64,000 nucleotides of DNA from a virus (IMGVR_UViG_3300021964_007165:1-64000), one strand, 5' to 3'. Positions 1-64,000 are shown, numbered from the stretch's first letter. The notes: generated by a model not told the origin, from the sequence alone. Made by a program: numbers and translations.

Positions 1-405
1 TATAAAGCATTGCCAGAAGATCTCAAAGAAGAAATTAAGGATATTCAGATTACACTTGGATATAAGTCGGGTAGTTACAGTCCAAGTAAGTTCTTTATCG
101 AACATCACAGCGAAGATAAACCCTTTAGATTAGTTCATACTAATGATGCAGGTTATACAGGGTTGTATTTTCCTTTCTTGCAAATTTTTGGAATGCCTGG
201 AAAAACAGAAGAACAGTTTAATGATTTAATGGGCAGACTTATTGAACACGTAACACAACCTCAGTTCTGTTATGATCACGAATGGAATGATGGTGATATT
301 GTTATTAGTGAACAATGGCTAAGCATACACAAAAGATGGGCGTTTGATAAAATGGAAGACCGAGTTCTTCATAGGATAGCATTTAATTATGAAAACTTAT
401 TATAA
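1..405 (+). CDS. TauD/TfdA-like 2-oxoglutarate/Fe(II) dioxygenase, C-terminal part (partial)
   Basis: The reading frame is open to the left edge of the window, so this is the 3' end of a gene that begins upstream; the first TTG at base 10 is unlikely to be the start. The fragment matches the C-terminal half of TauD-type dioxygenases. It has a 'LVHTN' strand, a 'GLYFP' segment, the distal 'GDIVISEQW' strand and the final 'RVLHRIAF' segment that carries the metal-binding His and the 2-oxoglutarate-binding Arg. These enzymes couple oxidation of a small substrate to decarboxylation of 2-oxoglutarate. The substrate cannot be told. It overlaps the next gene by 17 bases, which suggests translational coupling. 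The N-terminal HxD metal motif lies outside the window. Confidence 0.75.
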   Translation, partial: YKALPEDLKEEIKDIQITLGYKSGSYSPSKFFIEHHSEDKPFRLVHTNDAGYTGLYFPFLQIFGMPGKTEEQFNDLMGRLIEHVTQPQFCYDHEWNDGDIVISEQWLSIHKRWAFDKMEDRVLHRIAFNYENLL

Positions 406-958
406 ACTTTTAGAATACAGTCCAGACATGGACTTGACAGAGTTTTACAAAGAAGCCGCCGCACAAGGTTATGTAAACAATTCAAATCAAAAAATTATGA
501 TTGATGCGTTTAACAATGAAGAACGTGCTCAGGTATGGATACTATTTAAAGAAGATAAGGCCATAGGTGCAGTTGCCGCACATACATTTCCCGAGATGGG
601 TGAAAACAGTTATCGTATATTAACAAGAACTTGTGCTGTGGGAGGAATGATGCATTCTGCAGGATCAATGGGTAAAATGAAACGCAACGAAGATATTACA
701 TCACGTTTTTATGTACCTAAGATGATTGAATGGTGTGGTAAAGATAGTAATATGTATTGTACCACAAATGATTTAGAAGGTGGTTCACAACGAGCAGTAC
801 ACAGGGTTTGGTTACCAATTATGACTAAGCAAGGACTGTTTACTAAAATTAAAGAAATAGATTATAGGGGTGTAGTACAAACTGTATGGAAATTAAATCC
901 AGATAACTTTTTAGAACACCTTGAAAATAATCCGTGGGAAGATCATGTTTTATTATAA
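389..958 (+). CDS. Conserved hypothetical protein, possible acyltransferase-like fold
   Basis: A 189-residue soluble protein that I do not firmly recognise. The segment 'WILFKEDKAIGAVAAHTF' resembles the central strands of GNAT-type acetyltransferases, but the acetyl-CoA loop is not clear, so this is a weak guess. It has a Gly/Met-rich stretch around residues 87-100. It begins inside the end of the oxygenase gene and its own end overlaps the next gene, so the three + genes form one translational unit. They are the only + genes before PhoH. Confidence 0.55.
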   Translation: MKTYYKLLEYSPDMDLTEFYKEAAAQGYVNNSNQKIMIDAFNNEERAQVWILFKEDKAIGAVAAHTFPEMGENSYRILTRTCAVGGMMHSAGSMGKMKRNEDITSRFYVPKMIEWCGKDSNMYCTTNDLEGGSQRAVHRVWLPIMTKQGLFTKIKEIDYRGVVQTVWKLNPDNFLEHLENNPWEDHVLL

Positions 959-1490
959 GCATATTGATATAGATAATAATATTTGTGAAGAAATAAAAAA
1001 ATGGGGTATTGATAATATTCAAGACTGTGATACACCTTTTTTAAAACTTAATTTACAAAAATTTAATGATGAATGTCCTTTATTTTTAGAATGGACTAAA
1101 CAAAACAATATTGAAACAGAATGGGTAGTAGGCATTAAAGTAAATGCTCGGAATGGTCAAGATACAACCAAAGTACCGCACACTGACTTAAGGCCAGAAG
1201 ATAAAAATTTTGCACTTAATTTTCCTGTAGTAAATTGTGAACAAACTTATACTTGTATGTACAAATTACTAAAAGGAAAAGAAATTATAATTAATGATAC
1301 TTCTATTGCAGGCGGAGATGCTGATTATAAAGTTTTTAGTCCGGATAGTACGTTTGAAGAAGTTGCTAAGTTTTATTTGACTCAACCTACATTATTTAAC
1401 ACTAACATACCGCATCAAGTATATAATAAAACTGATGAAGATCGTTTAAGTTTAAGTCTTAGATTTGTAAGTAATCCTAAAGTGGATTAG
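945..1490 (+). CDS. Possible 2OG-Fe(II) oxygenase-like small protein
   Basis: I place the start at the ATG at 945, which follows a GGGAAG ribosome site, rather than at the upstream TTG at 921 with no such site. The resulting 181-residue protein contains 'VPHTD' (an HxD pair) near residue 80, 'NIPHQVYN' near residue 155, and 'DRLSLSLRF' at the end. This His-Asp-His-Arg order fits the double-stranded beta-helix dioxygenases and aspartyl-hydroxylase-like proteins. The assignment rests only on that pattern. It converges with the next minus-strand gene, with a 4-base overlap of stop codons. Confidence 0.55.
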   Translation: MFYYKHIDIDNNICEEIKKWGIDNIQDCDTPFLKLNLQKFNDECPLFLEWTKQNNIETEWVVGIKVNARNGQDTTKVPHTDLRPEDKNFALNFPVVNCEQTYTCMYKLLKGKEIIINDTSIAGGDADYKVFSPDSTFEEVAKFYLTQPTLFNTNIPHQVYNKTDEDRLSLSLRFVSNPKVD

Positions 1491-2794
1491 ACCATAGATA
1501 CCCAAGCACTACCATCGTAGAATACTGGATAAGGTACAGAACCTGCTGAACTTGCAGGATCCCAATCAACTTTGTTAGCAACAGCAATCATACCAATAAT
1601 TGGAGTAGTTGGAGCCGCTGTTTGTGGTTCTAATGTAAGAACACCATTAATGTCTACAGTTGATCTTGCATCACCTCTGTTGACACCAAGTTGACCTGCA
1701 CTATCAAAGATCATTCCTTTGACATCTGGTGCACTGTTAGTTCCTGCGTTTGTATAGAATTCAATCTGACCTGGTGCTTGGTCGTCGGCAATAGTTCCGT
1801 TTGGATCTAATCTAAATGATATACCTGATGAAAATACCTTAGTACCACCACCAAAGTCTGGATCAAAAGCAGTAGCAGTTATATTTGAGATATAATAACC
1901 TGCTGTACCTTTAACTTCGTTGCCTGACAACGAACCATCAATATTTGTAAATCCGCCATAGTATCCATTAAACACCATACCAGATACCTGTGTATCAGTT
2001 GCACCATTTAAGCCGTTAATTCTAATAGCAGTGTTGTAATCTCGATTCCATGCTTGTAAAATTGTACTTGTCGGCTCACTTGGATTACTGATGTTAAATA
2101 ATGCAGTTGTTGATTCAACTGAATCGTTTACAATATTTACAACACCGTTATTCAATAATACTTTTGAATTTACACCATCAACAAGAAGTGTTGAATCATC
2201 GCCAAATACCGAACCTGTTAGATCGGCAGTAATTGATTGAATAGCGCCACCATCGAAATTAATGTCTCCTGGTTTCCAATAACCATTAGCATCATCCCAT
2301 AGCAAGTACTGTCCGTCGGTTGGTGCTTGGAGTCCTGTCATTGCAACGTCGCCAAACAGTCCAACACTCTTACTACCAAGTTGGGCATCTAAATCAAAAG
2401 AATCAAAATTTTCATCGCCTACTACCCAACCACCTTGACTACCGTCCGGATTGTTTAGGGTTGCGTCATACTTAAGAATTTTGCCTGTTACTTTACCTGT
2501 AGTATCAACGTTATTAAGATCGCTTAAATTCTGCACAACCTCTAAAGTTTGTGCGTCCCATTGTGTACCAGTCCATGTAAGTAATTGATTTGTTGCAGGG
2601 TTAATAGAAGGATTTACATCGGTTAAGTTACCAATACTTAGATCTGGATTGATTTGAATACCGCCGGTTGTAACACCGTCACCTACCCATAATTTACCTG
2701 TATCTGTTACAAATATCGGCTCACCTGCCGCTGGGTTAGAGCCTGTTAAAGCCGCTCTTTCCGCCTCTAATCCTCTTCTAATTTTAAGTGCCAT
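1487..2794 (-). CDS. Tail fibre/adhesin-like structural protein
   Basis: A 435-residue virion protein. The first 50 residues (MALKIRRG...AGEPIFVTDTGKLWVGDG) match the short N-terminal attachment domain seen in many phage fibres. This is followed by 'LTDVNPSINPATNQLLTWTGTQW'-style repeats and beta-rich, Gly/Asn/Asp-rich sequence. The C-terminus ends in 'YPVFYDGSAWVSMV', very like the end of the 622-residue fibre at 58728-60596, so the two probably share a tip or trimerisation element. A late promoter box lies 33 bases before the ATG and an AGGAG site precedes it. The receptor is unknown. Confidence 0.7.
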   Translation of the reverse strand: MALKIRRGLEAERAALTGSNPAAGEPIFVTDTGKLWVGDGVTTGGIQINPDLSIGNLTDVNPSINPATNQLLTWTGTQWDAQTLEVVQNLSDLNNVDTTGKVTGKILKYDATLNNPDGSQGGWVVGDENFDSFDLDAQLGSKSVGLFGDVAMTGLQAPTDGQYLLWDDANGYWKPGDINFDGGAIQSITADLTGSVFGDDSTLLVDGVNSKVLLNNGVVNIVNDSVESTTALFNISNPSEPTSTILQAWNRDYNTAIRINGLNGATDTQVSGMVFNGYYGGFTNIDGSLSGNEVKGTAGYYISNITATAFDPDFGGGTKVFSSGISFRLDPNGTIADDQAPGQIEFYTNAGTNSAPDVKGMIFDSAGQLGVNRGDARSTVDINGVLTLEPQTAAPTTPIIGMIAVANKVDWDPASSAGSVPYPVFYDGSAWVSMV

Positions 2795-2827
2795 ACTTAT
2801 TAACTCCTGAAGTCTTTATGCTATATG

Positions 2828-2835
2828 TATTTATT
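2828..2835 (-). promoter_or_regulatory. T4-like late promoter box (AATAAATA)
   Basis: On the minus strand the box reads AATAAATA, followed by ACATATAGC. It sits 33 bases upstream of the fibre gene at 1487-2794. It resembles the T4 late consensus TATAAATA and the other copies in this window. Confidence 0.55.
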
Positions 2836-2862
2836 CTTTTTGACTTCTTTTAATAATATACA

Positions 2863-3180
2863 TTATTTACGTATTTTAGCGTTTTTAAACACTTTTTGCG
2901 TACCTTGTTGTATATCTTTCTTTAAACGTTGACTATCAATAGCAAAGTCAACACTACGTATTTCAGGGCCGTACTGCTCGAAAAGATTCCTAATATCGTT
3001 CTCAAATCTTTTCTGAGAGACAGTTGGACTACAGTCAATAATCCATTTTTTCCTGTTCTTGAATGTTACATTAATAGACTGAAGGTATTCAAGAGGTATA
3101 GTTTTTACTTCTATATTCTTGAATACTTCAGGCCAATGTCTGATAACATCTTCAGGAAGTTTTAGGTTCCTGTGCCCCAT
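2863..3180 (-). CDS. Small conserved hypothetical protein
   Basis: A 105-residue basic protein with a Lys-rich tail (QGTQKVFKNAKIRK). It begins with MGHRNLKLPEDVIRHWPEVF and has a central 'RKKWIIDCSPTVSQKRFENDI' segment. I recognise no domain. It ends 68 bases before the late promoter of the fibre gene and lies 5 bases after its upstream neighbour (3186-3791), so it is probably co-transcribed with that gene. Confidence 0.6.
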   Translation of the reverse strand: MGHRNLKLPEDVIRHWPEVFKNIEVKTIPLEYLQSINVTFKNRKKWIIDCSPTVSQKRFENDIRNLFEQYGPEIRSVDFAIDSQRLKKDIQQGTQKVFKNAKIRK

Positions 3181-3185
3181 CTAAG

Positions 3186-3791
3186 TTAAGCCTTGGCTTT
3201 TTTCTTAGTAGGTACAAGGTCTTCTGCTTGACGTCTTAATTGTGCCGCTTCTTTGCTTAATCTATCTGCTTGAGAGCGATATGATTTAGCAAGATCTTCA
3301 TCACTAAGGACATCTTGCTGTGTCGCCGCTACAGGTTCATTTGATGGTGTAGTATCACCAGTTTGAACTTTTACTTCATTAGTAGCAGTTGCAACATTTT
3401 GTGTATCTTCTTTAATCGCAAGATCTTCAATTGATACACCTTTTTGTTCAGCAATGATCTTATTAAGTTCGTCTAACTGAATAGAGGTTGTTGTGTCTGG
3501 AGTCATTATGATATCCGACGTAGGAACTTTTTGTAGTTTACCTTGTGCATGAAAACGTGATAACATCACACTACCATCTGATAAACGTGTTCGTGCCATT
3601 GCTTCAGCAAGTTCATATGCACTTTGTCCTGCAGGAGATTCAACCATCTGCATTAGAACATCATGATCTGAATCTGTTAAGTTTTCAGTTGATACTACCA
3701 ATGCACTTGAAGCATCTCCAGGAAGAGTTCTGTATGCTACAGCAACTTTTCTTTTATTTGTTTTTAATCTTCCGATATGTTTAATCGCCAT
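3186..3791 (-). CDS. Conserved hypothetical protein with coiled-coil tail
   Basis: A 201-residue protein. The N-terminal half (residues 1-100) looks like a compact alpha/beta domain (MAIKHIGRLKTNKRKVAVAY...). Residues 125-165 are a low-complexity Thr/Asn/Gln-rich linker. The end, residues 165-201, is a predicted coiled coil (SYRSQADRLSKEAAQLRRQ) with a basic tail. The start overlaps the stop of the upstream gene by one base (TAATG). Function unknown; a structural or scaffold role is a guess from its late-gene neighbours. Confidence 0.6.
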   Translation of the reverse strand: MAIKHIGRLKTNKRKVAVAYRTLPGDASSALVVSTENLTDSDHDVLMQMVESPAGQSAYELAEAMARTRLSDGSVMLSRFHAQGKLQKVPTSDIIMTPDTTTSIQLDELNKIIAEQKGVSIEDLAIKEDTQNVATATNEVKVQTGDTTPSNEPVAATQQDVLSDEDLAKSYRSQADRLSKEAAQLRRQAEDLVPTKKKAKA

Positions 3792-4114
3792 TATTTCGTC
3801 TCCGGTGTAGGCTCACCTGATAAAGCCGCCGATGCGTCAGCGCCACTTACAGGAGCCGCTGATGTTGCTGGTGCATCACCTTGTTTTGCTTTTGCGGCAT
3901 CCGCCTGTTGTTTTTGTACTTGCTGTAAAAAAGAATCTAACTTATTATAAGTTGTACCTACAGCCGCCAATTCGTTTGCTTTAAATGCGCCACGTTGTGT
4001 AGCAACATCAATAACTGTTCTAAGAGTGTTTAGATCTTGAATAGTTAATTCAACATTACCGCCTTCAGCAGGTGCTTGACCCGGAGCCGGTTGTTGTGTT
4101 TTTGTATCAGACAT
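3791..4114 (-). CDS. Ala/Pro-rich small conserved protein
   Basis: A 107-residue protein with disordered Pro/Ala/Gly-rich ends and a helical core at residues 20-70 (VELTIQDLNTLRTVIDVA...FKANELAAVGTTYNKLDSFL). That core pattern recurs in small conserved proteins of T4-like marine phages. No enzyme motif is visible. It is coupled to the following gene at TAATG. An AAGGAG site stands before the ATG. Confidence 0.6.
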   Translation of the reverse strand: MSDTKTQQPAPGQAPAEGGNVELTIQDLNTLRTVIDVATQRGAFKANELAAVGTTYNKLDSFLQQVQKQQADAAKAKQGDAPATSAAPVSGADASAALSGEPTPETK

Positions 4115-4158
4115 ATGTCATTCTCCTTGTTAATTTAGTAATATGCATACTTAATTAC

Positions 4159-4434
4159 TTATTTGTATTTTAAAAGTGGACACGCCAAAGCGAAATATGA
4201 AAGTTCTTTTGGATTTTCAAAACCAATTTTCACTTTGCTCTGGATAGTATTGTGGTCGTCTACATTAACAGATCTTCCAATATAATAACGACTTTTACAA
4301 TTTTTTTCAATCCATGTTACCAAGGATTTGTCCAAATTATATCCTTGATTAAATTCCATATACTCCAGGTGCGGGCCTGGGTATTCTAAACGTCTAATTC
4401 CAAAAAAGTTAAGCGGATTTGGTTTCATCTTCAT
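4159..4434 (-). CDS. Small conserved hypothetical protein
   Basis: A 91-residue protein, MKMKPNPLNFFGIRRLEYPG..., with no recognised motif. It overlaps the end of the metallopeptidase/VWA gene by 26 bases if the first ATG is used, or 20 bases from the second Met. It is rich in Tyr, Asn and Lys and has no membrane segment. It probably belongs to the same transcript as the VWA protein, but nothing shows a joint function. Confidence 0.55.
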   Translation of the reverse strand: MKMKPNPLNFFGIRRLEYPGPHLEYMEFNQGYNLDKSLVTWIEKNCKSRYYIGRSVNVDDHNTIQSKVKIGFENPKELSYFALACPLLKYK

Positions 4435-5671
4435 AGTGTGTAGTTACTCCAAATGGTGCTTCTAATGTTTTATTATGATGTGAGTGAATAACAAAAATTG
4501 TATCACAATAATCTGCATCACCCCAACTGTCCCAAGTATAACCATCTGTAAACATAATAAATTTCTTAGGAACAATATCATTGTCCTTCATATATCTCCA
4601 ATTAGCATCAAAGTCTGTGCCACCACCGCCAGTTACTTCATATGATAAAATATCATCATTAGCGGCATCAAAATCTTGTTCGTTGTACACTTCTGTATCA
4701 AAACACCATATTTTAATTTTGTAATCTTGATACTGTGCCATAATACCTTGTACTTCGCTTAAAAATATTTGTGCTTGTTTGTTACTAATTGAACCACTCA
4801 TATCAATAGCAATACACAAATCAATAGTATCTTGAAAGTTTAAGCCAGGAAGAATTGCACCAGTATGCCAACCTTTACGTGACGGACGGCTAAATGTAAA
4901 ATCGTTTTTAATTGTTGACTGAATCTGTTGTTGGAGTAGTTCTCTCCAATTCATTTTAGGTTCAGTTAACTCCTTAATCATTCGTTCAATTTCTTTTGGA
5001 AGATTTCCAGCACCTGAACTTTGTGCAGATGAAATCATAGACTCTTTAATCTCATCTCTAATTTTTCGCAATTCGTCCTTAGAGTACGAAGGTGCTCCTT
5101 TGTTTTTGCCTTTTTCTTTTTGGTCACTACCAGATCCTTGACCATCTTTATCCCAGTCAATATGTTCATCAAGAAGTTTACCCAGTTGTTTTAATTCTTC
5201 TTCGTCATACTTCGAATAAATTTCATCATATACTTCTTCAGAAGTCCATCCATCATATTTAAAATCTTGGTAAATCGGAATGTCTTTAGGTTTGTCGCCA
5301 ATTTTATCTCGAACAAGAATATTGTTTACAATATAGTCAGCGGCAATATTATGTACTTGTGGATCACGTTTTTCTCTACGTGTCATATGATCGTATACAC
5401 AATGCAATATTTCGTGTGCAATGACAAACTCAACTTCTTTATTTGTCATTTTAGCAAAAAACGGAACACTATAAAACAAGTGTCTACCATCGGTAGCCGC
5501 AGTAGGACACCAATCACTTGCTTCTTGTACTTTTAGGCGTGTTGCCATATTACCAAAGAACGGATGTCTCATCAACAAACCAACACGAGCAACAATAATT
5601 TTATCTAATACTTCTGCACGAAGTTCGTCTGTTACTTCAATTTCTGGTGTTTCTAATACTTCTGTTGTCAT
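4409..5671 (-). CDS. Putative metallopeptidase with VWA domain
   Basis: A 420-residue protein with two modules. The N-terminal part has a zinc-protease signature HEILH at residues 86-90, followed by a third likely ligand region near 'HNIAADYIVNN'. A low-complexity linker spans residues 165-200. The C-terminal part is a von Willebrand A-type domain with a MIDAS-like DMSGS at residues 290-294 and 'FTDGYTWDSWGDADY' later. This matches the 'putative metallopeptidase plus VWA-like' proteins that pair with MoxR ATPases. The MoxR gene lies just upstream (5774-6859). The pair probably remodels a protein complex or loads a metal, with the ATPase acting on a VWA-bound partner. It has its own strong sigma70 promoter. 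Confidence 0.8.
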   Translation of the reverse strand: MTTEVLETPEIEVTDELRAEVLDKIIVARVGLLMRHPFFGNMATRLKVQEASDWCPTAATDGRHLFYSVPFFAKMTNKEVEFVIAHEILHCVYDHMTRREKRDPQVHNIAADYIVNNILVRDKIGDKPKDIPIYQDFKYDGWTSEEVYDEIYSKYDEEELKQLGKLLDEHIDWDKDGQGSGSDQKEKGKNKGAPSYSKDELRKIRDEIKESMISSAQSSGAGNLPKEIERMIKELTEPKMNWRELLQQQIQSTIKNDFTFSRPSRKGWHTGAILPGLNFQDTIDLCIAIDMSGSISNKQAQIFLSEVQGIMAQYQDYKIKIWCFDTEVYNEQDFDAANDDILSYEVTGGGGTDFDANWRYMKDNDIVPKKFIMFTDGYTWDSWGDADYCDTIFVIHSHHNKTLEAPFGVTTHYEDETKSA

Positions 5672-5700
5672 AGTGCCTATTCCTTATTGTTTATACTTAC

Positions 5701-5729
5701 AGTATACAGTATTTAATTAGATTTGTCAA
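5701..5729 (-). promoter_or_regulatory. Sigma70-like early promoter for the VWA gene
   Basis: The minus strand shows TTGACA (5724-5729), a 17-bp spacer, and TATACT (5701-5706). The predicted start site lies about 25-30 bases before the ATG at 5671. The promoter sits directly after the hairpin terminator of the MoxR gene. Confidence 0.8.
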
Positions 5730-5730
5730 C

Positions 5731-5767
5731 CAAAAAAGAATGGGTAGGACACCAAAATGCCCTACCC
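5731..5767 (-). terminator. Factor-independent terminator after the MoxR gene
   Basis: GGGTAGG at 5742-5748 and CCTACCC at 5761-5767 form a 7-bp perfect stem with a 12-base loop. On the minus strand it is followed by TTCTTTTTT. It begins 7 bases after the MoxR stop codon, so it probably ends MoxR transcription, and VWA then has a separate promoter. Confidence 0.75.
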
Positions 5768-5773
5768 AAAATG

Positions 5774-6859
5774 TTAAGACGCTTGAGCGGCAGTAACATA
5801 TTTCCCGTAACGTTCATGAAATTCATCAAAACACTTAACTTCATCTGGATCGATTGGAAGTTCGTATTGTGTAAGAGCAAGTTTAATACCCATCACAACA
5901 AGTTCAGTGTCAAAATTATCCATTGCAAACTTTAAAAAGTTATTGACTTTATCATCAAACTTTTTATCGTTTTTATCACAGGCTTCTTTAAGTTCATAGC
6001 AGAGTGAGACAGTTAAGGAATACATGGCACTGATTTCTTTTGTCTTCAACTCTTTTACCTTACCATCTAAAATTTCCGAAGGGTTCGGAAGTTTTGATGC
6101 CATCTTACGATGAGCCATAAACTTTACAGCAAGGCCTTCGCCTACTGCACCACTTACCAAATCGGTAGTGGTATTCTCGTCATCGTCATCCTCAAGTAAT
6201 TCGGATACAAATGACCAAGAACGAGGTGTTGCAAATGAACGACTTGGAGACTTAGGATCAAAGTCATACAAATCTTTCTTTGCAAATGTCAAGTAACCTA
6301 CAACATCAGTGTGGATCTTGTTTTCGGTTGCCCAAGCAAACCAATCATCAAAATCAACTTTAAGTTCTAAGTGTACGAAACGATTAGCCAATGGTGCTGG
6401 CATTCTATAAGTAACGCCTTTGTCTGCGTCACGGTTACCTGCCGCAACAATAAGCACATTGTCAGGCAATACATATTGTCCAACCTTACGGTTAAGAATC
6501 AATTGATAAGCGGCCGCCTGTACTGCTGGCGCCGCAGAATTCATTTCATCAAGAAACAAAATAATTGTTTTATGTTTTTTTGCCATTTCTTGAGTTGGCA
6601 ATTCTTGTGGTGGTGCCCACTTCATTGTATTGTCGTTAGCGGCATAGTATGGAATACCTTTAATATCTGTAGGTTCCCAAAGCGACAAACGAACATCAAT
6701 GACGTGTGCGTCTAATTGTTTACCAATTTGGTGAATGATATCAGATTTACCAATACCCGGTGCACCCCAGATAAAAATTGGACGTTGTTTGTTAAATGCA
6801 CGAAGAATACTTTTCTTCGCATTGTTTGGACTAATTGTCCGAGTTGCTATATTTTCCAT
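5774..6859 (-). CDS. MoxR-type AAA+ ATPase
   Basis: A 361-residue AAA+ protein. It has Walker A GAPGIGKS at residues 32-39, Walker B LFLDEMN at 101-107, a sensor-like 'VAAGNRDADKG' and an arginine-containing 'PLANRFVHLEL'. MoxR ATPases act as chaperones, often with a VWA-domain partner, and the partner gene is immediately downstream. The C-terminal 100 residues are helical and acidic, typical of the lid plus extra helices. The gene has a sigma70-like promoter in front and a hairpin terminator behind. Its target in the infected cell is unknown. Confidence 0.85.
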   Translation of the reverse strand: MENIATRTISPNNAKKSILRAFNKQRPIFIWGAPGIGKSDIIHQIGKQLDAHVIDVRLSLWEPTDIKGIPYYAANDNTMKWAPPQELPTQEMAKKHKTIILFLDEMNSAAPAVQAAAYQLILNRKVGQYVLPDNVLIVAAGNRDADKGVTYRMPAPLANRFVHLELKVDFDDWFAWATENKIHTDVVGYLTFAKKDLYDFDPKSPSRSFATPRSWSFVSELLEDDDDENTTTDLVSGAVGEGLAVKFMAHRKMASKLPNPSEILDGKVKELKTKEISAMYSLTVSLCYELKEACDKNDKKFDDKVNNFLKFAMDNFDTELVVMGIKLALTQYELPIDPDEVKCFDEFHERYGKYVTAAQAS

Positions 6860-6916
6860 ATTGTACTCCTTGTGTTACTATTTTCAGTGCCATACCTAAT
6901 TTCTAAGTATGTATAT

Positions 6917-6945
6917 ATAATACAGTCACAGTACCAAAAGGTCAA
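6917..6945 (-). promoter_or_regulatory. Sigma70-like early promoter for the MoxR gene
   Basis: The minus strand shows TTGACC (6940-6945), a 17-bp spacer and TATTAT (6917-6922), about 58 bases before the ATG. The rest of the gap at 6860-6997 holds long A/T runs and a GGCTTA/TAAGCC hairpin without a downstream T run, and no gene. Confidence 0.7.
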
Positions 6946-6997
6946 GTGTTTTTTTAATTTTTTTTTGGATTAGGCTTACCAAAATAAGCCAATAAAA

Positions 6998-7393
6998 TCA
7001 AGGAGTTAGTTCTTCGTCAGATCTTTTCAATGCTTTAGTAAGGCCATATTTTTTAACATCACCGCTAAAAAGATGTAATTCAAGTGCTTTCTTTTCATCA
7101 AATACAATAATCATAGACTTAGTTAAGTAGTAAGGACAGGTAATAAAACGATCTAACCAAATTACTGTATTAGTTGTAAGTTCAAAATCTTGTGGAAATG
7201 GTACTTCGTAACTTTGTATATCTAATTTTTCAGTTAAAAATAAGTAACCTGCATCAGTTAATCTCAACCCGCCTGTTTCTTTGGCTCGTGTATTTTGCCA
7301 CCATGCTGACAAATACTGTGTCACAGTTGCTTCTGTTATACTAATGCCTGCTTGTTTTAAAAAGACCTTTGTATATGTCTCTTTCCAGTTCAC
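6998..7393 (-). CDS. Conserved hypothetical protein of T4-like marine phages
   Basis: A 131-residue protein beginning MNWKETYTKVFLKQAG. It has a winged-helix-like feel in 'ITEATVTQYLSAWWQNTRAKETGGLRLTDAGYLFL' (residues 18-52), but this is only a pattern impression. The C-terminal half has alternating hydrophobic strands. It shares its start codon base with the stop of the thermonuclease gene, so the two are coupled. No catalytic motif seen. Confidence 0.55.
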   Translation of the reverse strand: MNWKETYTKVFLKQAGISITEATVTQYLSAWWQNTRAKETGGLRLTDAGYLFLTEKLDIQSYEVPFPQDFELTTNTVIWLDRFITCPYYLTKSMIIVFDEKKALELHLFSGDVKKYGLTKALKRSDEELTP

Positions 7394-7863
7394 TATTTGT
7401 TTTCCATCAATGCTACTGCGGCATTGTGATCTTTTTTAGTTACAATACCTTCTCTAAGCAGTTTTTCTCTGTTGGCCATATGCTTCATCTGAATCTCATC
7501 TTTGCTACCGCCAAAGTATGCTACAGCATGACCGTCTTCTATCATCATGTCAGTTAATCTTTTATCACCCAAGATAAAGTCGCCTAAGATACGTCCGAAC
7601 TTTCCTTTTTTATCTTCACCACTTCTATCAATCTCTGTTTTTAATACCTGCATACTTCCTATAGGCATATTATCTTTGACATACTTTTTAGCAGTCAATC
7701 CAAAAAGTTTTTCTACTTTGTCTCTTGTTCTTGATTCTGGGGTGTCGATCCCCATCATTCTAACTCTTTCTTTTCTAAGCCATACTCCAAAACCTAAATC
7801 TATATCAACATCTACTGTGTCGCCATCTACAACACGTAAAATTTTACACTTATACTCGTACAT
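7393..7863 (-). CDS. Thermonuclease-like (SNase) nuclease
   Basis: A 156-residue staphylococcal-nuclease-fold protein. The calcium/catalytic motif DGDTVDVDIDLG lies at residues 13-24, 'ERVRMMGIDTPES' at 32-44 supplies Arg and Glu, and 'GKFGRILGDF' at 87-96 supplies the second Arg. There is no signal peptide, so it should act inside the cell. Likely roles are host DNA or RNA breakdown for nucleotide supply, or processing of phage nucleic acid. It is followed directly by the 131-residue unknown gene. Confidence 0.85.
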   Translation of the reverse strand: MYEYKCKILRVVDGDTVDVDIDLGFGVWLRKERVRMMGIDTPESRTRDKVEKLFGLTAKKYVKDNMPIGSMQVLKTEIDRSGEDKKGKFGRILGDFILGDKRLTDMMIEDGHAVAYFGGSKDEIQMKHMANREKLLREGIVTKKDHNAAVALMENK

Positions 7864-7867
7864 TGCT

Positions 7868-8158
7868 TTATCCCTCTTTTACTATTTCGCCCTTGTCTAA
7901 TTTAACAACTACAAACTCTTCTGTGTTGAATAATGTGTTTAATTTTTTAGCAAGATTGTGTGCATGTCCTGGATTAGAAAATGAAACTTTCTTATATTTA
8001 GGTCCAGGAAAACTTGATAGAGAATTTTGAGTTTTTAAGTTAAAAGGCTTTCCTTGATAAAATACTGCCCAGATAGCCTCAGCCGCCAGAATTTGATCTG
8101 ACTTATAAGTCTTTTTGTCAATATACTCTAACAGTATTTTAGGTTTAGGTCTGCTCAT
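7868..8158 (-). CDS. Small conserved hypothetical protein
   Basis: A 96-residue basic protein (MSRPKPKILLEYIDKKTYKSDQ...). The middle, 'AAEAIWAVFYQGKPFNLKTQNSLSSF', resembles short conserved proteins of marine T4-like phages, but I know no function. GAGGA precedes the ATG and overlaps the stop codon of the candidate small gene at 8171-8284. A late promoter box lies 31 bases upstream. Confidence 0.55.
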   Translation of the reverse strand: MSRPKPKILLEYIDKKTYKSDQILAAEAIWAVFYQGKPFNLKTQNSLSSFPGPKYKKVSFSNPGHAHNLAKKLNTLFNTEEFVVVKLDKGEIVKEG

Positions 8159-8170
8159 ATATACGTGTCC

Positions 8171-8284
8171 TCATAATAAACTACGTATATATTTATCTTT
8201 ATTTCTCAGTAATTGTGATATTAAATGCTGTAATGATCCGCGACCTGCGGCATCTACATTTGCATTATTCTTTGAAACCGCCAC
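8171..8284 (-). CDS. Candidate small ORF (37 codons) in +1 frame of the preceding gene
   Basis: Starting at a GTG inside the last codons of the 83-residue gene (8265-8516), this frame runs through the otherwise unexplained gap and ends in TGA, which overlaps the GAGGA ribosome site of the next gene. The product would end in a helical stretch (SLQHLISQLLRNKDKYIRSL). It may instead be a +1 frameshift extension of the 83-residue protein. The codon choice looks like that of a coding region, but the late promoter box at 8190-8197 lies inside it, so I am unsure. Confidence 0.35.
   Translation of the reverse strand: MAVSKNNANVDAAGRGSLQHLISQLLRNKDKYIRSLL
8190..8197 (-). promoter_or_regulatory. T4-like late promoter box (GATAAATA)
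   Basis: GATAAATA on the minus strand, followed by TATACGTAG, 31 bases before the ATG of the 96-residue gene at 7868-8158. Confidence 0.5.
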
Positions 8285-8516
8285 CGTCCATTTCGACGTT
8301 GACTACTTCCTGTTCTGCTCTGACAGCATTTTCCTTAACGTACTTTTCTAAATCGCCATAAAGTCTTGCACTTATTTGCCCTAAAGTTAATGCAAGATTT
8401 TTCGCTTGTTGCATAGTAAGTTTAACTTCTTTTGCATTAGAGGACTCAGCAGTTTTTACTTGCTGGATAAAAGTCTCAATTGGTGATGTATTAATTGGAT
8501 CTTTTGTCATCTGCAT
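8265..8516 (-). CDS. Small conserved hypothetical protein
   Basis: An 83-residue, mostly helical protein: 'SPIETFIQQVKTAESSNAKEVKLTMQQAKNLAL' spans residues 10-43 and the tail is acidic, ending EMDGGGFKE. A second Met two codons later could also be the start. It overlaps the upstream gene by 26 bases. No motif links it to a known family. Confidence 0.55.
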   Translation of the reverse strand: MQMTKDPINTSPIETFIQQVKTAESSNAKEVKLTMQQAKNLALTLGQISARLYGDLEKYVKENAVRAEQEVVNVEMDGGGFKE

Positions 8517-8979
8517 TTGCTTTAGATAGTTCTTGACGCATTGTCAGTTCGTCTTTAAATGGACCTTTAGAAACATAGTTTTCAACAGTAACAAGTTTAG
8601 GACAAAAACTTCTTACCCAGCCCTTATCAAATTTGATAATATAGTAACCTGCACAGTACAAACTTTTGCTTTTTTTACTTTTTGTAAATAAAGGTAATTT
8701 ACGTTTTACATCGTACATTGCATTATACGGAACACAAGAAGTTGTAAAACCGTGTACTTCTTTTTCAGGTGTAGTAACAGTTTCAGCATCTTTAATGCCC
8801 CATTCGATGTCAATATCTTTGACTAATAGTTTCTCAGTTTCGTAAAGTTTTGTTTGAGTATTACAGCAATACATATAAGATTTATCTTCTTGCTTTGATA
8901 AAGTTCCTATACGTTCGCCGTCTTCCTCAACAATCCAAAACTTTCCTGCTACGATAGGGTTGGCTTTAATTCTTGTCAT
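8491..8979 (-). CDS. Conserved hypothetical protein of T4-like marine phages
   Basis: The start is set at the ATG at 8979, which has a GGAGGA site five bases upstream; a longer frame would overlap the ParB-like gene by 53 bases. The 162-residue product begins MTRIKANPIVAGKFWIVEEDGERIGTL and contains a 'CCNTQTKLYETEK' segment and a 'GYYIIKFDKGW' strand, suggesting an SH3-like or beta-rich domain. Function not recognised. Confidence 0.6.
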   Translation of the reverse strand: MTRIKANPIVAGKFWIVEEDGERIGTLSKQEDKSYMYCCNTQTKLYETEKLLVKDIDIEWGIKDAETVTTPEKEVHGFTTSCVPYNAMYDVKRKLPLFTKSKKSKSLYCAGYYIIKFDKGWVRSFCPKLVTVENYVSKGPFKDELTMRQELSKANADDKRSN

Positions 8980-9505
8980 ATAATCCTCCAAAGGTTTCTG
9001 GTGTTGCAACAGTGGCATTTAAACTTTTATTAGCCGCCAGCGCCGCATATATTCTTGTCCTGCCGTCAATGACGTATTTTTCATTGTCTAATTCTAAAAT
9101 CAATGGTGGGCGACAAGTTCCTAATTCAACTGCTTCAAGTATTGGTTCTAAAGGAAATTCTCGATCCCTGTAATCACGTTTATCACGTTTTTCCATCTCT
9201 TCTATATAAACTTCTTTATACCCTTCTTTGCCACTTATTCTCTTTATGTTTTGTAAAGTATACATATCTTCAGGCATATTATCTAAATTATTTAACTTCA
9301 AAATATCATCTATAGATAGATTTTGGACAGGTACTTTATCTAATAATTTACCAATTTTTGTTACTACATATTCACGTAAATAATCATCTATTGGAACCGG
9401 ACGTCCTAAGTTAACTGGTAGAGATTGTACAAATTCTTTTACTTTTGGCTCTGGACAACCGATTAACTCATAAGCATCTAAAAAATTTTCATCTATTTTT
9501 TCCAT
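8966..9505 (-). CDS. ParB/sulfiredoxin-fold protein
   Basis: A 179-residue protein. The C-terminal third has 'LEPILEAVELGTCRPPLILELD' then 'KYVIDGRTRIYAALAANKS', which matches the ParB-like fold: a 'PP/PI' segment, a strand, then DG-x-R-x-R in place of the usual DGHHR. ParB-fold proteins bind or cut nucleic acids or act as CTPases and ATPases. The N-terminal 90 residues are helical and unrecognised. It abuts the FEN-type nuclease gene (TAATG-like overlap at 9505), which hints at a role in DNA metabolism. A second ParB-like domain occurs in the 593-residue protein at 32634-34415. Confidence 0.65.
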   Translation of the reverse strand: MEKIDENFLDAYELIGCPEPKVKEFVQSLPVNLGRPVPIDDYLREYVVTKIGKLLDKVPVQNLSIDDILKLNNLDNMPEDMYTLQNIKRISGKEGYKEVYIEEMEKRDKRDYRDREFPLEPILEAVELGTCRPPLILELDNEKYVIDGRTRIYAALAANKSLNATVATPETFGGLYDKN

Positions 9506-10485
9506 TAAATATACCTTGCATTCAATGGTTCACTATAACTTTGTACTTGTTCCGATATTCTATTAAGTTCGTGTTTAGCACAAAATTTCATAAGTTTGAC
9601 ACCGACTTGTGATACTTCTTTTGGCTTGCTGTTGTCTGCTATTACCTGTGCTAAAATTTGTTTAATCTCATCAGGTTGTGCAGATAAGTCACAAAGTGTT
9701 ACGTTACGTTGATAGTCTTCAAGCACACGATGTTCTACACCTTCGTGATCTAACCAACGTTGTAGCATAAGGTTATTCCAGTTGTAACCCTTAGATTGTT
9801 TATCTTCAAATGCTTCTTGTAAGCCTACTTTGTTCTTAGTACCTTTTACTCTTACACCCGGATATGCAGAGAATACATTGTCACTTGTATCACCACGCAT
9901 ACATTTTTCAAACAACAACCATTCAGGATTGGGTGCAGGCTTCGGTTCTTTGGTTTTCTTATCGATCACCGGCTTGCCCTTGTCGTCAAAATAACCTTCG
10001 TGTGTAATAGTTACATTTTGTACACCATTGTATTGTTTTACGTTAGGCGCAATAAGTTGTGCAAAGTCACCATCTGTACTAATAATAACATGATTATCAT
10101 CAGGGTGCGATTGTACCCAACCTGCAATCAAATCATCTGCTTCAAGTTGCGGATGTTGCATCACAGTACAATTAGTTTTTGTAGTTACAAAGTCTTTAAA
10201 CTCATCAAACATTTCCCAGAATACTTCTTCTTCCTCTTGCTGACTTGCAGTAAGAGCCGCACGAGCATCACTTCTATTTCGCTTGTAAGGTTCGTAATAG
10301 TCTTTACGCCAACTGCGTCCTTCAAGACAAAAGATAACATGACTACCATCAAAATCTTGCCATGCTTTTCTAATTCCATTTAATGTAATATGAAAAGCCA
10401 TACCAACTTTGTCTGTAAGATTGCCTCTCACAACATGTCTTGCACGAAAGAATGTGTTAGCAGTATCTACAAGAATATAAGTCAT
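9505..10485 (-). CDS. rnh: 5'-3' exonuclease, T4 RNase H/FEN family
   Basis: A 326-residue flap-endonuclease-type protein. It shows 'ILVDTANTFFRARH' at residues 4-17 with the first metal-binding Asp, the basic 'GRSWRKDYYEPYKRNRSD' near 56-73, 'HPQLEADDLIAGW' near 111-123, 'ISTDGDFAQL' and 'CMRGDTSDNVFSAYPGVRVKG', in the family's order. In T4 this enzyme removes RNA primers and flaps on the lagging strand. The length is close to that of T4 RNase H (305 residues). A consensus sigma70 promoter lies just upstream, so early expression is likely. Confidence 0.85.
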   Translation of the reverse strand: MTYILVDTANTFFRARHVVRGNLTDKVGMAFHITLNGIRKAWQDFDGSHVIFCLEGRSWRKDYYEPYKRNRSDARAALTASQQEEEEVFWEMFDEFKDFVTTKTNCTVMQHPQLEADDLIAGWVQSHPDDNHVIISTDGDFAQLIAPNVKQYNGVQNVTITHEGYFDDKGKPVIDKKTKEPKPAPNPEWLLFEKCMRGDTSDNVFSAYPGVRVKGTKNKVGLQEAFEDKQSKGYNWNNLMLQRWLDHEGVEHRVLEDYQRNVTLCDLSAQPDEIKQILAQVIADNSKPKEVSQVGVKLMKFCAKHELNRISEQVQSYSEPLNARYI

Positions 10486-10524
10486 TTTTTGTCCTTAAAA
10501 TATTTTTCACTGTGTCTATAGTTT

Positions 10525-10553
10525 ATTATACTATTTTTCAGGAGTGTTGTCAA
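10525..10553 (-). promoter_or_regulatory. Consensus sigma70-like early promoter for the 5'-3' exonuclease
   Basis: TTGACA (10548-10553), 17-bp spacer, TATAAT (10525-10530) on the minus strand, both boxes perfect. The -35 box and spacer lie within the last codons of the upstream oxygenase gene. Confidence 0.85.
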
Positions 10554-11241
10554 CCTGTTGTTTTGATTTTTCTTGTATTTCTTTTAAGACTTCTTGATTC
10601 ATAAAAGGAATAGCATTCATTTCTTTGTGATCAAAACTGTTTGTTAATCGTAAATCAAAAGCAACACTAATACGTAGATCGTCTCTCGTGTGTGGTTCTA
10701 CATAGTGCGGAGTACAACTTGGAAATATTACACAACCTCCTTTTTTGTTTGGCAGTGCAATTTTTGATTCTGGATCAAACTGCGAATGATACACAGTGTT
10801 TGTATGATAATCACCAAAATGCATATTACCACTTAGATATGAATCTGGTTGTGCACCGTGGGCATGTGAATCCATTCCCTCATCTTTTCGTAAAATGTTT
10901 GCCCAACAAACAATTTGTAAATCTTTAAGTTCTAATTGTTGCTTTTGTACATATTCAAGATATGAATATCTTAAAAAAGTAAGCAACTCTTTAAAAGAAG
11001 GATTATCTTGTTCCAGTAAATTATAACGACCAAATCTTGTAGTAATGTGATTTTGATCTAAACCGGTACCACCTGTGTTTGTATAATCGTAGTCAAGAAT
11101 AGTTTTTTCGTTGTTTTCAATCCATGTATGAATATTATCAACATGTTGGAGATCAGTCCAATTGGTTAACCAAAGAGGAATATTCCAACTTGGTGAAAAC
11201 TCTGTTTGCGGGTGATAACTTTTAATTCTAATTAACGACAC
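10531..11241 (-). CDS. 2OG-Fe(II) oxygenase-like protein
   Basis: A 236-residue protein of the putative 2OG-Fe(II) oxygenase type common in marine T4-like phages. The metal motif is 'DSHAHG' near residue 127, followed by 'LSGNMHFGDYHTN'. The distal part is 'GGCVIFPSCTPHYVEPHTRDDLRISVAFDL' (near 168-197), giving the second His and the co-substrate Arg. The substrate may be a protein, a nucleic acid or a small molecule. It is one of several such genes in this window (1-405, 16196-16834, 47660-48229). Confidence 0.75.
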   Translation of the reverse strand: MSLIRIKSYHPQTEFSPSWNIPLWLTNWTDLQHVDNIHTWIENNEKTILDYDYTNTGGTGLDQNHITTRFGRYNLLEQDNPSFKELLTFLRYSYLEYVQKQQLELKDLQIVCWANILRKDEGMDSHAHGAQPDSYLSGNMHFGDYHTNTVYHSQFDPESKIALPNKKGGCVIFPSCTPHYVEPHTRDDLRISVAFDLRLTNSFDHKEMNAIPFMNQEVLKEIQEKSKQQVDNTPEK

Positions 11242-11609
11242 TATTTGACCTCCGATTTACCGTCACCTAAGTTTTTCGTATTAATATATCCTGCTCCTCT
11301 ATCCGGATTGTGACCTTCTTCGGATAAAACATTTCTTGCAAGATCTTTAAACCACATATCAACTATTTCTTCATTTGATTCGCCTTGGTATCCAGCATCT
11401 ATTAGTTGCTCGATAAACTCGTTATTCCAATCAAGTTCAAAAAAGCCGTTTCGAATGTTGTCTTTGTTTATTTGTGTATCAAGTACTCCTACCCAAGGCT
11501 TCTTGGCCTTAGTTGCCTCTTCTTTTTCTTTCATCATTAAATCTTTGTGAGAAAGTTCTTTTGTTTCAGTTTGTTTCTTTTTAAACATATTTTTTAGTTT
11601 ATCCATCAT
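11241..11609 (-). CDS. Conserved hypothetical protein of T4-like marine phages
   Basis: A 122-residue protein. The first 35 residues are a charged Lys/Glu helix (MMDKLKNMFKKKQTETKE...). The conserved core is 'KPWVGVLDTQINKDNIRNGFFELDWNNEF' at residues 37-65 with the following 'EEIVDMWFKDLARNVL'. I recall this core as widespread in marine T4-like phages but without a known function. It is coupled to the oxygenase gene downstream and lies 36 bases after queE. Confidence 0.6.
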   Translation of the reverse strand: MMDKLKNMFKKKQTETKELSHKDLMMKEKEEATKAKKPWVGVLDTQINKDNIRNGFFELDWNNEFIEQLIDAGYQGESNEEIVDMWFKDLARNVLSEEGHNPDRGAGYINTKNLGDGKSEVK

Positions 11610-11645
11610 AATCCAGCCTTTCTTGCTTTGACGTCCAGCGTCTCA

Positions 11646-12542
11646 TTAAGTTCCCCAAGCGTTTCCGAAGATGTCGACGTGTAGTCTGGGGGTATAGCGC
11701 CAGCCTCGCTCCATTGCCAATTCTGCGACTCCTCTTGTATTGAGTTTGTATTCTTCCGATCTCCCACCCAAGGGCATAACATATACAGGGACATCAATGC
11801 CTTCTTTGCGATATTCATCAACCGCTTTAGCCACTTCGTCCACATCATATTCATCAGCCACAACAAACTTGAAATACATATCACTATTAGGTACATCAAA
11901 GTAACTACGAGCAATGTCAGGCTTGATAGCAGTATCCCAAGGCTCTCCGCTAACGGAAAGTTTAGGACTGCACGACCAAGTGATTCGGAATCTGTTTTGA
12001 TTCTTAAGATACTCGACGAAATCTGGTCTAAGAGGTTGTGTTGTATTTGTTTCAAATGTAACATTTTTCAAATCCTCCATTCTTGGGTGTTCGAATAATT
12101 CAGTGTAAAATCTTTGCCACCCTAACAAAGGTTCGCCACCTGTTAAAATAAAATGAACATCCTGTCCATTATCCATTGTCCACTTACCTTGTGGAGTAAG
12201 ACTTAAAACATAATCAACCACTTCATCAACAGTGTGGTCTTTCATAAATTTTTTAAATTCTGGATAGATACTTGCATAAGTATCACACCCTGTGTGTACA
12301 ATTGGTAAGTCTTCAAACTTGTCAACTTTGTTAGTTATATCGTCATCGAGTAATGCTTTTACTTCACTGTTGTGTTTAATACCATTTGCAAGTTTGTTAT
12401 CACGCATAGGTTCGCCTCTGGCTAACCCAAAATTCATACAACGAAAATTACAGCCAAATGTTCTTAAAAAGACTGAAGGAACACCGACAAAACGTCCTTC
12501 ACCTTGTACAGAATAAAATGCTTCAGAGTATCTTAGTTTCAT
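11646..12542 (-). CDS. queE: 7-carboxy-7-deazaguanine synthase (QueE), radical SAM
   Basis: A 298-residue radical-SAM protein. The N-terminus 'FYSVQGEGRFVGVPSVFLRTFGCNFRC' is typical of QueE, which turns 6-carboxy-tetrahydropterin into 7-carboxy-7-deazaguanine. The SAM-binding 'ILTGGEPLL' follows near residue 134. The iron-sulfur cysteines are unusual: Cys31 and Cys35 are followed by a 50-residue insertion, and the third Cys is Cys86 in 'HTGCDTY'. Most QueE proteins have the third Cys within a few residues to about 15. The gene follows a 56-codon ORF and folE (ATGA coupling) and serves the DpdA pathway encoded at 20140-21597. Confidence 0.85.
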   Translation of the reverse strand: MKLRYSEAFYSVQGEGRFVGVPSVFLRTFGCNFRCMNFGLARGEPMRDNKLANGIKHNSEVKALLDDDITNKVDKFEDLPIVHTGCDTYASIYPEFKKFMKDHTVDEVVDYVLSLTPQGKWTMDNGQDVHFILTGGEPLLGWQRFYTELFEHPRMEDLKNVTFETNTTQPLRPDFVEYLKNQNRFRITWSCSPKLSVSGEPWDTAIKPDIARSYFDVPNSDMYFKFVVADEYDVDEVAKAVDEYRKEGIDVPVYVMPLGGRSEEYKLNTRGVAELAMERGWRYTPRLHVDIFGNAWGT

Positions 12543-12709
12543 TTGCTCACCTGTACAAGTGGTTCGTTAATATAAGAATCATTGTAATCACCATTCTTTT
12601 GATACTGACGAACCGAAGTGTCTTTTACAAGAACTCCGTCCTTTACAGTATAGGTAGTGTATTCTGCTTTGATTACACCTTCCTTAGATCTTTCAATATG
12701 TTGTTTCAT
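12539..12709 (-). CDS. Small hypothetical protein between folE and queE
   Basis: A 56-residue protein starting at the ATG at 12709, which follows AAGGAAGG just after the folE stop. A longer frame would run 80 bases into folE and lacks a ribosome site. The sequence 'YTTYTVKDGVLVKDTSVRQYQKNGDYNDSY' predicts beta strands. It is coupled to queE by ATGA. Its fixed place inside the deazaguanine operon suggests a link, but there is no motif to support one. Confidence 0.6.
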   Translation of the reverse strand: MKQHIERSKEGVIKAEYTTYTVKDGVLVKDTSVRQYQKNGDYNDSYINEPLVQVSK

Positions 12710-12719
12710 AGGGCCTTCC

Positions 12720-13412
12720 TTAATCATGTGCAAACTCCTGCTGTAATTTAATATTGTCCATAAACTCTTTCTTAGTTCCCGGATCTTCAGCAAATGCACC
12801 TTTTAGCACAGTTGTCTGTGTAAGACTGCTCTTTGCCATAATGCCTCGATTCTCACAACAACCATGTGTTGCTTGAATGTAAACACCTACATTAGGACTT
12901 CCTGTTGCTTTCATAATTTCATGTGCAATATCGTTATTAAGTTCTTCTTGCAATGTACCTCGTCTTGCACACCATTGTGCTATACGTGTGTATTTGCTAA
13001 GGCCGATTAATGTTTCTGCGGCAATAATACCAATATATGCAACACCAGTAACAGGCTGATGATGATGTGAACAAACACTTCTAAGTTCACTACGTACAAC
13101 AAGCATACCTTTATAACCATCTTCAATATGATTAGGAAATGCAGTTGCATTAGGCATAGGATTATACCTACCACTCATTAATTCATTATAATACATTTTT
13201 GCAAGACGTCTTGCAGTATCTTGTGAATTTGGATCATTATCACGATCAATAATCAATCGATCAAGCACTGATTCAAATGCTTCTGTTGCTTCATCAATTA
13301 ATTTTTCTTTGTCGCCGGCATAGATAAATTCTGAGATATTATCACCTGCCCAATAACGCTTGTTAGCATCTTTTATTCTGCGTGTTACTTCTTCGTATTT
13401 TTTCAATTTCAT
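12720..13412 (-). CDS. folE: GTP cyclohydrolase I (FolE)
   Basis: A 230-residue FolE. It makes 7,8-dihydroneopterin triphosphate from GTP, the first step to tetrahydrofolate and to 7-deazaguanine. Zinc ligands Cys114 and the His cluster 116-118 ('VCSHHHQPVTGVAYIG') and Cys185/Cys186 ('THGCCENRG') are in place, as is 'LIGLSKYTRIAQWCARR'. It heads the folE-queE group and is driven by a perfect TTGACA-17-TATAAT promoter. A 6-bp hairpin in its leader may affect expression. Confidence 0.9.
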   Translation of the reverse strand: MKLKKYEEVTRRIKDANKRYWAGDNISEFIYAGDKEKLIDEATEAFESVLDRLIIDRDNDPNSQDTARRLAKMYYNELMSGRYNPMPNATAFPNHIEDGYKGMLVVRSELRSVCSHHHQPVTGVAYIGIIAAETLIGLSKYTRIAQWCARRGTLQEELNNDIAHEIMKATGSPNVGVYIQATHGCCENRGIMAKSSLTQTTVLKGAFAEDPGTKKEFMDNIKLQQEFAHD

Positions 13413-13422
13413 TCTCCGAGTT

Positions 13423-13440
13423 ATAGACGTGGATGTCTAT
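13423..13440 (-). other. Hairpin in the folE 5' leader
   Basis: ATAGAC (13423-13428) and GTCTAT (13435-13440) form a perfect 6-bp stem with a 6-base loop between the promoter and the folE ATG. It has no T run, so it is more likely to stabilise the transcript or tune translation than to terminate. Confidence 0.5.
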
Positions 13441-13450
13441 TTTGTTTTAC

Positions 13451-13479
13451 ATTATATACTTTATTTAGGTTTTTGTCAA
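13451..13479 (-). promoter_or_regulatory. Consensus sigma70-like early promoter for folE
   Basis: TTGACA (13474-13479), 17-bp spacer, TATAAT (13451-13456) on the minus strand. The predicted start gives a leader of about 30 bases with the hairpin at 13423-13440. Confidence 0.85.
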
Positions 13480-13491
13480 GTATATTATACA

Positions 13492-13701
13492 TCAAAAGTA
13501 CTTTTCGAGTACTTCTAATTGATCGTGATATTCTGCAATGATTTTCAACTCTTTTTCGACGGCTTCCAAAATGTCTGGATGCTCGCCCACTCCTGCTGAG
13601 TTTTTCAAATACACTTCAACATTCATTGCGTGTTTTGCAATATGTCCTTTTGCATGATCTTTGATTGCTTGAATCATGTTTTCTCTATTATATTCTGTCA
13701 T
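13492..13701 (-). CDS. Small helical hypothetical protein
   Basis: A 69-residue protein from the ATG at 13701, which follows AAAGGA; an earlier in-frame Met lies inside the upstream gene. It is nearly all helix, with a conserved-looking 'NVEVYLKNSAGVGEHPDILEAVEKEL' segment. Function not recognised. Confidence 0.55.
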   Translation of the reverse strand: MTEYNRENMIQAIKDHAKGHIAKHAMNVEVYLKNSAGVGEHPDILEAVEKELKIIAEYHDQLEVLEKYF

Positions 13702-13702
13702 T

Positions 13703-14515
13703 TTAATTTTCCTTTCCAATTTGTGTTACAAATTCCTTTGCAATAAGAGTGTGTGCTTCTTTATTGAAGTGTTCGTCATCTATTGTAAAAGAATCTATAG
13801 GGTTCTTACTTTCCAAAAACTGTATTACGTTTTGGTTAGCAACTTTACCATAAGAACAGTCTCCAAGCATATTTAGATCTTTCGGGAGCCAGGTGTTCTC
13901 GTTAATGGCAAAGATTTTTAGTTCTGCATTATTTTCTTTACAGATTAAATTCCAAAGGTAAACTTCTTTGAAAAAACTTCTTTGTGCAACAACAGTCATT
14001 AGTTCATACCAAGCCTTAATACGTTGGTACCCATCTGTTTGTAAATTAGGATCTTGAATATCAAAAGGATCAAACTGCAAAGCGATTGTAGGACTGATTA
14101 CATAGTCTCCAGCAACAGTTATTCTGCCTCCATCAAAGCATTTAGCGTTATTGTTCCATTGACCGATATTATAACAATCGATCCGTCCTTTTGTTTCTTC
14201 TAAATTCATATGTGTATCAAGCGGTGTGATATTTTCGTAATGACAGGGATTACTAAATCCAACTCTATATCTGTCCCAATATGTTTGTTGTATAATAACT
14301 TCATCAATGTCGTCATATTTTTTAAATAAAAAAGCAAGGCGTTCACTGTAATCATACCAGCCTCTACCAGGACAAGCAAATATAACACCGTCTTTGTCTT
14401 GCTCATTTATATAGATTTCTGCCCAGTTGTTATCATTCCAACGATCACGTGTACCTTTGGTTTGAGAGTAACTATACCCTGCACTATGACTACAACCTAT
14501 AACGGCAGTTCTCAT
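13703..14515 (-). CDS. SGNH-hydrolase-like protein
   Basis: A 270-residue protein starting MRTAVIGCSHSAG at 14515, coupled to the HIT gene by TAATG. 'IGCSHSAG' replaces the GDS block with Ser as the likely nucleophile. Near the C-terminus 'TIDDEHFNKEAHTLIAKE' looks like the DxxH block, giving the catalytic Asp and His. SGNH hydrolases cut esters on lipids, sugars or other small groups. The same fold is common in phage genes that sit near glycosyltransferases, as here (17651-18703). The assignment is from motif spacing only. Confidence 0.55.
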   Translation of the reverse strand: MRTAVIGCSHSAGYSYSQTKGTRDRWNDNNWAEIYINEQDKDGVIFACPGRGWYDYSERLAFLFKKYDDIDEVIIQQTYWDRYRVGFSNPCHYENITPLDTHMNLEETKGRIDCYNIGQWNNNAKCFDGGRITVAGDYVISPTIALQFDPFDIQDPNLQTDGYQRIKAWYELMTVVAQRSFFKEVYLWNLICKENNAELKIFAINENTWLPKDLNMLGDCSYGKVANQNVIQFLESKNPIDSFTIDDEHFNKEAHTLIAKEFVTQIGKEN

Positions 14516-14904
14516 TATACACAATCTCCTTGAAATAAACTTGATTGTCTTGGATTTCTTATCGTATATTTTTGTTTTTCAGGAATAACACCTCTAACAC
14601 CACCTTTAGGATCTGCCATATCACCTTTGCGTCTTGGAATTAAATGTACGTGTGGCCACATAACAGTTTGTCCTGCTTCTTTGCCTACATTCTGTCCAAT
14701 GTTATATGAATCACAGTAACCTTTCTGGACCCAATCGTAACCCCAAGCATATGCGGCCTTATAACATTTTTCTAATTTTTCCCAAGTTTCTTCTTTAGGT
14801 ACAAAAAGGATATGTCCTTCTGTAACTGGAAAGCCGTCACGAAACACAGTATAATCTCTTGTATCAATTAATACATCTTTCCATGGTACATCTTTAAATT
14901 CCAT
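14515..14904 (-). CDS. HIT-family nucleotide hydrolase/transferase
   Basis: A 129-residue protein from the ATG at 14904 with an AGGAG site, placed right after the upstream stop. It has the HIT layout: 'RDGFPVTEGHILFVPK' early, then the active-site 'HVHLIPRRKGD' near residue 90, where the middle His attacks the phosphate. HIT proteins act on nucleoside phosphates such as dinucleotides or aminoacyl-AMP. A role in nucleotide scavenging is a guess. Confidence 0.8.
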   Translation of the reverse strand: MEFKDVPWKDVLIDTRDYTVFRDGFPVTEGHILFVPKEETWEKLEKCYKAAYAWGYDWVQKGYCDSYNIGQNVGKEAGQTVMWPHVHLIPRRKGDMADPKGGVRGVIPEKQKYTIRNPRQSSLFQGDCV

Positions 14905-14905
14905 A

Positions 14906-15640
14906 TTAAAACTCCTGTTTCCAAACTGCGGCACTAAAACCTTTTCCGTTTGTATCACCGCCATTATTATCTACTTCAACGCCGTCATATGTAATACTAC
15001 GCACAACGTCTTCCCCGTTTGTTGTTTCACTGTACTGTATTTTTAGTTTTTTAGGATCAAATGCTCCAACTGTTTCTACAATACCATCAAAGAATGTACC
15101 CTTTTCTAACGAAAGCATTTGTACAACGTATGTGCCTTTGTCTGGATAGGTATCCTCAACACTGTCAAGAATTTCGGTTTCGTAATCTGTTTCTTCACTA
15201 ATCTTGTTTGCCCATTCATTAACATTTGTATTTTCAATTATTGTTTCGATATGCTTACTACTATATTCTAAACCGTCTACTTCGTTTACTTCTATTTGAG
15301 CATTATCAATTGTAACCGCATGAATGTGTTCAAATTCGTTTGGCATTTCGTACCATTGACTACAAGCACCTACGCCTTCTTCATCATCGCTTAGAAAGTT
15401 TGCTTCAGGTGGAACACTATCAATATCTTCAAAATCAAATGTACCTTCTTCTGCGTTTAGCAAATAGTTGCATAGATCATTATCTCCATGCTCATCTACA
15501 ACAGGTTTCCAAAAATCGTATGCTTCTTTTGAAATACTTGCGTATGCGTGTTCGGCTCCATATCCCCATAGTTGAATATGATAGTAACGAGGACCTTTGA
15601 TTGTATCAACAAGTTCTTGTTTTTCTTCTGTAGTTGCCAT
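14906..15640 (-). CDS. Conserved hypothetical acidic protein
   Basis: A 244-residue acidic protein (start MATTEEKQEL at 15640, TAATG overlap with the upstream gene). 'RYYHIQLWGYGAEHAYASISKEAYDFW' at residues 18-44 is followed by Asp/Glu-rich sequence. It has no Cys cluster or membrane segment, and no family that I recognise. Confidence 0.55.
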   Translation of the reverse strand: MATTEEKQELVDTIKGPRYYHIQLWGYGAEHAYASISKEAYDFWKPVVDEHGDNDLCNYLLNAEEGTFDFEDIDSVPPEANFLSDDEEGVGACSQWYEMPNEFEHIHAVTIDNAQIEVNEVDGLEYSSKHIETIIENTNVNEWANKISEETDYETEILDSVEDTYPDKGTYVVQMLSLEKGTFFDGIVETVGAFDPKKLKIQYSETTNGEDVVRSITYDGVEVDNNGGDTNGKGFSAAVWKQEF

Positions 15641-16203
15641 TAGTATTCTCCTACATTTTCCCAAGGATACACTAACCATACGTCTTCCTCAGCCTTATTA
15701 ACTTCATCGCAAGAGTATGACACACCGTCAAACCCACTTGATAAATTTTCTGTTAATACAGCAAATCGAACAGTATTTCCCCACACTGCTTTCCAGGCAA
15801 CAGTTTCATTAGGCAAACAACTGCTCTGCCAGTCCTGTTTAATCCAGTTAAAGGTAGAACCTGTATCGTTGATATCGTCTACAATTAAAATATTTTTGCG
15901 TAAGTTAGGTGCCCAACGAGCACCAGTTGTTCCTGTTTCTTTTTCGTCATAGTTGTATCCAAACGCATCTTCACTCATCCAAGCATTTGTTTCACTACCG
16001 TGTCCGCTATCATCACGCAAACTTACTTTAAGTGCTTCACAACTAATACCAGTCATATTGCTAATAATAGTTGCAGGCACATTGCCGCCTCGTGTAATAC
16101 CTACAATGTAGTCAGGACGCCATTTGTCCTTGTACATTTGATTAACAATACTGACGCACATTTTTTCTACGTCTTGCCAACTGTAAAACTTTTTCTTAAT
16201 CAT
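15640..16203 (-). CDS. Phosphoribosyltransferase (hypoxanthine/xanthine type)
   Basis: A 187-residue type I phosphoribosyltransferase. 'YIVGITRGGNVPA' near residues 32-44 is the first conserved strand and loop. 'ILIVDDINDTGSTF' near residues 105-118 is the PRPP-binding motif with the paired Asp residues. The end 'DVWLVYPWE' matches the C-terminus of hypoxanthine and guanine phosphoribosyltransferases. It could salvage purines or act on a deazaguanine base, since it lies between FolE/QueE and QueD/DpdA. The substrate cannot be fixed from sequence. Confidence 0.8.
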   Translation of the reverse strand: MIKKKFYSWQDVEKMCVSIVNQMYKDKWRPDYIVGITRGGNVPATIISNMTGISCEALKVSLRDDSGHGSETNAWMSEDAFGYNYDEKETGTTGARWAPNLRKNILIVDDINDTGSTFNWIKQDWQSSCLPNETVAWKAVWGNTVRFAVLTENLSSGFDGVSYSCDEVNKAEEDVWLVYPWENVGEY

Positions 16204-16834
16204 GACCTTTCCTTACCTCTATTAAGTTTGAGTTACCTTTTTCTACAATAATACCAGTTCCATTATTAAATCCAGCATTAACAAATTTAAGTGCGGGAAC
16301 AAATCTTGCATTAGATCTAAATCCTGTTGCACTGTGATTTATATTACTCTTAAAAAAACAAAAACGTCCTGGTACAGGAGCAACACTAATAATTAACGGA
16401 TCAGTATTTCCTTGTACATCTTTAAGTTCATATCCTTCTAAGTCTTCAGTAGTAATAAAAAATTTAGTTTCACCTTTCTCGTCTGGACTCCAAGTACTAT
16501 TACAATAATAAAGAAGTGTCCAATCGCAGTCGTCTTTATGGTAGTATGCATCTTCTCCAGTGGCAAAAAAGTTAAGATTGCTTCTACGATATTCTAACCC
16601 TTCGAGGTCATCTAATTTTTCATTAATAACGTTCCATATGGTTGACCAAGTATGTGTATGTTCAAATTCAAAACATTGTAATCCTGTGGGAGGTTGCTCT
16701 GGGTTGTCTCTTGTCCCCCATTTGAAACTTAAATTTTGTATTTCATTTTCGAGAACTTTTATTACTTTAGGATTAAAAACGTTATCGTACGTTTTGATTA
16801 AACCTCCAAAGTATGTAGTGCGTTTAATCTCCAC
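16196..16834 (-). CDS. 2OG-Fe(II) oxygenase (prolyl-hydroxylase-like)
   Basis: A 212-residue double-stranded beta-helix oxygenase starting at a GTG with AGGAG six bases before it. 'YYHKDDCDWTLLYYC' near residues 97-111 supplies the HxD metal pair. 'GRFCFFKSNINHSATGFRSNARFVPALKFV' near 155-185 supplies the distal His and Arg. The arrangement resembles 4-prolyl hydroxylase-like proteins widespread in marine phages. It overlaps both neighbours by 8-11 bases. Confidence 0.75.
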   Translation of the reverse strand: MEIKRTTYFGGLIKTYDNVFNPKVIKVLENEIQNLSFKWGTRDNPEQPPTGLQCFEFEHTHTWSTIWNVINEKLDDLEGLEYRRSNLNFFATGEDAYYHKDDCDWTLLYYCNSTWSPDEKGETKFFITTEDLEGYELKDVQGNTDPLIISVAPVPGRFCFFKSNINHSATGFRSNARFVPALKFVNAGFNNGTGIIVEKGNSNLIEVRKGHD

Positions 16835-17339
16835 CTTTTGCTCCTATCCCTAAATATTCTTCATTGTGTATCCATTTGTAACCACGTTCCTCAATTTGAC
16901 CTTTGTTAGTAAAAGGAAGGAATCCCCATTCTTTAACTTTACGTCCCATAAAGAATAAACTCCAACAAGGAATCTCGTTACCGTTTGCATCTTTCTCAAG
17001 TTCGAGCCAATGCAGATCGTCTGCTTTTCTATAACGGAAATGTCCAGGACCTCTCCACACTTTTGTACTACCCACAACTCCGCCTGTTGTTACATTTTTA
17101 AGCGGAATATGTTCCCAGTAACCACCTTTAAGAATAAGTGTTGCATAATTCCACGGATGGTCATGCAGTGTGGGCTCATCTCCTACAAGAACTTTGTGTA
17201 GTGTAATATTGAATGGAAAACGCTTTCTATTTTTTAGAAATACATAGTAACGGATAAGATAAGGTATCTTTCCGTCTCTATCGTAAATAACTCTTTTACG
17301 TCCTAATAGTTCCATTAATTTAGAAAGGAATGTCATCAT
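16824..17339 (-). CDS. Cupin-fold protein
   Basis: A 171-residue protein with a cupin-like core: 'ITLHKVLVGDEPTLHDHPWNYATLILKGGYWEH' at residues 45-77 gives the HxH metal motif. 'GPGHFRYRKADDLHWLEL' at 97-114 gives the second His strand. The end 'WGFLPFTNKGQIEERGYKW' is seen in related phage proteins. It may bind a metal and act on a small molecule; the reaction is unknown. It overlaps both neighbours, so it is part of the same long transcript. Confidence 0.65.
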   Translation of the reverse strand: MMTFLSKLMELLGRKRVIYDRDGKIPYLIRYYVFLKNRKRFPFNITLHKVLVGDEPTLHDHPWNYATLILKGGYWEHIPLKNVTTGGVVGSTKVWRGPGHFRYRKADDLHWLELEKDANGNEIPCWSLFFMGRKVKEWGFLPFTNKGQIEERGYKWIHNEEYLGIGAKGGD

Positions 17340-17658
17340 TTGCTCTACTCTTATAATCGTCTTTTACTAAATTATACACTTCAATAAATTTTAGATATTG
17401 AATTTTAAGTGCTGGATATATTTCAATCATTTTTTCAAGATCGTATTCACTTGGCCATTTTGCCGGACCAGTATCGAAATCTTCAAAAGTATATGTTGGT
17501 GCAAAAGCAGGAGATTCATATGATGATGTGTACTCATCGTTATTAAGTGAAATAGTAAAAGTACCATCTGTTTCGCATAAATCATCTTTGGCTATAGTAA
17601 TACCATCAATACTTCCGTCTGAAGAGTAATTAACAGTATAAGAGTTATCATCATCCAT
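17320..17658 (-). CDS. Small acidic hypothetical protein
   Basis: A 112-residue protein from the ATG at 17658; the eight-base overlap with the glycosyltransferase end is tighter than for the upstream TTG. Rich in Asp, Tyr and Ser in the first 60 residues, then helical (YDLEKMIEIYPALKIQYLKFIEVYNL). The tail 'DDYKSRANDDIPF' is a short acidic motif. No known domain. Confidence 0.5.
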   Translation of the reverse strand: MDDDNSYTVNYSSDGSIDGITIAKDDLCETDGTFTISLNNDEYTSSYESPAFAPTYTFEDFDTGPAKWPSEYDLEKMIEIYPALKIQYLKFIEVYNLVKDDYKSRANDDIPF

Positions 17659-18703
17659 TTGCAATTTTCTCGTATAGTTTTTTTCCACTAAAATATTCCT
17701 GTGCTAATTTCAATGTTTGCTTCTGCATGGGAATCAAGTAATCTTTATAATTTTCCATATAATTAATAATCCTATTACAAACTTGTTCTTTGTGCTTTTT
17801 ATAAGTTTCAAAATCTTTTGTCCATATACTTGGATACTTGAATTCTTCAAGTGCCATCTCACTATAACTAAGTCTATCAGGAACCATAGGAATAGCATCT
17901 ACAAGTGCGCCTTCATACCAACTAATACCAAGTGTTTCTTGTAGGTTAGCAGAGAATATAAGTTTTGCTTTTCCTAATAAATTATGATACTCATTTTTAG
18001 TCAACTGTTTTTCTTGGCAAACTACAAATTCATATTGTGGTAATTTCTCTTTTAGATCTCTAAAGATATCAATCTGTTTCTCTGGTGCAATTCTGTGTGG
18101 GAAAAGAATTAAATTTTCTTTATCCATATTTTTATACATATTAAAACTATTAGCCAAATACTCCATAGGCCAACCAACACGTACTGGTTCATGCTCTACA
18201 GTAATTTCTCTAAACGATTCTTCAAACAAATCAATATGGAAGTCTGTAGCAAAGAAGTTATCGTCATAACATTCATACATTGACCGCTCTGCATTTCTTA
18301 CCCAAGGCTTATCGCCAATTAGTCTGCCCAAGAAATCCTGTGGGTCATAACTACCAGCATGCCACAAGCCACCAATGCGAATGTTAACACCCAATAGTTC
18401 TGCCATGTAGCGTAGTTGTATAACTGTAGGGTTCCAGGCATCGGTATAGAGAAAATAATCGCCGTCCTTAATAGTTCCTGCACAGAACATTTCTCCTATT
18501 TGTTCTAATTGTTTACTTTTATAAACATTAGTACCGCCGAAATTAAGGAAAGCCCCAGGCGTAGTTGCCTGAGGCGTTTCCCCACCACTAATGACTTTTA
18601 TATCTTCATTTGTAGCACGTTGAAGTTGCTTTGGCAGATGTTCTTTCCATTGCTTAGTATAGCGTGTGTCTACTGCTTCAATGTCTACAATATAAACTGC
18701 CAT
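17651..18703 (-). CDS. Glycosyltransferase, GT-B fold (GT4-like)
   Basis: A 350-residue glycosyltransferase. The second half carries the nucleotide-sugar-binding pattern 'ENLILFPHRIAPEKQIDIFRDL' (near 195-216) and 'FSANLQETLGISWYEGALVDAIPMVPDRLSY' (near 250-280), with the E-x7-E type motif. The N-terminal half has 'DYFLYTDAWNPTVIQLRYMAELLG'. It could glycosylate phage DNA, a virion protein or host surface sugar. Because modified bases are likely in this phage, DNA glycosylation is worth considering but is not shown. Confidence 0.7.
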   Translation of the reverse strand: MAVYIVDIEAVDTRYTKQWKEHLPKQLQRATNEDIKVISGGETPQATTPGAFLNFGGTNVYKSKQLEQIGEMFCAGTIKDGDYFLYTDAWNPTVIQLRYMAELLGVNIRIGGLWHAGSYDPQDFLGRLIGDKPWVRNAERSMYECYDDNFFATDFHIDLFEESFREITVEHEPVRVGWPMEYLANSFNMYKNMDKENLILFPHRIAPEKQIDIFRDLKEKLPQYEFVVCQEKQLTKNEYHNLLGKAKLIFSANLQETLGISWYEGALVDAIPMVPDRLSYSEMALEEFKYPSIWTKDFETYKKHKEQVCNRIINYMENYKDYLIPMQKQTLKLAQEYFSGKKLYEKIANG

Positions 18704-18936
18704 TAGTGCCTCCTGTTGTTAAACTTCTTATTTTTATTAAAAGGGCGTGGTTTCTTGCCCTTTTTAAAATTACAAAAGTTACGCCACGCTTCACTTTTGT
18801 TATTATACAAGTCTCTCTCATCAAACTTGTATGCACGATGGTAACCTAACACCCAAGAACTCGCACAAAATTCTTTAAATGCTTCAAGGTCATTAAAAAC
18901 CTTGTTGTAAACTTCACGATCAAACTTAATCGCCAT
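18703..18936 (-). CDS. Small basic hypothetical protein
   Basis: A 77-residue protein from the ATG at 18936, which follows GAGGT and the queD stop. Longer in-frame starts would lie deep inside queD. It has an acidic helix at the front and a very basic tail (GKKPRPFNKNKKFNNRRH), so it could bind nucleic acid. It is coupled to the glycosyltransferase gene by a one-base overlap. Confidence 0.55.
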   Translation of the reverse strand: MAIKFDREVYNKVFNDLEAFKEFCASSWVLGYHRAYKFDERDLYNNKSEAWRNFCNFKKGKKPRPFNKNKKFNNRRH

Positions 18937-18949
18937 TTGATTATACCTC

Positions 18950-19393
18950 TCAGTATTTTGCGTACTCAATATGGGCACCATTCTCTCCATCTTCACTGAT
19001 ATCGATATGAACTTCACGCCCGGGGAATTTTTCAGAGATCTTTTCGTAAAGATCATCTGCCATCATTTCACATGATTTATAATCTAAGTTTAAAGTTCCT
19101 TCGCTATATAATTTCTCCATCCACCGTTTAAATTGAATAAATTCAATATCTCTGTCGTTGTGTGTAACAGTGATACCTACTTTAAAATGGAATATGTGTC
19201 TATGGGGATATCCCAAGAACGAAACATCATATTCATCACCTGTTGCCAGTGCTGGATCTTCCAGTGCCGCAGGATACTTGTGGATACCTTCTTTACGGAA
19301 AGTTACCCAAATCATTCTCTTTGCTGTATTCATAATTTTTTCATGTGTTTCTTTTGACATTGCTTCTTTAATCATTGTATCAGTTATACTCAT
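18950..19393 (-). CDS. queD: 6-carboxy-tetrahydropterin synthase (QueD-like)
   Basis: A 147-residue QueD/6-pyruvoyltetrahydropterin-synthase-like protein. It keeps the zinc His cluster in 'GYPHRHIFHFKVGITV' (His64, His66, His69) and the 'DRDIEFIQFKRWME' strand-helix. The end 'DISEDGENGAHIEY' matches the end of phage QueD-like proteins. It would convert the FolE product to 6-carboxy-tetrahydropterin for QueE. The first ATG is directly next to a candidate -10 box, so the true start may be Met7 or Met12 on that transcript, and Met1 on read-through transcripts. Confidence 0.75.
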   Translation of the reverse strand: MSITDTMIKEAMSKETHEKIMNTAKRMIWVTFRKEGIHKYPAALEDPALATGDEYDVSFLGYPHRHIFHFKVGITVTHNDRDIEFIQFKRWMEKLYSEGTLNLDYKSCEMMADDLYEKISEKFPGREVHIDISEDGENGAHIEYAKY

Positions 19394-19422
19394 ACTATAC
19401 TACCTTTCTTTGTTGTTGTCAA
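19394..19422 (-). promoter_or_regulatory. Sigma70-like promoter overlapping the queD start
   Basis: TTGACA (19417-19422), 17-bp spacer, TATAGT (19394-19399). The -10 box ends one base before the queD ATG, so a transcript would start inside the annotated ORF. The whole -35 and spacer region also encodes the last seven residues of the upstream gene, so chance cannot be excluded. Confidence 0.5.
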
Positions 19423-19948
19423 CCGGATTATCGTTCTCATATTTGGACCAATCTGTAAAAGTTGAACGTTTTTGCAAATCATGTACTTGATGAATCCAAA
19501 CACCAGCATTTGATGCTTTAAAGTCTTTGTCATCAATTTTGATACAAGCATTATAATTAAGTTGATCAATATAAGGCAGTTTAACACTAATCTGACTAAT
19601 AAATTTACTTTCTTCATTGTAACCAGATTCAATTACATATTCGTGATATTTTACATCATAATCAAGTGTTACAGTATACCCTTCTTTAAGCAAACCATAT
19701 ACAAGTGAATCCCATGCTTTGTTAGTAGCATCATCTCCGTATGGTAATGTAACTGCAAAACTTTGATTAGCACCAAGATAGATATGATCAACGTGTGTCT
19801 TTTTTGCTTGTTCCAGAACTTCTTCTAATGGTCGGCATCCTACTACAAATAGTGTATCCATGTCATATGCCGGTGTATGTTCTACTTCATAACCAGTGAA
19901 GTATACTACATTGTCTTTTACTTGTCCGTCGCTATAATCACGCTTCAC
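19400..19948 (-). CDS. Conserved hypothetical protein next to queD
   Basis: A 182-residue protein starting with GTG (MKRDYSDGQVKDNVVYFTGYEVEHTPAYDMDTLFVVG). The front half has a beta-alpha-beta look with 'VDHIYLGANQSFAVTLPYGDD'. The protein stays beside queD in the marine T4-like phages I recall. I know of no assigned function. It may act in 7-deazaguanine or tetrahydropterin metabolism by association only. Confidence 0.55.
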   Translation of the reverse strand: MKRDYSDGQVKDNVVYFTGYEVEHTPAYDMDTLFVVGCRPLEEVLEQAKKTHVDHIYLGANQSFAVTLPYGDDATNKAWDSLVYGLLKEGYTVTLDYDVKYHEYVIESGYNEESKFISQISVKLPYIDQLNYNACIKIDDKDFKASNAGVWIHQVHDLQKRSTFTDWSKYENDNPVDNNKER

Positions 19949-20138
19949 TTTTAAATGCCTTCATTAATTCTTTAATTTGATCCTTAATCGCTAACTTAGT
20001 TTTCTTTAATTTAAGTAGAAGACTCTTGTGTACAAAAGATCTATCGTAGGTTCTTTCGTCTTCAAGTTCTTTTACTTTAGCATCATACCAAGCATGATGT
20101 TCTTTTAGTTTTTCTATTTTTTTACTTGCTTTTGCCAT
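19938..20138 (-). CDS. Small coiled-coil protein, DUF465/YdcH-like
   Basis: A 66-residue helical hairpin protein from the ATG at 20138, right after dpdA. 'LKEHHAWYDAKVKELEDERTYDRSF' followed by 'KLKKTKLAIKDQIKELMK' matches the short two-helix pattern of YdcH/DUF465 proteins: a turn with Tyr-Asp, then a Lys-rich helix. Function unknown in bacteria and here. Confidence 0.5.
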   Translation of the reverse strand: MAKASKKIEKLKEHHAWYDAKVKELEDERTYDRSFVHKSLLLKLKKTKLAIKDQIKELMKAFKSEA

Positions 20139-20139
20139 T

Positions 20140-21597
20140 TTATAACTCCTCAAAGAGATTGCCGAATTGTGTTTGGGCATTTACTGTTTTCTTTCCTGTT
20201 GCTCCTCTGGTTCCAATAATTGACATCCAGAATTTGTTAAATTCTTCTATGACTGCATTTGCTTCATCTCTGCTTGACGTTGCGAATATTGCTTCCACAA
20301 CATCTCTAAAAAATAACCTGTCGAACCGTTCTTCCACAAGCATCGCTGGAAGTACTCCGTTGTCGTATTGTCTATTCGCTTCTTGTACTGCATTAATATG
20401 ACTCCATACATTATGACCCATCTGGATTGCATATGAAAAACTATCCCAAGATGTTTTTCCTTCTTTACCTATTTTATTTAGGTCGCCTGGAGCATAAATG
20501 CACACGTCTTTGGCTTGTAAATTTTGGGTAATAGGTGAATTTAAGAAACTTCTATGTTTCCCTTCACGAACAAACGCATCGCTAAAAGGTGATGTATCAG
20601 TTGCCAATGCCTTATCATCAATGCCAGGTACCATTCTGTATACCCATTTCTTTCTATCTTGTGTTTCAAGTTCGCAGTAAATCTGTCCATTTGCAGTTGC
20701 AAGGAATGGTGAAGCACAATCAAATGTAATAGTAAAGTTTTCATTGTGGTACTTACGTACGGCTCTTTGTACATCAGTTAGTAGTGTCGCCCATTCTAAT
20801 TTGCTTGTGCCTAAGAAGTGCATAAAGTCGTGTTTGCCCTTTTCAAGCAATCCATCGAAACGCAGTGCTACAAGTCTTTTTAGTACCAAGTGTACATCAC
20901 ACATATTCTGACCACCCATTGACCAACCATTAAAGTGTGTACTTGGATATACTTTAGGATCACAGTAGTCTTTCATCTGTTGATACCAGTCTTCAGCATC
21001 AGCATGATTTTCACCTTGCAATACGTTTAAAAACTTACAAGAACCCGAACGGTTTTTCATAAAGTAGTCGTTATTGATACGTGTAGCATTTACAGCATCT
21101 TGATAGTTGTCAATACCTGTTGCTTTTGCTCCTTCTGGAGAACGTGCTACCCAGGCAGGAATATCAAGAATCATACCATAGTCCATATAAGCATCCATCC
21201 ACGCAAGAACTTGCTCACGTTTCTTTTTTGCTTTAGGACAGTTAGGATCTTTCCAATCACCTTCCCAGACTCCTTTACCAATTTGGAAACCACCTGAGTC
21301 GCCTAACAACCAACTGTTGTTACGATCTCTATTCCTAATCATATCTTCTTTAGGCGAATCCTTATTGATATCTAACTCTGCATGACCTGCTGAATACAAA
21401 CTCCAATGATAGTTGAATAGACCGTCTTTAGTATTAAACCAATTAAGACTTTCCATCTCATTGTTAGGAAAAGGAATACGACTTTTGTCTACATATTCTT
21501 CCTTACGTTGTTTGCCTATAAAAGTTGCATAAAAGCCACTAATAGCCGGAAGAAAGATTGCGTAGTCTTTCTGTTCTTTAGTTAAGTCCGTATTCAA
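20140..21597 (-). CDS. dpdA: DpdA-like tRNA-guanine-transglycosylase homologue (DNA deazaguanine inserter)
   Basis: A 485-residue protein of the TGT fold, in the DpdA branch that swaps guanine in DNA for a 7-deazaguanine. 'LLGDSGGFQIGKG' (Asp100, Ser101, then GGFQ to 105) matches the TGT base-binding segment. 'STHFNGWSMGGQN' near 219-231 is the loop of the substrate pocket. 'ITFDCASPFLATANG' puts Asp293 in the position of the TGT nucleophile in FDC. The zinc Cys cluster of bacterial TGT is absent. FolE, QueD and QueE are encoded in the same run. Restriction evasion is the known purpose of such modification in other phages. No separate QueC is seen in this window. Confidence 0.8.
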   Translation of the reverse strand: MNTDLTKEQKDYAIFLPAISGFYATFIGKQRKEEYVDKSRIPFPNNEMESLNWFNTKDGLFNYHWSLYSAGHAELDINKDSPKEDMIRNRDRNNSWLLGDSGGFQIGKGVWEGDWKDPNCPKAKKKREQVLAWMDAYMDYGMILDIPAWVARSPEGAKATGIDNYQDAVNATRINNDYFMKNRSGSCKFLNVLQGENHADAEDWYQQMKDYCDPKVYPSTHFNGWSMGGQNMCDVHLVLKRLVALRFDGLLEKGKHDFMHFLGTSKLEWATLLTDVQRAVRKYHNENFTITFDCASPFLATANGQIYCELETQDRKKWVYRMVPGIDDKALATDTSPFSDAFVREGKHRSFLNSPITQNLQAKDVCIYAPGDLNKIGKEGKTSWDSFSYAIQMGHNVWSHINAVQEANRQYDNGVLPAMLVEERFDRLFFRDVVEAIFATSSRDEANAVIEEFNKFWMSIIGTRGATGKKTVNAQTQFGNLFEEL

Positions 21598-21607
21598 AAT
21601 ATTCTCC

Positions 21608-22336
21608 TTATTTAGTTTGTGCTGGAAGAATATAATTATATTCTGCTAATCCAGAGTCTACAGTAAGTTGCATTGCACCTTGATCTGAAATACTCATTGT
21701 AACTTTACCATCTAAGTTTAAGATTGCTTGTACTTGTGCTACAGGCCAACTCCAAGAATGTTTTAAAGATCCTGTAATATCTGTATGGAATACAAATGAA
21801 CCTGCATGTTGTGAAGCATCACCGAAACTAAACACTAAGTTAGTACCGTCGGTTTTTACACTAAACACAGTTTCTTCAGAATGTGCAAGACTTTGAAACT
21901 TCATTCTTTGAATAGCCGCCATTGTTGGTTCAACTTCAACATCCCATGAAGCACCTTTAAACTTAACTGTCTTAAGTTTTTCTTCAATAATTTGTTTATT
22001 CATAAAACGATAATCGTTTTCAAAGTCACCTGTTTCGTTTTCAAAGTGGATATGTGTTGGAATAGTTTCGCCATTACGCTCTGCCTGTTCTACAGTAATT
22101 TTAGAATTCTTTTGATATTCCGGACACTTCAAATGCAAACTTAATTTATCTAAGTTAGGCATTCCAAATGTACCTGTGAATTCTGCTACAGGATTTTTAG
22201 TTTTAGAACTAAGAATCACTGAACGATCTTCTGCCATCGATTCGATAGTAGTATCAGTTTCGTTCGTTACCTTTACAATGTTAAGAAATCCTAACGAGTG
22301 TGTATGGGCAACAATGTCTTGTAAAATGTCTTTCAT
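21608..22336 (-). CDS. 45: Sliding clamp, T4 gp45-like
   Basis: A 242-residue processivity clamp of the T4 type. It shows 'RSVILSSKTKNPVAEFTGTFGMPNLDKLSLHLKCPEY' near 39-75 and 'WDVEVEPTMAAIQRMKFQSLA' near 130-150, matching gp45-like proteins. T4 gp45 has 228 residues. The clamp ties DNA polymerase to DNA and, in T4, also activates late transcription with gp33 and gp55. It is coupled to the epimerase gene by ATGA but also has its own consensus sigma70 promoter inside that gene's end. Confidence 0.85.
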   Translation of the reverse strand: MKDILQDIVAHTHSLGFLNIVKVTNETDTTIESMAEDRSVILSSKTKNPVAEFTGTFGMPNLDKLSLHLKCPEYQKNSKITVEQAERNGETIPTHIHFENETGDFENDYRFMNKQIIEEKLKTVKFKGASWDVEVEPTMAAIQRMKFQSLAHSEETVFSVKTDGTNLVFSFGDASQHAGSFVFHTDITGSLKHSWSWPVAQVQAILNLDGKVTMSISDQGAMQLTVDSGLAEYNYILPAQTK

Positions 22337-23103
22337 GTTTGTTCTCCTATTGTTACATTATATTTAGAAAATGCTTCTTTGTCAAGTGTTTTTTCCTGGC
22401 ACAAGAAGTCAATTACATCAATTTGTGGCCGCCAGCCAATACTTGTTAATTGAGTAATATCGGCAGTATTATCTATGCGTTCATGCTTACTGCCATTACG
22501 CATTGGTATGTTTTTTATACCCTTTGCATCTAACAGTTTTGATAAGTGATAACTGTTTCCAGTACCAATATCAATAACGCCTTTTAAATCACTATTCATT
22601 ATCATAGTAATTGCTCTACACACATCTGCCATATGTATAAAATCTCTTGTATGATTGTTAATATATTCAACATCATTTCTTAGCAACTTTGGTATAAACA
22701 TATTAGGTCTTGCATCAGAACCGTACATTGTAGTAAAACGTAATCCAATACAGTGTTCTAAAGCATATCTTTCCATAATAAACTTTGAGTAAGCATATGG
22801 ATTCTTATCCGGTTCTTTTGCTGTACTTGAACTTGCATAATATATTGGGCAAGTATAATAATCAAATAATCTTTTTGATGCTAATACATTATTTTCCCAA
22901 TAGTCTGTTGGATTATCAATACTTTCTCTTACTCCGCTTTTGCCTGCTAAATGAATTACAGCATCTATATCATTAGGTAGTTCACAAGTATTTAGGTCTG
23001 TTCCTAATTTTAAGTCAATAAAAGTCATTTGGTGTATACCGCGCCAAAACATTTTTAGAACTGAACCAAGCATTCCTTCACTTCCTGTAATTAATAATTT
23101 CAT
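22333..23103 (-). CDS. NAD(P)-dependent sugar epimerase/dehydratase
   Basis: A 256-residue short-chain dehydrogenase-type protein, start MKLLITGSEGMLGSVL at 23103 (ATGA coupling). The Rossmann 'TGSEGMLG' is at residues 6-13. 'DAVIHLAGKSGVRESIDNP' (near 47-65), the catalytic region 'YYASSSTAKEPDKNPYAYSKFIMERYA' (Tyr and Lys of YxxxK, near 88-114) and 'GLRFTTMYG' follow. It probably makes a nucleotide sugar for host-surface or phage glycosylation, perhaps for the glycosyltransferase at 17651-18703. Substrate unknown. Confidence 0.8.
   Translation of the reverse strand: MKLLITGSEGMLGSVLKMFWRGIHQMTFIDLKLGTDLNTCELPNDIDAVIHLAGKSGVRESIDNPTDYWENNVLASKRLFDYYTCPIYYASSSTAKEPDKNPYAYSKFIMERYALEHCIGLRFTTMYGSDARPNMFIPKLLRNDVEYINNHTRDFIHMADVCRAITMIMNSDLKGVIDIGTGNSYHLSKLLDAKGIKNIPMRNGSKHERIDNTADITQLTSIGWRPQIDVIDFLCQEKTLDKEAFSKYNVTIGEQT
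22357..22385 (-). promoter_or_regulatory. Consensus sigma70-like early promoter for the sliding clamp
   Basis: TTGACA (22380-22385), 17-bp spacer, TATAAT (22357-22362) on the minus strand, located inside the 3' end of the epimerase gene, 20 bases upstream of the clamp ATG. Confidence 0.8.
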
Positions 23104-23348
23104 ATTCCTATCCAATTATAAACGCCTCTAACTGCTAAAAGCAAATACATTAATTCCATTAATGCTCGAGGTATGTCTTTATCTTTTACACCCATCCATA
23201 TCCATATACTACAAGATGCTAATGCTACTGACCATCCTAACCATTGTAATTCGGGATCTCCTCCACTTAAGGTAAAAGCACTCACCATAGCAAGTATAAA
23301 TCCTAACCATCTCCAACCGTCAATCTTATGATAGTAGCGTATTTTCAA
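23100..23348 (-). CDS. Small membrane protein, PnuC/SWEET-like pattern
   Basis: An 82-residue protein with about three membrane segments: residues 12-27, 34-53 and 60-80. It starts at a TTG with AAAGGA close upstream. The pattern 'LGWSVALASCSIWIWMGVKDKD' then 'LMYLLLAVRGVYNWIG' recalls one half of PnuC or a semiSWEET (a W/G-rich helix, a short loop, a G-Y-N-W end). Two more small membrane proteins with a similar make-up are at 26992-27258 and 27966-28247. Confidence 0.6.
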   Translation of the reverse strand: MKIRYYHKIDGWRWLGFILAMVSAFTLSGGDPELQWLGWSVALASCSIWIWMGVKDKDIPRALMELMYLLLAVRGVYNWIGI

Positions 23349-23730
23349 ATTCTTCCTTTACATAACGTTTAAGTTCATGATCGCCTATATTGTTAGGCAC
23401 TCTTTTTTTATAAAATAGTTCATAACTGTCACTGCCATATTTTCCGATACCGTATAGTTGTGTAGCATCTTCTCCGTCCCAGTCCTTAAACTGTTCACTC
23501 ATTCGATACAGTCTTTCTGCTCTAACGTGTCGCATACCAAGTGGAGCAATTATGTCTTCAATTTGTTTACGTGTTGCATGGAGTAGACTTGTGTGTGTAG
23601 GCCACTTAGCAAAAAACTTTGGCAGTACACGTTTTACTTGTTTACGATTTGTCAAGTTCAAACAAATAACACCAACCATGTGTTGCCACGCATTATCCAC
23701 TTGTTGTTGTACCATTAAATCATCTCTCAT
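23326..23730 (-). CDS. MBD4-like DNA glycosylase (HhH-GPD)
   Basis: A 134-residue helix-hairpin-helix DNA glycosylase. The order 'ICLNLTNRKQVKRVLPKFFAKWPT' (22-45), 'IEDIIAPLGMRHVRAERLYRMSEQF' (57-81), 'LYGIGKYGSDSYELF' (92-106) and 'IGDHELKRYVKEEF' (115-128) follows the catalytic domain of MBD4, a T/U:G mismatch glycosylase. The expected catalytic Asp is Asp117. There is no iron-sulfur Cys cluster, also as in MBD4. It overlaps the exonuclease gene by 4 bases in the replication block, so base-excision repair or removal of damaged or host bases is likely. Confidence 0.75.
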   Translation of the reverse strand: MRDDLMVQQQVDNAWQHMVGVICLNLTNRKQVKRVLPKFFAKWPTHTSLLHATRKQIEDIIAPLGMRHVRAERLYRMSEQFKDWDGEDATQLYGIGKYGSDSYELFYKKRVPNNIGDHELKRYVKEEFENTLLS

Positions 23731-24269
23731 TTCTTAACTCCGAAATGTTTAAAAGTTGATTGTACACATTTTGCCTGATAGTAACAATCTGCTAATGCAT
23801 TGTGTAGACTTTCTTGTATTGCTTTACGAGGATCTATAGGCATCATACTAAACAAAGTTCTACTATCTCTAATCTGCCAAAAGTTCCAAGGACAAGGTTT
23901 ACCAATATTTTTATATAAATTTTGTAATATCGCATAATCAAACAGCGGACCTTGACACCATAGTTGATCAACACCTACACAAAATTTGTTGATTGCTTTT
24001 GTTAGTGTGTCCATGTTCACACGATCTTCATGATCACCAAATGCTTCGTCTTGTATTTTTTGATCTTGTTTTGTCCACCAAGCAAGGGTATTGTCATCAA
24101 TACTTCTACCATATTTTTCACTTTGTTCTTCTATATCGCAACGCATATACAATCCAGAATGTGGTTCAGAATCGGAATAAGGATCAAACTTTATAGCACC
24201 AAGTGTAATAATTACACTGTCTGGTTCAACACCAAGTGTCTCTAAGTCAATCATTCCGTGTACTGCCAT
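23727..24269 (-). CDS. DEDDh 3'-5' exonuclease, DexA-like
   Basis: A 180-residue exonuclease. The first metal motif 'GMIDLETLG' lies at residues 5-13. 'NKFCVGVDQLWCQGPLFDYAIL' and 'SLHNALADCYYQAKC' carry the later Asp and His residues of the DEDDh set. It resembles T4 DexA, which degrades single-stranded DNA. It is coupled to the polymerase gene by a one-base overlap and to the glycosylase by ATGA. Confidence 0.8.
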   Translation of the reverse strand: MAVHGMIDLETLGVEPDSVIITLGAIKFDPYSDSEPHSGLYMRCDIEEQSEKYGRSIDDNTLAWWTKQDQKIQDEAFGDHEDRVNMDTLTKAINKFCVGVDQLWCQGPLFDYAILQNLYKNIGKPCPWNFWQIRDSRTLFSMMPIDPRKAIQESLHNALADCYYQAKCVQSTFKHFGVKK

Positions 24270-26944
24270 TATTCGTCACCTCCGAAATCAAACAAATTAT
24301 TAAAAGTATTTTTAGTTTTTGTACTTTCTAAATCATAATTAAGAACACCAATCAAGTTATCAAGTTTGTTGTCGATAATCGTTCCCTCCATAGCATCTCC
24401 ATCAAATGGTAACTCCTTAAACCATTGTGGTAAATGCATTTCGTCTACAGGATATGCTACACTGGTGTAACCCATTGGATTCTGTTTTAGTTTACAAACA
24501 ATAACTTTCATACCGTCTACAATCTCTTGCGAGTACTTGTCACCGTTCATACGCTTGAGTGTGTTCCAATTAATACTTGCTCTTACATGCCCTGGCATGT
24601 TTGCTTTACCTTGCTTCTTTTCAAGTCGTTCATAATGTCCAATTTTATTTGCACGTTTAGGTGAACCTTTTTCATGTCCGGGACGTGATTTAAACTCTGT
24701 ACGGAATTCTGTAATACGATTTAAGATACTTTCTTCGCTTTCGAACTGCAATACTTTAAGTAGTAATTCACTTAAAAACTCTTGCATAAACACAGGAGTA
24801 TCACTACGCTTTAGATCAAGACCCATGGCTTTTACTTTACCTGGCTTGCCGTCAACGTCTGTACGTTCGCCTTCGTTATCATAAATTAAAGCCGCATACC
24901 GCTTCTTAGTAATAAACAATCCTGATTCTGCAACAATCTCACGGCCTGCCGCAATAACATCTGTACGACTCTTTGGACAATGAAATGCATCAAGCATAAA
25001 TTTAGGAAATGACTTGTTTGCTTCTGTACATACTTGGTCATACAGTGCAATCACATTGTCTTTACTCCACGGAATATTACCTGCATCAATATCTTTCTTT
25101 AATATCGGATATGCACTAAAATAGCAAGAGTCAGTGTCACCATATATTATTGCTTTACCTACATGATTGTATTCACCTGTAACAACTTTGTTTACTTCTG
25201 CACTCATGTGTTTTACGATCTGTCTACCTGTAAGTGTAGTTGATTGACCAATTCGACCATCAAAGAATCTACAACCTGGATTAAGAATAGCACCATACAA
25301 ACTGTTCAAATTAATTTTTTTAACAAGTTGACGTTTATCCCAAAACTCAATTTCCGCTTTATTTCCTGCATCAATGGCTTTCTTTTTCATTGCCTGCATA
25401 TCCTTACGTTCGCTGTACCAACGTTTAAGTAGTCCAGGGATAACTCCCTCAAACTCGTATGTAAAGATAGTTCCATTAGCACTCATCATCCAAGGATTGT
25501 TACTATCATAGATAATTTTATACACTTGAGCACCACTCATTACATCGCTTTGTCCGTTCTCCCAATCTACAGTTATGCTTACATCTCTACGTTGTTCCAT
25601 AACAGCATCATACTCCATAGTACCAAATCGGCCTTCCCATGCCGCCGCAAATGATTTCTTTTTCAAGTTCATTTGTTCGCCTACATATTTGTTTGTAAGT
25701 TCAGGACGTAGTTGACCTATCACAGTTTCCGGAGCCATGTTTAATGCTCTAATAACAGAAGGATACAGTGAATTTAAGTCCATTGAACCAATCCAACTGT
25801 GTACACCTACTTTTGGAAATGCAACATATGCTCCAGCCGCTGGATCACTACCAGGTTCACGTTGTACTCTATTAGGCACTTGCATACCTCTATGATGTGC
25901 TTCGTTGATAATTGCTTGTTCTGTAACTGCAACAGCACCCATTGTGGTCTGTAGCAAAACAGTATTTGCGTGTGCAAGTTCATTACTAAGATCGATAAAT
26001 CTTAGTTTTTTGTCCAGTTTGTCCAGTAGAGCAACGTCTTGTCGGTTGTACTCAATGAACGTTCTGAAGTCATTGTTATAAAGTTGATCGAGCGTACCTT
26101 CGTACACAGTTTTTCTTTCACCAACTTCCATTTCACCAATGGCATCAAGTCTGTAAGTATGTCTTTCTTCATATGTGTATTTACGATATAATTCCAAACT
26201 ATCTAAATGCACTCTGCCTATTAGGTCATAGGTTTCTTGTTGCCTTCCAAATTTTTCATACTCACGCTTCTTAGGAAACTGATCAAACAAACAAAAACGT
26301 CTGGTATCATCCTTGCTTAATACTTTTGCTACACGGTTAACAGTATAAGGAATATCATAACCTTCACTGTTCCAACCAGTAATAATATCACTATCTTGGA
26401 TTAGATCTAAAAATGTTTTAAGCATATCTGCTTCATCACTAAACAGATGGGTATTTGGAAAATCTTTACATTGTTCTTCTGCTTGTTCCATTGTCAATCC
26501 CTTAGGCGGAACAGCAAGTGTTACAAGAGTATCTAACCATTGCAAATGAACTGAAATAGCAGTAATAGGCATAAACGGATCACTTGGATCAGCAAAGCCA
26601 CGTTCTGGATCAAAATCTGTTTCAATGTCAAAAAATGCAACGTTCAACTTAGGAGCATCGTGATTAAGATAATTTTCACTTAAACACTGGAAGATTGGAT
26701 TTACATCACTTTCGAATAATTCTTTATTCTTGTTAATTGCAAGTTCTTTGCGAAAGTCTTTTGTATTTTTACATACAATTCTATTTAGAGGATCTCCATA
26801 GATACTTTTATATTTTCCTCTTGGGTCAGCATAATAAAAAGTATATTTTACAGGATATTCGGTAAAGTGTCTTTTACCGTCTTTACGTTCTACAACGCGA
26901 ATAATATCAGCATTGCGATCAAAGTGTGCGTCTACATAACTCAT
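24269..26944 (-). CDS. 43: DNA polymerase, family B, T4 gp43-like
   Basis: An 891-residue replicative polymerase, very near the 898 of T4 gp43. The 3'-5' exonuclease motif FDIETDFD begins at residue 105, with 'NRQDVALLDKL' later. Polymerase motif A 'MDLNSLYPSVIRAL' lies near residue 390, motif B 'KKINLNSLYGA' near 545 and motif C 'YGDTDSCYF' near 601. The end 'TFNNLFDFGG' looks like a clamp-binding tail. It is the catalytic centre of phage replication with the gp45-like and gp44-like proteins encoded here. Downstream genes are coupled to it. Confidence 0.95.
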   Translation of the reverse strand: MSYVDAHFDRNADIIRVVERKDGKRHFTEYPVKYTFYYADPRGKYKSIYGDPLNRIVCKNTKDFRKELAINKNKELFESDVNPIFQCLSENYLNHDAPKLNVAFFDIETDFDPERGFADPSDPFMPITAISVHLQWLDTLVTLAVPPKGLTMEQAEEQCKDFPNTHLFSDEADMLKTFLDLIQDSDIITGWNSEGYDIPYTVNRVAKVLSKDDTRRFCLFDQFPKKREYEKFGRQQETYDLIGRVHLDSLELYRKYTYEERHTYRLDAIGEMEVGERKTVYEGTLDQLYNNDFRTFIEYNRQDVALLDKLDKKLRFIDLSNELAHANTVLLQTTMGAVAVTEQAIINEAHHRGMQVPNRVQREPGSDPAAGAYVAFPKVGVHSWIGSMDLNSLYPSVIRALNMAPETVIGQLRPELTNKYVGEQMNLKKKSFAAAWEGRFGTMEYDAVMEQRRDVSITVDWENGQSDVMSGAQVYKIIYDSNNPWMMSANGTIFTYEFEGVIPGLLKRWYSERKDMQAMKKKAIDAGNKAEIEFWDKRQLVKKINLNSLYGAILNPGCRFFDGRIGQSTTLTGRQIVKHMSAEVNKVVTGEYNHVGKAIIYGDTDSCYFSAYPILKKDIDAGNIPWSKDNVIALYDQVCTEANKSFPKFMLDAFHCPKSRTDVIAAGREIVAESGLFITKKRYAALIYDNEGERTDVDGKPGKVKAMGLDLKRSDTPVFMQEFLSELLLKVLQFESEESILNRITEFRTEFKSRPGHEKGSPKRANKIGHYERLEKKQGKANMPGHVRASINWNTLKRMNGDKYSQEIVDGMKVIVCKLKQNPMGYTSVAYPVDEMHLPQWFKELPFDGDAMEGTIIDNKLDNLIGVLNYDLESTKTKNTFNNLFDFGGDE

Positions 26945-26991
26945 TTTTTCTCCTATACCATTTTAGGCTGGCAAATACCCAAGTTATTCGT

Positions 26992-27258
26992 TTATTGGCC
27001 GAAAATACCATCTTGTACAAGTCCAGCAATATATATTATTGTAAGTCCTGCGTTTAAAATAATCAACGATTTTTCTTTCCAAAGCACTCCTACTGCTACC
27101 CAAATACCATTAGCAATAGTAAAAGCATAACTGTAGTAAGGATACATATTAAATGCGGCCATTGTAGCGGCAATCAATAATACCGTTGTTCCTGTCCAAG
27201 CCAACCATTGGTATGGCTTAGGTTGCGTCTTTAATGTTTTTAAAGTATTGTTTGTCAT
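26992..27258 (-). CDS. Small membrane protein
   Basis: An 88-residue protein with about three membrane helices: residues 18-35, 40-60 and 65-85. 'ANGIWVAVGVLWKEKSLIILNAGLTIIYIAGL' resembles the loop between helices of PnuC/SWEET-type transporters. It overlaps the upstream HAD-like gene by 41 bases if the first Met is used. Function unknown. Confidence 0.55.
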   Translation of the reverse strand: MTNNTLKTLKTQPKPYQWLAWTGTTVLLIAATMAAFNMYPYYSYAFTIANGIWVAVGVLWKEKSLIILNAGLTIIYIAGLVQDGIFGQ

Positions 27259-27529
27259 TTTGTGCCTTATCGTCTATCCAAATGTCGTAATGTGGTTTGT
27301 GAAATAAAATAGAACTGTATTTTACTTCCCATTCCTCTAATTGCCTTTGTGTGAATTGTTTCCAATCCAAATGTGATTTTGCGCCTCTTGCTGTCCAATA
27401 ATTAATTTCATGGCCTTCGTCATACAATTGATTAAAGTGTTCAATTCTTTCTTTAATAGGCTTACTATTTTCATAATCACTGTTAGTAGTATAGCATATT
27501 GTATTATCAATGTCAACCATATAAATCAT
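27218..27529 (-). CDS. HAD-like hydrolase, small
   Basis: A 103-residue protein with the HAD nucleophile motif 'YMVDIDNTICYT' at residues 3-14 (DxDxT), the middle 'INYWTARGAKSHLDW' and the end 'YDIWIDDKAQND', which supplies the two acidic residues of the last motif. It has no cap domain, like polynucleotide 3'-phosphatase-like or capsular-polysaccharide HAD phosphatases. The substrate might be a nucleotide or a DNA end. Confidence 0.75.
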   Translation of the reverse strand: MIYMVDIDNTICYTTNSDYENSKPIKERIEHFNQLYDEGHEINYWTARGAKSHLDWKQFTQRQLEEWEVKYSSILFHKPHYDIWIDDKAQNDKQYFKNIKDAT

Positions 27530-27966
27530 GTATTTTGACCTCTTATTTGTCTAAATTGTTTGTTGTCTGGATACTCACTATAGTATCCTTTTTCTAATAA
27601 TTTATTACTTGCTTGTTTGGTTTCATCTAATCGTTGTAAAACAAAGAATTTAATAGTTGGGTCGTTTAAGTCATTTTCATAATCCATGTATTTGTATTCA
27701 ATAAACAACACATTTCTATCTAAAAAGTATTGGGTTCGACATAGTCCGAATAGTTCTTTACCTTCGTTTGGATCTTGAACATTGTGTAAAATTACAAGAA
27801 CAGCATGACTGTCATAACTGTCAAACTCAAACATCACTTTCAGTATATCTAAGTATTGATCTGTATGTACTCTTTTTACGTCTTTACTGTTTGCCCAAGG
27901 GCACTTACCCTTTGCCAATTCGTTTAAATGTAGATCTAACCAAGTATCTATTCTTTGTACATTCAT
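27526..27966 (-). CDS. Hypothetical protein
   Basis: A 146-residue protein starting MNVQRIDTW at 27966 (TGATG overlap). It contains 'HAVLVILHNVQDPNEGKELFGLCRTQYFLDRNVLFIEYKYMDYEND', which predicts paired beta strands. No motif that I know. It lies between two small proteins in the replication block. Confidence 0.5.
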   Translation of the reverse strand: MNVQRIDTWLDLHLNELAKGKCPWANSKDVKRVHTDQYLDILKVMFEFDSYDSHAVLVILHNVQDPNEGKELFGLCRTQYFLDRNVLFIEYKYMDYENDLNDPTIKFFVLQRLDETKQASNKLLEKGYYSEYPDNKQFRQIRGQNT

Positions 27967-28247
27967 CACCACCAACCTATAGCAATTCCATACCCAAATA
28001 TGTTGACCAAACTAAAATAAAATGTCAGTAGCATTACCCAAGCCGCCCCTCGTCTATAAGCGGCATAACACTGTGTAATACTGCCAACAAAAAATCCTGG
28101 ATACACAATTAACATATTAGGATCTCTTGCATTTACAGCAAGTGTTAAACTGGCGCCTACTGTAAAGATAAAACTGATTAGTTCAAAACAAAACGCTGTT
28201 TTATCAGAGTGATAACTGTTTATCCAAAAATCTTTTATCTTTTGCAA
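27966..28247 (-). CDS. Small membrane protein
   Basis: A 93-residue protein with three likely membrane helices: residues 19-38, 46-66 and 69-91. The layout is like the other two small membrane proteins (23100-23348, 26992-27258), with a short charged N-terminus and 'YAAYRRGAAW' as a loop. It could be a half-transporter; no residues prove it. Confidence 0.55.
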   Translation of the reverse strand: MQKIKDFWINSYHSDKTAFCFELISFIFTVGASLTLAVNARDPNMLIVYPGFFVGSITQCYAAYRRGAAWVMLLTFYFSLVNIFGYGIAIGWW

Positions 28248-28508
28248 TTACTTGTCCTTGCCGACAGTAACTACAAGTGTTTCAAGATCATCAAATTCGT
28301 CAGCAACTTTGTGCCAATCTGCTTTGTGTGCAATCTTAATTGCTTTATTGATCAAACTTGACTTTATATCAAGTTCTTGAGAAACTGCTTTCACGGTTTC
28401 TCTAAGTCCTTCTTGGAGATCTTCAATCTCTCTCATTACGTTTGCGCCTTCGTTAACCAATCTTTCGAGTTTGGCTTTTTCGTCTGGGCCGTATGTTCTA
28501 CTTGACAT
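28248..28508 (-). CDS. DsbA-like dsDNA-binding protein of T4-like phages
   Basis: An 86-residue helical protein: 'EKAKLERLVNEGANVMREIEDLQEGLRETVKAVSQELDIKSSLINKAIKIAHKADW' then an acidic stretch and 'LETLVVTVGK'. It resembles the DsbA family of small phage proteins, which in T4 bind double-stranded DNA near late promoters. This is from recall and pattern; a search would settle it. Confidence 0.55.
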   Translation of the reverse strand: MSSRTYGPDEKAKLERLVNEGANVMREIEDLQEGLRETVKAVSQELDIKSSLINKAIKIAHKADWHKVADEFDDLETLVVTVGKDK

Positions 28509-28509
28509 C

Positions 28510-28932
28510 TTATTCTCCTTTGTAAGCGTCTAAAGTTTTTTGAAACTTACCTGCGTGTGATTTCTCTGCTTTTGCAAGTGTTTCAAACCAATCAGCAATT
28601 TCTTCAAAACCTTCTTCTCTGGCTGTTCTTGCCATACCTGGGTACATATCTGTGTACTCATGGATTTCACCTTTGATAGCAGAAGAAAGATTTTGCTCTG
28701 TATTACCCATAGGTTCGCCAGTTGCTGGATCACCTACTTCTTCTAAGTATTCTAAGTGACCGTGTGCATGACCCGTTTCACCTTCTGCTGTGCTTCTAAA
28801 TACCTGTGCTACTTCATTAGCACCTTCGATATCTGCTTTTTGAGCAAAGTATAAGTATCTTCTATTTGCTTCTGATTCGCCTTGAAATGCGGCTCTTAAA
28901 TTATCTTTTGTTTTGCTGTCTTTTAAGTCCAT
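28510..28932 (-). CDS. Rubrerythrin-like di-iron protein
   Basis: A 140-residue ferritin-like four-helix protein without a C-terminal rubredoxin domain. Di-iron residues fit '[24 protein letters not shown]' (11-34), '[15 protein letters not shown]' (49-63), '[16 protein letters not shown]' and '[12 protein letters not shown]'. Rubrerythrins remove peroxide using electrons from a small iron protein. The ferredoxin at 48545-48907 could be such a donor, but that is only a guess. It has a near-consensus sigma70 promoter. Confidence 0.8.
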
Positions 28933-28972
28933 AAATTACCTATAAGTTAATATATTTTTGTTAATGTATAGT

Positions 28973-29001
28973 ATTATATATTCGCTTAAGGTAGAAGTCA
29001 A
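28973..29001 (-). promoter_or_regulatory. Sigma70-like early promoter for the rubrerythrin run
   Basis: TTGACT (28996-29001), 17-bp spacer, TATAAT (28973-28978) on the minus strand, about 40 bases before the ATG at 28932. This promoter may drive the whole replication block downstream. Confidence 0.8.
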
Positions 29002-29006
29002 GTGTT

Positions 29007-29603
29007 TTATTGAGACATTGCAAATAAATCAAAATATTTTTTAGTCCACCATTTTTCATTTTCACGACTATCAAATACGATATTTTTGGTAGCAAAATGA
29101 TTTGGCCTTTCGCGATATCTCACTTTAACAGGTCCAGCATCGTGCCAAACATCTGCCTGTCGGTTTAATATAAATCCTCTTGGTGCAGTTGCTCCAAATC
29201 GTTTTTGAAAAGGTAATTGAGCAAAGTCTAAAATCCACTCTGGTGTGACTACTACTTGATGCGTAGCAACCATGCCTCCTTGTTCGTGGTCATTATGACC
29301 AACTTTTGCATTCCAACCTTTTGTAGGATGTTTAATATCTACTTCGTACTGTTTTACGTGTGCTTCAATTCCATGAAGCCTTAATATTCTTCGTAGTGTT
29401 TGTGACAGTAAGATACATTGGTTGCCAATTTCATACAGCATATCCATTTGATACATTCTGCAATACACTGTTACAAGTCTATAATCTAAATTGACAACAT
29501 CTTTACCAACGGCTAAACTATAATCCTCTGGAGCAAGATCCCAGTCTGGATCAAACTTCATAAGCGAGTTAAAGAGTACTCGACCTTGTTCGTCAACGTT
29601 CAT
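29007..29603 (-). CDS. Possible transglutaminase/papain-fold protein
   Basis: A 198-residue protein. Three residues in the order of a Cys-His-Asp triad are visible: Cys63 in 'GNQCILLSQTLRRIL', His115 in 'MVATHQVVVTPEW' and Asp126 in 'ILDFAQLPF'. The spacing fits the transglutaminase-like peptidase fold, in which a Cys sits at the start of a helix and His and Asp lie on two strands. No family name is certain. A GGAGGAA site precedes the ATG, and the mRNA leader from the late box would be about 170 bases long with unusual repeats (29662-29753). Confidence 0.55.
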   Translation of the reverse strand: MNVDEQGRVLFNSLMKFDPDWDLAPEDYSLAVGKDVVNLDYRLVTVYCRMYQMDMLYEIGNQCILLSQTLRRILRLHGIEAHVKQYEVDIKHPTKGWNAKVGHNDHEQGGMVATHQVVVTPEWILDFAQLPFQKRFGATAPRGFILNRQADVWHDAGPVKVRYRERPNHFATKNIVFDSRENEKWWTKKYFDLFAMSQ

Positions 29604-29661
29604 TGTGTTCCTCCACAGTTAAACTTTTCGTTAACAATGAATGAACTGAACAAACTGTAAC

Positions 29662-29753
29662 GTCACCTTATGTAAAATAGTAACCTCTGTTTTGTCACCA
29701 GCCGTGTCGTACGCGAGCACTGTCACCAAAAGTAGGCGTTCCTATAAGTCACC
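29662..29753. repeat. Four GTCACC direct repeats with hairpin, upstream of 29007-29603
   Basis: GTCACC occurs at 29662-29667, 29694-29699, 29722-29727 and 29748-29753, all in the same direction (GGTGAC on the minus strand), at spacings of 32, 28 and 26 bases. Between the second and third copies the minus strand can form GTG-C-TCG/CGA-CAC with loop CGTA. The gap 29604-29793 holds no gene. It could be a protein-binding array, a regulatory leader or a small RNA. Confidence 0.6.
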
Positions 29754-29776
29754 GTCAATCAGTATTAACGTATAGA

Positions 29777-29784
29777 TATTTATG
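29777..29784 (-). promoter_or_regulatory. T4-like late promoter box (CATAAATA)
   Basis: CATAAATA on the minus strand, at the start of the 190-base gap, about 170 bases before the ATG at 29603. The long leader it would make is unusual for this window. Confidence 0.45.
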
Positions 29785-29793
29785 ATATTACAA

Positions 29794-30348
29794 TCAACTT
29801 GATAGTCGTTGTGATACTTTACTAACCAAGTACTCTAAAGATACGTCAGACCAAATATTATGTTCTTGTGCCTTATAATCGTATATAGGCATAATGCTTT
29901 TCATTTCAGGAATAAATTCTTTAGTAATTAAGTTTCCGATATATAAAGATTCATTAAACTTAGTTTCGTCACTTAGCGTAACGTCAAACAAAGTTGGACC
30001 ATTAAACATTAGGTGTTCGAATTCTACTGTATCTTTTGCTTGTATTTTTATTGGAAAAGGTCTTTGGATTAGTTCTTTTCCATTCCAAGTGAACAATGGA
30101 ATTTTAATAGGTTGATCAAATGTTACTTTGCCTTTCTTACCATTGATAATTGCAGGGTAATCTACTAAACATTTTTCTAAAGTAAGTGTACCTTCGATAA
30201 CTTCGATACGTACACTGTAACTGTCGTGTACAGTTGTTTCTGTTTCAAACTCGTAAATTAAATTTGCAGTGCATGATTCTTCTAATTTGTTGTTTATGAA
30301 AACTCTATATACAGCATCATCAGAGCCGTAAACTTTTAACTTCCGCAT
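29794..30348 (-). CDS. Hypothetical beta-rich protein
   Basis: A 184-residue protein starting MRKLKVYGSDDAVYRVFINN. The first 90 residues look like a beta-sandwich (NLIYEFETETTVHDSYSVRIEVIEGTLTLEKCLVDYP), followed by 'FTWNGKELIQRPFPIKIQAKDTVEFEHLMF'. It could be a structural or carbohydrate-binding-like module. No motif identified. Confidence 0.5.
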   Translation of the reverse strand: MRKLKVYGSDDAVYRVFINNKLEESCTANLIYEFETETTVHDSYSVRIEVIEGTLTLEKCLVDYPAIINGKKGKVTFDQPIKIPLFTWNGKELIQRPFPIKIQAKDTVEFEHLMFNGPTLFDVTLSDETKFNESLYIGNLITKEFIPEMKSIMPIYDYKAQEHNIWSDVSLEYLVSKVSQRLSS

Positions 30349-30383
30349 AGTGTCCCTTTCAGTGTGTAAAAATACTTATGCGT

Positions 30384-31034
30384 TTATGTGTCGAGAGTCT
30401 CGTCTTTTGACTTGTATGCCCATTCGTCTGTGTGTCCTACACTCCACTTAGGTGTATTTTCAACTGTATAGTTTTGAGTGCATACTTTAAAGTCTGGAGT
30501 AAGTCTATCTGGATTTACAAGACTTTGATCTGTGAATACTACTCTATTGTTTGGTTGTGCGGCAAATTGTCCATTGTCTAATTTAATGATATTAAAAGTT
30601 TTGTGTTCAGGATCATGCTCGCTAAAATTAATATCAAGTGTTGAGTGTTGTGCGTGACAAGTATCAAGTGTAAACATATATTCACCCTTGTGCATCTTTC
30701 GGTCCTTGCCAAAGAACTCGCAGTCGCTGAGCATTGGCTTTTTGATCACTGTGATGTCATAGTCAAAGCAGTCCCATATCTGTAGAGTGTCAAGAGGAAG
30801 TTGATTGTCCTTATCATAATCTTCTTTCCACACAAATGCTGAGATGGGTAACTTGTCATATAGTGCGCCATACTCTAATAATAATGTTTCAAAGTACAAT
30901 GCTTTTGATTGTATACTTCTAATGCTTATCCAAGTGCCAGGTGTGAGTTCACCGTGTCCTTTTTGATGATCGTAGAGATATTCTTTTTTTACATATACTT
31001 CAACAGGTGGTAGATTATGCACTAAGAAAGCCAT
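30384..31034 (-). CDS. Conserved hypothetical protein of marine T4-like phages
   Basis: A 216-residue protein starting MAFLVHNLPPVEVYVKKEYLYDHQKGHGE. It carries 'GTWISIRSIQSKALYFETLLLEYGALYDKLPISAFVW' and 'MLSDCEFFGKDRKMHKGEYMFTLDTCHAQHSTLDINFSEHDPEHK'. I associate it with many marine T4-like genomes but know no function. It is preceded by a late promoter box and an AGAGGA site. Confidence 0.6.
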   Translation of the reverse strand: MAFLVHNLPPVEVYVKKEYLYDHQKGHGELTPGTWISIRSIQSKALYFETLLLEYGALYDKLPISAFVWKEDYDKDNQLPLDTLQIWDCFDYDITVIKKPMLSDCEFFGKDRKMHKGEYMFTLDTCHAQHSTLDINFSEHDPEHKTFNIIKLDNGQFAAQPNNRVVFTDQSLVNPDRLTPDFKVCTQNYTVENTPKWSVGHTDEWAYKSKDETLDT

Positions 31035-31063
31035 AAAGAGTCCTCTTTAAATTTGTTACAATG

Positions 31064-31071
31064 TATTTATG
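31064..31071 (-). promoter_or_regulatory. T4-like late promoter box (CATAAATA)
   Basis: CATAAATA on the minus strand, 29 bases before the ATG at 31034, with a AAGAGGA ribosome site between. Confidence 0.55.
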
Positions 31072-31104
31072 TGAAAGTGTTTAAGATATGAGTAGTTAAC
31101 TAAA

Positions 31105-31659
31105 CTACATCTTAACGCAGTTGTCTACAGTCTTGCCACCTTTTTTCTTGGTGCCCATACGCTTGTAGCCTTTCCAGCATACTTTGCCGTCAACGCCTTT
31201 TTGTTTTTCTTCTGGGAGTGTAGTGTAACTTGGATTGCCACATTCAGAGCAAATACCTAATTTGCTTTCTAACATAGATGCTAAAGATGATTTATAAGAT
31301 TCGTCTTTCTTTTCTTTTTTGTCTTTGATAGCCTTCTTCATTGGCTCTTTTTTATCGCCGTCTTTGTCAACGTCAAGAAAGTCTGGTTTAGATTTCTTTG
31401 CTTCTTGAACTTCATCAAATTTCTGTTCATAATCCATGTGATGATAAACTGAACTCATATAGTCAGCGGCCTTAGTAATTTTAGATTGAACCCATCCTTC
31501 AAGACCTTCTTTTTCAGTTACGCCTTTAAGCATTTCATGAAGTTTAATTGCATACTTTGCAACCTTGTATAATTCAGCACGAGCCATTTGTACTTCGTGA
31601 TCTGACTCAACTTTATATGCTAAATCTGCTAAACCTTCTTTTAGATCTTTTTGTCTCAT
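31105..31659 (-). CDS. Candidate internal virion protein with basic Cys tail
   Basis: A 184-residue highly charged protein. Residues 1-75 are helical (ELYKVAKYAIKLHEMLKGV). Residues 88-120 are a Lys/Asp/Glu-rich 'KPDFLDVDKDGDKKEPMKKAI' linker. The tail begins with a CxxC-like 'CSECGNPSY' near 137-145 and ends 'GKVCWKGYKRMGTKKKGGKTVDNCVKM', with two further Cys. The tail resembles, in make-up, those of the proteins at 32634-34415 and 35932-36594. It may be packaged in the head, as argued in the findings. Confidence 0.5.
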   Translation of the reverse strand: MRQKDLKEGLADLAYKVESDHEVQMARAELYKVAKYAIKLHEMLKGVTEKEGLEGWVQSKITKAADYMSSVYHHMDYEQKFDEVQEAKKSKPDFLDVDKDGDKKEPMKKAIKDKKEKKDESYKSSLASMLESKLGICSECGNPSYTTLPEEKQKGVDGKVCWKGYKRMGTKKKGGKTVDNCVKM

Positions 31660-31660
31660 G

Positions 31661-32629
31661 TTAGTTCCTCTTTACGGTTTTACCGCCCATTAAATTATTT
31701 GACATATCTAAAGCATTAATTGTTGTACCATCTGCTTTTTTCTTTTGGGGTGCTTTAGGCATTCCCTTTGAATCTTTTGGTCTTTGTCCGTAAGCCATGC
31801 TTGGGTTAGCAACACTTGCAATATTACCTGCGGAAGTTGCTCCTGCTGTTGCAGTTTCTGTTTTAATACCAGCAAGTGCTTTCATTTCATTAGCAAAGTC
31901 CGATGCTTGATTTTGTTGCTGTGTAGAAGCACCTGATACTAATTTGGCTAATTGCATAATACTATCTGCTTCGTCAACTGGCTTGTCTTTTTCTAATGAT
32001 GCTTTACGCTTCATTAGTTCTTTTTTAAGTTCTGGATCTTTTGTTGTGTTTGGATCCGCTTGTAAATCTTGGATTGCTTTCTGTTTGGCATCGTAATCAT
32101 CTTTGTCTTTGGTAGGTGTATAGTTAGAAGATTCTGCGGGTCCTGCTTGAGCACCTTTTTCTGCTTGTTTCACTAACATCATAAACTTTTGACGCATTGC
32201 TTGATTACCAAGAATAGTTGTTAACTGCTTTGCAAAAGGAGCAATCTGTTTAGCAAGATTACCTTGTAATGCACCGCCTGATGCAAGTTTATCTAAACCT
32301 TTTGCCATCATAGCGCCTGAGCCGCCTTTTGCACCCATAGCCGCACCAGCCATTTTAGCACCTTGTGCTGTTTTTTGTTGTGCTTTAGGGTCAGCACCTG
32401 AAGCCATTCCTGCTACTTTGCCAGCAATGCCGCCTTGTTGTTGTGCCGCTGATTTAACATCGTCTTTTGAAGCACCTGTAGCATTTGCTACTGCGCCTAC
32501 AGCCGCATTAGCACCTTTTTGTGCTACTGCACCAGCCGCTTTTTTAACAGAGCCAGCCGCTTTTTCTGCACCTGTTTTTAATGCATTTAACGGATTTGCT
32601 TCGGTTGTTGTTAATTCTCTTAGTTTCAT
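31661..32629 (-). CDS. Ala/Lys/Gly-rich candidate internal virion protein
   Basis: A 322-residue protein with low-complexity Ala/Gly/Lys helices: residues 15-130 are full of 'GAVA', 'GAKM' and 'GAKGGSGAMMAKG'. An acidic/basic coil is at 165-225. The N-terminus MKLRELTTTEAN resembles a short capsid-targeting leader. The base composition is richer in G and C than that of its neighbours because of Ala and Gly codons. No enzyme motif. Late expression is inferred from neighbours. Confidence 0.55.
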   Translation of the reverse strand: MKLRELTTTEANPLNALKTGAEKAAGSVKKAAGAVAQKGANAAVGAVANATGASKDDVKSAAQQQGGIAGKVAGMASGADPKAQQKTAQGAKMAGAAMGAKGGSGAMMAKGLDKLASGGALQGNLAKQIAPFAKQLTTILGNQAMRQKFMMLVKQAEKGAQAGPAESSNYTPTKDKDDYDAKQKAIQDLQADPNTTKDPELKKELMKRKASLEKDKPVDEADSIMQLAKLVSGASTQQQNQASDFANEMKALAGIKTETATAGATSAGNIASVANPSMAYGQRPKDSKGMPKAPQKKKADGTTINALDMSNNLMGGKTVKRN

Positions 32630-32633
32630 ATTA

Positions 32634-34415
32634 CTATTTACCTTTTTTACCGCCCTTCATGTTAGCACACCAGTGGTACATTTTGCCTTTTTCACCACTG
32701 TATTTACGGGCCTTTGCTCTTAAACTACTTACTGATCCTTTGCAACTTGCACCTGCTTTTTTGACTCTTCCTGGTTTACTTTTGCCCTTCTTCTTGCCAT
32801 CCGCAAAGTTTTCAGTTATATTTTGAACATAATCATCAACCATGATAACACGAGCCATGTCTTTACCTTGTGTAGCAAGTGCATCATATCTATGATGCCC
32901 GTTGACTATTCTTCCTCTACGATCAACTACGATTGGTTCGTATGTATCTTCACGTACTCTCTTATATTGTTTTGTAAGTTTGCCAAAGTCTCTATCTTTT
33001 TGAACAGGCTTAATATTTGACAATTTCATTACACCTTGTTTGCCGTCTATATTCTTGCCTTTGATTTGTGGTGGCGGATTACCGTCAGTAGGTTCTGGAT
33101 CATAATTATGATCTTGATATCCACTTACATCACCTAATGAATATCCTAAACGTTTTAAATTTTTAACCATATGCTCGGCTTCTTTTTTGCCTCCAAAAAA
33201 GTTGATGTAAATATCTTGATCACCCATATTAACATTATCTTTGTCAACAGATTGCACATTTGCCATGTTGCGGCCTATTTTCATAAAGTCGTAATCTGTT
33301 GCATCACTATCAACTGCTACACTATTTTTTGGTAGTGGAAGTAGATCGCCTTCGTTGGCTTTGAAGTCTGATGAAAATGCTTTTTTATCACCTTTGGCCG
33401 CCGCGGCTCTTCTTGCTTTTATTTTATCTGCTACACTTTGTTCCTCTGGTGGACGTTTCTTCTTAATAGTTGCACGTTTAGGACTGCGACCAATAGTGAA
33501 TCCCATAATTTCATTTGTATCTTCTTCTGCTGGTTTTGTAAAATAATCTTTTAGATTTGAAGCCGTTCTTTCAAACTTATGATCCTTATGCTTGAATCCT
33601 ACACCACCTGCGCCTTCCCACTTACTAACATTTTGACCAAAGTCGTCAATTAATATGTTAGGAGTGCCATCTGGATTTTTTGCATATGCTTGTTTATCTG
33701 TAGTAATAATAACTTTCTTAGGAGGAAAAGCACTCAAGTTTTTCTTTACCCATTCACGTTTGTGTGGCTCTGCTCTATCATCATTTGCCAACGGAGCAGA
33801 TAGGATATTATATTCTCCTTTAATATTTTTAATTATACCTAACAATTTATCAGCATTTGCTGTCGGTTTTAGTTTAAGCCAAAAGTCATCTGTATCTCTA
33901 ATCTTTTGCAGTGCTTGGTCAACATTCTTAATTTGTTTCCAGTCGCTAACACCCATCATTTTAGTCCAAGCACCAAAGAAGTCTACCAGTACCCCATCCA
34001 TGTCAACGTAAATTTCTGAATCGCTTGAAAGTTCTTTACCTTTTAATTCGTTAACTTGACTTTCTTTTGCCATTTTAGTTGCTGTTGCATACATAACTGC
34101 TTCAGCATCTTTGCCGTAACGGTCTTTAAAATCGCCCTTAGACTTCTTCATACCTTTAACGTATTTTTCTTTTTTCTTTTCTTCGCCTTTAGTTAATGAA
34201 CGTTCTTCAACGCTTTCCGCCATACCTAAATTAAATAATACGTTTGTTTTAGAACCTTTTACCTTTTTGCTTAGTGTAGGCGGACGTCCGTCTTTGTCTA
34301 CAGTGTTTCCAAATTTTGCGGCTTGTTTTTTAATAGCATCAACGCCAACATCGGGTGTAGTATTAACACCCTTTACAACACGACCACCATTTTCTTTTAT
34401 TTCGCTAAACTTCAT
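32634..34415 (-). CDS. HAD-phosphatase plus ParB-like fusion, candidate virion-packaged enzyme
   Basis: A 593-residue multi-domain protein. The N-terminus MKFSEIKENGG is a short leader, followed by a charged 100-residue region. A HAD 5'(3')-nucleotidase-like domain starts near residue 135 with 'YVDMDGVLVDFFGAW', includes 'FWLKLKPTANADKLLGII' and 'NILSAPLANDDRAEPHKREW', and ends with 'NILIDDFGQNVSKWEG'. A ParB-like domain follows near 490-520 ('YEPIVVDRRGRIVNGHHRYDALA'). The basic tail has Cys562 and Cys584 ('ASCKGSVSSLR...MYHWCANMKGGKKGK'). The combination is unusual. Roles could include nucleotide or DNA-end hydrolysis with DNA binding. It is coupled to the next gene by an ATGA overlap. Confidence 0.65.
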   Translation of the reverse strand: MKFSEIKENGGRVVKGVNTTPDVGVDAIKKQAAKFGNTVDKDGRPPTLSKKVKGSKTNVLFNLGMAESVEERSLTKGEEKKKEKYVKGMKKSKGDFKDRYGKDAEAVMYATATKMAKESQVNELKGKELSSDSEIYVDMDGVLVDFFGAWTKMMGVSDWKQIKNVDQALQKIRDTDDFWLKLKPTANADKLLGIIKNIKGEYNILSAPLANDDRAEPHKREWVKKNLSAFPPKKVIITTDKQAYAKNPDGTPNILIDDFGQNVSKWEGAGGVGFKHKDHKFERTASNLKDYFTKPAEEDTNEIMGFTIGRSPKRATIKKKRPPEEQSVADKIKARRAAAAKGDKKAFSSDFKANEGDLLPLPKNSVAVDSDATDYDFMKIGRNMANVQSVDKDNVNMGDQDIYINFFGGKKEAEHMVKNLKRLGYSLGDVSGYQDHNYDPEPTDGNPPPQIKGKNIDGKQGVMKLSNIKPVQKDRDFGKLTKQYKRVREDTYEPIVVDRRGRIVNGHHRYDALATQGKDMARVIMVDDYVQNITENFADGKKKGKSKPGRVKKAGASCKGSVSSLRAKARKYSGEKGKMYHWCANMKGGKKGK

Positions 34416-34630
34416 TTTTTACGTCCTCTAAATTGAGGCATACCGCCAGTCATGTGTGGCAAACTAAACCATAGTTTAAACCAATCTGGATCTCCAGGTT
34501 TAATTCCTTTTTCTCTTTCAATTTTTCTTTTTTCGGTTCCTGTAATAGATAGATTTTCATCTACAGGCTGTAATCCTTTAAAAGAGTATTCGCCAATACC
34601 TGCTAACTGTTTTAAAGTTTCTAAATCCAT
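34412..34630 (-). CDS. Small hypothetical protein
   Basis: A 72-residue protein beginning MDLETLKQLAGIGEYS, with a basic middle (KRKIEREKGIKPGDPDWFKLWFSLPHM) and a Gly/Arg-rich end (GMPQFRGRKK). It sits between two candidate internal proteins in the late run and may be one of them. The end of the gene overlaps the next by 4 bases. Nothing else can be said. Confidence 0.5.
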   Translation of the reverse strand: MDLETLKQLAGIGEYSFKGLQPVDENLSITGTEKRKIEREKGIKPGDPDWFKLWFSLPHMTGGMPQFRGRKK

Positions 34631-35601
34631 TATGCTGACGCCTTAAGTTCTGCTTTTAATTCTTTTTCTAATTCACTAACGTAACTGTTATCAGGTTTAA
34701 AGTTTTTAATTACCTCAGTCATTTCTTTTCTGGACTTGCCTTCTTTTTCTGCACTAACTAATTCATCATATAATTTTTTACCACCATATAATGCTATAGC
34801 AATACCAACTGCTGGCAAACCGTATTTTAATAATCCTTTTACAATAGGATGATCAATAATATCTTGTACAAATTCTATTGCATCTGATATCCAACTTATA
34901 CCTTTCCATGCAACTAATGAAAAACTAATTAGCCATTTGTTGTTCCATAAAAACTTACCAAGTGTTAGTGCATGTTTACCGTATTTTAATGTATTCATTA
35001 TTGCTGGTATAGCAAACTCATCTACTTGTTCTTCTTGTTTACCCCCAAGTATTGTTGATAAGTTATCAAACATTTTTTTAGCATAAGGTTGTGCAGACTT
35101 AGTTACACCTTTGCTAAATGCCTCAAAGTTATTATCCATAACTGCTTGACGCATTTTACTTGCACTCATCCCTGATGCATCATCTGCATCTGGATTACGT
35201 GAAAGTCTTTGAAATTTAATTTCTTCAAAGTCAAAGAACCCGTGATCTTTTTTAATACCGTTGTAATTTTCTAATAGTTTTCCTAACTTATCTTCACCTT
35301 CAAAGAATGTTACACTTCTGTAACCTCTTGCATATAAATCACTTGCGGCAAACATAATATTTTTAGATAATTCTATTTTAATATCTGGAAAACTTTTTCG
35401 TGCCCAATCTAATTTTTCATTTGGATTCAAAGGATCTGTTGGAAGTTTTGCGGCTCTGTCTGTCAAGAACAGTATTGCATCACCCGGACCTTGTTTAAGT
35501 GCTTCAACAAGTAAGCCGTGTCCTGTTGTAGCAGGATTTAATCTTCCTAAAGCAAAACTTACTTCTTTTTTTGGTGCTTCAAATAGTTCTCTCAAAAACA
35601 T
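34630..35601 (-). CDS. Nucleotidylyltransferase-domain protein with membrane segments
   Basis: A 323-residue protein with an N-terminal nucleotidylyltransferase fold. 'FALGRLNPATTGHGLLVEAL' at residues 16-35 holds the HxGH-like TGHG, and 'DASGMSASKMRQAVM' near 141-155 matches the ISSTxxR-like motif. This resembles NMN adenylyltransferase or pantetheine-phosphate-type enzymes found in phages. Residues 225-275 form two likely membrane helices ('WLISFSLVAWKGISWI', 'YGLPAVGIAIALYGG'), an unusual addition. The N-terminus MFLRELFEAPKK is like the capsid-targeting leader of T4 Alt. It could be packaged and act on entry. Confidence 0.6.
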   Translation of the reverse strand: MFLRELFEAPKKEVSFALGRLNPATTGHGLLVEALKQGPGDAILFLTDRAAKLPTDPLNPNEKLDWARKSFPDIKIELSKNIMFAASDLYARGYRSVTFFEGEDKLGKLLENYNGIKKDHGFFDFEEIKFQRLSRNPDADDASGMSASKMRQAVMDNNFEAFSKGVTKSAQPYAKKMFDNLSTILGGKQEEQVDEFAIPAIMNTLKYGKHALTLGKFLWNNKWLISFSLVAWKGISWISDAIEFVQDIIDHPIVKGLLKYGLPAVGIAIALYGGKKLYDELVSAEKEGKSRKEMTEVIKNFKPDNSYVSELEKELKAELKASA

Positions 35602-35930
35602 TAGTACTCGCCTTGTTTAAATCCGTCTACTTCTTCTTCGTAAATTTGTTCAGCAAGTCCTTTTCGTTCGTCCATTGTAATTAAATCTTCTGGATTACCT
35701 GCAATATCAAATTTCTTAATATAATCATTAACACCTTGGTTTACCATAGGTAAAATAATTTCTAAGGCTTTATTAGAATCACCATTGTTATAGCAGTCTT
35801 GACATTTTGCCATAGTCGGGTAGTACATCTGTCTATAAAATCTTGTATCGTCTCGCATGTGACAAAGTAAGTCACTTGGAACATCATATGAAGGATTGTC
35901 TTCTCTACCTAAAATATCATCAAATTTCAT
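35601..35930 (-). CDS. Small conserved hypothetical protein
   Basis: A 109-residue protein from the ATG at 35930, which has AGGAAG eight bases upstream; an earlier start would lie inside the neighbour. MKFDDILGREDNPSYD is followed by 'VPSDLLCHMRDDTRFYRQMYYPTMAKCQDCYNNGDSNKALEIILPMVNQGVNDY'. It resembles an all-helical small conserved protein in T4-like phages. CxxC at 'KCQDC' could bind a metal. Confidence 0.55.
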   Translation of the reverse strand: MKFDDILGREDNPSYDVPSDLLCHMRDDTRFYRQMYYPTMAKCQDCYNNGDSNKALEIILPMVNQGVNDYIKKFDIAGNPEDLITMDERKGLAEQIYEEEVDGFKQGEY

Positions 35931-35931
35931 G

Positions 35932-36594
35932 CTACCACTTCCTGCAAGACCAATATCTTGCCTTATGTCTCGGACCTGGATTATCACAGTTGTGTCTTGC
36001 TCTAAAACTTCTGCGTCTTGCCGGGTTAGACTTTTTAATTTTCATATTAGGATCACCAAAGTTAACTTTTACTACATTACCTTTTGGATTCTTAACATAC
36101 ACTTTAAACTTCTTAACATCACCACGCATTGGCTTGCCAAGTTTTACTTTACGTCCTTGATACTCTGCTTCGTCTACAATTTCGTCTTCGTTAAACCATA
36201 GTTCGCCGTATGCATTATAAAAGTCGTCACCGTCATATGTTTCTTCGTCGATGTTAGAAAGTTCTTTGATTCTATCTAATTCGTCTGCTTCACCATATGG
36301 ATCTTCTGCTTCTGTGCCACATTTTACACACTTGTCACCATAATGCATTCCACTGTCTTCACCTTGGTCCATTAACAAATTATCCAATGCACCTTGACCG
36401 GTTTCGCCATCTGCTACAAGATCTTGATTGTCTGCTTCCCAGTCATCGATGTATTCTTGTTTTTCTTGTGGAGTCATTGAGAATTCATTTTCATCGCCAC
36501 ACTTTTTGCAGTTCCAAGTATATGCATAATCATCTTGTTCTTCTGCAACTTCGTTGACAGTTTCAGCAAGATAATCTCTAAATGTTTTAGTCAT
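35932..36594 (-). CDS. Zinc-ribbon-like protein with basic Cys tail
   Basis: A 220-residue protein with 'WNCKKCGDENEF' near 27-38 and 'KCVKCGTEAED' near 88-98, two CxxC knuckles that together could hold one zinc. The middle is acidic. The end 'VVKVNFGDPNMKIKKSNPARRRSFRARHNC...YWSCRKW' is strongly basic with two Cys and is of a type that I recall in marine T4-like virion-associated proteins. The leader MTKTFRDYLAETVNEV fits a capsid-targeting sequence. It is driven by a nested early/late promoter. Confidence 0.6.
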   Translation of the reverse strand: MTKTFRDYLAETVNEVAEEQDDYAYTWNCKKCGDENEFSMTPQEKQEYIDDWEADNQDLVADGETGQGALDNLLMDQGEDSGMHYGDKCVKCGTEAEDPYGEADELDRIKELSNIDEETYDGDDFYNAYGELWFNEDEIVDEAEYQGRKVKLGKPMRGDVKKFKVYVKNPKGNVVKVNFGDPNMKIKKSNPARRRSFRARHNCDNPGPRHKARYWSCRKW

Positions 36595-36613
36595 ATGATA
36601 GTCCCTTTATACG

Positions 36614-36642
36614 TATATAAAGTATTTATCACAGTTTGTCAA
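36614..36642 (-). promoter_or_regulatory. Nested early and late promoter
   Basis: On the minus strand, TTGACA (36637-36642) with a 17-bp spacer and TATATA (36614-36619) make a sigma70-like promoter. A GATAAATA late box (36623-36630) lies entirely inside the spacer. The gene at 35932-36594 starts 19 bases beyond the -10 box. Confidence 0.65.
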
Positions 36643-36650
36643 CTAAAAGA

Positions 36651-36920
36651 TTATACAGAGATTTCGATATCGAACTTGTCAAATCCTAAATCAAACAGTC
36701 TATTTGCTATTCTTTCTGCAACAGCGTTAGATTCTGCTTCATCTAACTGTTTGTGGGTATCTATTGTAAGTATAGTTTCGCCCTTGTCAGACTCAAATAC
36801 TTCGTATAGTGCTTCAGATTCGGTTAGTGCTTCGTCTGTGCAATTCAGCACTTGTTCGGCAATAATAGCATCAACATCTTCTTGTTTGCCTTGCCACACA
36901 ATATTAATAAAATTACTCAT
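36651..36920 (-). CDS. Small acidic hypothetical protein
   Basis: An 89-residue protein (MSNFINIVWQGKQEDVDAIIAEQVLNCTDEA...). Two likely helices are joined by 'SDKGETILTIDTHKQLDEAESNAVAERIANRLFDLGFDKFDIEISV', an alpha/beta pattern. It has no known motif. It lies between the structural gene at 36929 and the nested promoter. Confidence 0.5.
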   Translation of the reverse strand: MSNFINIVWQGKQEDVDAIIAEQVLNCTDEALTESEALYEVFESDKGETILTIDTHKQLDEAESNAVAERIANRLFDLGFDKFDIEISV

Positions 36921-36928
36921 AACTACTC

Positions 36929-37270
36929 CTAATGGTTTAACAAGATACTATTGATAGTACCGTCTGTGTAAACTACTTTTGCTCTAACCCATACAAAGTT
37001 ACCAGTAAAATTAGCATGTTTATTTCCAGTCTCTTGAGCGGCAGTGTACGAATGTACTTCAAACCAGTCTGCTTCTACAGGTACAGTTGCCAGTGTTGCT
37101 TCAACACTAATGGTTCCAGTTAAACCTGAATAGTTATATTGAACTGTATGTACACCGTCTGCTCTGCTGTAATATCCGTCACCTTTAAACTTCTCGCCTG
37201 TGATAGTTTCTGTTGTGCTATCACCTGGATGAGTATTTGCTGGTAAAATTATTTCACTGTTACTTGGCAT
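36929..37270 (-). CDS. Small virion structural protein (beta-rich)
   Basis: A 113-residue beta-rich protein starting MPSNSEIILPANTHPGDSTTETITGEKFKGDGYYSRADGVHTVQYN. The strands and 'GTISVEATLATVPVEADWFEVHSY' look like a small virion decoration or fibre-base protein. A late box GATAAATA ends only five bases before the ATG, so a transcript from it would have almost no leader. The next in-frame Met is far downstream, so the start is firm. Confidence 0.55.
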   Translation of the reverse strand: MPSNSEIILPANTHPGDSTTETITGEKFKGDGYYSRADGVHTVQYNYSGLTGTISVEATLATVPVEADWFEVHSYTAAQETGNKHANFTGNFVWVRAKVVYTDGTINSILLNH

Positions 37271-37275
37271 ACAAC

Positions 37276-37283
37276 TATTTATC
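37276..37283 (-). promoter_or_regulatory. T4-like late promoter box (GATAAATA), 5 bases from the ATG
   Basis: GATAAATA on the minus strand, then GTTGT, then the ATG of 36929-37270. A T4-style late start would fall at or next to the start codon. Confidence 0.55.
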
Positions 37284-37288
37284 TAAAT

Positions 37289-39541
37289 CTATGCTGTTAC
37301 AGATTTAGTTTGTGTTTTAGGCACGAGTATAATTTTGCGTTCTTTGATATCAATATGCAAATGTCCGCCATCCTTAAGTTCCCCAAACAGTAGTATTTTA
37401 CTTAAATTACTTTTAATTTCTTTATCAATAGTACGTTGTAATGGTCTTGCACCCATCTTCTTATCAAAGCCTACTTCTACAAGATAATCAATAGTATCAT
37501 CTGTAATGTCAACAGTAACATTCTTCTCTTTAAGCATATCACGCAGTTCAACAAGGAATTTACCTACAATCTTAATCATAGTATTCTTCTCAAGTTTGCC
37601 AAATGCAATTACTCCGTCAAGTCTATTACGGAATTCTGGAGCAAAGAACTTCTTAAGTTCAGTATCTTCATAGTCCATTTCCATATCTTCGTTGAAGCCG
37701 ATAGCATTTTTTTCTGCTTGTTCTGCTCCTAAGTTCGTGGTTAGGATTAACACAGCATTTTTTGCATCGGCTTCTTTACCGTTGCTTCCAGTAACTTTTC
37801 CATTATCCATTAATTGTAATAGGATCTGTGACACATCGGGATGTGCCTTTTCAATTTCGTCTAACAGTAGAACACAGTTAGGATGTTCTTGCAATTTAGT
37901 AATCAATTGTCCTGCATTGTCTTCGAAGCCTACGTAGCCAGGAGGTGAACCAATTAATTTAGCAACTGAATGCTTCTCTTGATATTCACTCATATCAAAA
38001 CGTACAAGTTCCACACTTAGTTCGTTTGCTAACTGTTTTGCAGTTTCGGTTTTACCCACTCCTGTTGGGCCCATAAACACAAAACTACCAACAGGTTTAT
38101 TCTCCGATTTTAATCCTGCTTGTGCTACAAGTATCTTATCAACAATCTCATCAATCGCTTTGTCTTGTCCGTAAACTTGTTTCTTTAAGTTTTCTTCAAG
38201 GTGCGCCAGATTACTTGATTCTTTTTGTGAAATTGTTTCTGGTGGTAATTTAATTGCTTTAGCAAGTTCAAATTCAATTTCTTCTTTGCCTACAATCTTG
38301 TCACCTTCAACTTTTTTCAAATTAAATCTTGAACAAGCAAGATCAATTAAGTCAATTGCTTTGTCTGGTAACTTCTTGTCAGCCATATATTTAACACTTA
38401 ACTTGATTGCGGCATCAATACCACTTTCAGTAATTATGGTCTTATGATAATCTTCGTAGTATTTTTTAATGCCTTGCAAAATAGATTTAGTTGTTTCTTT
38501 GTCTGGCTCGGATACACTAACACGCTGGAAACGTCTCATCAATGCACGATCTTTTTCAAAATACTTGCGGTATTCTTCCCAGGTAGTTGATGCCACTACT
38601 TTAATATCACCTTTACCTAAGGCTGGCTTTAACATGTTTGCAAGATCATTTGAACTATTACTTCCTCCTGCGGCTCCTGCACCGTTCATCATATGTGCTT
38701 CGTCAATAAAAATAATAGTTTTACCTTGTTTTTTAATTGCCTGCATAACAAGTTTAAAACGTTCCTCAAAGTCTCCTCTATACTTAGAACCTGCCAGCAT
38801 AGCACTAATATCTAAGTTATATACAGAATATTCTTGTAAAAATTCTGGTACTGCTTTATTAACAATATTCCATGCAAGGCCTTCAGCAATCGCAGTTTTA
38901 CCTACACCCGGATCACCTACAAGTAGTACATTATTTTTTGAACGTCTGCCTAATGAAAGTGCAATACTTTCTAATTCTTCATGTCTTCCAATTACAGGGT
39001 CTACTTTATTTTTTTCTACTTCTTTGTTTAAGTTTGTTGAAAACTCACGTAGTGCTTTTTGTGCCACTTGATTCATTTCTGAATCTTCATATACTGCTTC
39101 TAATTCGTTGTTGAGATAATCAGCAAAACCTTCTTTTGTTATTCCTGCCTTCTGAATATGATAGTATGACCAAGATTTCTTTTCATTCATAATACTTAAG
39201 AATACATCAGTAATTTCGATATTGTGTCTACCACTAAATAATACCTGTGTAAAAGACCTATTCAAAACACGTTCAACTGTTGATGTTTTCTTAGGTTTAA
39301 ATTTTTTAGAATTTTCAGCAGGTAATACAATATCTGTTAAATCATTTTTTAAGTAGTTTTCTATATTCTTTTTAATAAACTCAGGGTCTGCACCAGAACC
39401 TTCCACAATCTTAGAAAACTTTTCACTACATAACATTGCAAATAATAAATGTTCAAGAGTAACATACTCGTGATTTAACTTTTTAGCATCGTTCATTGCT
39501 TTGTCAAATACTGCTTGTAAGTCGTCGCTTGGTTCAACCAT
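37289..39541 (-). CDS. clpA: ClpA-type AAA+ protein unfoldase
   Basis: A 750-residue protein with the ClpA plan: an N-domain (residues 1-140), D1 with Walker A GDPGVGKT near 208, then 'TIIFIDEAHMMNGAG', and D2 with GPTGVGKT near 490. E. coli ClpA has 758 residues. The loop 'NAIGFNED' near 612 supplies the IG[FL] tripeptide that ClpA and ClpX use to dock ClpP. A phage unfoldase that docks onto host ClpP could redirect proteolysis. No ClpP or ClpS gene is seen here. It lies just downstream of the deformylase and DnaJ genes, in the same transcript. Confidence 0.85.
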   Translation of the reverse strand: MVEPSDDLQAVFDKAMNDAKKLNHEYVTLEHLLFAMLCSEKFSKIVEGSGADPEFIKKNIENYLKNDLTDIVLPAENSKKFKPKKTSTVERVLNRSFTQVLFSGRHNIEITDVFLSIMNEKKSWSYYHIQKAGITKEGFADYLNNELEAVYEDSEMNQVAQKALREFSTNLNKEVEKNKVDPVIGRHEELESIALSLGRRSKNNVLLVGDPGVGKTAIAEGLAWNIVNKAVPEFLQEYSVYNLDISAMLAGSKYRGDFEERFKLVMQAIKKQGKTIIFIDEAHMMNGAGAAGGSNSSNDLANMLKPALGKGDIKVVASTTWEEYRKYFEKDRALMRRFQRVSVSEPDKETTKSILQGIKKYYEDYHKTIITESGIDAAIKLSVKYMADKKLPDKAIDLIDLACSRFNLKKVEGDKIVGKEEIEFELAKAIKLPPETISQKESSNLAHLEENLKKQVYGQDKAIDEIVDKILVAQAGLKSENKPVGSFVFMGPTGVGKTETAKQLANELSVELVRFDMSEYQEKHSVAKLIGSPPGYVGFEDNAGQLITKLQEHPNCVLLLDEIEKAHPDVSQILLQLMDNGKVTGSNGKEADAKNAVLILTTNLGAEQAEKNAIGFNEDMEMDYEDTELKKFFAPEFRNRLDGVIAFGKLEKNTMIKIVGKFLVELRDMLKEKNVTVDITDDTIDYLVEVGFDKKMGARPLQRTIDKEIKSNLSKILLFGELKDGGHLHIDIKERKIILVPKTQTKSVTA

Positions 39542-40061
39542 ATTGTATCATTCCTTTAATTTTTTTAAAATATTTTTGTTGTTTCTTTTTTGCCATATCT
39601 AATTTCATCTTACTTACGCGATCAATATAATTGATGCCATATAGATGATCAAATTCATGTTGAAAGATTCTTGCATTCCATCCTTTAAACTCTATTTTAC
39701 ATTCTTTTCCGCTACTGTCAAGAAACTTTGCTACCAAAGCCTCTGCACGTTTTACCTTAAAAAATAATCCAGGAAAACTTAAACAACCTTCTTCACCTAA
39801 TACTGTTTGGTCTGATACTGCTTCAATACGTGGATTAATAATTGCAAACGATTCTCCGTCTTTATATCCTTCTAAATCTTTTGGCTCTAAAATAAAAATT
39901 TGTGCATCTAAATCAACTTGGTTAGCACTTAATCCAACGCCATGTTCTTTTCGCATGATGTCAATCATATTTTTTTCAATGTTTTTTGCATCTAATTTAT
40001 CAAAGTCAAACTCTTTTACTTGCTTTAACAAAGCCTGATGCGGATGATATACTAAGTTCAT
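39534..40061 (-). CDS. def: Peptide deformylase
   Basis: A 175-residue deformylase with all three motifs: GVGLSANQ at residues 41-48, EGCLSFP at 91-97 and QHEFDH at 134-139. It removes the formyl group from the first Met of new proteins using a metal held by Cys93, His135 and His139. Phage deformylases are common in marine T4-like phages and may speed host takeover. The Lys-rich tail (MAKKKQQKYFKKIKG) is longer than usual and could contact the ribosome. Overlaps both neighbours. Confidence 0.9.
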   Translation of the reverse strand: MNLVYHPHQALLKQVKEFDFDKLDAKNIEKNMIDIMRKEHGVGLSANQVDLDAQIFILEPKDLEGYKDGESFAIINPRIEAVSDQTVLGEEGCLSFPGLFFKVKRAEALVAKFLDSSGKECKIEFKGWNARIFQHEFDHLYGINYIDRVSKMKLDMAKKKQQKYFKKIKGMIQYG

Positions 40062-40897
40062 TCCTTAATCTCTCTTATTTTTTCGTATTGATCTTGGGTT
40101 AAATTTTTTGGAATAACGCCGTTTACTTTTAAGTAAACATTTCCAGATGTGCCTGAATTATAATCGGGTAAACCTTGCCCGCCTATACTTAAAACTGTGC
40201 CTGGTTGTGTGCCTCTTGGTATATTAATACTTATAGTTTTACCTGAAGGTAATGCAAGATTTGTGGTAGTTCCTAATATCATTTCAAAAATATCAATTGA
40301 TGTTGTTGTGTGTAAATTTAAATGGTCTACTTCAAAATTAGGATGTCTTTTGATCCTTACCTTGACATTTAAGTTACCTCTTGGAACTGTTGGAACGCTA
40401 TCGTCACCAAGTCCTCCATAACGTATGGTATCTCCATGTCTTGCGCCTTTTGGAATATCGATATTGACTGTTTGCTCTTTTCCAGTATTGGTTCTAAATG
40501 TAGCAATTATTCCTTTGCCTGTGTAAACTTCACCAAGTTCGATATCACAAGCGATTGTTATATCTCTATTTTGTTGTGGTCTACGTTGCTGTTGAAATCC
40601 TCTACCAAAAAATGTACTGAACATTTCATTTATGTCACCATTAAATTCAAAATTACCTGGTCCGCCAAAACCTTGTTGTTGGAATCCTGCTTGTTGTGGA
40701 TCAGTAGTTCCAAACTGATCATACATTTGTTTCTTTTGTGGATCGGTAAGTGTTTGGTATGCTTCGTTTAACTGTGTGAATTTTTTATGATCTCCGCCTT
40801 TGTCAGGATGATGCTTTGCCGCAAGTTTACGGAAAGCCGTTTTAATATCCTTTTCAGAGGCATTTCGAGAAACGCCTAATAGTTCATAATAATCCAT
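40058..40897 (-). CDS. dnaJ: DnaJ/CbpA-type Hsp40 co-chaperone
   Basis: A 279-residue J-protein. J domain at residues 1-65 with HPD at 30-32, then a Gly/Gln-rich linker (PQQAGFQQQGFGGPGNFEF) and two beta-rich C-terminal domains ('RDITIACDIELGEVYTGK', 'GTTTNLALPSGKTISINIP'). It lacks the zinc-finger Cys repeats, so it is CbpA-like. J proteins pass substrates to DnaK. It is the first gene in the chaperone run, with a consensus promoter. The predicted transcript start falls at or next to the ATG. Confidence 0.85.
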   Translation of the reverse strand: MDYYELLGVSRNASEKDIKTAFRKLAAKHHPDKGGDHKKFTQLNEAYQTLTDPQKKQMYDQFGTTDPQQAGFQQQGFGGPGNFEFNGDINEMFSTFFGRGFQQQRRPQQNRDITIACDIELGEVYTGKGIIATFRTNTGKEQTVNIDIPKGARHGDTIRYGGLGDDSVPTVPRGNLNVKVRIKRHPNFEVDHLNLHTTTSIDIFEMILGTTTNLALPSGKTISINIPRGTQPGTVLSIGGQGLPDYNSGTSGNVYLKVNGVIPKNLTQDQYEKIREIKE

Positions 40898-40903
40898 AAC
40901 AGT

Positions 40904-40932
40904 ATTATATACTTATATTAGACGTTTGTCAA
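40904..40932 (-). promoter_or_regulatory. Consensus sigma70-like early promoter for the DnaJ run
   Basis: TTGACA (40927-40932), 17-bp spacer, TATAAT (40904-40909), on the minus strand. Only six bases separate the -10 box from the DnaJ ATG, so the transcript should be leaderless or nearly so. Confidence 0.8.
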
Positions 40933-40935
40933 GTT

Positions 40936-41253
40936 TTATTTGTCTGATTTTGCTTTAGAACCTGTGTATAGACCAAACCATGCCGCGCCAGCACCAACTA
41001 CGATACTAACCAACCCCGATTGTTCCATAGTTGGATCTGGTAAATTCATATACCAAATTACAACTCTATACAATAAGATAATATAAACTGTAATAAAGAT
41101 ACGAGGAAAAATTCTCCAACTATCAACTGCTCTTGCTAAGTGTATTAATTTTGCATATGGATTAATACCCAAGTCTTTGACCGAAGTATCAACTTCTAAA
41201 TCAACTTGAATTTTTTGTTTAGGTTCTGCAACCTTTACATCTTTGTCTAACAT
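40936..41253 (-). CDS. Two-helix membrane protein, possible holin
   Basis: A 105-residue protein with a soluble front (residues 1-45) and two membrane helices: 'IFITVYIILLYRVVIWYM' and 'LVSIVVGAGAAWFGLYTGSK'. The end resembles the second helix of small phage holins. It is at the end of the lysis region, next to another membrane protein. The holin role is an inference. Confidence 0.55.
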   Translation of the reverse strand: MLDKDVKVAEPKQKIQVDLEVDTSVKDLGINPYAKLIHLARAVDSWRIFPRIFITVYIILLYRVVIWYMNLPDPTMEQSGLVSIVVGAGAAWFGLYTGSKAKSDK

Positions 41254-41534
41254 TATTTTTTACCCTCTAATTTTTTAATTCGAGATTCTAACTCGTCTAT
41301 CTTTTGTGTTACATGGGGATACTTTGTACGCCATGCATTTGGATCATTTTGAAACCAAGTCCAGCCCCAACGTATTGCAAGATATTCAAGAAAAGCATCA
41401 AAATTTCTTACTGCCCACATTGCCATTTTTGTATCTTTAAACCAATACAAAAATGCGGCACCAAACAAAGAACCTGCGATTGCTGTGTAAATCCACAAAC
41501 GGTCAGTTGCCAATCTTTCAATAATTTCCCACAT
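41253..41534 (-). CDS. Small single-pass membrane protein
   Basis: A 93-residue protein with one membrane helix ('LWIYTAIAGSLFGAAFLYWF', residues 13-32), a Trp-rich middle (RWGWTWFQNDPNAW) and a coiled end ('VTQKIDELESRIKKLEGKK'). It could be a holin-like or anti-holin protein. It is coupled at both ends by one-base overlaps to the neighbours at 40936 and 41536. Confidence 0.5.
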   Translation of the reverse strand: MWEIIERLATDRLWIYTAIAGSLFGAAFLYWFKDTKMAMWAVRNFDAFLEYLAIRWGWTWFQNDPNAWRTKYPHVTQKIDELESRIKKLEGKK

Positions 41535-41535
41535 A

Positions 41536-42015
41536 CTATTTCTTCTCCGATATTACAAATCGTAAATTTTTATGGTCTGGATAATTCACAACCACGGGTC
41601 CTTCCGGACACAGGTAATCTATGTGTGCCAACAGCGTTGCTTCGCCCTCTGTAATCATATCTTGATGCTCCTCGTCAATAGTAAATGAGAATCCAAACTT
41701 GTCTATCTTGTCGCTGGCAGGTCCTGAAAACTTGGCCACGCTTGGTGTTGCCGTATGGATCATATACTTGCTGTCCTTGACTTCAAGCCTAAATCCTTCA
41801 ACACTACAGTCATCTCTGTGCTTTTCACGGGCAACAATAACATCAAATGATCCATCTCTTGGGCCATCTGACACTTCAAAGTATTCTGGTGCCCAAGTAA
41901 GTATGTCCTTGCTTTCCAACTTGTCCCACAGGGTGTATCCGCCACCTATGAGAGCAAATGATGCTGTTACAACACCAATGCCCTTTGTAATATTTTCTAC
42001 ATCAAAACTAAACAT
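41536..42015 (-). CDS. Membrane-anchored conserved hypothetical protein
   Basis: A 159-residue protein starting MFSFDVENITKG at 42015. A longer frame would start upstream of the late promoter that lies at 42039-42046, so the shorter start is preferred; an AGGAG site lies 11 bases before it. One membrane helix ('GIGVVTASFALIGGGYTLW') is followed by a beta-rich domain ('HRDDCSVEGFRLEVKDSKYMIH'). Function unknown; it sits in the lysis region. Confidence 0.6.
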   Translation of the reverse strand: MFSFDVENITKGIGVVTASFALIGGGYTLWDKLESKDILTWAPEYFEVSDGPRDGSFDVIVAREKHRDDCSVEGFRLEVKDSKYMIHTATPSVAKFSGPASDKIDKFGFSFTIDEEHQDMITEGEATLLAHIDYLCPEGPVVVNYPDHKNLRFVISEKK

Positions 42016-42038
42016 TCGTCCATGTTCTCCTATATGTG

Positions 42039-42046
42039 TATTTATC
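42039..42046 (-). promoter_or_regulatory. T4-like late promoter box (GATAAATA)
   Basis: GATAAATA on the minus strand, followed by CACATATAGGAG, 23 bases before the ATG at 42015. It helps place that start. Confidence 0.6.
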
Positions 42047-42055
42047 GGAATTTGG

Positions 42056-42235
42056 TTAGAAAGAACAGGCAACTTCGCCTTTAGTAACTACATTTTCTCG
42101 TACCTTGCTCATGTCTTGAGGAATATCCTTAACTTCTAAGCCAGGTTTTACGGTGCATTTAGATTGGGTGGAACAACTACTTAGGATCAGTAGTGTTAGG
42201 ATCAGACTCGCCTTCGTAATAATCTTTGTAAGCAT
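42056..42235 (-). CDS. Hidden Rz1-like lipoprotein (o-spanin candidate), 59 residues
   Basis: Read in the +1 frame of the larger lipoprotein gene, this ORF fills the gap after it. It begins MLTKIITKASLILTLL and has a lipobox LSSC with the lipid Cys at residue 21. The mature part would be only 39 residues, close to the size of lambda Rz1. It contains two more Cys (residues 27 and 57). The start overlaps the end of 42177-42548 by 59 bases. An outer-membrane lipoprotein next to an i-spanin and endolysin suggests the outer-membrane spanin subunit. No strong ribosome site is seen. Confidence 0.7.
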   Translation of the reverse strand: MLTKIITKASLILTLLILSSCSTQSKCTVKPGLEVKDIPQDMSKVRENVVTKGEVACSF

Positions 42236-42548
42236 CTATAATTTGTCTTTGTTTGATCATATAGGCACGGATCTGTGCAAAGTTCTTTGATAAAAGTTCA
42301 TAGTCGTCATCGCTTAGTCCAAATAATACAGGATCTTTTCCTTGTTCTTTTAACTTAGCAAATACTTCTTCTGCATTTTCTGAAGTAATAATGACCCATT
42401 TAATGTTTTCCATCTTAGCCGCTTCTGGCTGAGATAAATTTAAAGGTTCTCTTTCTACTTCTGTTTTAAAAACGTCCAATTTAGAAACAGTTGAACAACC
42501 TGAAAGAAAGATTGCAAATAAACATACTATTAAAATATTCTTAGTCAT
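42177..42548 (-). CDS. Lipoprotein, possible lysis protein
   Basis: A 123-residue precursor (from the Met at 42548; a Met three codons earlier is also possible) with signal peptide and lipobox 'LFAIFLSGC'. The mature protein is helical and acidic ('AKMENIKWVIITSENAEEVFAKLKEQG') with tail 'DAYKDYYEGESDPNTTDPK'. It follows the i-spanin gene with an 8-base overlap. It could be the o-spanin, or a separate outer-membrane lipoprotein if the smaller out-of-frame lipoprotein fills that role. Confidence 0.7.
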   Translation of the reverse strand: MTKNILIVCLFAIFLSGCSTVSKLDVFKTEVEREPLNLSQPEAAKMENIKWVIITSENAEEVFAKLKEQGKDPVLFGLSDDDYELLSKNFAQIRAYMIKQRQIIDAYKDYYEGESDPNTTDPK

Positions 42549-43029
42549 AAGGTACATAATTAGGATTTGCTATACTTGGACATTCTGAATTAATTTCAGA
42601 CTTTTTAGTAGCATTAATCTCTTTCTCTGTTAATGGAGAACCCATAGCAATTTCGGAACACCTCATTGCTTTGTTACTCGCACTATTAATAACACGTTCA
42701 ACCAATTTTGCTTTTTCTTCAGCAAGTTTGCCAATATCTCTAACTTCGCCCTTGCCGTTGATTTTGTTGAAACGTTCGTCAAGTGCCGCAAACTCTTTGC
42801 GTAATATTGCATTTGTTTCTTCAAGTGCTTTATTGGTGGCAAGTATTGCTTTAAAATCATTTGCCTGTTGAGCAATTACTGCTTTTTGATTAGCAACACT
42901 ATCTAATAATTTTGCATTATTGGCTTCGCTGGTAGCAAGGTCGCTCTTTAGTGTTTTTACATACATAACACCACCGCCGGCACCTGCCAACATAATTAAA
43001 ACCATTGCTATTTTGATTGAACCTAACAT
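42541..43029 (-). CDS. i-spanin-like (Rz-like) inner-membrane protein
   Basis: A 162-residue protein with one N-terminal membrane helix ('IKIAMVLIMLAGAGGGVMYV', residues 5-24), then a long coiled coil ('LKSDLATSEANNAKLLDSVANQ...FKAILATNKALEETNAILRKEFAALDERFNK') and a C-terminal 'MRCSEIAMGSPLTEKEINATKKSEINSECPS' region with two Cys. This is the plan of an Rz-type i-spanin, which links the inner to the outer membrane and fuses them after the wall is cut. It is between the endolysin and the lipoprotein genes. Confidence 0.75.
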   Translation of the reverse strand: MLGSIKIAMVLIMLAGAGGGVMYVKTLKSDLATSEANNAKLLDSVANQKAVIAQQANDFKAILATNKALEETNAILRKEFAALDERFNKINGKGEVRDIGKLAEEKAKLVERVINSASNKAMRCSEIAMGSPLTEKEINATKKSEINSECPSIANPNYVPYD

Positions 43030-43191
43030 TTAACGTCCTTGTTTACAAACTTCGATCGTAACTGTTTTGCTATCGCCATCTACCATATCTTTGAAAAGAG
43101 GTCCTTCGTGATATTCGTAGCCACAATTTTTACAAGTTACTCTGCCATCTCCTTGGCTTTGTCTTTTGTAGTGTTTACTCTGCTTGTCCAT
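43030..43191 (-). CDS. Hidden small zinc-ribbon-like protein, 53 residues
   Basis: This ORF starts inside the end of the endolysin gene in another frame and runs to a stop that touches the i-spanin ATG (TAA then ATG). The product begins MDKQSKHYKRQSQGDG, has 'VTCKNCGYEYHEGPLF' with Cys20 and Cys23, and a third Cys at 49. The CxxC-x-Y-E-Y pattern is like half of a zinc ribbon. The AAGGACG just before its stop is the ribosome site of the i-spanin gene. It explains an otherwise empty 107-base gap. Confidence 0.6.
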   Translation of the reverse strand: MDKQSKHYKRQSQGDGRVTCKNCGYEYHEGPLFKDMVDGDSKTVTIEVCKQGR

Positions 43192-43664
43192 CCATTACCA
43201 AATGTTTTAAATGTTGTTAGTGTTTCATAGTACTCTTGTCTTTTTGCACTATAATCGTCGATTGCTTTGTTAATTCCTACTGCTTCAACATATCCTAATG
43301 TTTTTGCAATAGTGTTTGGACCAATCCAACCATCAATTTTTGTTCCAACTAAAATTTGTAAAATCTTAGTTGCTCTGTGTCTACCTGCATTTACACACAT
43401 ATCAAACACACAAAGATCTAATCCTTTAGGAATATCATTTGCAAGAACTGCATTCCAATAGTTTTTCTTATAAATCGGAGTTACATCTTTTTCTGTTAAA
43501 TTTTGTATTACTTCTTTAGTAACTACTTTACTCATCCAGTCTTCATACGTTTGTCTTGTAATTCCCATATTTGTAGCACCGCCCGGATCGCTTGGATGAT
43601 CAACGTATCCGCCTTCGTGTTCAAGTACTATTGCTAAACAATTCTTAAAATTATCTTTTGCCAT
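43137..43664 (-). CDS. Endolysin, GH108-type lysozyme
   Basis: A 175-residue endolysin. The catalytic Glu is Glu17 in 'LEHEGGYVDHPSDPGGATNMGITRQTY', the signature of glycosyl hydrolase family 108. The second half has 'GWIGPNTIAKTLGYVEAVGINKAIDDYSAKRQEYYETL', the PG-binding/PF09374-like part. It cuts the sugar backbone of peptidoglycan. There is no signal peptide, so it needs a holin. Spanin-like genes follow. Confidence 0.85.
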   Translation of the reverse strand: MAKDNFKNCLAIVLEHEGGYVDHPSDPGGATNMGITRQTYEDWMSKVVTKEVIQNLTEKDVTPIYKKNYWNAVLANDIPKGLDLCVFDMCVNAGRHRATKILQILVGTKIDGWIGPNTIAKTLGYVEAVGINKAIDDYSAKRQEYYETLTTFKTFGNGWTSRVNTTKDKAKEMAE

Positions 43665-43667
43665 TTT

Positions 43668-44378
43668 TTAACCTCTTTTCAATATTAAACTGTAGTTATT
43701 GTTTTCAAGCACAAGTTTCTTACCATATTTTGTAATATTATAATCACCTAAATACTTGCTCAAATATATAACTTCAGCGAAACCATTTATATCTAATGCT
43801 TCAGTGATATTTACCTGATCTGTACGTGCAAAATCAACAACTCTGAATAGAATTGGATCCATGAAAGTGTTTTTTATTCTTAGAGTGTGTTCATTTAGCA
43901 TATCTACTTCTTCGGCATAACTCTTACTAAAGAAGTTTTTATAATTATCCATGTTACTTTCATTTACACGAATATCGTAGGCTTCCTTATCTGTTGGAAT
44001 CATTTCTGCTAAATTAGCATCTGTTGCATCATGACTTTTAAAACTTTTGTAGTATCTAAATTTCATACTATCTAAGCCACTAATTTTTGTAATACCGTCC
44101 ACCATTTCATAGATATGTGCTGGTGAGTCTTTTCCTCTTTCAATTTCTACAAATACCTTATACATACCATCTGATTGTTCACCCGATGTTGCATCAGCGT
44201 CAAGTACAAATGGATATCCTTTTTCAAGGAAGTTCTCAAGATCTTTTGCACTACCTTCATTCTTTGTAGAAAAACTTAACACGACTATGTCACTGTCACT
44301 GCCCATTTTAGATTTAAATGAATCTATTTCAAAAATACTATCTACTAAATCTTTAAGGTCGTCTTTTCTTAAACCCAT
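43668..44378 (-). CDS. Conserved hypothetical protein
   Basis: A 236-residue alpha/beta protein starting MGLRKDDLKDLVDSIFEIDSFKSKMGSDSDIVVLSFSTKNEG. It carries 'SGEQSDGMYKVFVEIERGKDSPAHIYEMVDGITKISGLDSMKFRYYKSFKSH', which looks like a conserved core of T4-like marine phages, and ends with 'NGFAEVIYLSKYLGDYNITKYGKKLVLENNNYSLIL'. No catalytic motif. Coupled to its upstream neighbour by TAATG, so the two probably act together. Likely a virion or assembly protein given the late promoter upstream. Confidence 0.55.
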   Translation of the reverse strand: MGLRKDDLKDLVDSIFEIDSFKSKMGSDSDIVVLSFSTKNEGSAKDLENFLEKGYPFVLDADATSGEQSDGMYKVFVEIERGKDSPAHIYEMVDGITKISGLDSMKFRYYKSFKSHDATDANLAEMIPTDKEAYDIRVNESNMDNYKNFFSKSYAEEVDMLNEHTLRIKNTFMDPILFRVVDFARTDQVNITEALDINGFAEVIYLSKYLGDYNITKYGKKLVLENNNYSLILKRG

Positions 44379-44923
44379 TAAACTGCTCCTTCAGGTGCCG
44401 GTGCTTCTGCTCCTGCTCCTATGCCTGCTTCAACTCCGCCTTCTGCTGGCTGTGCTTCTGGTGCTGGAGATTGATCTGCTCCTGGTTCAGTAGTTAAATC
44501 TACCATCTCATTGTATCCACTGTATATGTCAATGATTAATTTTTTAGGCATCATAATTTCTACTACCCAGATTTCTTTACGATCCAGTTTTCCTTTTTTA
44601 GTGCCTGGTCTAATATCATCTGGTGTTCTAATTTTCCTTGGAACTAAGATATGGTCTTTTTTATATGTTACTTTACAATCGTAATCAAGTAATCTTTTAC
44701 CGCCCATTGGATCAGGCATTGCATCACGTGGCCACATAAATGAACAAATTATCCAGTGTCTTTTGATATTAGGACCTGAAACAATTTCTCCATCTTCCCA
44801 GTTTTCGTACACATATAAATCAAGTTCGTCAAGTACTCTTTCAAAGTCTTTTAGAACCGTAAATGCAGTATCACTTTCGTATATACCCTGTACGTTTTTG
44901 ATTACTTCTAATACATCTTTCAT
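44378..44923 (-). CDS. Conserved hypothetical protein with Pro/Ala-rich tail
   Basis: A 181-residue protein from the ATG at 44923; a TTG twelve bases earlier is less likely. The folded part ('RHWIICSFMWPRDAMPDPMGGKRLLDYDCKVTYKKDHILVPRKIRTPDDIRPG') is followed by a low-complexity Pro/Ala/Gly/Glu tail (residues 145-181) whose codons are GC-richer. It is the first gene after a late box and pairs with 43668-44378. Confidence 0.6.
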   Translation of the reverse strand: MKDVLEVIKNVQGIYESDTAFTVLKDFERVLDELDLYVYENWEDGEIVSGPNIKRHWIICSFMWPRDAMPDPMGGKRLLDYDCKVTYKKDHILVPRKIRTPDDIRPGTKKGKLDRKEIWVVEIMMPKKLIIDIYSGYNEMVDLTTEPGADQSPAPEAQPAEGGVEAGIGAGAEAPAPEGAV

Positions 44924-44946
44924 ATGAATATCCAATCTTATACAGT

Positions 44947-44954
44947 TATTTATC
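44947..44954 (-). promoter_or_regulatory. T4-like late promoter box (GATAAATA), divergent region
   Basis: GATAAATA on the minus strand, 23 bases before the ATG at 44923. In this 155-base divergent gap the plus strand carries a near copy, GATTTATAACAGT (44962-44974), which may be part of the PhoH promoter. Confidence 0.55.
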
Positions 44955-45078
44955 CTGTTTCGATTTATAACAGTGTAGTTTTATCACAGGCCAAACTTAC
45001 TAAATATTTGTGTAGGAGGCACAGATAGTGTCAAAACTATGTGTGCAGACTAATTTACAACTCATAAAGGAGGACTGC

Positions 45079-45807
45079 ATGGGTGCAAAAAGAAGTGCTC
45101 GTAAGAGCAAAAACTACAATAGCAATATTGTAGAATTCAACAATTTTCTTCCCCAGAAGAAAAAAGAAGTCAAAATTATTCCAAGGAATGTTAATCAAGA
45201 AACTTATATGCTACAACTGTTAGACCCTAAGAAAGACATAGTTTTTGGCATAGGGCCGGCAGGAACAGGCAAAACGCTGTTAGCAGTACAGGTTGCAATT
45301 AAACAGTTCAAAGACGGAATAGTTGATAAAATCATCGTAACAAGACCTGCTGTAAGTGCAGATGAAGATTTAGGATTTTTACCAGGTACATTAGAACAAA
45401 AAATGGCACCATGGACAAGACCTATATTTGATGTGCTTCAGGAGTATTTTTCAGCAAAAGATATTGAAGGTATGATTGCAGAAGGAGTAATAGAAATTTC
45501 TCCACTTGCATATATGCGTGGTAGAACATTTAAACGTTCTTATATTCTTGCTGACGAAATGCAAAATGCTACACAAAACCAAATGAAAATGTTATTGACA
45601 AGATTAGGCGAAGGATCTAAGATGGCTGTTACAGGTGATCTTGCCCAAGCAGATAGACTTAAAGATAATGGACTAATTGATTTTTGTAGACATTTAGATA
45701 ATAAAGGTCGTGCAGAAAGAATTGATGTCGTAGAGTTTGCCAAAGGAGACATTGAACGACACGATGCAGTCAGAGAAGTTTTAGAAATTTATGGTGATGT
45801 ATGCTAA
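45079..45807 (+). CDS. phoH: PhoH-like ATPase
   Basis: A 242-residue PhoH-family NTPase. Walker A GPAGTGKT lies at residues 59-66, then 'KIIVTRPAVSADEDLGFLPGTLEQKMAPWTRPI' and 'YILADEMQNATQNQMKMLLTRLG', a Walker B-like and family signature. The role in phages is unclear; the gene is a marker for marine phages. The ATG at 45079 has AAAGGAGG before it. A GTG at 45028, also in frame, has its own AGGAGG, so a form with 17 extra residues may be made. It is the only plus-strand gene between 1490 and 64000. Confidence 0.85.
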   Translation: MGAKRSARKSKNYNSNIVEFNNFLPQKKKEVKIIPRNVNQETYMLQLLDPKKDIVFGIGPAGTGKTLLAVQVAIKQFKDGIVDKIIVTRPAVSADEDLGFLPGTLEQKMAPWTRPIFDVLQEYFSAKDIEGMIAEGVIEISPLAYMRGRTFKRSYILADEMQNATQNQMKMLLTRLGEGSKMAVTGDLAQADRLKDNGLIDFCRHLDNKGRAERIDVVEFAKGDIERHDAVREVLEIYGDVC

Positions 45808-46568
45808 CCTGGGAGATCAGTATCTCGGGCATCAACAACATATAATTTTTTAGTTTTAACCCATTTTATCCAGCCTGCATACGTCATTTTATGTAGGCTG
45901 GATATTGCCCACTGACGTTTCATAACAGTTTCGTTAAGTTCCATAGTCTTTGCTACTTGCTTTTCACGTTTAAAAGGAATAACTTGAACTAACGGTTCAC
46001 CCATCTTAATTGTTGTGGGTTTAATTTCTTTAAGCATAATATTAATAGGACTTTGCGGAGCACCTAAATCATGATCCATTACACCAGGAACTGCTTCCCA
46101 GTTTTTATCTTCATGATAATACATAGGCAAATATAATGTACTCCAACCGCTTTTATTCCATGTAAACCAAGGATTATCTAATTTAACAGCACCGCGAACA
46201 CTAAACTTCTGTTTCATAAAATTACCCAATTGTTCTTCGGGGTGATATGCATCATTATACATATCGTCACTGTATCTTGTTATAATATGTTTACCGTCGG
46301 GAGTTGGTTCGATTGTGATATCGCACCATGCAGGAATAACATATCCCATACTCATGTAATCTGTAATACCAGGACAGGCTCTTACAGTTTTATGACTATC
46401 AATGTTATATTGTTCTTTTTTAAAATAAGGTGATAATTCTTTAAACTTATCTGGAAAGAATTTACCAGCAGGTTCAATTGGTGCATATTTCCGGACACCC
46501 CAACTTTGACAAGCAAAGTTAATTACTGGCTCTTCTTTTTTGAATAAGTTTTTAATAAAATTTATCAT
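45804..46568 (-). CDS. Conserved hypothetical protein
   Basis: A 254-residue protein starting MINFIKNLFKKEEPVINFACQSWGVRKYAPIEPAGKFFPD. It contains 'RACPGITDYMSMGYVIPAWCDITIEPTPDGKHII' and 'PWFTWNKSGWSTLYLPMYYHEDKNWEAVPGVMDHD', rich in Trp and Pro, and ends in 'KKLYVVDARDTDLPG'. I recognise it as a type of conserved unknown found in marine phages. A 14-bp inverted repeat sits in its 3' end (45868-45903). It converges with PhoH by a 4-base overlap. Confidence 0.6.
   Translation of the reverse strand: MINFIKNLFKKEEPVINFACQSWGVRKYAPIEPAGKFFPDKFKELSPYFKKEQYNIDSHKTVRACPGITDYMSMGYVIPAWCDITIEPTPDGKHIITRYSDDMYNDAYHPEEQLGNFMKQKFSVRGAVKLDNPWFTWNKSGWSTLYLPMYYHEDKNWEAVPGVMDHDLGAPQSPINIMLKEIKPTTIKMGEPLVQVIPFKREKQVAKTMELNETVMKRQWAISSLHKMTYAGWIKWVKTKKLYVVDARDTDLPG
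45868..45903. terminator. Strong 14-bp hairpin, possible bidirectional transcript end near PhoH
   Basis: ATCCAGCCTGCATA (45868-45881) pairs with TATGTAGGCTGGAT (45890-45903) across an 8-base loop, with one G-U pair. It begins 60 bases after the PhoH stop and lies in the coding 3' end of the converging gene. No U run follows on either strand, so it may stabilise or end the PhoH transcript rather than be a standard terminator. Confidence 0.5.
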
Positions 46569-46996
46569 ACTTTAGTAACTGCTACCTTTGATTTTTCTAA
46601 GAATTCAATTCCGTCGTTACTACGATAGTTATCCTTGTAATACACTGTGCTAATACCACTCTGGTATATAAGTTTTGCACATTCTAAGCAAGGACTGTGT
46701 GTAACAAATAATGTAGCATTATTACCACTTTCGTTTGATTTTGCCAATTTAGCAATCGCATTTGATTCTGCATGAAGTACTTCTGGCTTTGATTTGAGTA
46801 CAGAATGTCCCATTTCATCTTGTCTTACAACATCTTCGCAACAGTTATCCCATCCACTGGGCATACCATTGTAGCCAATTGAAATAATACGGTCGTCTTT
46901 AACAACAATAGCACCAACGTTTAGTCTTTTCGCTGTACTGAGGTTAGCAAAAGTTTTGGCTACCTCCATATATGCTTTTACAAACTTATCCTTCAT
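46565..46996 (-). CDS. dCMP/cytidine deaminase
   Basis: A 143-residue zinc deaminase. His75 and Glu77 in 'VLHAESNAI' and the Cys pair 103/106 in 'SPCLECAKL' are the zinc site and proton shuttle. It matches deoxycytidylate deaminase-like proteins that turn dCMP into dUMP for thymidylate synthesis. ThyX, the next step, is just upstream and overlaps by 11 bases. Confidence 0.85.
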   Translation of the reverse strand: MKDKFVKAYMEVAKTFANLSTAKRLNVGAIVVKDDRIISIGYNGMPSGWDNCCEDVVRQDEMGHSVLKSKPEVLHAESNAIAKLAKSNESGNNATLFVTHSPCLECAKLIYQSGISTVYYKDNYRSNDGIEFLEKSKVAVTKV

Positions 46997-47663
46997 TTAC
47001 AAGTTCTTCTGCAAGAGGAAAGATTTGTGCAATTACTTTGGCACAAGCATGAGCAATATCCATGTGTTCTTTTTGGGTACCGTTAGCACCACGTAATTCA
47101 ATATAATGAATCCAACTACGCAGTGTGCCGTTCATATATAGTCTTGTTTTAGTACAACCTTCTGGCAATACAGCACGAGCCTGTTCTTTAGCAATGCCAT
47201 TATTAATTGCCCATTCGTATGCTTCTTTGGCGGCATTGATTACTTTTTGCTGTTGCGATTCCCAATCATTAATTAAATTCATGTCTTGTTGTGTTGTGCT
47301 TAATGCAATTGAGTTTTGTCTATTCTTTGTGTCCTGTAGTCGTGCTTCACGTAACACAAATTGATCTCCAAATTCTGCTGGATTTGCATAACGCTGACTA
47401 AACTCTTGGAAACTAAAACTACGGTGACGTACAATTTGATGTGCAATATCTCTTGTAGTATTAATTTCCAAACAAGCACTAACCATTTCTAAAGGTGACC
47501 AATGAGCATGTTTAATCAGATACTTAATAAGTTTTTCACTGGTTTCTGAATTCATTTGGTTACTTGGATTTGAAACCCTTGCACAATAGGCAATAAGTTC
47601 TTGACAGTCTGTAAGGTCAGAGCCTTCTGGTGCTGTACTGTATGAAATTAATTTTACACTCAT
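46986..47663 (-). CDS. thyX: Flavin-dependent thymidylate synthase (ThyX)
   Basis: A 225-residue ThyX from the Met at 47663, which makes an ATGA overlap with the upstream gene; the ten extra residues of the longer frame would lie inside that gene. The ThyX signature RHR-x-x-S is at residues 79-84 ('QIVRHRSFSFQEFSQRY'). It methylates dUMP to dTMP with FAD, NADPH and methylene-tetrahydrofolate. With the deaminase it forms a phage dTTP supply route. Confidence 0.9.
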   Translation of the reverse strand: MSVKLISYSTAPEGSDLTDCQELIAYCARVSNPSNQMNSETSEKLIKYLIKHAHWSPLEMVSACLEINTTRDIAHQIVRHRSFSFQEFSQRYANPAEFGDQFVLREARLQDTKNRQNSIALSTTQQDMNLINDWESQQQKVINAAKEAYEWAINNGIAKEQARAVLPEGCTKTRLYMNGTLRSWIHYIELRGANGTQKEHMDIAHACAKVIAQIFPLAEELVNEG

Positions 47664-48229
47664 TCTATTTCTCCTGGTTTTTTTACTGTGCAACTAATGT
47701 TACCTGAAATTGCAACTCTATCGTGATTGCAAGTTTGAATTCCTACTTTATGGCTGACATTGCCTGGAAATATCACCATCAAACCACTAAAGGGTTTAAC
47801 ACTATAATTCACTGTTGTGAACTCTAACGGCGCACATTCTTCACAAGCATTTACGTAATAAACATAACTGAAAGTAGCAGGCCAATGAGCATGTTCTATA
47901 GTATGATGATTATTATTACCTTTGTATACCATTCCCCAACAATCTACAACATCAAATCTTAACATTGATGCTCCTCGCTGACTTAGGCCTTCTATACTAC
48001 TAATGCATTGTAAAATTGCAAAGTCACAGATCTTTTTGAAGTCAGGATCTTTATACATTGTAAACTCAGTCATGTCTGCTTTGACATTACTAATATGTCC
48101 TACTTCATCTCCACGGCTTCTAATTTTTTCTTCAAGGATTGGATTTAATATTTCACTACGGTTATATTTGACCATAGTAATATCACAAGGTTCTTTTGAT
48201 GTACCGTTGTGTACTTTGAAGTAATCCAT
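47660..48229 (-). CDS. Putative 2OG-Fe(II) oxygenase
   Basis: A 189-residue protein with the phage-type 2OG-Fe(II) pattern: 'CWGMVYKGNNNHHTIEHAHWPATFSYVYYVNA' near 97-128, which includes HxH-type ligands, and 'FPGNVSHKVGIQTCNHDRVAISGNIS' near 153-178, which includes the last His and the Arg. The layout is like the gene at 10531-11241. Substrate unknown. Confidence 0.7.
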   Translation of the reverse strand: MDYFKVHNGTSKEPCDITMVKYNRSEILNPILEEKIRSRGDEVGHISNVKADMTEFTMYKDPDFKKICDFAILQCISSIEGLSQRGASMLRFDVVDCWGMVYKGNNNHHTIEHAHWPATFSYVYYVNACEECAPLEFTTVNYSVKPFSGLMVIFPGNVSHKVGIQTCNHDRVAISGNISCTVKKPGEIE

Positions 48230-48564
48230 TACCCTGTCCTTAATAAAACGTGATATCCGTATTCTGTTTTGATAGGAAATGTCAACATTTCATCTTTGTT
48301 AATTTGACTAATAGGCTTTGCAATCTCATATTCCATATCACCCGGATAATCAAACCAACCCAAGTCACCACCGTTCTTTGCACTTTTTCTACAAGCACTA
48401 TGTTCTTTGGCGGCTTGCTCAAATGTAAGTAAACCCTCTATAATATCTTGGATAATAAATCCTGCTTCTTGTTCTGCGGCAGGCGCAGGACGATTGCTTG
48501 TTTGTGCAGTAGCACCAAGATGACTGATTAAAATATGACTTGCTCTAAGTTTTTGAATCTTCAT
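48229..48564 (-). CDS. Parvulin-type peptidyl-prolyl isomerase
   Basis: A 111-residue protein from the ATG at 48564 after GGGAG; the upstream 28 codons lie in the ferredoxin gene. Parvulin features are '[10 protein letters not shown]' (6-15), '[29 protein letters not shown]' (44-72) and '[11 protein letters not shown]' (98-108). It has no signal peptide and acts in the cytoplasm, speeding proline isomerisation in folding proteins. It adds to the chaperone set of this phage. Confidence 0.8.
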
Positions 48565-48907
48565 TAACACTCCCACCTGGCTTTTCGGAAAAGAATCTTT
48601 CAAACTTGTTAGATTCATTTGCAAATGCTTCAGCGTCGGCAGGAACATCTTCAGGTCGTTTTTCTGTAATGTTAGGCCATTTAGCAGAGTACTCTTCGTT
48701 TACATATAACCATTTGTCTGCACCTTCAACGTTGTCTGGAATAATTGCATCTACAGGACATTCGGGTTCACAAACACCGCAATCAATACATTCGTTAGGA
48801 TTGATTACAAGCATATTTTCACCCTCATAGAAACAATCTACGGGACAAACATCTACACAATCCATATGTTTACATTTGATACAGTTATCGTTTACAAGAT
48901 ATGTCAT
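48545..48907 (-). CDS. fdxA: FdxA-like ferredoxin
   Basis: A 120-residue ferredoxin. Cys9, Cys12, Cys17 and Cys21 with Pro22, then Cys40, Cys43, Cys46 and Cys50 with Pro51, make two clusters (3Fe-4S/4Fe-4S). Its plan and the tail '[25 protein letters not shown]' closely follow the alphaproteobacterial FdxA type. It is therefore likely taken from an alphaproteobacterial host. It may supply electrons to a viral or host enzyme such as the radical-SAM QueE or rubrerythrin; this is a guess. The PPIase gene overlaps its end by 20 bases. Confidence 0.85.
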
Positions 48908-48924
48908 ACTAATAATTATCCGTG

Positions 48925-49833
48925 TTATAAACGTGCTAAACGAATCATGGTTGCCGCTAAATTAATCTCTGGATCTGCAACAAGTGTGTGGTCTACAAGA
49001 CCTTGCTTGATTATTAAGATAGCATCATCTTCTTTTTCTCCAAACAGTGTTACATTATCATACAACCATTTAAAAATATCTTCTACTTCGTCAGGACGTA
49101 CTTGGCTACAAACAAGTTTTCTCGCTTGATTAATTTTACCTGCTTTGAATAGTTCTACCATTTCAAGTTTATAGTCTGCTTCACCTGTATCACCTTCTTG
49201 TGGTTTTTGTAAAGCACCATCTACACTGTTCATTTGTACCATATTGATACACTTACGCAAGTCAGGATATGTTGCTTTTACAAAAGTATCAAGTGTGTCT
49301 AAGTCTGGAGTTACGCCTTCATCGATACAAATTTTTGCAACACGGGCAGTAAATTCTGTTTGATCAATACGTTCAATGTGAAATCCTTGACATCTTGAAT
49401 GCAGTGCTGGAATAATTCTGTTAGGGTAGTTACAGGTTAAAATAAATCTGCTTGTGGTATGGTATTCTTCCATCACGCCACGCAGTGCCGCTTGAGCATT
49501 TGGACTCAAGTAATCAGCCTCATCAAGCAGTACAACTTTAAATTCACCAAATGGAATCATCTGTACAAAATTGATAATCTTATCTCTTACATCATCAACT
49601 GAGTTTGTACGGCTTGCATTGATTTCTAAAATATCTAAATCATTAATTTCTAATTCATTAAACAAGATTTTAGCAAGTGTTGTCTTACCAATACCTGCAT
49701 TACCTGAAAACAACAAATGCGGGATAGTGCGTTCTTTAATCCACTGTTGTACTTGTTTCTTTTGATGTTCATCTCTGAACACATAACCGTCTATTGTTTT
49801 AGGACGATACTTTTCTACCCAAAGTTCTTTCAT
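48925..49833 (-). CDS. 44: Clamp-loader ATPase subunit, T4 gp44-like
   Basis: A 302-residue RFC/gp44-type AAA+ ATPase. It has Walker A GNAGIGKT at 44-51, Walker B '[24 protein letters not shown]' and the 'HSRCQGF' SRC motif. T4 gp44 (319 residues) loads the gp45 clamp with gp62. No gp62-like gene is seen here. A consensus sigma70 promoter lies in front. Confidence 0.85.
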
Positions 49834-49865
49834 TTACCTGCCTCTACGTTATAATGTTGCCTTTT

Positions 49866-49894
49866 ATTATAATATATTTTTATGCCTTTGTCAA
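49866..49894 (-). promoter_or_regulatory. Consensus sigma70-like early promoter for the clamp loader
   Basis: TTGACA (49889-49894), 17-bp spacer, TATAAT (49866-49871) on the minus strand, about 32 bases before the ATG at 49833. It lies in the gap of 76 bases between MazG and gene 44. Confidence 0.85.
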
Positions 49895-49909
49895 CAAAAA
49901 TCTGCTATG

Positions 49910-50323
49910 TTATAAATCGCCGTCTTTTCGATTTTCCGAATAGTGTACATCAAATTCACCATCTGGATATCTTGACTCTAACTTCTTAACATTTTCTTCA
50001 ATTACTTCATTAGGATCGAGACCCAATGCCCGACAAGAAGTAATCCAATACCACATAATATCGCCAAGTTCTCGTTTACAATGAAAGATAGTTTCATCGT
50101 CCATTGGTTTACCTTGGAATATACATTTTTTAACAATTTCACTGAACTCTCCTCCTTCACTTGCAATGCCAATTGCGCCTGTCATCAATGACGCCGCATT
50201 TACTTTCATTTTACTTTCGGTAGTTTCAATATCAATCATACGATTATACATCTGCATAGTTGATAGTGATTCACCGCTTGTGACTTTTTTTACAAAGTCC
50301 ATATATTTGTTTAGATCGATCAA
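49910..50323 (-). CDS. mazG: MazG-type nucleotide pyrophosphohydrolase
   Basis: A 137-residue helical protein with the MazG metal motif: 'GIASEGGEFSEIVKKC' (Glu-rich ExxE-like) near 53-68 and 'CKRELGDIMWYWITSCRALG' near 82-101. MazG enzymes cut nucleoside triphosphates to monophosphates and pyrophosphate; in marine phages they have been linked to changing the host's nucleotide state. It lies between the co-chaperonin and the clamp loader. Confidence 0.8.
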   Translation of the reverse strand: MIDLNKYMDFVKKVTSGESLSTMQMYNRMIDIETTESKMKVNAASLMTGAIGIASEGGEFSEIVKKCIFQGKPMDDETIFHCKRELGDIMWYWITSCRALGLDPNEVIEENVKKLESRYPDGEFDVHYSENRKDGDL

Positions 50324-50333
50324 TTTAACCTCT

Positions 50334-50738
50334 TTAATTTACAAAGTCTTCAGGACGGTGAGCATCTTGACTCAAATCAATAGCATCACCAAAGTATGCA
50401 AGATCGCTTGGCGGTTCATTGGCAACACCCAATACACCCGAAGCGTCTACTGTTCGGAGAACTTTTTGTTCTCCATCTTCGTTTTCGACTGTGAATCCTC
50501 TTGACCACCTACCATGTTCAATTAAAATCCAATCTCCAACATTATAGTCGTCTGTATTTTCGTGTCCGATAGATACAATCTTTGCCCAGCGTGGTTTAAT
50601 ACCATGCTGTTGTCCGTCATCACTTGGAAGAATAATTCCGCCGTTACTGATAACTTCTCCAAACTCCATGTCGGAAACCATTAATCTATCATGCAAAGGT
50701 TTTACTTCACCCTTAATAACATCTAAACTAATTGCCAT
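50334..50738 (-). CDS. GroES-like co-chaperonin (gp31 analogue)
   Basis: A 134-residue protein with a GroES-like pattern: 'GEVKPLHDRLMVSDMEFGEVISNGGIILPSDDGQQHGIKPRWAKIVSIGHENTDDYNVGDWILIEHGRWSRG'. The 'KPLHDR' start and 'GGI(I/V)LP' mobile loop are clear. T4 uses gp31 in place of GroES so that GroEL can fold the major capsid protein; this may do the same. The tail of 40 residues is extra. Confidence 0.75.
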   Translation of the reverse strand: MAISLDVIKGEVKPLHDRLMVSDMEFGEVISNGGIILPSDDGQQHGIKPRWAKIVSIGHENTDDYNVGDWILIEHGRWSRGFTVENEDGEQKVLRTVDASGVLGVANEPPSDLAYFGDAIDLSQDAHRPEDFVN

Positions 50739-51119
50739 TTATTCACCTTTTTGTACAAAATTACCATCTTCGTCTTCTACCCAATCGTCACCTGTTTCTT
50801 CTGCTACTTCTTTTACTTTTTGTTTTGCAGTCTTTTTAGGTGCTGTAGTTTCTTCTGCTACTACTGCTTCGGGTTGAGAGTTCTTTGCTACAGGTTGTTC
50901 ATCTACAACTTTATTTGGATGATCTCTGTAATAGTCTGCAAGGACATCTTCTCTCTTACGAATAATCTTACCACCCGGACCTAATTCATCGCCACGTGCA
51001 TTTACACGAGCGTTGCCTACTGCCGGAGTAAGTTCGTTCTTTTGACGTAATAGATCCATATCAACTGCTTTACCTTGCATTGTTTTATAAACCTTACGCC
51101 CTGTTTGTTTTACTGCCAT
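50739..51119 (-). CDS. Conserved hypothetical, likely structural, protein
   Basis: A 126-residue protein. Its first 70 residues 'GRKVYKTMQGKAVDMDLLRQKNELTPAVGNARVNARGDELGPGGKIIRKREDVLADYYRDHPNK' are a conserved T4-like marine phage block. The rest is disordered Glu/Lys-rich with an acidic end. It is preceded by a late box, and so is probably virion-associated. A GroES-like gene follows after 0 bases. Confidence 0.6.
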   Translation of the reverse strand: MAVKQTGRKVYKTMQGKAVDMDLLRQKNELTPAVGNARVNARGDELGPGGKIIRKREDVLADYYRDHPNKVVDEQPVAKNSQPEAVVAEETTAPKKTAKQKVKEVAEETGDDWVEDEDGNFVQKGE

Positions 51120-51140
51120 TGTTTTCTCCTATTATGTGAG

Positions 51141-51148
51141 TATTTATC
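51141..51148 (-). promoter_or_regulatory. T4-like late promoter box (GATAAATA)
   Basis: GATAAATA on the minus strand, followed by CTCACATAATAGGAG, 21 bases before the ATG at 51119. The box overlaps the stop codon of the DnaE-fragment gene. Confidence 0.6.
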
Positions 51149-51665
51149 TAAGGAACTCGCGCCAATCCAAGCCAAACTGGATTGGATCAATTCTATGTAC
51201 ACCAATTAAATATAGCACAAAACTCGATACTGAACTTCCTCTGCCCACTCCCCATACAATATTGTTTTCACGCATAAAGTCTACAAGATATTTCATATAC
51301 TGTAGTAACGGTAACATATTTCTATTTTGAAATTCTGTGAATTCTTCGTCAAGTCTTTGAACTTGTTCTGTTGTTTCGCAACGTTGCTCTAACCAACTAT
51401 AGATATCCATATTCTTATATTCATCAGGCATAAACCATTCACTTTGACATACATTGTCAAAAGTCTTTTGATCTACATCTAATGGAATATATTTTTGGAT
51501 TTCTTTGCCACCTACTTCACTTACTTGCAGATTAAATTGGTCTATGTCATCACTTGGATCACATAATACTATATGGCATTTTTCTGCCTGACCAGAATAT
51601 ATCATGTCAATCAAGTTACGAGCAGAGAAGATTGGTATTCCATTAGAATCTGTTTTTATAAGCAT
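51144..51665 (-). CDS. Stand-alone fragment resembling DNA polymerase III alpha (DnaE)
   Basis: A 173-residue protein. Its last 65 residues match the DnaE segment just before the catalytic Asp motif: 'QYMKYLVDFMRENNIVWGVGRGSSVSSFVLYLIGVHRIDPIQFGLDWREFL'. GRGSS at 141-145 is the GS-type triphosphate-binding motif. The protein ends right before the position of the catalytic Asp pair, so it cannot polymerise by itself. It may be a relic, or may bind nucleotide or compete in the host replisome. The start is set by its first Met. Confidence 0.65.
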   Translation of the reverse strand: MLIKTDSNGIPIFSARNLIDMIYSGQAEKCHIVLCDPSDDIDQFNLQVSEVGGKEIQKYIPLDVDQKTFDNVCQSEWFMPDEYKNMDIYSWLEQRCETTEQVQRLDEEFTEFQNRNMLPLLQYMKYLVDFMRENNIVWGVGRGSSVSSFVLYLIGVHRIDPIQFGLDWREFLR

Positions 51666-51674
51666 ACGTATATA

Positions 51675-51899
51675 TTAACTTACGTTGATTAAATTGTCAA
51701 GATCTTTATCTTGGTTCTTTGCCATTTCTTTGGCATATCTGGTTCTAAGTTCTAAACGATACATTTCTATCAATGTAGCCATTTGATTTTTGACTTCTGG
51801 GTTTCGAGTCATGTAGAACTTTTTGGAAAGTTCTTGCATTTTATCCTCAATTTGTGGAGTTGTGTATTTGTCTAAGTTATCTTCAATTGGGTGTAACAT
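51675..51899 (-). CDS. Small helical conserved protein
   Basis: A 74-residue helical protein (MLHPIEDNLDKYTTPQIEDKMQELSKKFYMTRNPEVKNQMATLIEMYRLELRTRYA). This arrangement is conserved in T4-like marine phages as a small protein next to fibre genes. It has a coiled-coil pattern and no enzyme motif. Coupled by TAATG to the next fibre-like gene. Confidence 0.6.
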   Translation of the reverse strand: MLHPIEDNLDKYTTPQIEDKMQELSKKFYMTRNPEVKNQMATLIEMYRLELRTRYAKEMAKNQDKDLDNLINVS

Positions 51900-52492
51900 T
51901 AGTAAAATTTACCAATATAGTCTACAAAAATAGATGATCCTTGATTATATGTCATAAAGTCAATAATTACTGGATCCGAAGCACTGTCAATAGTTATATT
52001 GTTTGTAAACACATAGTCTGGTGCACTGCCTGTTTTATTAGGCCAGCGTTCATTAAATTTTAACGAACTACCTGCTTCTGTTCCAATAGTTAAGATTCTA
52101 TCTTCACCGTCGTTAATTAAAATCAATCTAATTTTTCCAACTTTACCTGATTCAGGCCAATCAGTAGTGGTCAAAGTGATGTCCCCTCCTACTGTAAATG
52201 TTTGTACAGCACCGAGTGTAAAGTTAACATCTTGAGAAGAACTTAATGTGCCGCCTGCGTTTAACTCCTCAGAAACATTAATTAAATTTGCATTTGTAAT
52301 GTTGTTTCCTAAAAAGTTATTTGCTTCATTTTTCTTAGCAGTATTATCTTGCAGAGCCTCAATTTCGCCCTTTGATGCTACAAAGTTATTTTTAATAATA
52401 CCAAAATTATCTCTAAATCCTTGCGAATCGTTGTCTTGTCCTGCAACAGGATAGTCTGCGTTAATACTTACTTCATCAATATTACTTGCCAT
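51899..52492 (-). CDS. Small tail/fibre structural protein
   Basis: A 197-residue virion protein with the N-terminal element 'VSINADYPVAGQDNDSQGFRDNFGIIKNNFVASKGEIEALQD', related to the 'NxGxxxNDGTGDxLRxAFxKVNxNFTELY' element of the proteins at 55116 and 60617. The rest is beta-rich ('LNAGGTLSSSQDVNFTLGAVQTFTVGGDITLTTTDWPESGKVGKIRLILI'). Late box and AGAGGA lie upstream. Confidence 0.65.
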   Translation of the reverse strand: MASNIDEVSINADYPVAGQDNDSQGFRDNFGIIKNNFVASKGEIEALQDNTAKKNEANNFLGNNITNANLINVSEELNAGGTLSSSQDVNFTLGAVQTFTVGGDITLTTTDWPESGKVGKIRLILINDGEDRILTIGTEAGSSLKFNERWPNKTGSAPDYVFTNNITIDSASDPVIIDFMTYNQGSSIFVDYIGKFY

Positions 52493-52511
52493 TTTGTGTC
52501 CTCTCTACTTT

Positions 52512-52519
52512 TATTTATC
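52512..52519 (-). promoter_or_regulatory. T4-like late promoter box (GATAAATA)
   Basis: GATAAATA on the minus strand, then AAAGTAGAGAGGAC, 19 bases before the ATG at 52492. Confidence 0.6.
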
Positions 52520-52523
52520 TGCT

Positions 52524-55070
52524 TTATATGTTGTATTCATAGTTTCCGAACAGAATGTATTGTTCGGCACTTTTACCTGTAGTACTATCAATTATGTACC
52601 TGTCAATATCAAAATCTATTGTATTAAAGTCGAAATTTTGATTTTTGATATTCAAAAGTATTTGATCGGCGCTTCCTGCTTGACAATATGCAATAGGTAT
52701 AGCAGTTGTATAACCTAATTCTTGGACAGAATCTTCCTGTGCAGTACGCATCCATAATGGTAAAAAGTCTCTTTCTGTAACGCCTGTTTCACTAATACGA
52801 TCACGCATATTTTTAATATTGGAAATATACTTTTTATTGTGTGTATCTTGACTAATTTTTACAGCATCACTATCTACTTTTAATGTATTACTAATTGGTC
52901 TAAATCTATATGGTTCTGCTTTGCTGATTTCAAAGTTTTGTACAGATACTACACTCTGTCCGTTTCTAAGGACAATTCTAATATTTCCTACAGTTGGAAA
53001 TACCACTCGACCGCTTCGTGTGATAATTTCTAAATCATTACCAATACTGGTTACATCAACTGTTGGAGTCCCTACTCCTCTAACGCCAAGTTCAAATTGA
53101 CTAACGCCACTACCTAACGCTGTATTGTCATCTAAAGATTCAAACTGTATACTATCTACTGTAATTTTTTTACCTAAAGTTGAAGTTGTTATTGTTTTTG
53201 CAACCTCACCTTTTATAGGCATATATGGGTCAATCACTTCTACATATATCACTTCATAAACAATATCATTTGTTCCTGGGTTTTTGGCTATAGCCTTTTT
53301 AATTTCACCAATTTTATATTTTTTTCTTTTATGATTTTTAGCCGCGGCGGCTACATAGTTCCTAATATTTTGAGTAAGTATTCCTGCATACGCCAACATC
53401 TTGACATCTTTTTGTACACCAAATTCTGGATCACCGCTTCTATAAATTAAATCTGGTGGAAAAATATTTGGATTAGAAATAAATGCAGTATACTCATCGC
53501 GTTTTGTTTGAGTCATAAATGGTTTCATAAACAAGTTACTGTATAGATTGTCGTCTGGATCTAAAACGTCAATTGTAAATTCTTGTTCAATTGCACTAAA
53601 ACCAAAACGATCTTCTGCTTTTACTGTAAACTTAAATTCTCTATCAATAATAGTTTTAGCACCATCAAATGTCATAGTACCGTTATCAAAAACTGTAAGT
53701 CCTTTTTTATCAGCAGTACCAAATTGGTTAACTTTTCCAATTATTTCCCCACTAATATCTAATTGTAATCCTGATGGAAGGTTACCACTTACAAGACTAT
53801 ATATTAGTCTCGAGTCTGGTACACTTGTTTGTGCTTTGATCGATAATGTAGATATAAAGTTTGCACTTATGTTTCCTAAATTACTTGGTGTTGTAAACTT
53901 AATAGTTGAATCAACTTCACCTAATATTTTTACTGTGAAAGTTTTTGTTTTACTTGCTAAGATTGTTTCTGGAACACCGCCGAATCTTGTTGCTTTTACT
54001 GTAAATTTATATTGCTTTGTTACAGCCGGTTGATAAGGAACACGACCAGCAATCTCTCCTGTACTGCTATCTATTGACATACCTGGAGGTAACTCACTTG
54101 CTGTATTATCGTCATTAGTTGCTTCTAATGTATATACAAGTCTACCTGCTATAGTTTCTGTATCTAATACATCAAGGAAAAATGTTAGGTAATTATTTGC
54201 TCTCCTAAATCCTAAGTTTGCAGGAGTCAACCATAATGGAGTTCTCAAGTAAGTGTTGTCAGCAGTAAACAATCCATTTGCAATTTGCATCTTGGTATTA
54301 TCTGCTCTTAAAAAATCGTCACCTACAAGATAAATTTGAAATTTACGTTTTGCAATAGTATCACCATCAGTTACACTTACTATAAATTCATAGTACCTAT
54401 TTAACTTACGAGGTTGTTTGGTTGGAATTCTATCGTCATAGATTCTTGTGTCATAAAAGAAACTGTCAAAACCATTAGCACTTCTTTCGCCAAAGTCAAA
54501 CGGAAATGTACCGTATATATTTGCATCATATGCACCACTGCCTGCTCTTGTATCTAATGCAAGTACTGGTTCTACAACACCAACCAGTTTACCATCTGTT
54601 GTTAATCGAACGCCTGGTGGAAGTTCTCCGTCATCGTCACCGATAAAATATTCTAATTCATCACCTGCAGGTAAGTCAGGATCAATCGCTTGTAATTTAA
54701 AATCAAGCAATGTGTTATCAAGTACAAAAAATTTGTTGTTTGGATCTACTTTTAAAAGACCCTCAGAGGTTACCCAAGTTGGTTCATCTGGACCTTCTAT
54801 TATAATCGAAAGTGTTCGATCTTCAATTGCACCTGTATTGTCGGTTGCCCTTAGTACGAAAATAGATTCTGTTGATCTTTGTACCTCAAACGGAGTACCT
54901 ACAAGATACAAACCATCTAAACGTAATCCACCTGGTAAATTTCCAGTAATAAGTTTTACATTAGTAATAGTATTGCTTGTGGTGTTTAACGGTAACGCAG
55001 TTCGTACGGTATCATTTTCAGCAAATACGCCAAGTCTTTGTCCTGTTTTAACTGTCCAGAGTGTAGCCAT
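52524..55070 (-). CDS. Large Ig-like/cadherin-like virion structural protein
   Basis: An 848-residue protein of repeated Ig-like or He_PIG-type modules. Repeats show 'LPPGVRLTTDGKLVGVVE', 'LPPGMSIDSSTGEIAGRVP' and 'LPSGLQLDISGEIIGKVN', each followed by a strand-rich segment, and 'FTVKATD'/'FTVKAED' strands. Such proteins form surface fibres or baseplate attachments. The last 230 residues differ and end 'KSAEQYILFGNYEYNI', which may anchor it. It has a late box and AAGGAA site. Confidence 0.75.
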   Translation of the reverse strand: MATLWTVKTGQRLGVFAENDTVRTALPLNTTSNTITNVKLITGNLPGGLRLDGLYLVGTPFEVQRSTESIFVLRATDNTGAIEDRTLSIIIEGPDEPTWVTSEGLLKVDPNNKFFVLDNTLLDFKLQAIDPDLPAGDELEYFIGDDDGELPPGVRLTTDGKLVGVVEPVLALDTRAGSGAYDANIYGTFPFDFGERSANGFDSFFYDTRIYDDRIPTKQPRKLNRYYEFIVSVTDGDTIAKRKFQIYLVGDDFLRADNTKMQIANGLFTADNTYLRTPLWLTPANLGFRRANNYLTFFLDVLDTETIAGRLVYTLEATNDDNTASELPPGMSIDSSTGEIAGRVPYQPAVTKQYKFTVKATRFGGVPETILASKTKTFTVKILGEVDSTIKFTTPSNLGNISANFISTLSIKAQTSVPDSRLIYSLVSGNLPSGLQLDISGEIIGKVNQFGTADKKGLTVFDNGTMTFDGAKTIIDREFKFTVKAEDRFGFSAIEQEFTIDVLDPDDNLYSNLFMKPFMTQTKRDEYTAFISNPNIFPPDLIYRSGDPEFGVQKDVKMLAYAGILTQNIRNYVAAAAKNHKRKKYKIGEIKKAIAKNPGTNDIVYEVIYVEVIDPYMPIKGEVAKTITTSTLGKKITVDSIQFESLDDNTALGSGVSQFELGVRGVGTPTVDVTSIGNDLEIITRSGRVVFPTVGNIRIVLRNGQSVVSVQNFEISKAEPYRFRPISNTLKVDSDAVKISQDTHNKKYISNIKNMRDRISETGVTERDFLPLWMRTAQEDSVQELGYTTAIPIAYCQAGSADQILLNIKNQNFDFNTIDFDIDRYIIDSTTGKSAEQYILFGNYEYNI

Positions 55071-55090
55071 TTTAATTCCTTATTCAGTAG

Positions 55091-55098
55091 TATTTATC
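55091..55098 (-). promoter_or_regulatory. T4-like late promoter box (GATAAATA)
   Basis: GATAAATA on the minus strand, 20 bases before the ATG at 55070, with an AAGGAA ribosome site between. Confidence 0.6.
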
Positions 55099-55115
55099 GG
55101 AATCTTTGACTATGC

Positions 55116-55781
55116 TTAAAGAGGATTTGTAATTGTGCCTACATCAATATTTACTGAAGAAGGTGTTGTTATTGTACCTAAATCAACATCAGCCGATGCA
55201 CTTAAGAATTCAATGATACTTGATGTTGAACCGTCAATAGTACTAAAATTAAATCCGTAAATATCACGCACATCTACATTGTAAACTAAACTTTGTAGAT
55301 TTCGCACATTTAAAATATCATTTCCCTGGCCATCTAATTGTCCGCCAAGTTGTGGAGTTGCATCTGTGGATAATTCTGTAACAGAATTAATAGTTATTCC
55401 GTTTGCACCATTAGTTTGTGTACTTGCATTAGTACCTCCGGAAATAGTAAACGTGTCGCCTTCTGCAAGTGTAATGTTTCCAGAATCAGTTGCTACTGTT
55501 AATTGCTGTAAGCCGCCTACACTTGAAATAATTACACCGTCAGCATTTGAAGATACTGTAACATTGCCGCCAGCAACAATCTTTTTAAATTGTAAATCAA
55601 AGCCTGTTTTTTGTGCAAATACACCTTCACCTACACTTCCAAGATTACTTGCTGTAGTTTGCTCAGGATTACGATTATCAAGTTCTGTAAAGTTATTGTT
55701 AACTTTAACAAACGCTTCTCTTAGATCATCACCTGTTCCGTCATTTGCTACGCCGCCGATATTAACTGTTTGTATGCTCAT
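55116..55781 (-). CDS. Tail-fibre-like structural protein
   Basis: A 221-residue protein from the ATG at 55781. A longer frame upstream would cross a late promoter and run into the protease gene. The N-terminal element 'TVNIGGVANDGTGDDLREAFVKVNNNFTEL' closely matches that of 60617-61057. The rest is a beta-rich fibre ('VTVSSNADGVIISSVGGLQQLTVATDSGNITLAEGDTFTISGG'). A late box ends five bases before the ATG. Confidence 0.7.
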   Translation of the reverse strand: MSIQTVNIGGVANDGTGDDLREAFVKVNNNFTELDNRNPEQTTASNLGSVGEGVFAQKTGFDLQFKKIVAGGNVTVSSNADGVIISSVGGLQQLTVATDSGNITLAEGDTFTISGGTNASTQTNGANGITINSVTELSTDATPQLGGQLDGQGNDILNVRNLQSLVYNVDVRDIYGFNFSTIDGSTSSIIEFLSASADVDLGTITTPSSVNIDVGTITNPL

Positions 55782-55786
55782 ACTAA

Positions 55787-55794
55787 TATTTATC
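55787..55794 (-). promoter_or_regulatory. T4-like late promoter box (GATAAATA), 5 bases from the ATG
   Basis: GATAAATA on the minus strand, then TTAGT, then the ATG of 55116-55781. It has the same 5-base spacing as the box at 37276-37283. Confidence 0.6.
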
Positions 55795-55795
55795 C

Positions 55796-58720
55796 TTATG
55801 TAACTGTTATGGTATTCCACATACTCAAATGGTTTGTACATTGATAACCATATGATCCTGCACCATCTATTGCAGTTTCCCAAACTTGAGCACCATTTTT
55901 GACTGTAACCCCTGTAACTTGATTTGCATCGCCGATTGATTGTGTTGTTTTGATACGCAATGGATGTAACGCCGCGGTAATTGAATGAGTCCAAAATCTA
56001 ACTATATCTCCATTATTAAATGCTAAAGTAGGTTGACTAACATTTACACCGATATTGCCGTTTCTGTCACTACCGGTCAAATAGTAATTTTCTCCGTTAT
56101 TGTAAAAGTACACATCAAAAATTTTACTATTGGCTACCCTTTCTCTATGTTCAAATACTGTCCTACCATGTAGAGGAAAATATGCTCGTCTATTAGGACC
56201 GCCTATAACACTATCCGTGTCAGTATAATCATCGTCCAATGATGTAATGTGTAAATCTGTTTTAGAATTTTTTATAAACCAATTTTTAACCTGAGCAGGT
56301 GTCCAGTCTGGATGTGCTTGTAACATACAGGCCATCATGCCTACCATCTGTGGTGCCGCCATAGAAGTGCCTGAATATTTGGCTTGACGCCAAGCACTAT
56401 CCGCAAAGTAAGTTGAACCTTGATTGTTGGGCTGGGCACTTATTACCTGTCTACCTACAGTGTATATTTCTACTGCTGGTCCTGTATCACTGAAGTTTGC
56501 TTTGCGGTTAATACGAGCCCCATTGCTTGGTACATCAACTTGATATCCTGATTCTCCTGCTTGACTTGGATCGTCCTGTGCTGGTGTATTGCCATCTTGG
56601 AATATGCTTCTAATTGTTGCAAGTGATGGTTTACTAATAACTGGTGCAATGTACGTGTTGTGGAAAGCATAACCTAATGGGTTATTTGCTTGAATGCCTG
56701 CTTGGGTACGCATACTGTCTGACCACTCTGGAGCAAGACTTCCACCGTCCCATAATTCTGTGTATTCAAACATACAGAAGTTTAGTAGGAACAAGTATTC
56801 TTTTGCGGCTACTTCAAATGCATCTGCGTTTGTCTTCCAATCATCTGGATTTTCTTGATAACCTGATGGATCCCAGAACCCGCCGTCAAATGCTTCTTCC
56901 ATTGCGGCATACAAATCACCTGTCTGCCAGTCAGCGGCTAAGAAACTATATAATTTTATATCATCTGCAGGTAACCCGTGCATGTGTAGTGTGTGGAATA
57001 CGTGTTCAATAACTTCTTGTGCGTCTATATCACCGTCGCCATAGCCATCACCTGTTGAGTTCAAATACCAAACCATATCATTAGCAACGTGAGTGTCAAA
57101 CAAGTTAGTTAGGTTCCAACTAATAACACCTGCGTCAGTTAAGAAGTTTGGAGTATAATCTGCTCCTGCACCTCTTGCTACTCGTTGTAGTGTTGGTAAG
57201 CCTGCGTGATAAGTTCCTGTGTCACCACTTAGTGTTTTTATTAAGTTTCTTTGATATATTTCGTTAATACCTGCGCCATTTGGATCTGTAAACAATTCAA
57301 ACATACGTGCTACTTTTTCTAACCACGCATCTGGAACTGCTGTTTGTCCACCCACTGTGCCAGCACCCATAACTCTTACACCATTAACAGTAACTTCTCG
57401 TTTAAAGAAATCGCTACCATCGCCAGTAACATTAATGATTGCACCATTGTTATATTCATTATCTAATGCACCAGATTTAGTATTGTCAGAAGCATCAATA
57501 GCACCAACTTCAAAACCTGCATTGATATCACCTACTGGATTTGATAGCGTAGGGTTATAAGTATCTCCACCTTCAAAGGTTGAAGGTGATTTTCCTCTAT
57601 GATAATATTGATAATAGTTACTTCCGCTGAGATTAAATGTTATAAAATTGTTATAATCCGGACCTCCTGGATGATCGATTTTCATATAATTGTTTCCTGC
57701 GGCAGTACAAACATGGATTCCAGCGGAAATTAGTTGTTCAACATCTGCATCGATAAATGCGTATTTTCTGCCAAACATATAATATCCAGCACCAAAATCA
57801 GGACGAAAAGTACCAACTACTCCGTATTGTGTTAGATTAGATCGAACAGTGTCTGTATGATCAGTCCCTCTATAATTTCCGCCAGTAACATCATATCCAG
57901 TTGAAGAAAGTACGACTTGATTTGGAGTAACTGAAGTGTTAAGAAACCAACTGTATTGAAAACTCATGTTTACCACAGTAGGTCTACTTCCGTTTTTAGC
58001 ATTGTGCCAACCTATCAAACAATCAATCATATTATTCCAACTTATATTATTATTTGCATTTGAATACAGTGTGATGTTGTAAATTCTTGCGTTCTTGGCC
58101 CAACCAAAGTTTTTACCTGCCATAGTACCTATGCAGTGTGTTCCGTGACCATTTGTGTCTGTGTAGAAGTTTGCAGGTTGTGTGCCTGAGACTCCTGATT
58201 CTGTGAACCAATTAATTTTTTGCAGTCTTGAAACACCATCAGCATCTTCCCATTCAGGATGCCCGTCTTGTATGCCCGTATCAACTATAACTACATCTAC
58301 ACCGGTGCCATCAAGGGCGTAGTTGTAATCGCCCATGCCCGGGTCACTGTTAAGACCTTGATATGGATTGTATTCAGAAGTATGTAATTTAAGTCCCCAA
58401 TTAGCCTGTGCCCCTGTTGCAGTAGATGTCCTGTTAAAATCTCCTACAAAATTTGCAGTAGGTGTAGGTTCAGGAACATCGTTAATATCCTGCACATCTA
58501 TAATCCTTGGATCATTTCTCAATTGATTTGCTTCAGCATCTGTGAGATGATAGTGAGTGTTCCTTTTGTTGAGTGGGCGTTCGTTACAACATTCACAGGC
58601 TCTGTCTGGTATGATGTTGGAATCTACAGCATCATCAGTGCTGGTATCGTTGATTATGTCTGCGTGTACTTCACGCCAATCAACATCTTTTCTAACTGTT
58701 ACAACGTATTCTTTTTCCAT
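55796..58720 (-). CDS. Subtilisin-like serine protease with inserted domain, virion-associated
   Basis: A 974-residue S8-family protease. The catalytic Asp is Asp147 in 'VDVVIVDTGIQDGHPEWED', the His is His192 in 'NGHGTHCIGTM', and the Ser is near residue 785 in 'YSGTSMAAPQMVGMM'. About 270 residues are inserted between the His and Ser modules, with 'EVIEHVFHTLHMHGLPADDIKL' and 'DPSGYQENPDDWKTNADAFEVAAKEYLFLLNFCMFEY'. The N-terminal 90 residues have the pattern of an I9-like propeptide plus 'CECC'. The last 90 residues end 'GYQCTNHLSMWNTITVT', like a copper-protein-type fold. It lies among fibre genes, so it may cut host surface proteins or process fibres. No ribosome site is seen before its ATG, which follows the fibre stop by 7 bases. 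Confidence 0.8.
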   Translation of the reverse strand: MEKEYVVTVRKDVDWREVHADIINDTSTDDAVDSNIIPDRACECCNERPLNKRNTHYHLTDAEANQLRNDPRIIDVQDINDVPEPTPTANFVGDFNRTSTATGAQANWGLKLHTSEYNPYQGLNSDPGMGDYNYALDGTGVDVVIVDTGIQDGHPEWEDADGVSRLQKINWFTESGVSGTQPANFYTDTNGHGTHCIGTMAGKNFGWAKNARIYNITLYSNANNNISWNNMIDCLIGWHNAKNGSRPTVVNMSFQYSWFLNTSVTPNQVVLSSTGYDVTGGNYRGTDHTDTVRSNLTQYGVVGTFRPDFGAGYYMFGRKYAFIDADVEQLISAGIHVCTAAGNNYMKIDHPGGPDYNNFITFNLSGSNYYQYYHRGKSPSTFEGGDTYNPTLSNPVGDINAGFEVGAIDASDNTKSGALDNEYNNGAIINVTGDGSDFFKREVTVNGVRVMGAGTVGGQTAVPDAWLEKVARMFELFTDPNGAGINEIYQRNLIKTLSGDTGTYHAGLPTLQRVARGAGADYTPNFLTDAGVISWNLTNLFDTHVANDMVWYLNSTGDGYGDGDIDAQEVIEHVFHTLHMHGLPADDIKLYSFLAADWQTGDLYAAMEEAFDGGFWDPSGYQENPDDWKTNADAFEVAAKEYLFLLNFCMFEYTELWDGGSLAPEWSDSMRTQAGIQANNPLGYAFHNTYIAPVISKPSLATIRSIFQDGNTPAQDDPSQAGESGYQVDVPSNGARINRKANFSDTGPAVEIYTVGRQVISAQPNNQGSTYFADSAWRQAKYSGTSMAAPQMVGMMACMLQAHPDWTPAQVKNWFIKNSKTDLHITSLDDDYTDTDSVIGGPNRRAYFPLHGRTVFEHRERVANSKIFDVYFYNNGENYYLTGSDRNGNIGVNVSQPTLAFNNGDIVRFWTHSITAALHPLRIKTTQSIGDANQVTGVTVKNGAQVWETAIDGAGSYGYQCTNHLSMWNTITVT

Positions 58721-58727
58721 TTATATA

Positions 58728-60596
58728 CTACGAGACAATGGCTCTGTCACTGACTCTTCTCCAATTTGTTCCATCGTAAAAAGCAGGTATAGCGCCGCCC
58801 GATTCATCTGTACAAAATACCATTGCACCCACTGACGATACCAATGAACCTAATTGTGTAACTGTTTTGTTAACCAACTTCATAGGAGCATCGTTAATAA
58901 TTTCGTTAGTAGGATCAAGTGTGATAGTTGTTGGTGATGAAATAGTATATGTGCCTGTTAGAGTAGAAGGTGCTTGAATTGTTTCTACTTCAATATTAGT
59001 TACTGTAAGTGTATCTGTGGTTTTATTATATGTAAATCCAGCATCGCCGCCAAATGCACCACCGTCATTAAATTGAACCTGTGTATCTGTTCCGCCGGGC
59101 GTGCCAGTGCCGCCACCGCCTGATGAAGCAAAAGTTATTGTTCTATTTGTTGCCGATGTTGTAATCGTCATACCAGTGCCAGCAATAAGTTCTATACTGT
59201 CTAATGTGCTTTCAGCGCCAATTGTACTTTGTCCTGCTACAGTAAACTCTGCAAAAATATTTTGATCTTCGTTTGGTGATGTGTTTGTAATTGTTAGTGT
59301 ATCACCGACAATGGTTGTACTCACACCACTACCTACAATATTAAAAGTATCAGTTGCTGTATCTGCTGTTGTAGTACCAGTCTCAGCACTCATTGTTGCA
59401 AATAAATTCTGCGGAGTCACTGCTGAATCTACATATGCTTTAATAGCACTTTGAGTTGCAAGTCTTGTTCCACTGTTTGCTGTGAATGTACTGTCATTGT
59501 CAATATTGTTTACTGTAACCGCACTACTGTCAAAATTCAAACTTGTTATTGATGTAAGTACTGCATCAGTAAGTGTGTTTGTAAATGTAAACGATCCTGA
59601 GCCATCTGTCTTTAAAAATTGATTTGCAGTTCCATCTGTCACGCCTACGTCAGTAAGTGTGGTAGGAGAATCAGTAATTCCATATCCTGCAAGTGTAGTT
59701 GGTTTATTTTGAATATCTGAAAAGTTAGGTTGATTAGTTGAGTTAATCCAACTTAATCCATCATAATATAATATTTGTCCACTTGTTGGTGATGATATAC
59801 TAACATCATTTAAATTTGTTATAGCATATGTAGGTTTATTTGTAGCATTGTTGAAATCTAAAAAGTATGCACTATCAAATCCATCAAGCGTGTCGGCGTC
59901 CAACCCCGAACCACCGGATGTAATATCATCTGCAGGAGCCCATTTAATTCCGTCCCATTTCAAAACTTGTCCTGTTCGTGGAGGTGTTGACTGTGTATCA
60001 ACATCTACCATGTCGCTAATATCGTTTGGAATAATCGGTTTGTTGCTTAAATCATTATAACTACCTGTGGTTGCTACTGTTGCAAGACTTGGTCTACCAG
60101 TTAGTTCTGTATAGGCTACTGCACTGTTTACCCAAGCAGTGCCATTGTATTTTAAAACTTGTGTGTTGGCTGGAGCAACAAGTGTTACATCTGTGAGTCC
60201 GTCAAGTGCAGTAGCACCTCCTCCACCTCCTCCAGATCCTACGCCAGTTGCTTCAATAGTAAGAGTATTTGCTCCGTCATTGTACACTAAATTAATACCT
60301 GTACCGGCTACAAGCAGATTAGCAATACGATCGTCAACACGTTCATTGCTAAAATATAATTTTGTGCCTTCTACAATGTCGTCTGTGTTTACTGGAATAG
60401 TTGGAGTACCTATTAGATCAGCATACTGACCACTGAAAGGATTATATAGTACTCCTGCGATTGTTAAACTTGTTGCAGAAATATTACCAGCACCAACGAT
60501 ACCAGATCCTGTTAAATTTAAATTATCACCGATGGGTAATTCTTTTAACTTATTACCGTCATCTATGTCTACTATTAGTGGTATTCTATCTGCCAT
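58728..60596 (-). CDS. Long tail-fibre-like protein
   Basis: A 622-residue fibre with many short repeats: 'ELTGRPSLATVATTGSYNDLSNKPIIP', 'NDISDMVDVDTQSTPPRTGQVLKWDGIKW', 'ITNLNDVSISSPTSGQILYYDGLSWIN' and 'TTLAGYGITDSPTTL'. Gly runs are at 122-129 and near 500. The C-terminus 'VFCTDESGGAIPAFYDGTNWRRVSDRAIVS' resembles the fibre tip of 1487-2794. A TATAAATA late box, identical to the T4 consensus, lies 17 bases before the ATG. Confidence 0.75.
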   Translation of the reverse strand: MADRIPLIVDIDDGNKLKELPIGDNLNLTGSGIVGAGNISATSLTIAGVLYNPFSGQYADLIGTPTIPVNTDDIVEGTKLYFSNERVDDRIANLLVAGTGINLVYNDGANTLTIEATGVGSGGGGGGATALDGLTDVTLVAPANTQVLKYNGTAWVNSAVAYTELTGRPSLATVATTGSYNDLSNKPIIPNDISDMVDVDTQSTPPRTGQVLKWDGIKWAPADDITSGGSGLDADTLDGFDSAYFLDFNNATNKPTYAITNLNDVSISSPTSGQILYYDGLSWINSTNQPNFSDIQNKPTTLAGYGITDSPTTLTDVGVTDGTANQFLKTDGSGSFTFTNTLTDAVLTSITSLNFDSSAVTVNNIDNDSTFTANSGTRLATQSAIKAYVDSAVTPQNLFATMSAETGTTTADTATDTFNIVGSGVSTTIVGDTLTITNTSPNEDQNIFAEFTVAGQSTIGAESTLDSIELIAGTGMTITTSATNRTITFASSGGGGTGTPGGTDTQVQFNDGGAFGGDAGFTYNKTTDTLTVTNIEVETIQAPSTLTGTYTISSPTTITLDPTNEIINDAPMKLVNKTVTQLGSLVSSVGAMVFCTDESGGAIPAFYDGTNWRRVSDRAIVS

Positions 60597-60613
60597 TTTG
60601 TTTTCCTATACTA

Positions 60614-60621
60614 TATTTATA
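60614..60621 (-). promoter_or_regulatory. T4-like late promoter (TATAAATA)
   Basis: TATAAATA on the minus strand, an exact match to the T4 late consensus, followed by TAGTATAGGAAAA, 17 bases before the ATG at 60596. Confidence 0.7.
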
Positions 60622-61057
60622 GCGCCGCTATCCTTGTTTGGAAGTCAGCAAAGTCTATACTTGCCGCTACCTCTGTTTTTAATGTTGCTAAACTAACATA
60701 TCCTGGTATTGTGCTATTCACACCATCTACTAATAGTGTGCTGTCATCACCGAATACACTGCCAGTGATATCACCATCAACTGTACCTGTATGTGTTCCT
60801 ACTGTATTGTTGTTAAGTGTTCCGCTGATTACTGCCGCTGGAATGATAGCATTAACAGCATCAACTAAGAGCGTTGAATCATCTGCAAAAATGCTTCCTT
60901 GCGTATCCTGTACTTGTGCAATTTGTCCATTTTCAAGAACAGTAACTTTACCATAAAGTTCTGTAAAATTATCATTGACTTTGCCAAACGCTGTGCGGAT
61001 TGGATCACCGTCTCCTTTGTTAGCACTTGATCCAATGTTTATAGTTCTTTGTGCCAT
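60617..61057 (-). CDS. Small structural protein with paralogous N-terminal element
   Basis: A 146-residue protein. 'RTINIGSSANKGDGDPIRTAFGKVNDNFTELYGKV' near residues 4-38 repeats the element found in 55116-55781. It has two 'SxFADDSTLLVDAVNAxIP' and 'SVFGDDSTLLVDGVNSTIPG' repeats of about 20 residues near 55-75 and 105-125, which also occur in 1487-2794 ('SVFGDDSTLLVDGVNSKVLL'). The start is coupled to the upstream gene (TAATG). Confidence 0.7.
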   Translation of the reverse strand: MAQRTINIGSSANKGDGDPIRTAFGKVNDNFTELYGKVTVLENGQIAQVQDTQGSIFADDSTLLVDAVNAIIPAAVISGTLNNNTVGTHTGTVDGDITGSVFGDDSTLLVDGVNSTIPGYVSLATLKTEVAASIDFADFQTRIAAL

Positions 61058-64000
61058 TATACTCTCCCTACCACTGCTTCAATTGTGCCGTATCCGGGAT
61101 CGTCTTTGGCTTGTAATGCTTTACCAATTACTGTTCCAACTTTTGCATTGTTGTCTACTATTGCATATCCTGGAATACTTGCTGAAACTAACAAGTCTCC
61201 TTTCTTAGCAATACCTACAACATTTACAGGAACTCTACCCTGTAATGCAATCGCTGTAACAAAATCGCCCTCTGCACCTGCGTTCATTAAGTAACCAGGT
61301 TTTTCTGAAACAACACCTGCTACTCTTGTATCGCCTTTTAATTTAGTTACTGTTACTTCTTGCTCCCCACCAAATATTAAAACACTACCTACTTCATATG
61401 TAGCATCTGCAAGATAGTTCTCAGCCAAGTCAGCGTATAATGCTGTGTTTGCTTGAGCACTTGTTGAAATAGCATATATATTTTGGAAACGTTTTGTCGC
61501 ACTACCTAAATCATAAACATCTGTTTCTCCTGGAAGAGTTGCTGTGTTTGTTACAGTAAGTCTATTTGTACCACCAGTAATGAATCCAATTTGATCTGCA
61601 CTTGTGAAACCTGTATTTGCACCAATTCCAATACCAGTTGAATTATTATCATTTTCATCTGGTGCTTCAATAAATGATGTATAAGTCCAATCAGCCGCCA
61701 AGTAGTTTTCGCCTGCCAACGCACTGTTAGACTGGAATGTACTTTCTGCAGATTTAGCATTACCAATATTCAAATTACCTGACATATTATTGTTGGTAAC
61801 TCCACCACCTGTTGTCTGTGAACTCAAGAACAGTGTTGCACTTGGGTTAGTAAAGTTAACCGTTGTGCCTGAAGTATCAATAATTCTTGCACTGTCAACT
61901 TCCAACGCCTGTACATTAATAGATCCATCTGTATGTGTCTTAACAATAGCACTTGGTGCACCAATAGTAGTAAATGTACCTCCACTGTTTACAATAGTTG
62001 AGAAAGGAATAGCACTTACATCACCTGTGGCGCTATCACCTTGTGCTCTACCAATTACACTATCGTCTGGAATGTTTGCTAATTTTTCAATTGGTAGTTG
62101 ACCATCATCAATACTAATAAAACCGTTCGTGCTACTAAACACAACACTATCAAATACTGCAAGACCCAAGTTACCTTGAACAATTCCTGCGGCAGTTGCT
62201 CTTACACCAGCGGCTTGCATATTAAGTTTACTTTGTGCAATCTGTGCCGCGGCATTTACATCTGCATTTACAATACTTCCATCTGCAATTCCTGTTGCTA
62301 CAGTTTTGTCAACAGCATTGTAAGTAAATTCAAAATATCCTGTTGGTGTAGCAGTATCCCAATTTGTTCCAGTCCATACTAAGATATCATTTGTATCTCT
62401 TGTGCCATTAGCACCTGTACCATACATTAATGATTCACCAAAAGGCGTTCTACCATCTACATAACGCTTGTTAGTTGCATCAAATGGATCACCTGGATCT
62501 CCTAATGCTGTAAGATTATTATTTGCAAAACTAATATTTTGACTCGGTGATGTTGATCCGTCTCGTGCTAAGAAACCAGCACCAATTGGATTAGAAACTG
62601 CAAGTGATGTTTCGTCAACACCTAAGCGTCTATTGATGTAACCACGCACTGCTGATTCAGTTGGTACTGAGTCAACTGCGTTATCAGTCATTCCGTCATC
62701 ACTTGAGAATTCAGTAATAACAACACCACGTTTAAATCCAATACCGTCCAAGTTACTCAAAGCAATACTTGCCGCAAATGTTACTCGTCCAGTACCTTGG
62801 TCAACTGTGAAGAATCTACCAACACGGAAGAAACCATCTTGGTCAGTACTTACGTAGAACACTCTACCTTTGTCTCGTTCTTGTACTTCGTTAGCCTGTT
62901 GTGGTTCTTGCGGAGCACCAAAAATTTTACTTGGATAGTTGGAAGTATTAAATCCTCCTGATCCAATATCATTAAAGTCATGTCCTGTTGCTCTTGCTAC
63001 AGAAATATTAACTGTTAGTCCTGCGTTTTCATTTCCATCAAGACCAACACGTAGCGTGATTGCATCTGCACTTGCTACTGGACTATTCAATCCGGAGGCC
63101 ACAACTGTGTCACCTAAAGCCGCATCGTTAATGTCGTTCACATCTTCAATAGTGATAAGTCCGTGATCTGTTTGGTCTGAGTAACTTAAAATTCTGTGTA
63201 CTTTACCATCCCATCCAAACAACATATCGCCATTGTTAAGTCTGTTAATTTCTGATTGCTCAGTCAATCTTGTTACAGCAACAACAGTATCGCCTTGTGT
63301 GCCTCCCTGTGTGCCGCCGCCGCCATTAACATCAGATACCTTTGTTTGATCTACAATCAATCTAATATAATCATAATTAGAATCAAATGTAACCAACTGT
63401 TGGTTAGCACCTGGAAGAGCATTACCTACTGCATCAGTACTGTTAAATGCGATAGTTCTATATGTAAAGTCGTCTTGCTCATCAAACACAATAGCAGTTG
63501 ATGGTCTAATAACTGCTACATCATCTAAATTATCAAATACAAAATTTTGTAATTGTCTAATAGTTACTTTTTGGTTATTTGTTAATGCTGTTGCTAAACC
63601 TTCATTACCTGTAATGTTAAGTTTATAAATTGTGCCATCTCGAGAAGCACCAGCAATATCTGCAAATGATGTAGTCTGAATACTTGCTACTTCGTATCTT
63701 ATAATGCCTGTAGTTCCGCCATGATCAATTTCAAGTTCTGATACGTTGGTTGGAATATAATCAACATCGTAAACGTAAACAATATTTTTTCCTGCTTCGT
63801 TTAGAGCGTCAACTCCGTTGTCGTAAACACGAGCATTCTGTACCATTTTCTCAACAAGAGTAATTTGATCAATGACTTCGTTTGGATCCGAACCTGCCGC
63901 AACCAAACCATAGTTACCATTTGAGTTAGAACCGTTTAGTGATCTAATTTGTGAACCGTTGTTGGCCATATATGCCGCATGACAGTAGTACGTAAATGTT
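61057..64000 (-). CDS. Large tail-fibre-like protein (start may lie outside the window)
   Basis: A structural protein of at least 970 residues. An ATG at 63969 gives MANNGSQIRSLNGSNS, but the frame is open back to the window edge ('TYYCHAAYMANNG') and no ribosome site is visible, so the true start could be upstream. The N-terminal part is beta-rich, and it has 'FGAPQEPQQANEVQERDKGRVFYVSTDQDGFFRVGRFFTVDQGTGRVTFAASIALSNLDGIGFKRG', a conserved T4-like marine fibre block. The C-terminus 'LAENYLADATYEVGSVLIFGGEQEVTVTKLKGDTRVAGVVSEKPGYLMN' is the terminal domain found on many phage fibres. It precedes 60617-61057 with a one-base overlap. Confidence 0.75.
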   Translation of the reverse strand, partial: TFTYYCHAAYMANNGSQIRSLNGSNSNGNYGLVAAGSDPNEVIDQITLVEKMVQNARVYDNGVDALNEAGKNIVYVYDVDYIPTNVSELEIDHGGTTGIIRYEVASIQTTSFADIAGASRDGTIYKLNITGNEGLATALTNNQKVTIRQLQNFVFDNLDDVAVIRPSTAIVFDEQDDFTYRTIAFNSTDAVGNALPGANQQLVTFDSNYDYIRLIVDQTKVSDVNGGGGTQGGTQGDTVVAVTRLTEQSEINRLNNGDMLFGWDGKVHRILSYSDQTDHGLITIEDVNDINDAALGDTVVASGLNSPVASADAITLRVGLDGNENAGLTVNISVARATGHDFNDIGSGGFNTSNYPSKIFGAPQEPQQANEVQERDKGRVFYVSTDQDGFFRVGRFFTVDQGTGRVTFAASIALSNLDGIGFKRGVVITEFSSDDGMTDNAVDSVPTESAVRGYINRRLGVDETSLAVSNPIGAGFLARDGSTSPSQNISFANNNLTALGDPGDPFDATNKRYVDGRTPFGESLMYGTGANGTRDTNDILVWTGTNWDTATPTGYFEFTYNAVDKTVATGIADGSIVNADVNAAAQIAQSKLNMQAAGVRATAAGIVQGNLGLAVFDSVVFSSTNGFISIDDGQLPIEKLANIPDDSVIGRAQGDSATGDVSAIPFSTIVNSGGTFTTIGAPSAIVKTHTDGSINVQALEVDSARIIDTSGTTVNFTNPSATLFLSSQTTGGGVTNNNMSGNLNIGNAKSAESTFQSNSALAGENYLAADWTYTSFIEAPDENDNNSTGIGIGANTGFTSADQIGFITGGTNRLTVTNTATLPGETDVYDLGSATKRFQNIYAISTSAQANTALYADLAENYLADATYEVGSVLIFGGEQEVTVTKLKGDTRVAGVVSEKPGYLMNAGAEGDFVTAIALQGRVPVNVVGIAKKGDLLVSASIPGYAIVDNNAKVGTVIGKALQAKDDPGYGTIEAVVGRV

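Follow-up and report, generated by a model that had tools for sequence, protein, structure and literature searches.

Candidate head-targeted cargo proteins with T4-type leaders in a late gene cluster of a marine T4-like phage

Introduction

In phage T4, the internal proteins IPI-IPIII and Alt are expressed late and start with short hydrophobic leaders that send them into the head, where the gp21-type prohead protease cuts after L/I-x-E (PMC9026906). Among cyanophages, mass spectrometry of virions has revealed nucleotidyltransferases homologous to the one described here in S-SM1 (T4-GC190; PMC3037559), S-CREM2 (gp154, 3 peptides; PMC10665884) and S-SZBM1 (_140, 2 peptides; PMC9146016), and an NMNAT-like protein (ORF91) in S-SCSM1 (PMC9602691). 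Detection after CsCl banding may stem from carry-over, according to the authors of the virion studies themselves. The idea of injected effectors has also been put forward for polyvalent proteins (Iyer et al. 2017, PMC5512222), and the giant phages SPN3US and phiKZ eject head proteins that are cut after Glu. We found no report in the cyanophage virion literature that links the nucleotidyltransferase to a capsid-targeting leader, and in the literature searched the terms cyanophage and capsid targeting sequence were paired in one review only. Here we describe a cluster of seven phage genes, most of which start with leaders of this kind.

Results

Gene content of the cluster

The window (the whole stretch of DNA analysed, 64,000 nt) is part of a 79,897-bp IMG/VR virus record (IMGVR_UViG_3300021964_007165), the source of which is a T4-like (Kyanoviridae-type) marine myophage. 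A 156,563-bp contig (G001) is colinear with the record at about 83% nucleotide identity, and Phage C48C1, Melnitz and HTVC008M are more distant relatives. Seven genes run head to tail from 36594 to 31105, all on the minus strand, with the following features (arrows mark predicted cuts).

36623-36629, minus strand: late-promoter-like ATAAATA (GTGATAAATACTTTA), 28 nt upstream of the ATG of the first cluster gene
35932-36594, minus strand: 220-aa acidic protein; leader and C-terminus conserved, middle swapped between relatives; optional CxxC zinc-ribbon-like insert and C-terminal FRARHNC..ARYWSC module
36562-36594, minus strand: leader of the 220-aa protein, MTKTFRDYLAET (MTKTFRDYLAE↓T)
35601-35930, minus strand: 109-aa protein; leader-like MKFDDIL, given a start at the ATG at 35930
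34630-35601, minus strand: 323-aa nucleotidyltransferase (cytidylyltransferase/NMNAT-like); hydrophobic C-terminal domain, TTGH and SASKMR motifs retained
35578-35601, minus strand: nucleotidyltransferase leader, MFLRELFE↓A (MFLRELFEAPK)
34412-34630, minus strand: 72-aa basic protein with a scaffold-like LETLKQLAGI motif
32634-34415, minus strand: 593-aa HAD 5'-nucleotidase/ParB-like fusion; VMYATATK module, nucleotidase at 33600-34013, ParB-like segment at 32829-32942, C-terminal YHWC
34392-34415, minus strand: HAD/ParB leader, MKFSEIKE↓N (MKFSEIKENG)
31661-32629, minus strand: 322-aa basic low-complexity protein
32600-32629, minus strand: leader of the 322-aa protein, MKLRELTTTE↓A
31820-31876, minus strand: LAGIKTE↓TATAGATSAGNIA inside the 322-aa protein, a scaffold C-terminus (LAG[LI]) followed by a major capsid protein (MCP) junction (E↓SATAGATSAGNVA)
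31105-31659, minus strand: 184-aa basic protein with a C-terminal CWKGY..NC module
31636-31659, minus strand: leader-like start of the 184-aa protein, MRQKDLKE↓GLADLAYK
31064-31070, minus strand: next late-promoter-like element, at the end of the cluster unit, serving the gene at 30384-31034

The four N-termini singled out by a sequence-only reading of this DNA are placed exactly, all on the minus strand, and its identification of the two enzymes holds: the nucleotidyltransferase matches phrog_3041 (E=1.4e-33) and phrog_395, the 5'(3')-nucleotidase/HAD domain of the fusion matches PF06941 above cut-off and phrog_2643 (3e-22), and the ParB-like segment matches phrog_620 (6e-7). The 109-aa gene has an alternative start (GTG at 35987), and its orthologues start with MKFDDIL, MNIDDL, MNIGDL or MKLKEF. 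No leader was seen at the N-terminus of the 72-aa gene (34412-34630).

Late transcription

In the window ATAAATA occurs 13 times against 31 expected, every copy (13/13) on the minus strand. The entire record has 16 copies, of which 14 are located 5-33 nt upstream of ORF starts. Such positions make up <5% of either strand, and the element therefore behaves as a T4-type late promoter; the genes behind the copies in the record are mostly tail or other late-type genes. Since one element precedes the 220-aa gene by 28 nt and the next precedes the gene at 30384-31034, the cluster corresponds to exactly one late unit. A conserved GTGATAAATACT is found before the first cluster gene in 14/14 related loci (two near-identical contig pairs included), and the flanks differ. 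This conserved element points to late expression of the cluster along with the head genes.

Leaders compared with chance

Similarity to the two T4 leaders invoked by the sequence-only reading (MKTYQEFIAEA and MELITELFDE) was measured with BLOSUM scores. MTKTFRDYLAET scored 30, shuffled N-termini reaching 25 at a frequency of 1.4e-4, and MFLRELFEAPK scored 14 (about 1.3% of shuffled N-termini); by this measure MKFSEIKENG and MKLRELTTTEA were not significant singly. Taken one at a time, only the 220-aa protein has a convincing predicted leader.

The leaders were also scored as a set, with a profile derived from the leaders of T4 IPIII and Alt and of cyanophage proteins detected in virions. Cluster proteins ranked above the rest in this record (p=4.9e-5, biased as the cluster had been picked for its leaders), in G001 (p=7e-4, not independent of the record), in Melnitz (p=1e-4) and, with a weaker signal, in C48C1 (p=0.024). 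A shape chosen after the cluster was seen, M.[LFW].[EDQH][LIVF], fits 4/7 cluster genes vs 1 of about 105 others (p=2.8e-5). Because the record's cluster was chosen by its leaders and the shape afterwards, the fair tests are those of Melnitz and C48C1, where the cluster was delimited by synteny with the nucleotidyltransferase. As judged from these scores, the leaders as a set are not a product of chance, and the proposed likeness to T4 internal proteins and Alt stands for the set, in which it is replicated; among single leaders, that of the 220-aa protein is the one with a strong likeness.

Leader patterns written as simple regexes proved too loose and were dropped: in S-CREM2 they failed to tell detected proteins from undetected ones (p=0.06; relaxed, 0.27). 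BLOSUM scores taken across the full S-CREM2 protein set failed likewise (p=0.82), most virion proteins being tail parts.

Junctions among relatives

The predicted cut sites in the window (IKE↓N, LFE↓A, LAE↓T, LKE↓G) have the form hydrophobic-x-E. The leader of the window's 322-aa protein, TTE↓A, lacks the hydrophobic P3 residue, and its orthologues read VKE, VRE, VTE or LKE, with family junctions VNE↓AP, VTE↓NP, VKE↓NP, VRE↓NP and LKE↓AP. In 17 related loci the bodies diverge, losing or swapping domains, and a leader is retained; its length varies and the hydrophobic-x-E junction is usually kept, as in MLLRELIE↓GTRCWKGY vs MRLRELINIIDE↓GTRCWKGY (LIE vs IDE). Leaders of the 220-aa family read DYLAE↓T, DYLSE↓N and EYLKE↓A, and further junctions among orthologues include IKE↓NGG, LYE↓HGG and VIE↓AAG. 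The nucleotidyltransferases supply exceptions, with ISE↓P in L002 and ITSP without Glu in L014-L018. A 79-aa gene adjoining the portal also starts with MILRELF.

M1 and E8 are invariant in the HAD family (12 sequences, including L002, in which a further ParB-like domain, itself opening with a leader-like stretch, precedes the HAD protein and the HAD site, LKE↓FGG, is internal). Splitting of the HAD/ParB gene goes with a leader on both polypeptides: the second half in L004 starts with MRLRELYKITEK, and the C-terminal piece in L005 with MRILEIILEA. Internal hydrophobic-x-E sites, as would be expected of a polyprotein, were only marginally enriched (p about 0.025). Cargo proteins also exchange domains: residues 298-350 of the window's HAD protein match the L009 nucleotidyltransferase, and by eye an insert in the HAD protein of L008 is similar to C-terminal segments of the nucleotidyltransferases of L014-L016.

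Leaders of virion-detected homologues

Leaders are present on the nucleotidyltransferases detected in virions of S-SM1 (MKKFSAFLNE↓A), S-CREM2 (MKNFSSFLTE↓A) and S-SZBM1 (MRFRQFIIE↓A). The S-CREM2 virion set also includes leader-bearing gp6, gp13, gp14 and gp136, two of which are a SAM hydrolase (MKDFDSFLEE) and a kinase (MKRFDAFLTE). In S-SZBM1, _191 and _192 have textbook leaders yet were undetected in the virion, and _139, which has no obvious leader, was detected. Judging by these homologues, the nucleotidyltransferase is likely to be present in the mature virion.

Head machinery and scaffold/shell mimicry

The 79.9-kb record and G001 end before the head genes, the latter inside a gp67-like gene adjoining the portal (assigned by eye), and protease, scaffold and MCP were taken from relatives. 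Contigs with portals 70-86% identical to that of G001 encode a gp21-like protease (found by its similarity to the head maturation protease annotated in C48C1, with which it shares about 40% identity), a gp22-like scaffold assigned by position, and an MCP. A Peptidase_S77 HMM matched no record and was equally silent on the controls, which makes it uninformative. The junction [YW]LxE↓[STA] occurs at the expected MCP propeptide site in 40/40 matches, found with a pattern that itself required [YWF][LIVM]xE and with the cut position taken from gp23. This putative site, YL(S/A)E↓S/T, matches the leader of the 220-aa protein. Of the gp21-like protease and cut sites that the sequence-only reading proposed to search for, the protease was seen in relatives' contigs, outside the 79.9-kb record, and predicted sites lie in the window.

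The scaffold ends in [KR]RLAG[LI] in 25/25 copies among the matches listed. The 322-aa protein joins the scaffold LAGI motif to the MCP arm SATAGATSAGNVA (ATAGATSAGN), an arrangement kept in orthologues, and the 72-aa protein also has a scaffold-type LKQLAGI. In G001 the pattern [ILVMT][KRE].LAG[ILVM] is confined to these two proteins (2/187 ORFs). The 36-aa scaffold/shell mimic had no phage match by tblastn. For the 322-aa protein, a role in the prohead core is more likely than one as an effector.

Enzymes

The nucleotidyltransferase GH motif and SAxKxR are invariant, and DMDGV, S, K and DD of the HAD domain are kept, in all aligned orthologues; some relatives have the hydrophobic C-terminal domain of the nucleotidyltransferase. 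A second nucleotidyltransferase-like protein in G001, outside the cluster (122805-123218, MTVGITFSTFDLFHTGH), has no leader and by eye starts at the fold, which fits a leader specific to the cargo copy. AlphaFold models (pLDDT 40 for HAD/ParB, 57 for the nucleotidyltransferase) were too poor for a fold search. Against PDB sequences the fusion had only marginal nucleotidase matches and the nucleotidyltransferase no meaningful one, and an NCBIfam search gave no match.

Discussion

The cluster from 36594 to 31105 is probably one late operon encoding head cargo, and its proteins are probably targeted to the head and processed as in T4, as evidence from relatives suggests. Late transcription of the gp55 type would, with high confidence, begin at GATAAATAC near 36629. 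A leader of 8-11 residues, either like that of T4 IPIII (h-x-x-h-h-x-E) or of the shorter LREL type, would dock most of the cluster proteins onto the prohead's scaffold core, and a gp21-type protease would cut after hydrophobic-x-E to free the bodies inside the head; both steps are proposed with good confidence. The nucleotidyltransferase would stay in the finished virion, as others have shown for its homologues. On infection the cargo may, by analogy with T4, leave with the DNA, and its enzymes (cytidylyltransferase/NMNAT-like, 5'-nucleotidase and ParB-like NTPase/nuclease), which have intact active-site motifs, could then target the nucleotides or NAD of the host ahead of phage gene expression. 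Given the leaders and the nucleotidyltransferase relatives inside purified particles, the phage probably delivers cargo with its DNA; injection into the host is plausible, a step we favour less firmly than head targeting. The likeliest role, a putative one that we put forward tentatively, is the handling of nucleotides or NAD just as infection begins.

The most serious competitor, which we still think rather unlikely, is that these are head proteins for assembly only: they would help the prohead core or scaffold, being targeted, cut and then largely expelled or kept inside, and would have no role in the new host, with the enzymes working in assembly or persisting as relics. T4 core proteins are indeed cut and mostly removed (PMC9026906), the 322-aa protein copies scaffold and shell motifs and the 72-aa protein the scaffold motif, but neither enzyme varies among relatives in its active-site residues, and nucleotidyltransferase homologues persist in mature virions. 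It is less probable again that the cluster encodes ordinary late or auxiliary metabolic proteins of the cytoplasm, their leader likeness a matter of start-region composition and the mass spectrometry matches contamination. Such an account would suit the weakness of most individual leaders and the carry-over named by the virion studies' authors; it sits poorly with leader enrichment within the same genomes, an x-E junction retained through indels and gene splits, and the recurrence of this one enzyme in virions of independent phages. We give the least credence to leaders that target another assembly (neck, portal or tail) or a membrane site, as the start of the 79-aa portal neighbour and the hydrophobic C-terminal domain of some nucleotidyltransferases might suggest, since the junction resembles that of a head protein and the motifs mimicked in the 322-aa protein are those of scaffold and shell rather than tail parts.

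Head targeting with protease cutting, the core of the sequence-only reading, is therefore retained as an inference supported by homologue mass spectrometry, the relatives' protease, scaffold and MCP, the kept junction and the late promoter. Its claim of a new set of effectors applies in part: the nucleotidyltransferase was already known from virions (S-SM1, S-CREM2, S-SZBM1, S-SCSM1), whereas the HAD/ParB fusion and the 322-, 220- and 184-aa proteins are apparently undescribed as cargo. More speculatively, and with somewhat less than even confidence, marine T4-like phages may share a general delivery system in which a short exchangeable leader and a Glu site load any body, modules shuffle, split genes gain leaders and the mimic helps to nucleate loading. 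The set (nucleotidyltransferase, nucleotidase/ParB and, in S-CREM2, SAM hydrolase, kinase and Cas9-like nuclease) would then form an immediate-early kit for counter-defence and takeover. Leader-directed head cargo would explain the recurrent nucleotidyltransferase in cyanophage virion proteomes and offer a sequence rule for predicting the time-zero delivered proteins of abundant ocean phages; unnamed phage genes would become a testable effector set, and the leaders might serve as tags for packaging.

Compared with T4 IPI-IPIII and Alt, the cluster shares the short hydrophobic N-terminal leader, the hydrophobic-x-E junction, late expression, small basic proteins and an enzyme as cargo and, in relatives, the gp21-type protease. 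It differs in that its bodies are unrelated (nucleotidyltransferase, HAD nucleotidase/ParB fusion, modular proteins), many leaders are of the M-x-L-R-E-L type, and one cargo protein has scaffold and shell motifs. The virion cytidylyltransferase/NMNAT-like proteins of cyanophages (T4-GC190, S-CREM2 gp154, S-SZBM1_140, S-SCSM1 ORF91) are homologous to the window enzyme and likewise belong to a syntenic leader-bearing cluster, with a leader in the three checked, but the window protein is about 28-37% identical to annotated phage homologues and has a hydrophobic C-terminal domain and an LREL-type leader. Polyvalent proteins (PMC5512222) share the injected-effector idea, the fusion of an enzyme with a ParB-like domain and domain shuffling, whereas the cluster consists of small T4-like cargo with a cleavable leader, not giant multidomain proteins; membership was rejected, as Pfam, PHROGs and NCBIfam gave none of their characteristic domains (MPTase, DdrB-type ParB and others). 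The ejection proteins of SPN3US and phiKZ resemble the proposal in being cut after Glu in the head and ejected, but belong to another lineage with another protease and other propeptides. The mechanism is known in kind, and the cargo set, the LREL-type leader and the scaffold/shell mimic appear to add undescribed members to it.

Probable late promoters and neighbours of the proposed cargo unit

The late-promoter-like element ATAAATA was rarer than expected across the whole minus strand of the window and was located almost solely 5-33 nt upstream of ORF starts; its positions provide a ready late-promoter map of that strand. Adjoining the cargo unit, genes for a ClpA/B-like ATPase, a peptide deformylase-like protein and a DnaJ-like protein follow one another at 37289-40897; these were assigned by eye.

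Modules shared among proposed cargo proteins

Window 31105-36594 and related loci repeatedly encode small, basic modules that contain cysteine pairs (ARYWSC, YHWC, CWKGY..NC, PKGFS), along with VMYATATK / WPSAYAS modules, and unrelated cargo proteins there have modules of both kinds in common. Some ORFs of 40-46 aa join a leader-like start (MRYREILPE, MRFKEIVRE) to a SINCSNPKGFSQKAHC module:

L002 (related locus), 15173-15295
L009 (related locus), 15998-16123
G001 (colinear related contig), 105004-105144

The hydrophobic C-terminal domain of the nucleotidyltransferase, encoded at window 34630-35045, is possibly membrane-active; about half of the relatives have it, and in the others it is replaced or missing.

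Leader-like sequences in relatives

A gene of 79-83 aa immediately follows the portal gene in these loci:

G001, 1107-1346 (L021)
L036, L038 and L047

Its product begins MILRELFYFD or MNLREFFYFD and is possibly a prohead core protein with the same leader type as the cargo. The structural region of G001 also contains a second late unit (7052-9744, L021) with leader-like starts MKVSQIVVESKK and MKLYELNTPN.

In cyanophage S-CREM2, a product annotated as a Cas9-like nuclease (OR473000 7704-10313; L033) was detected in the virion. It carries LRFASFMAE, then A after the predicted protease cut, at about residues 17-25, and a leader-like C-terminus, KTFRDFLN; it may be a head-packaged nuclease.
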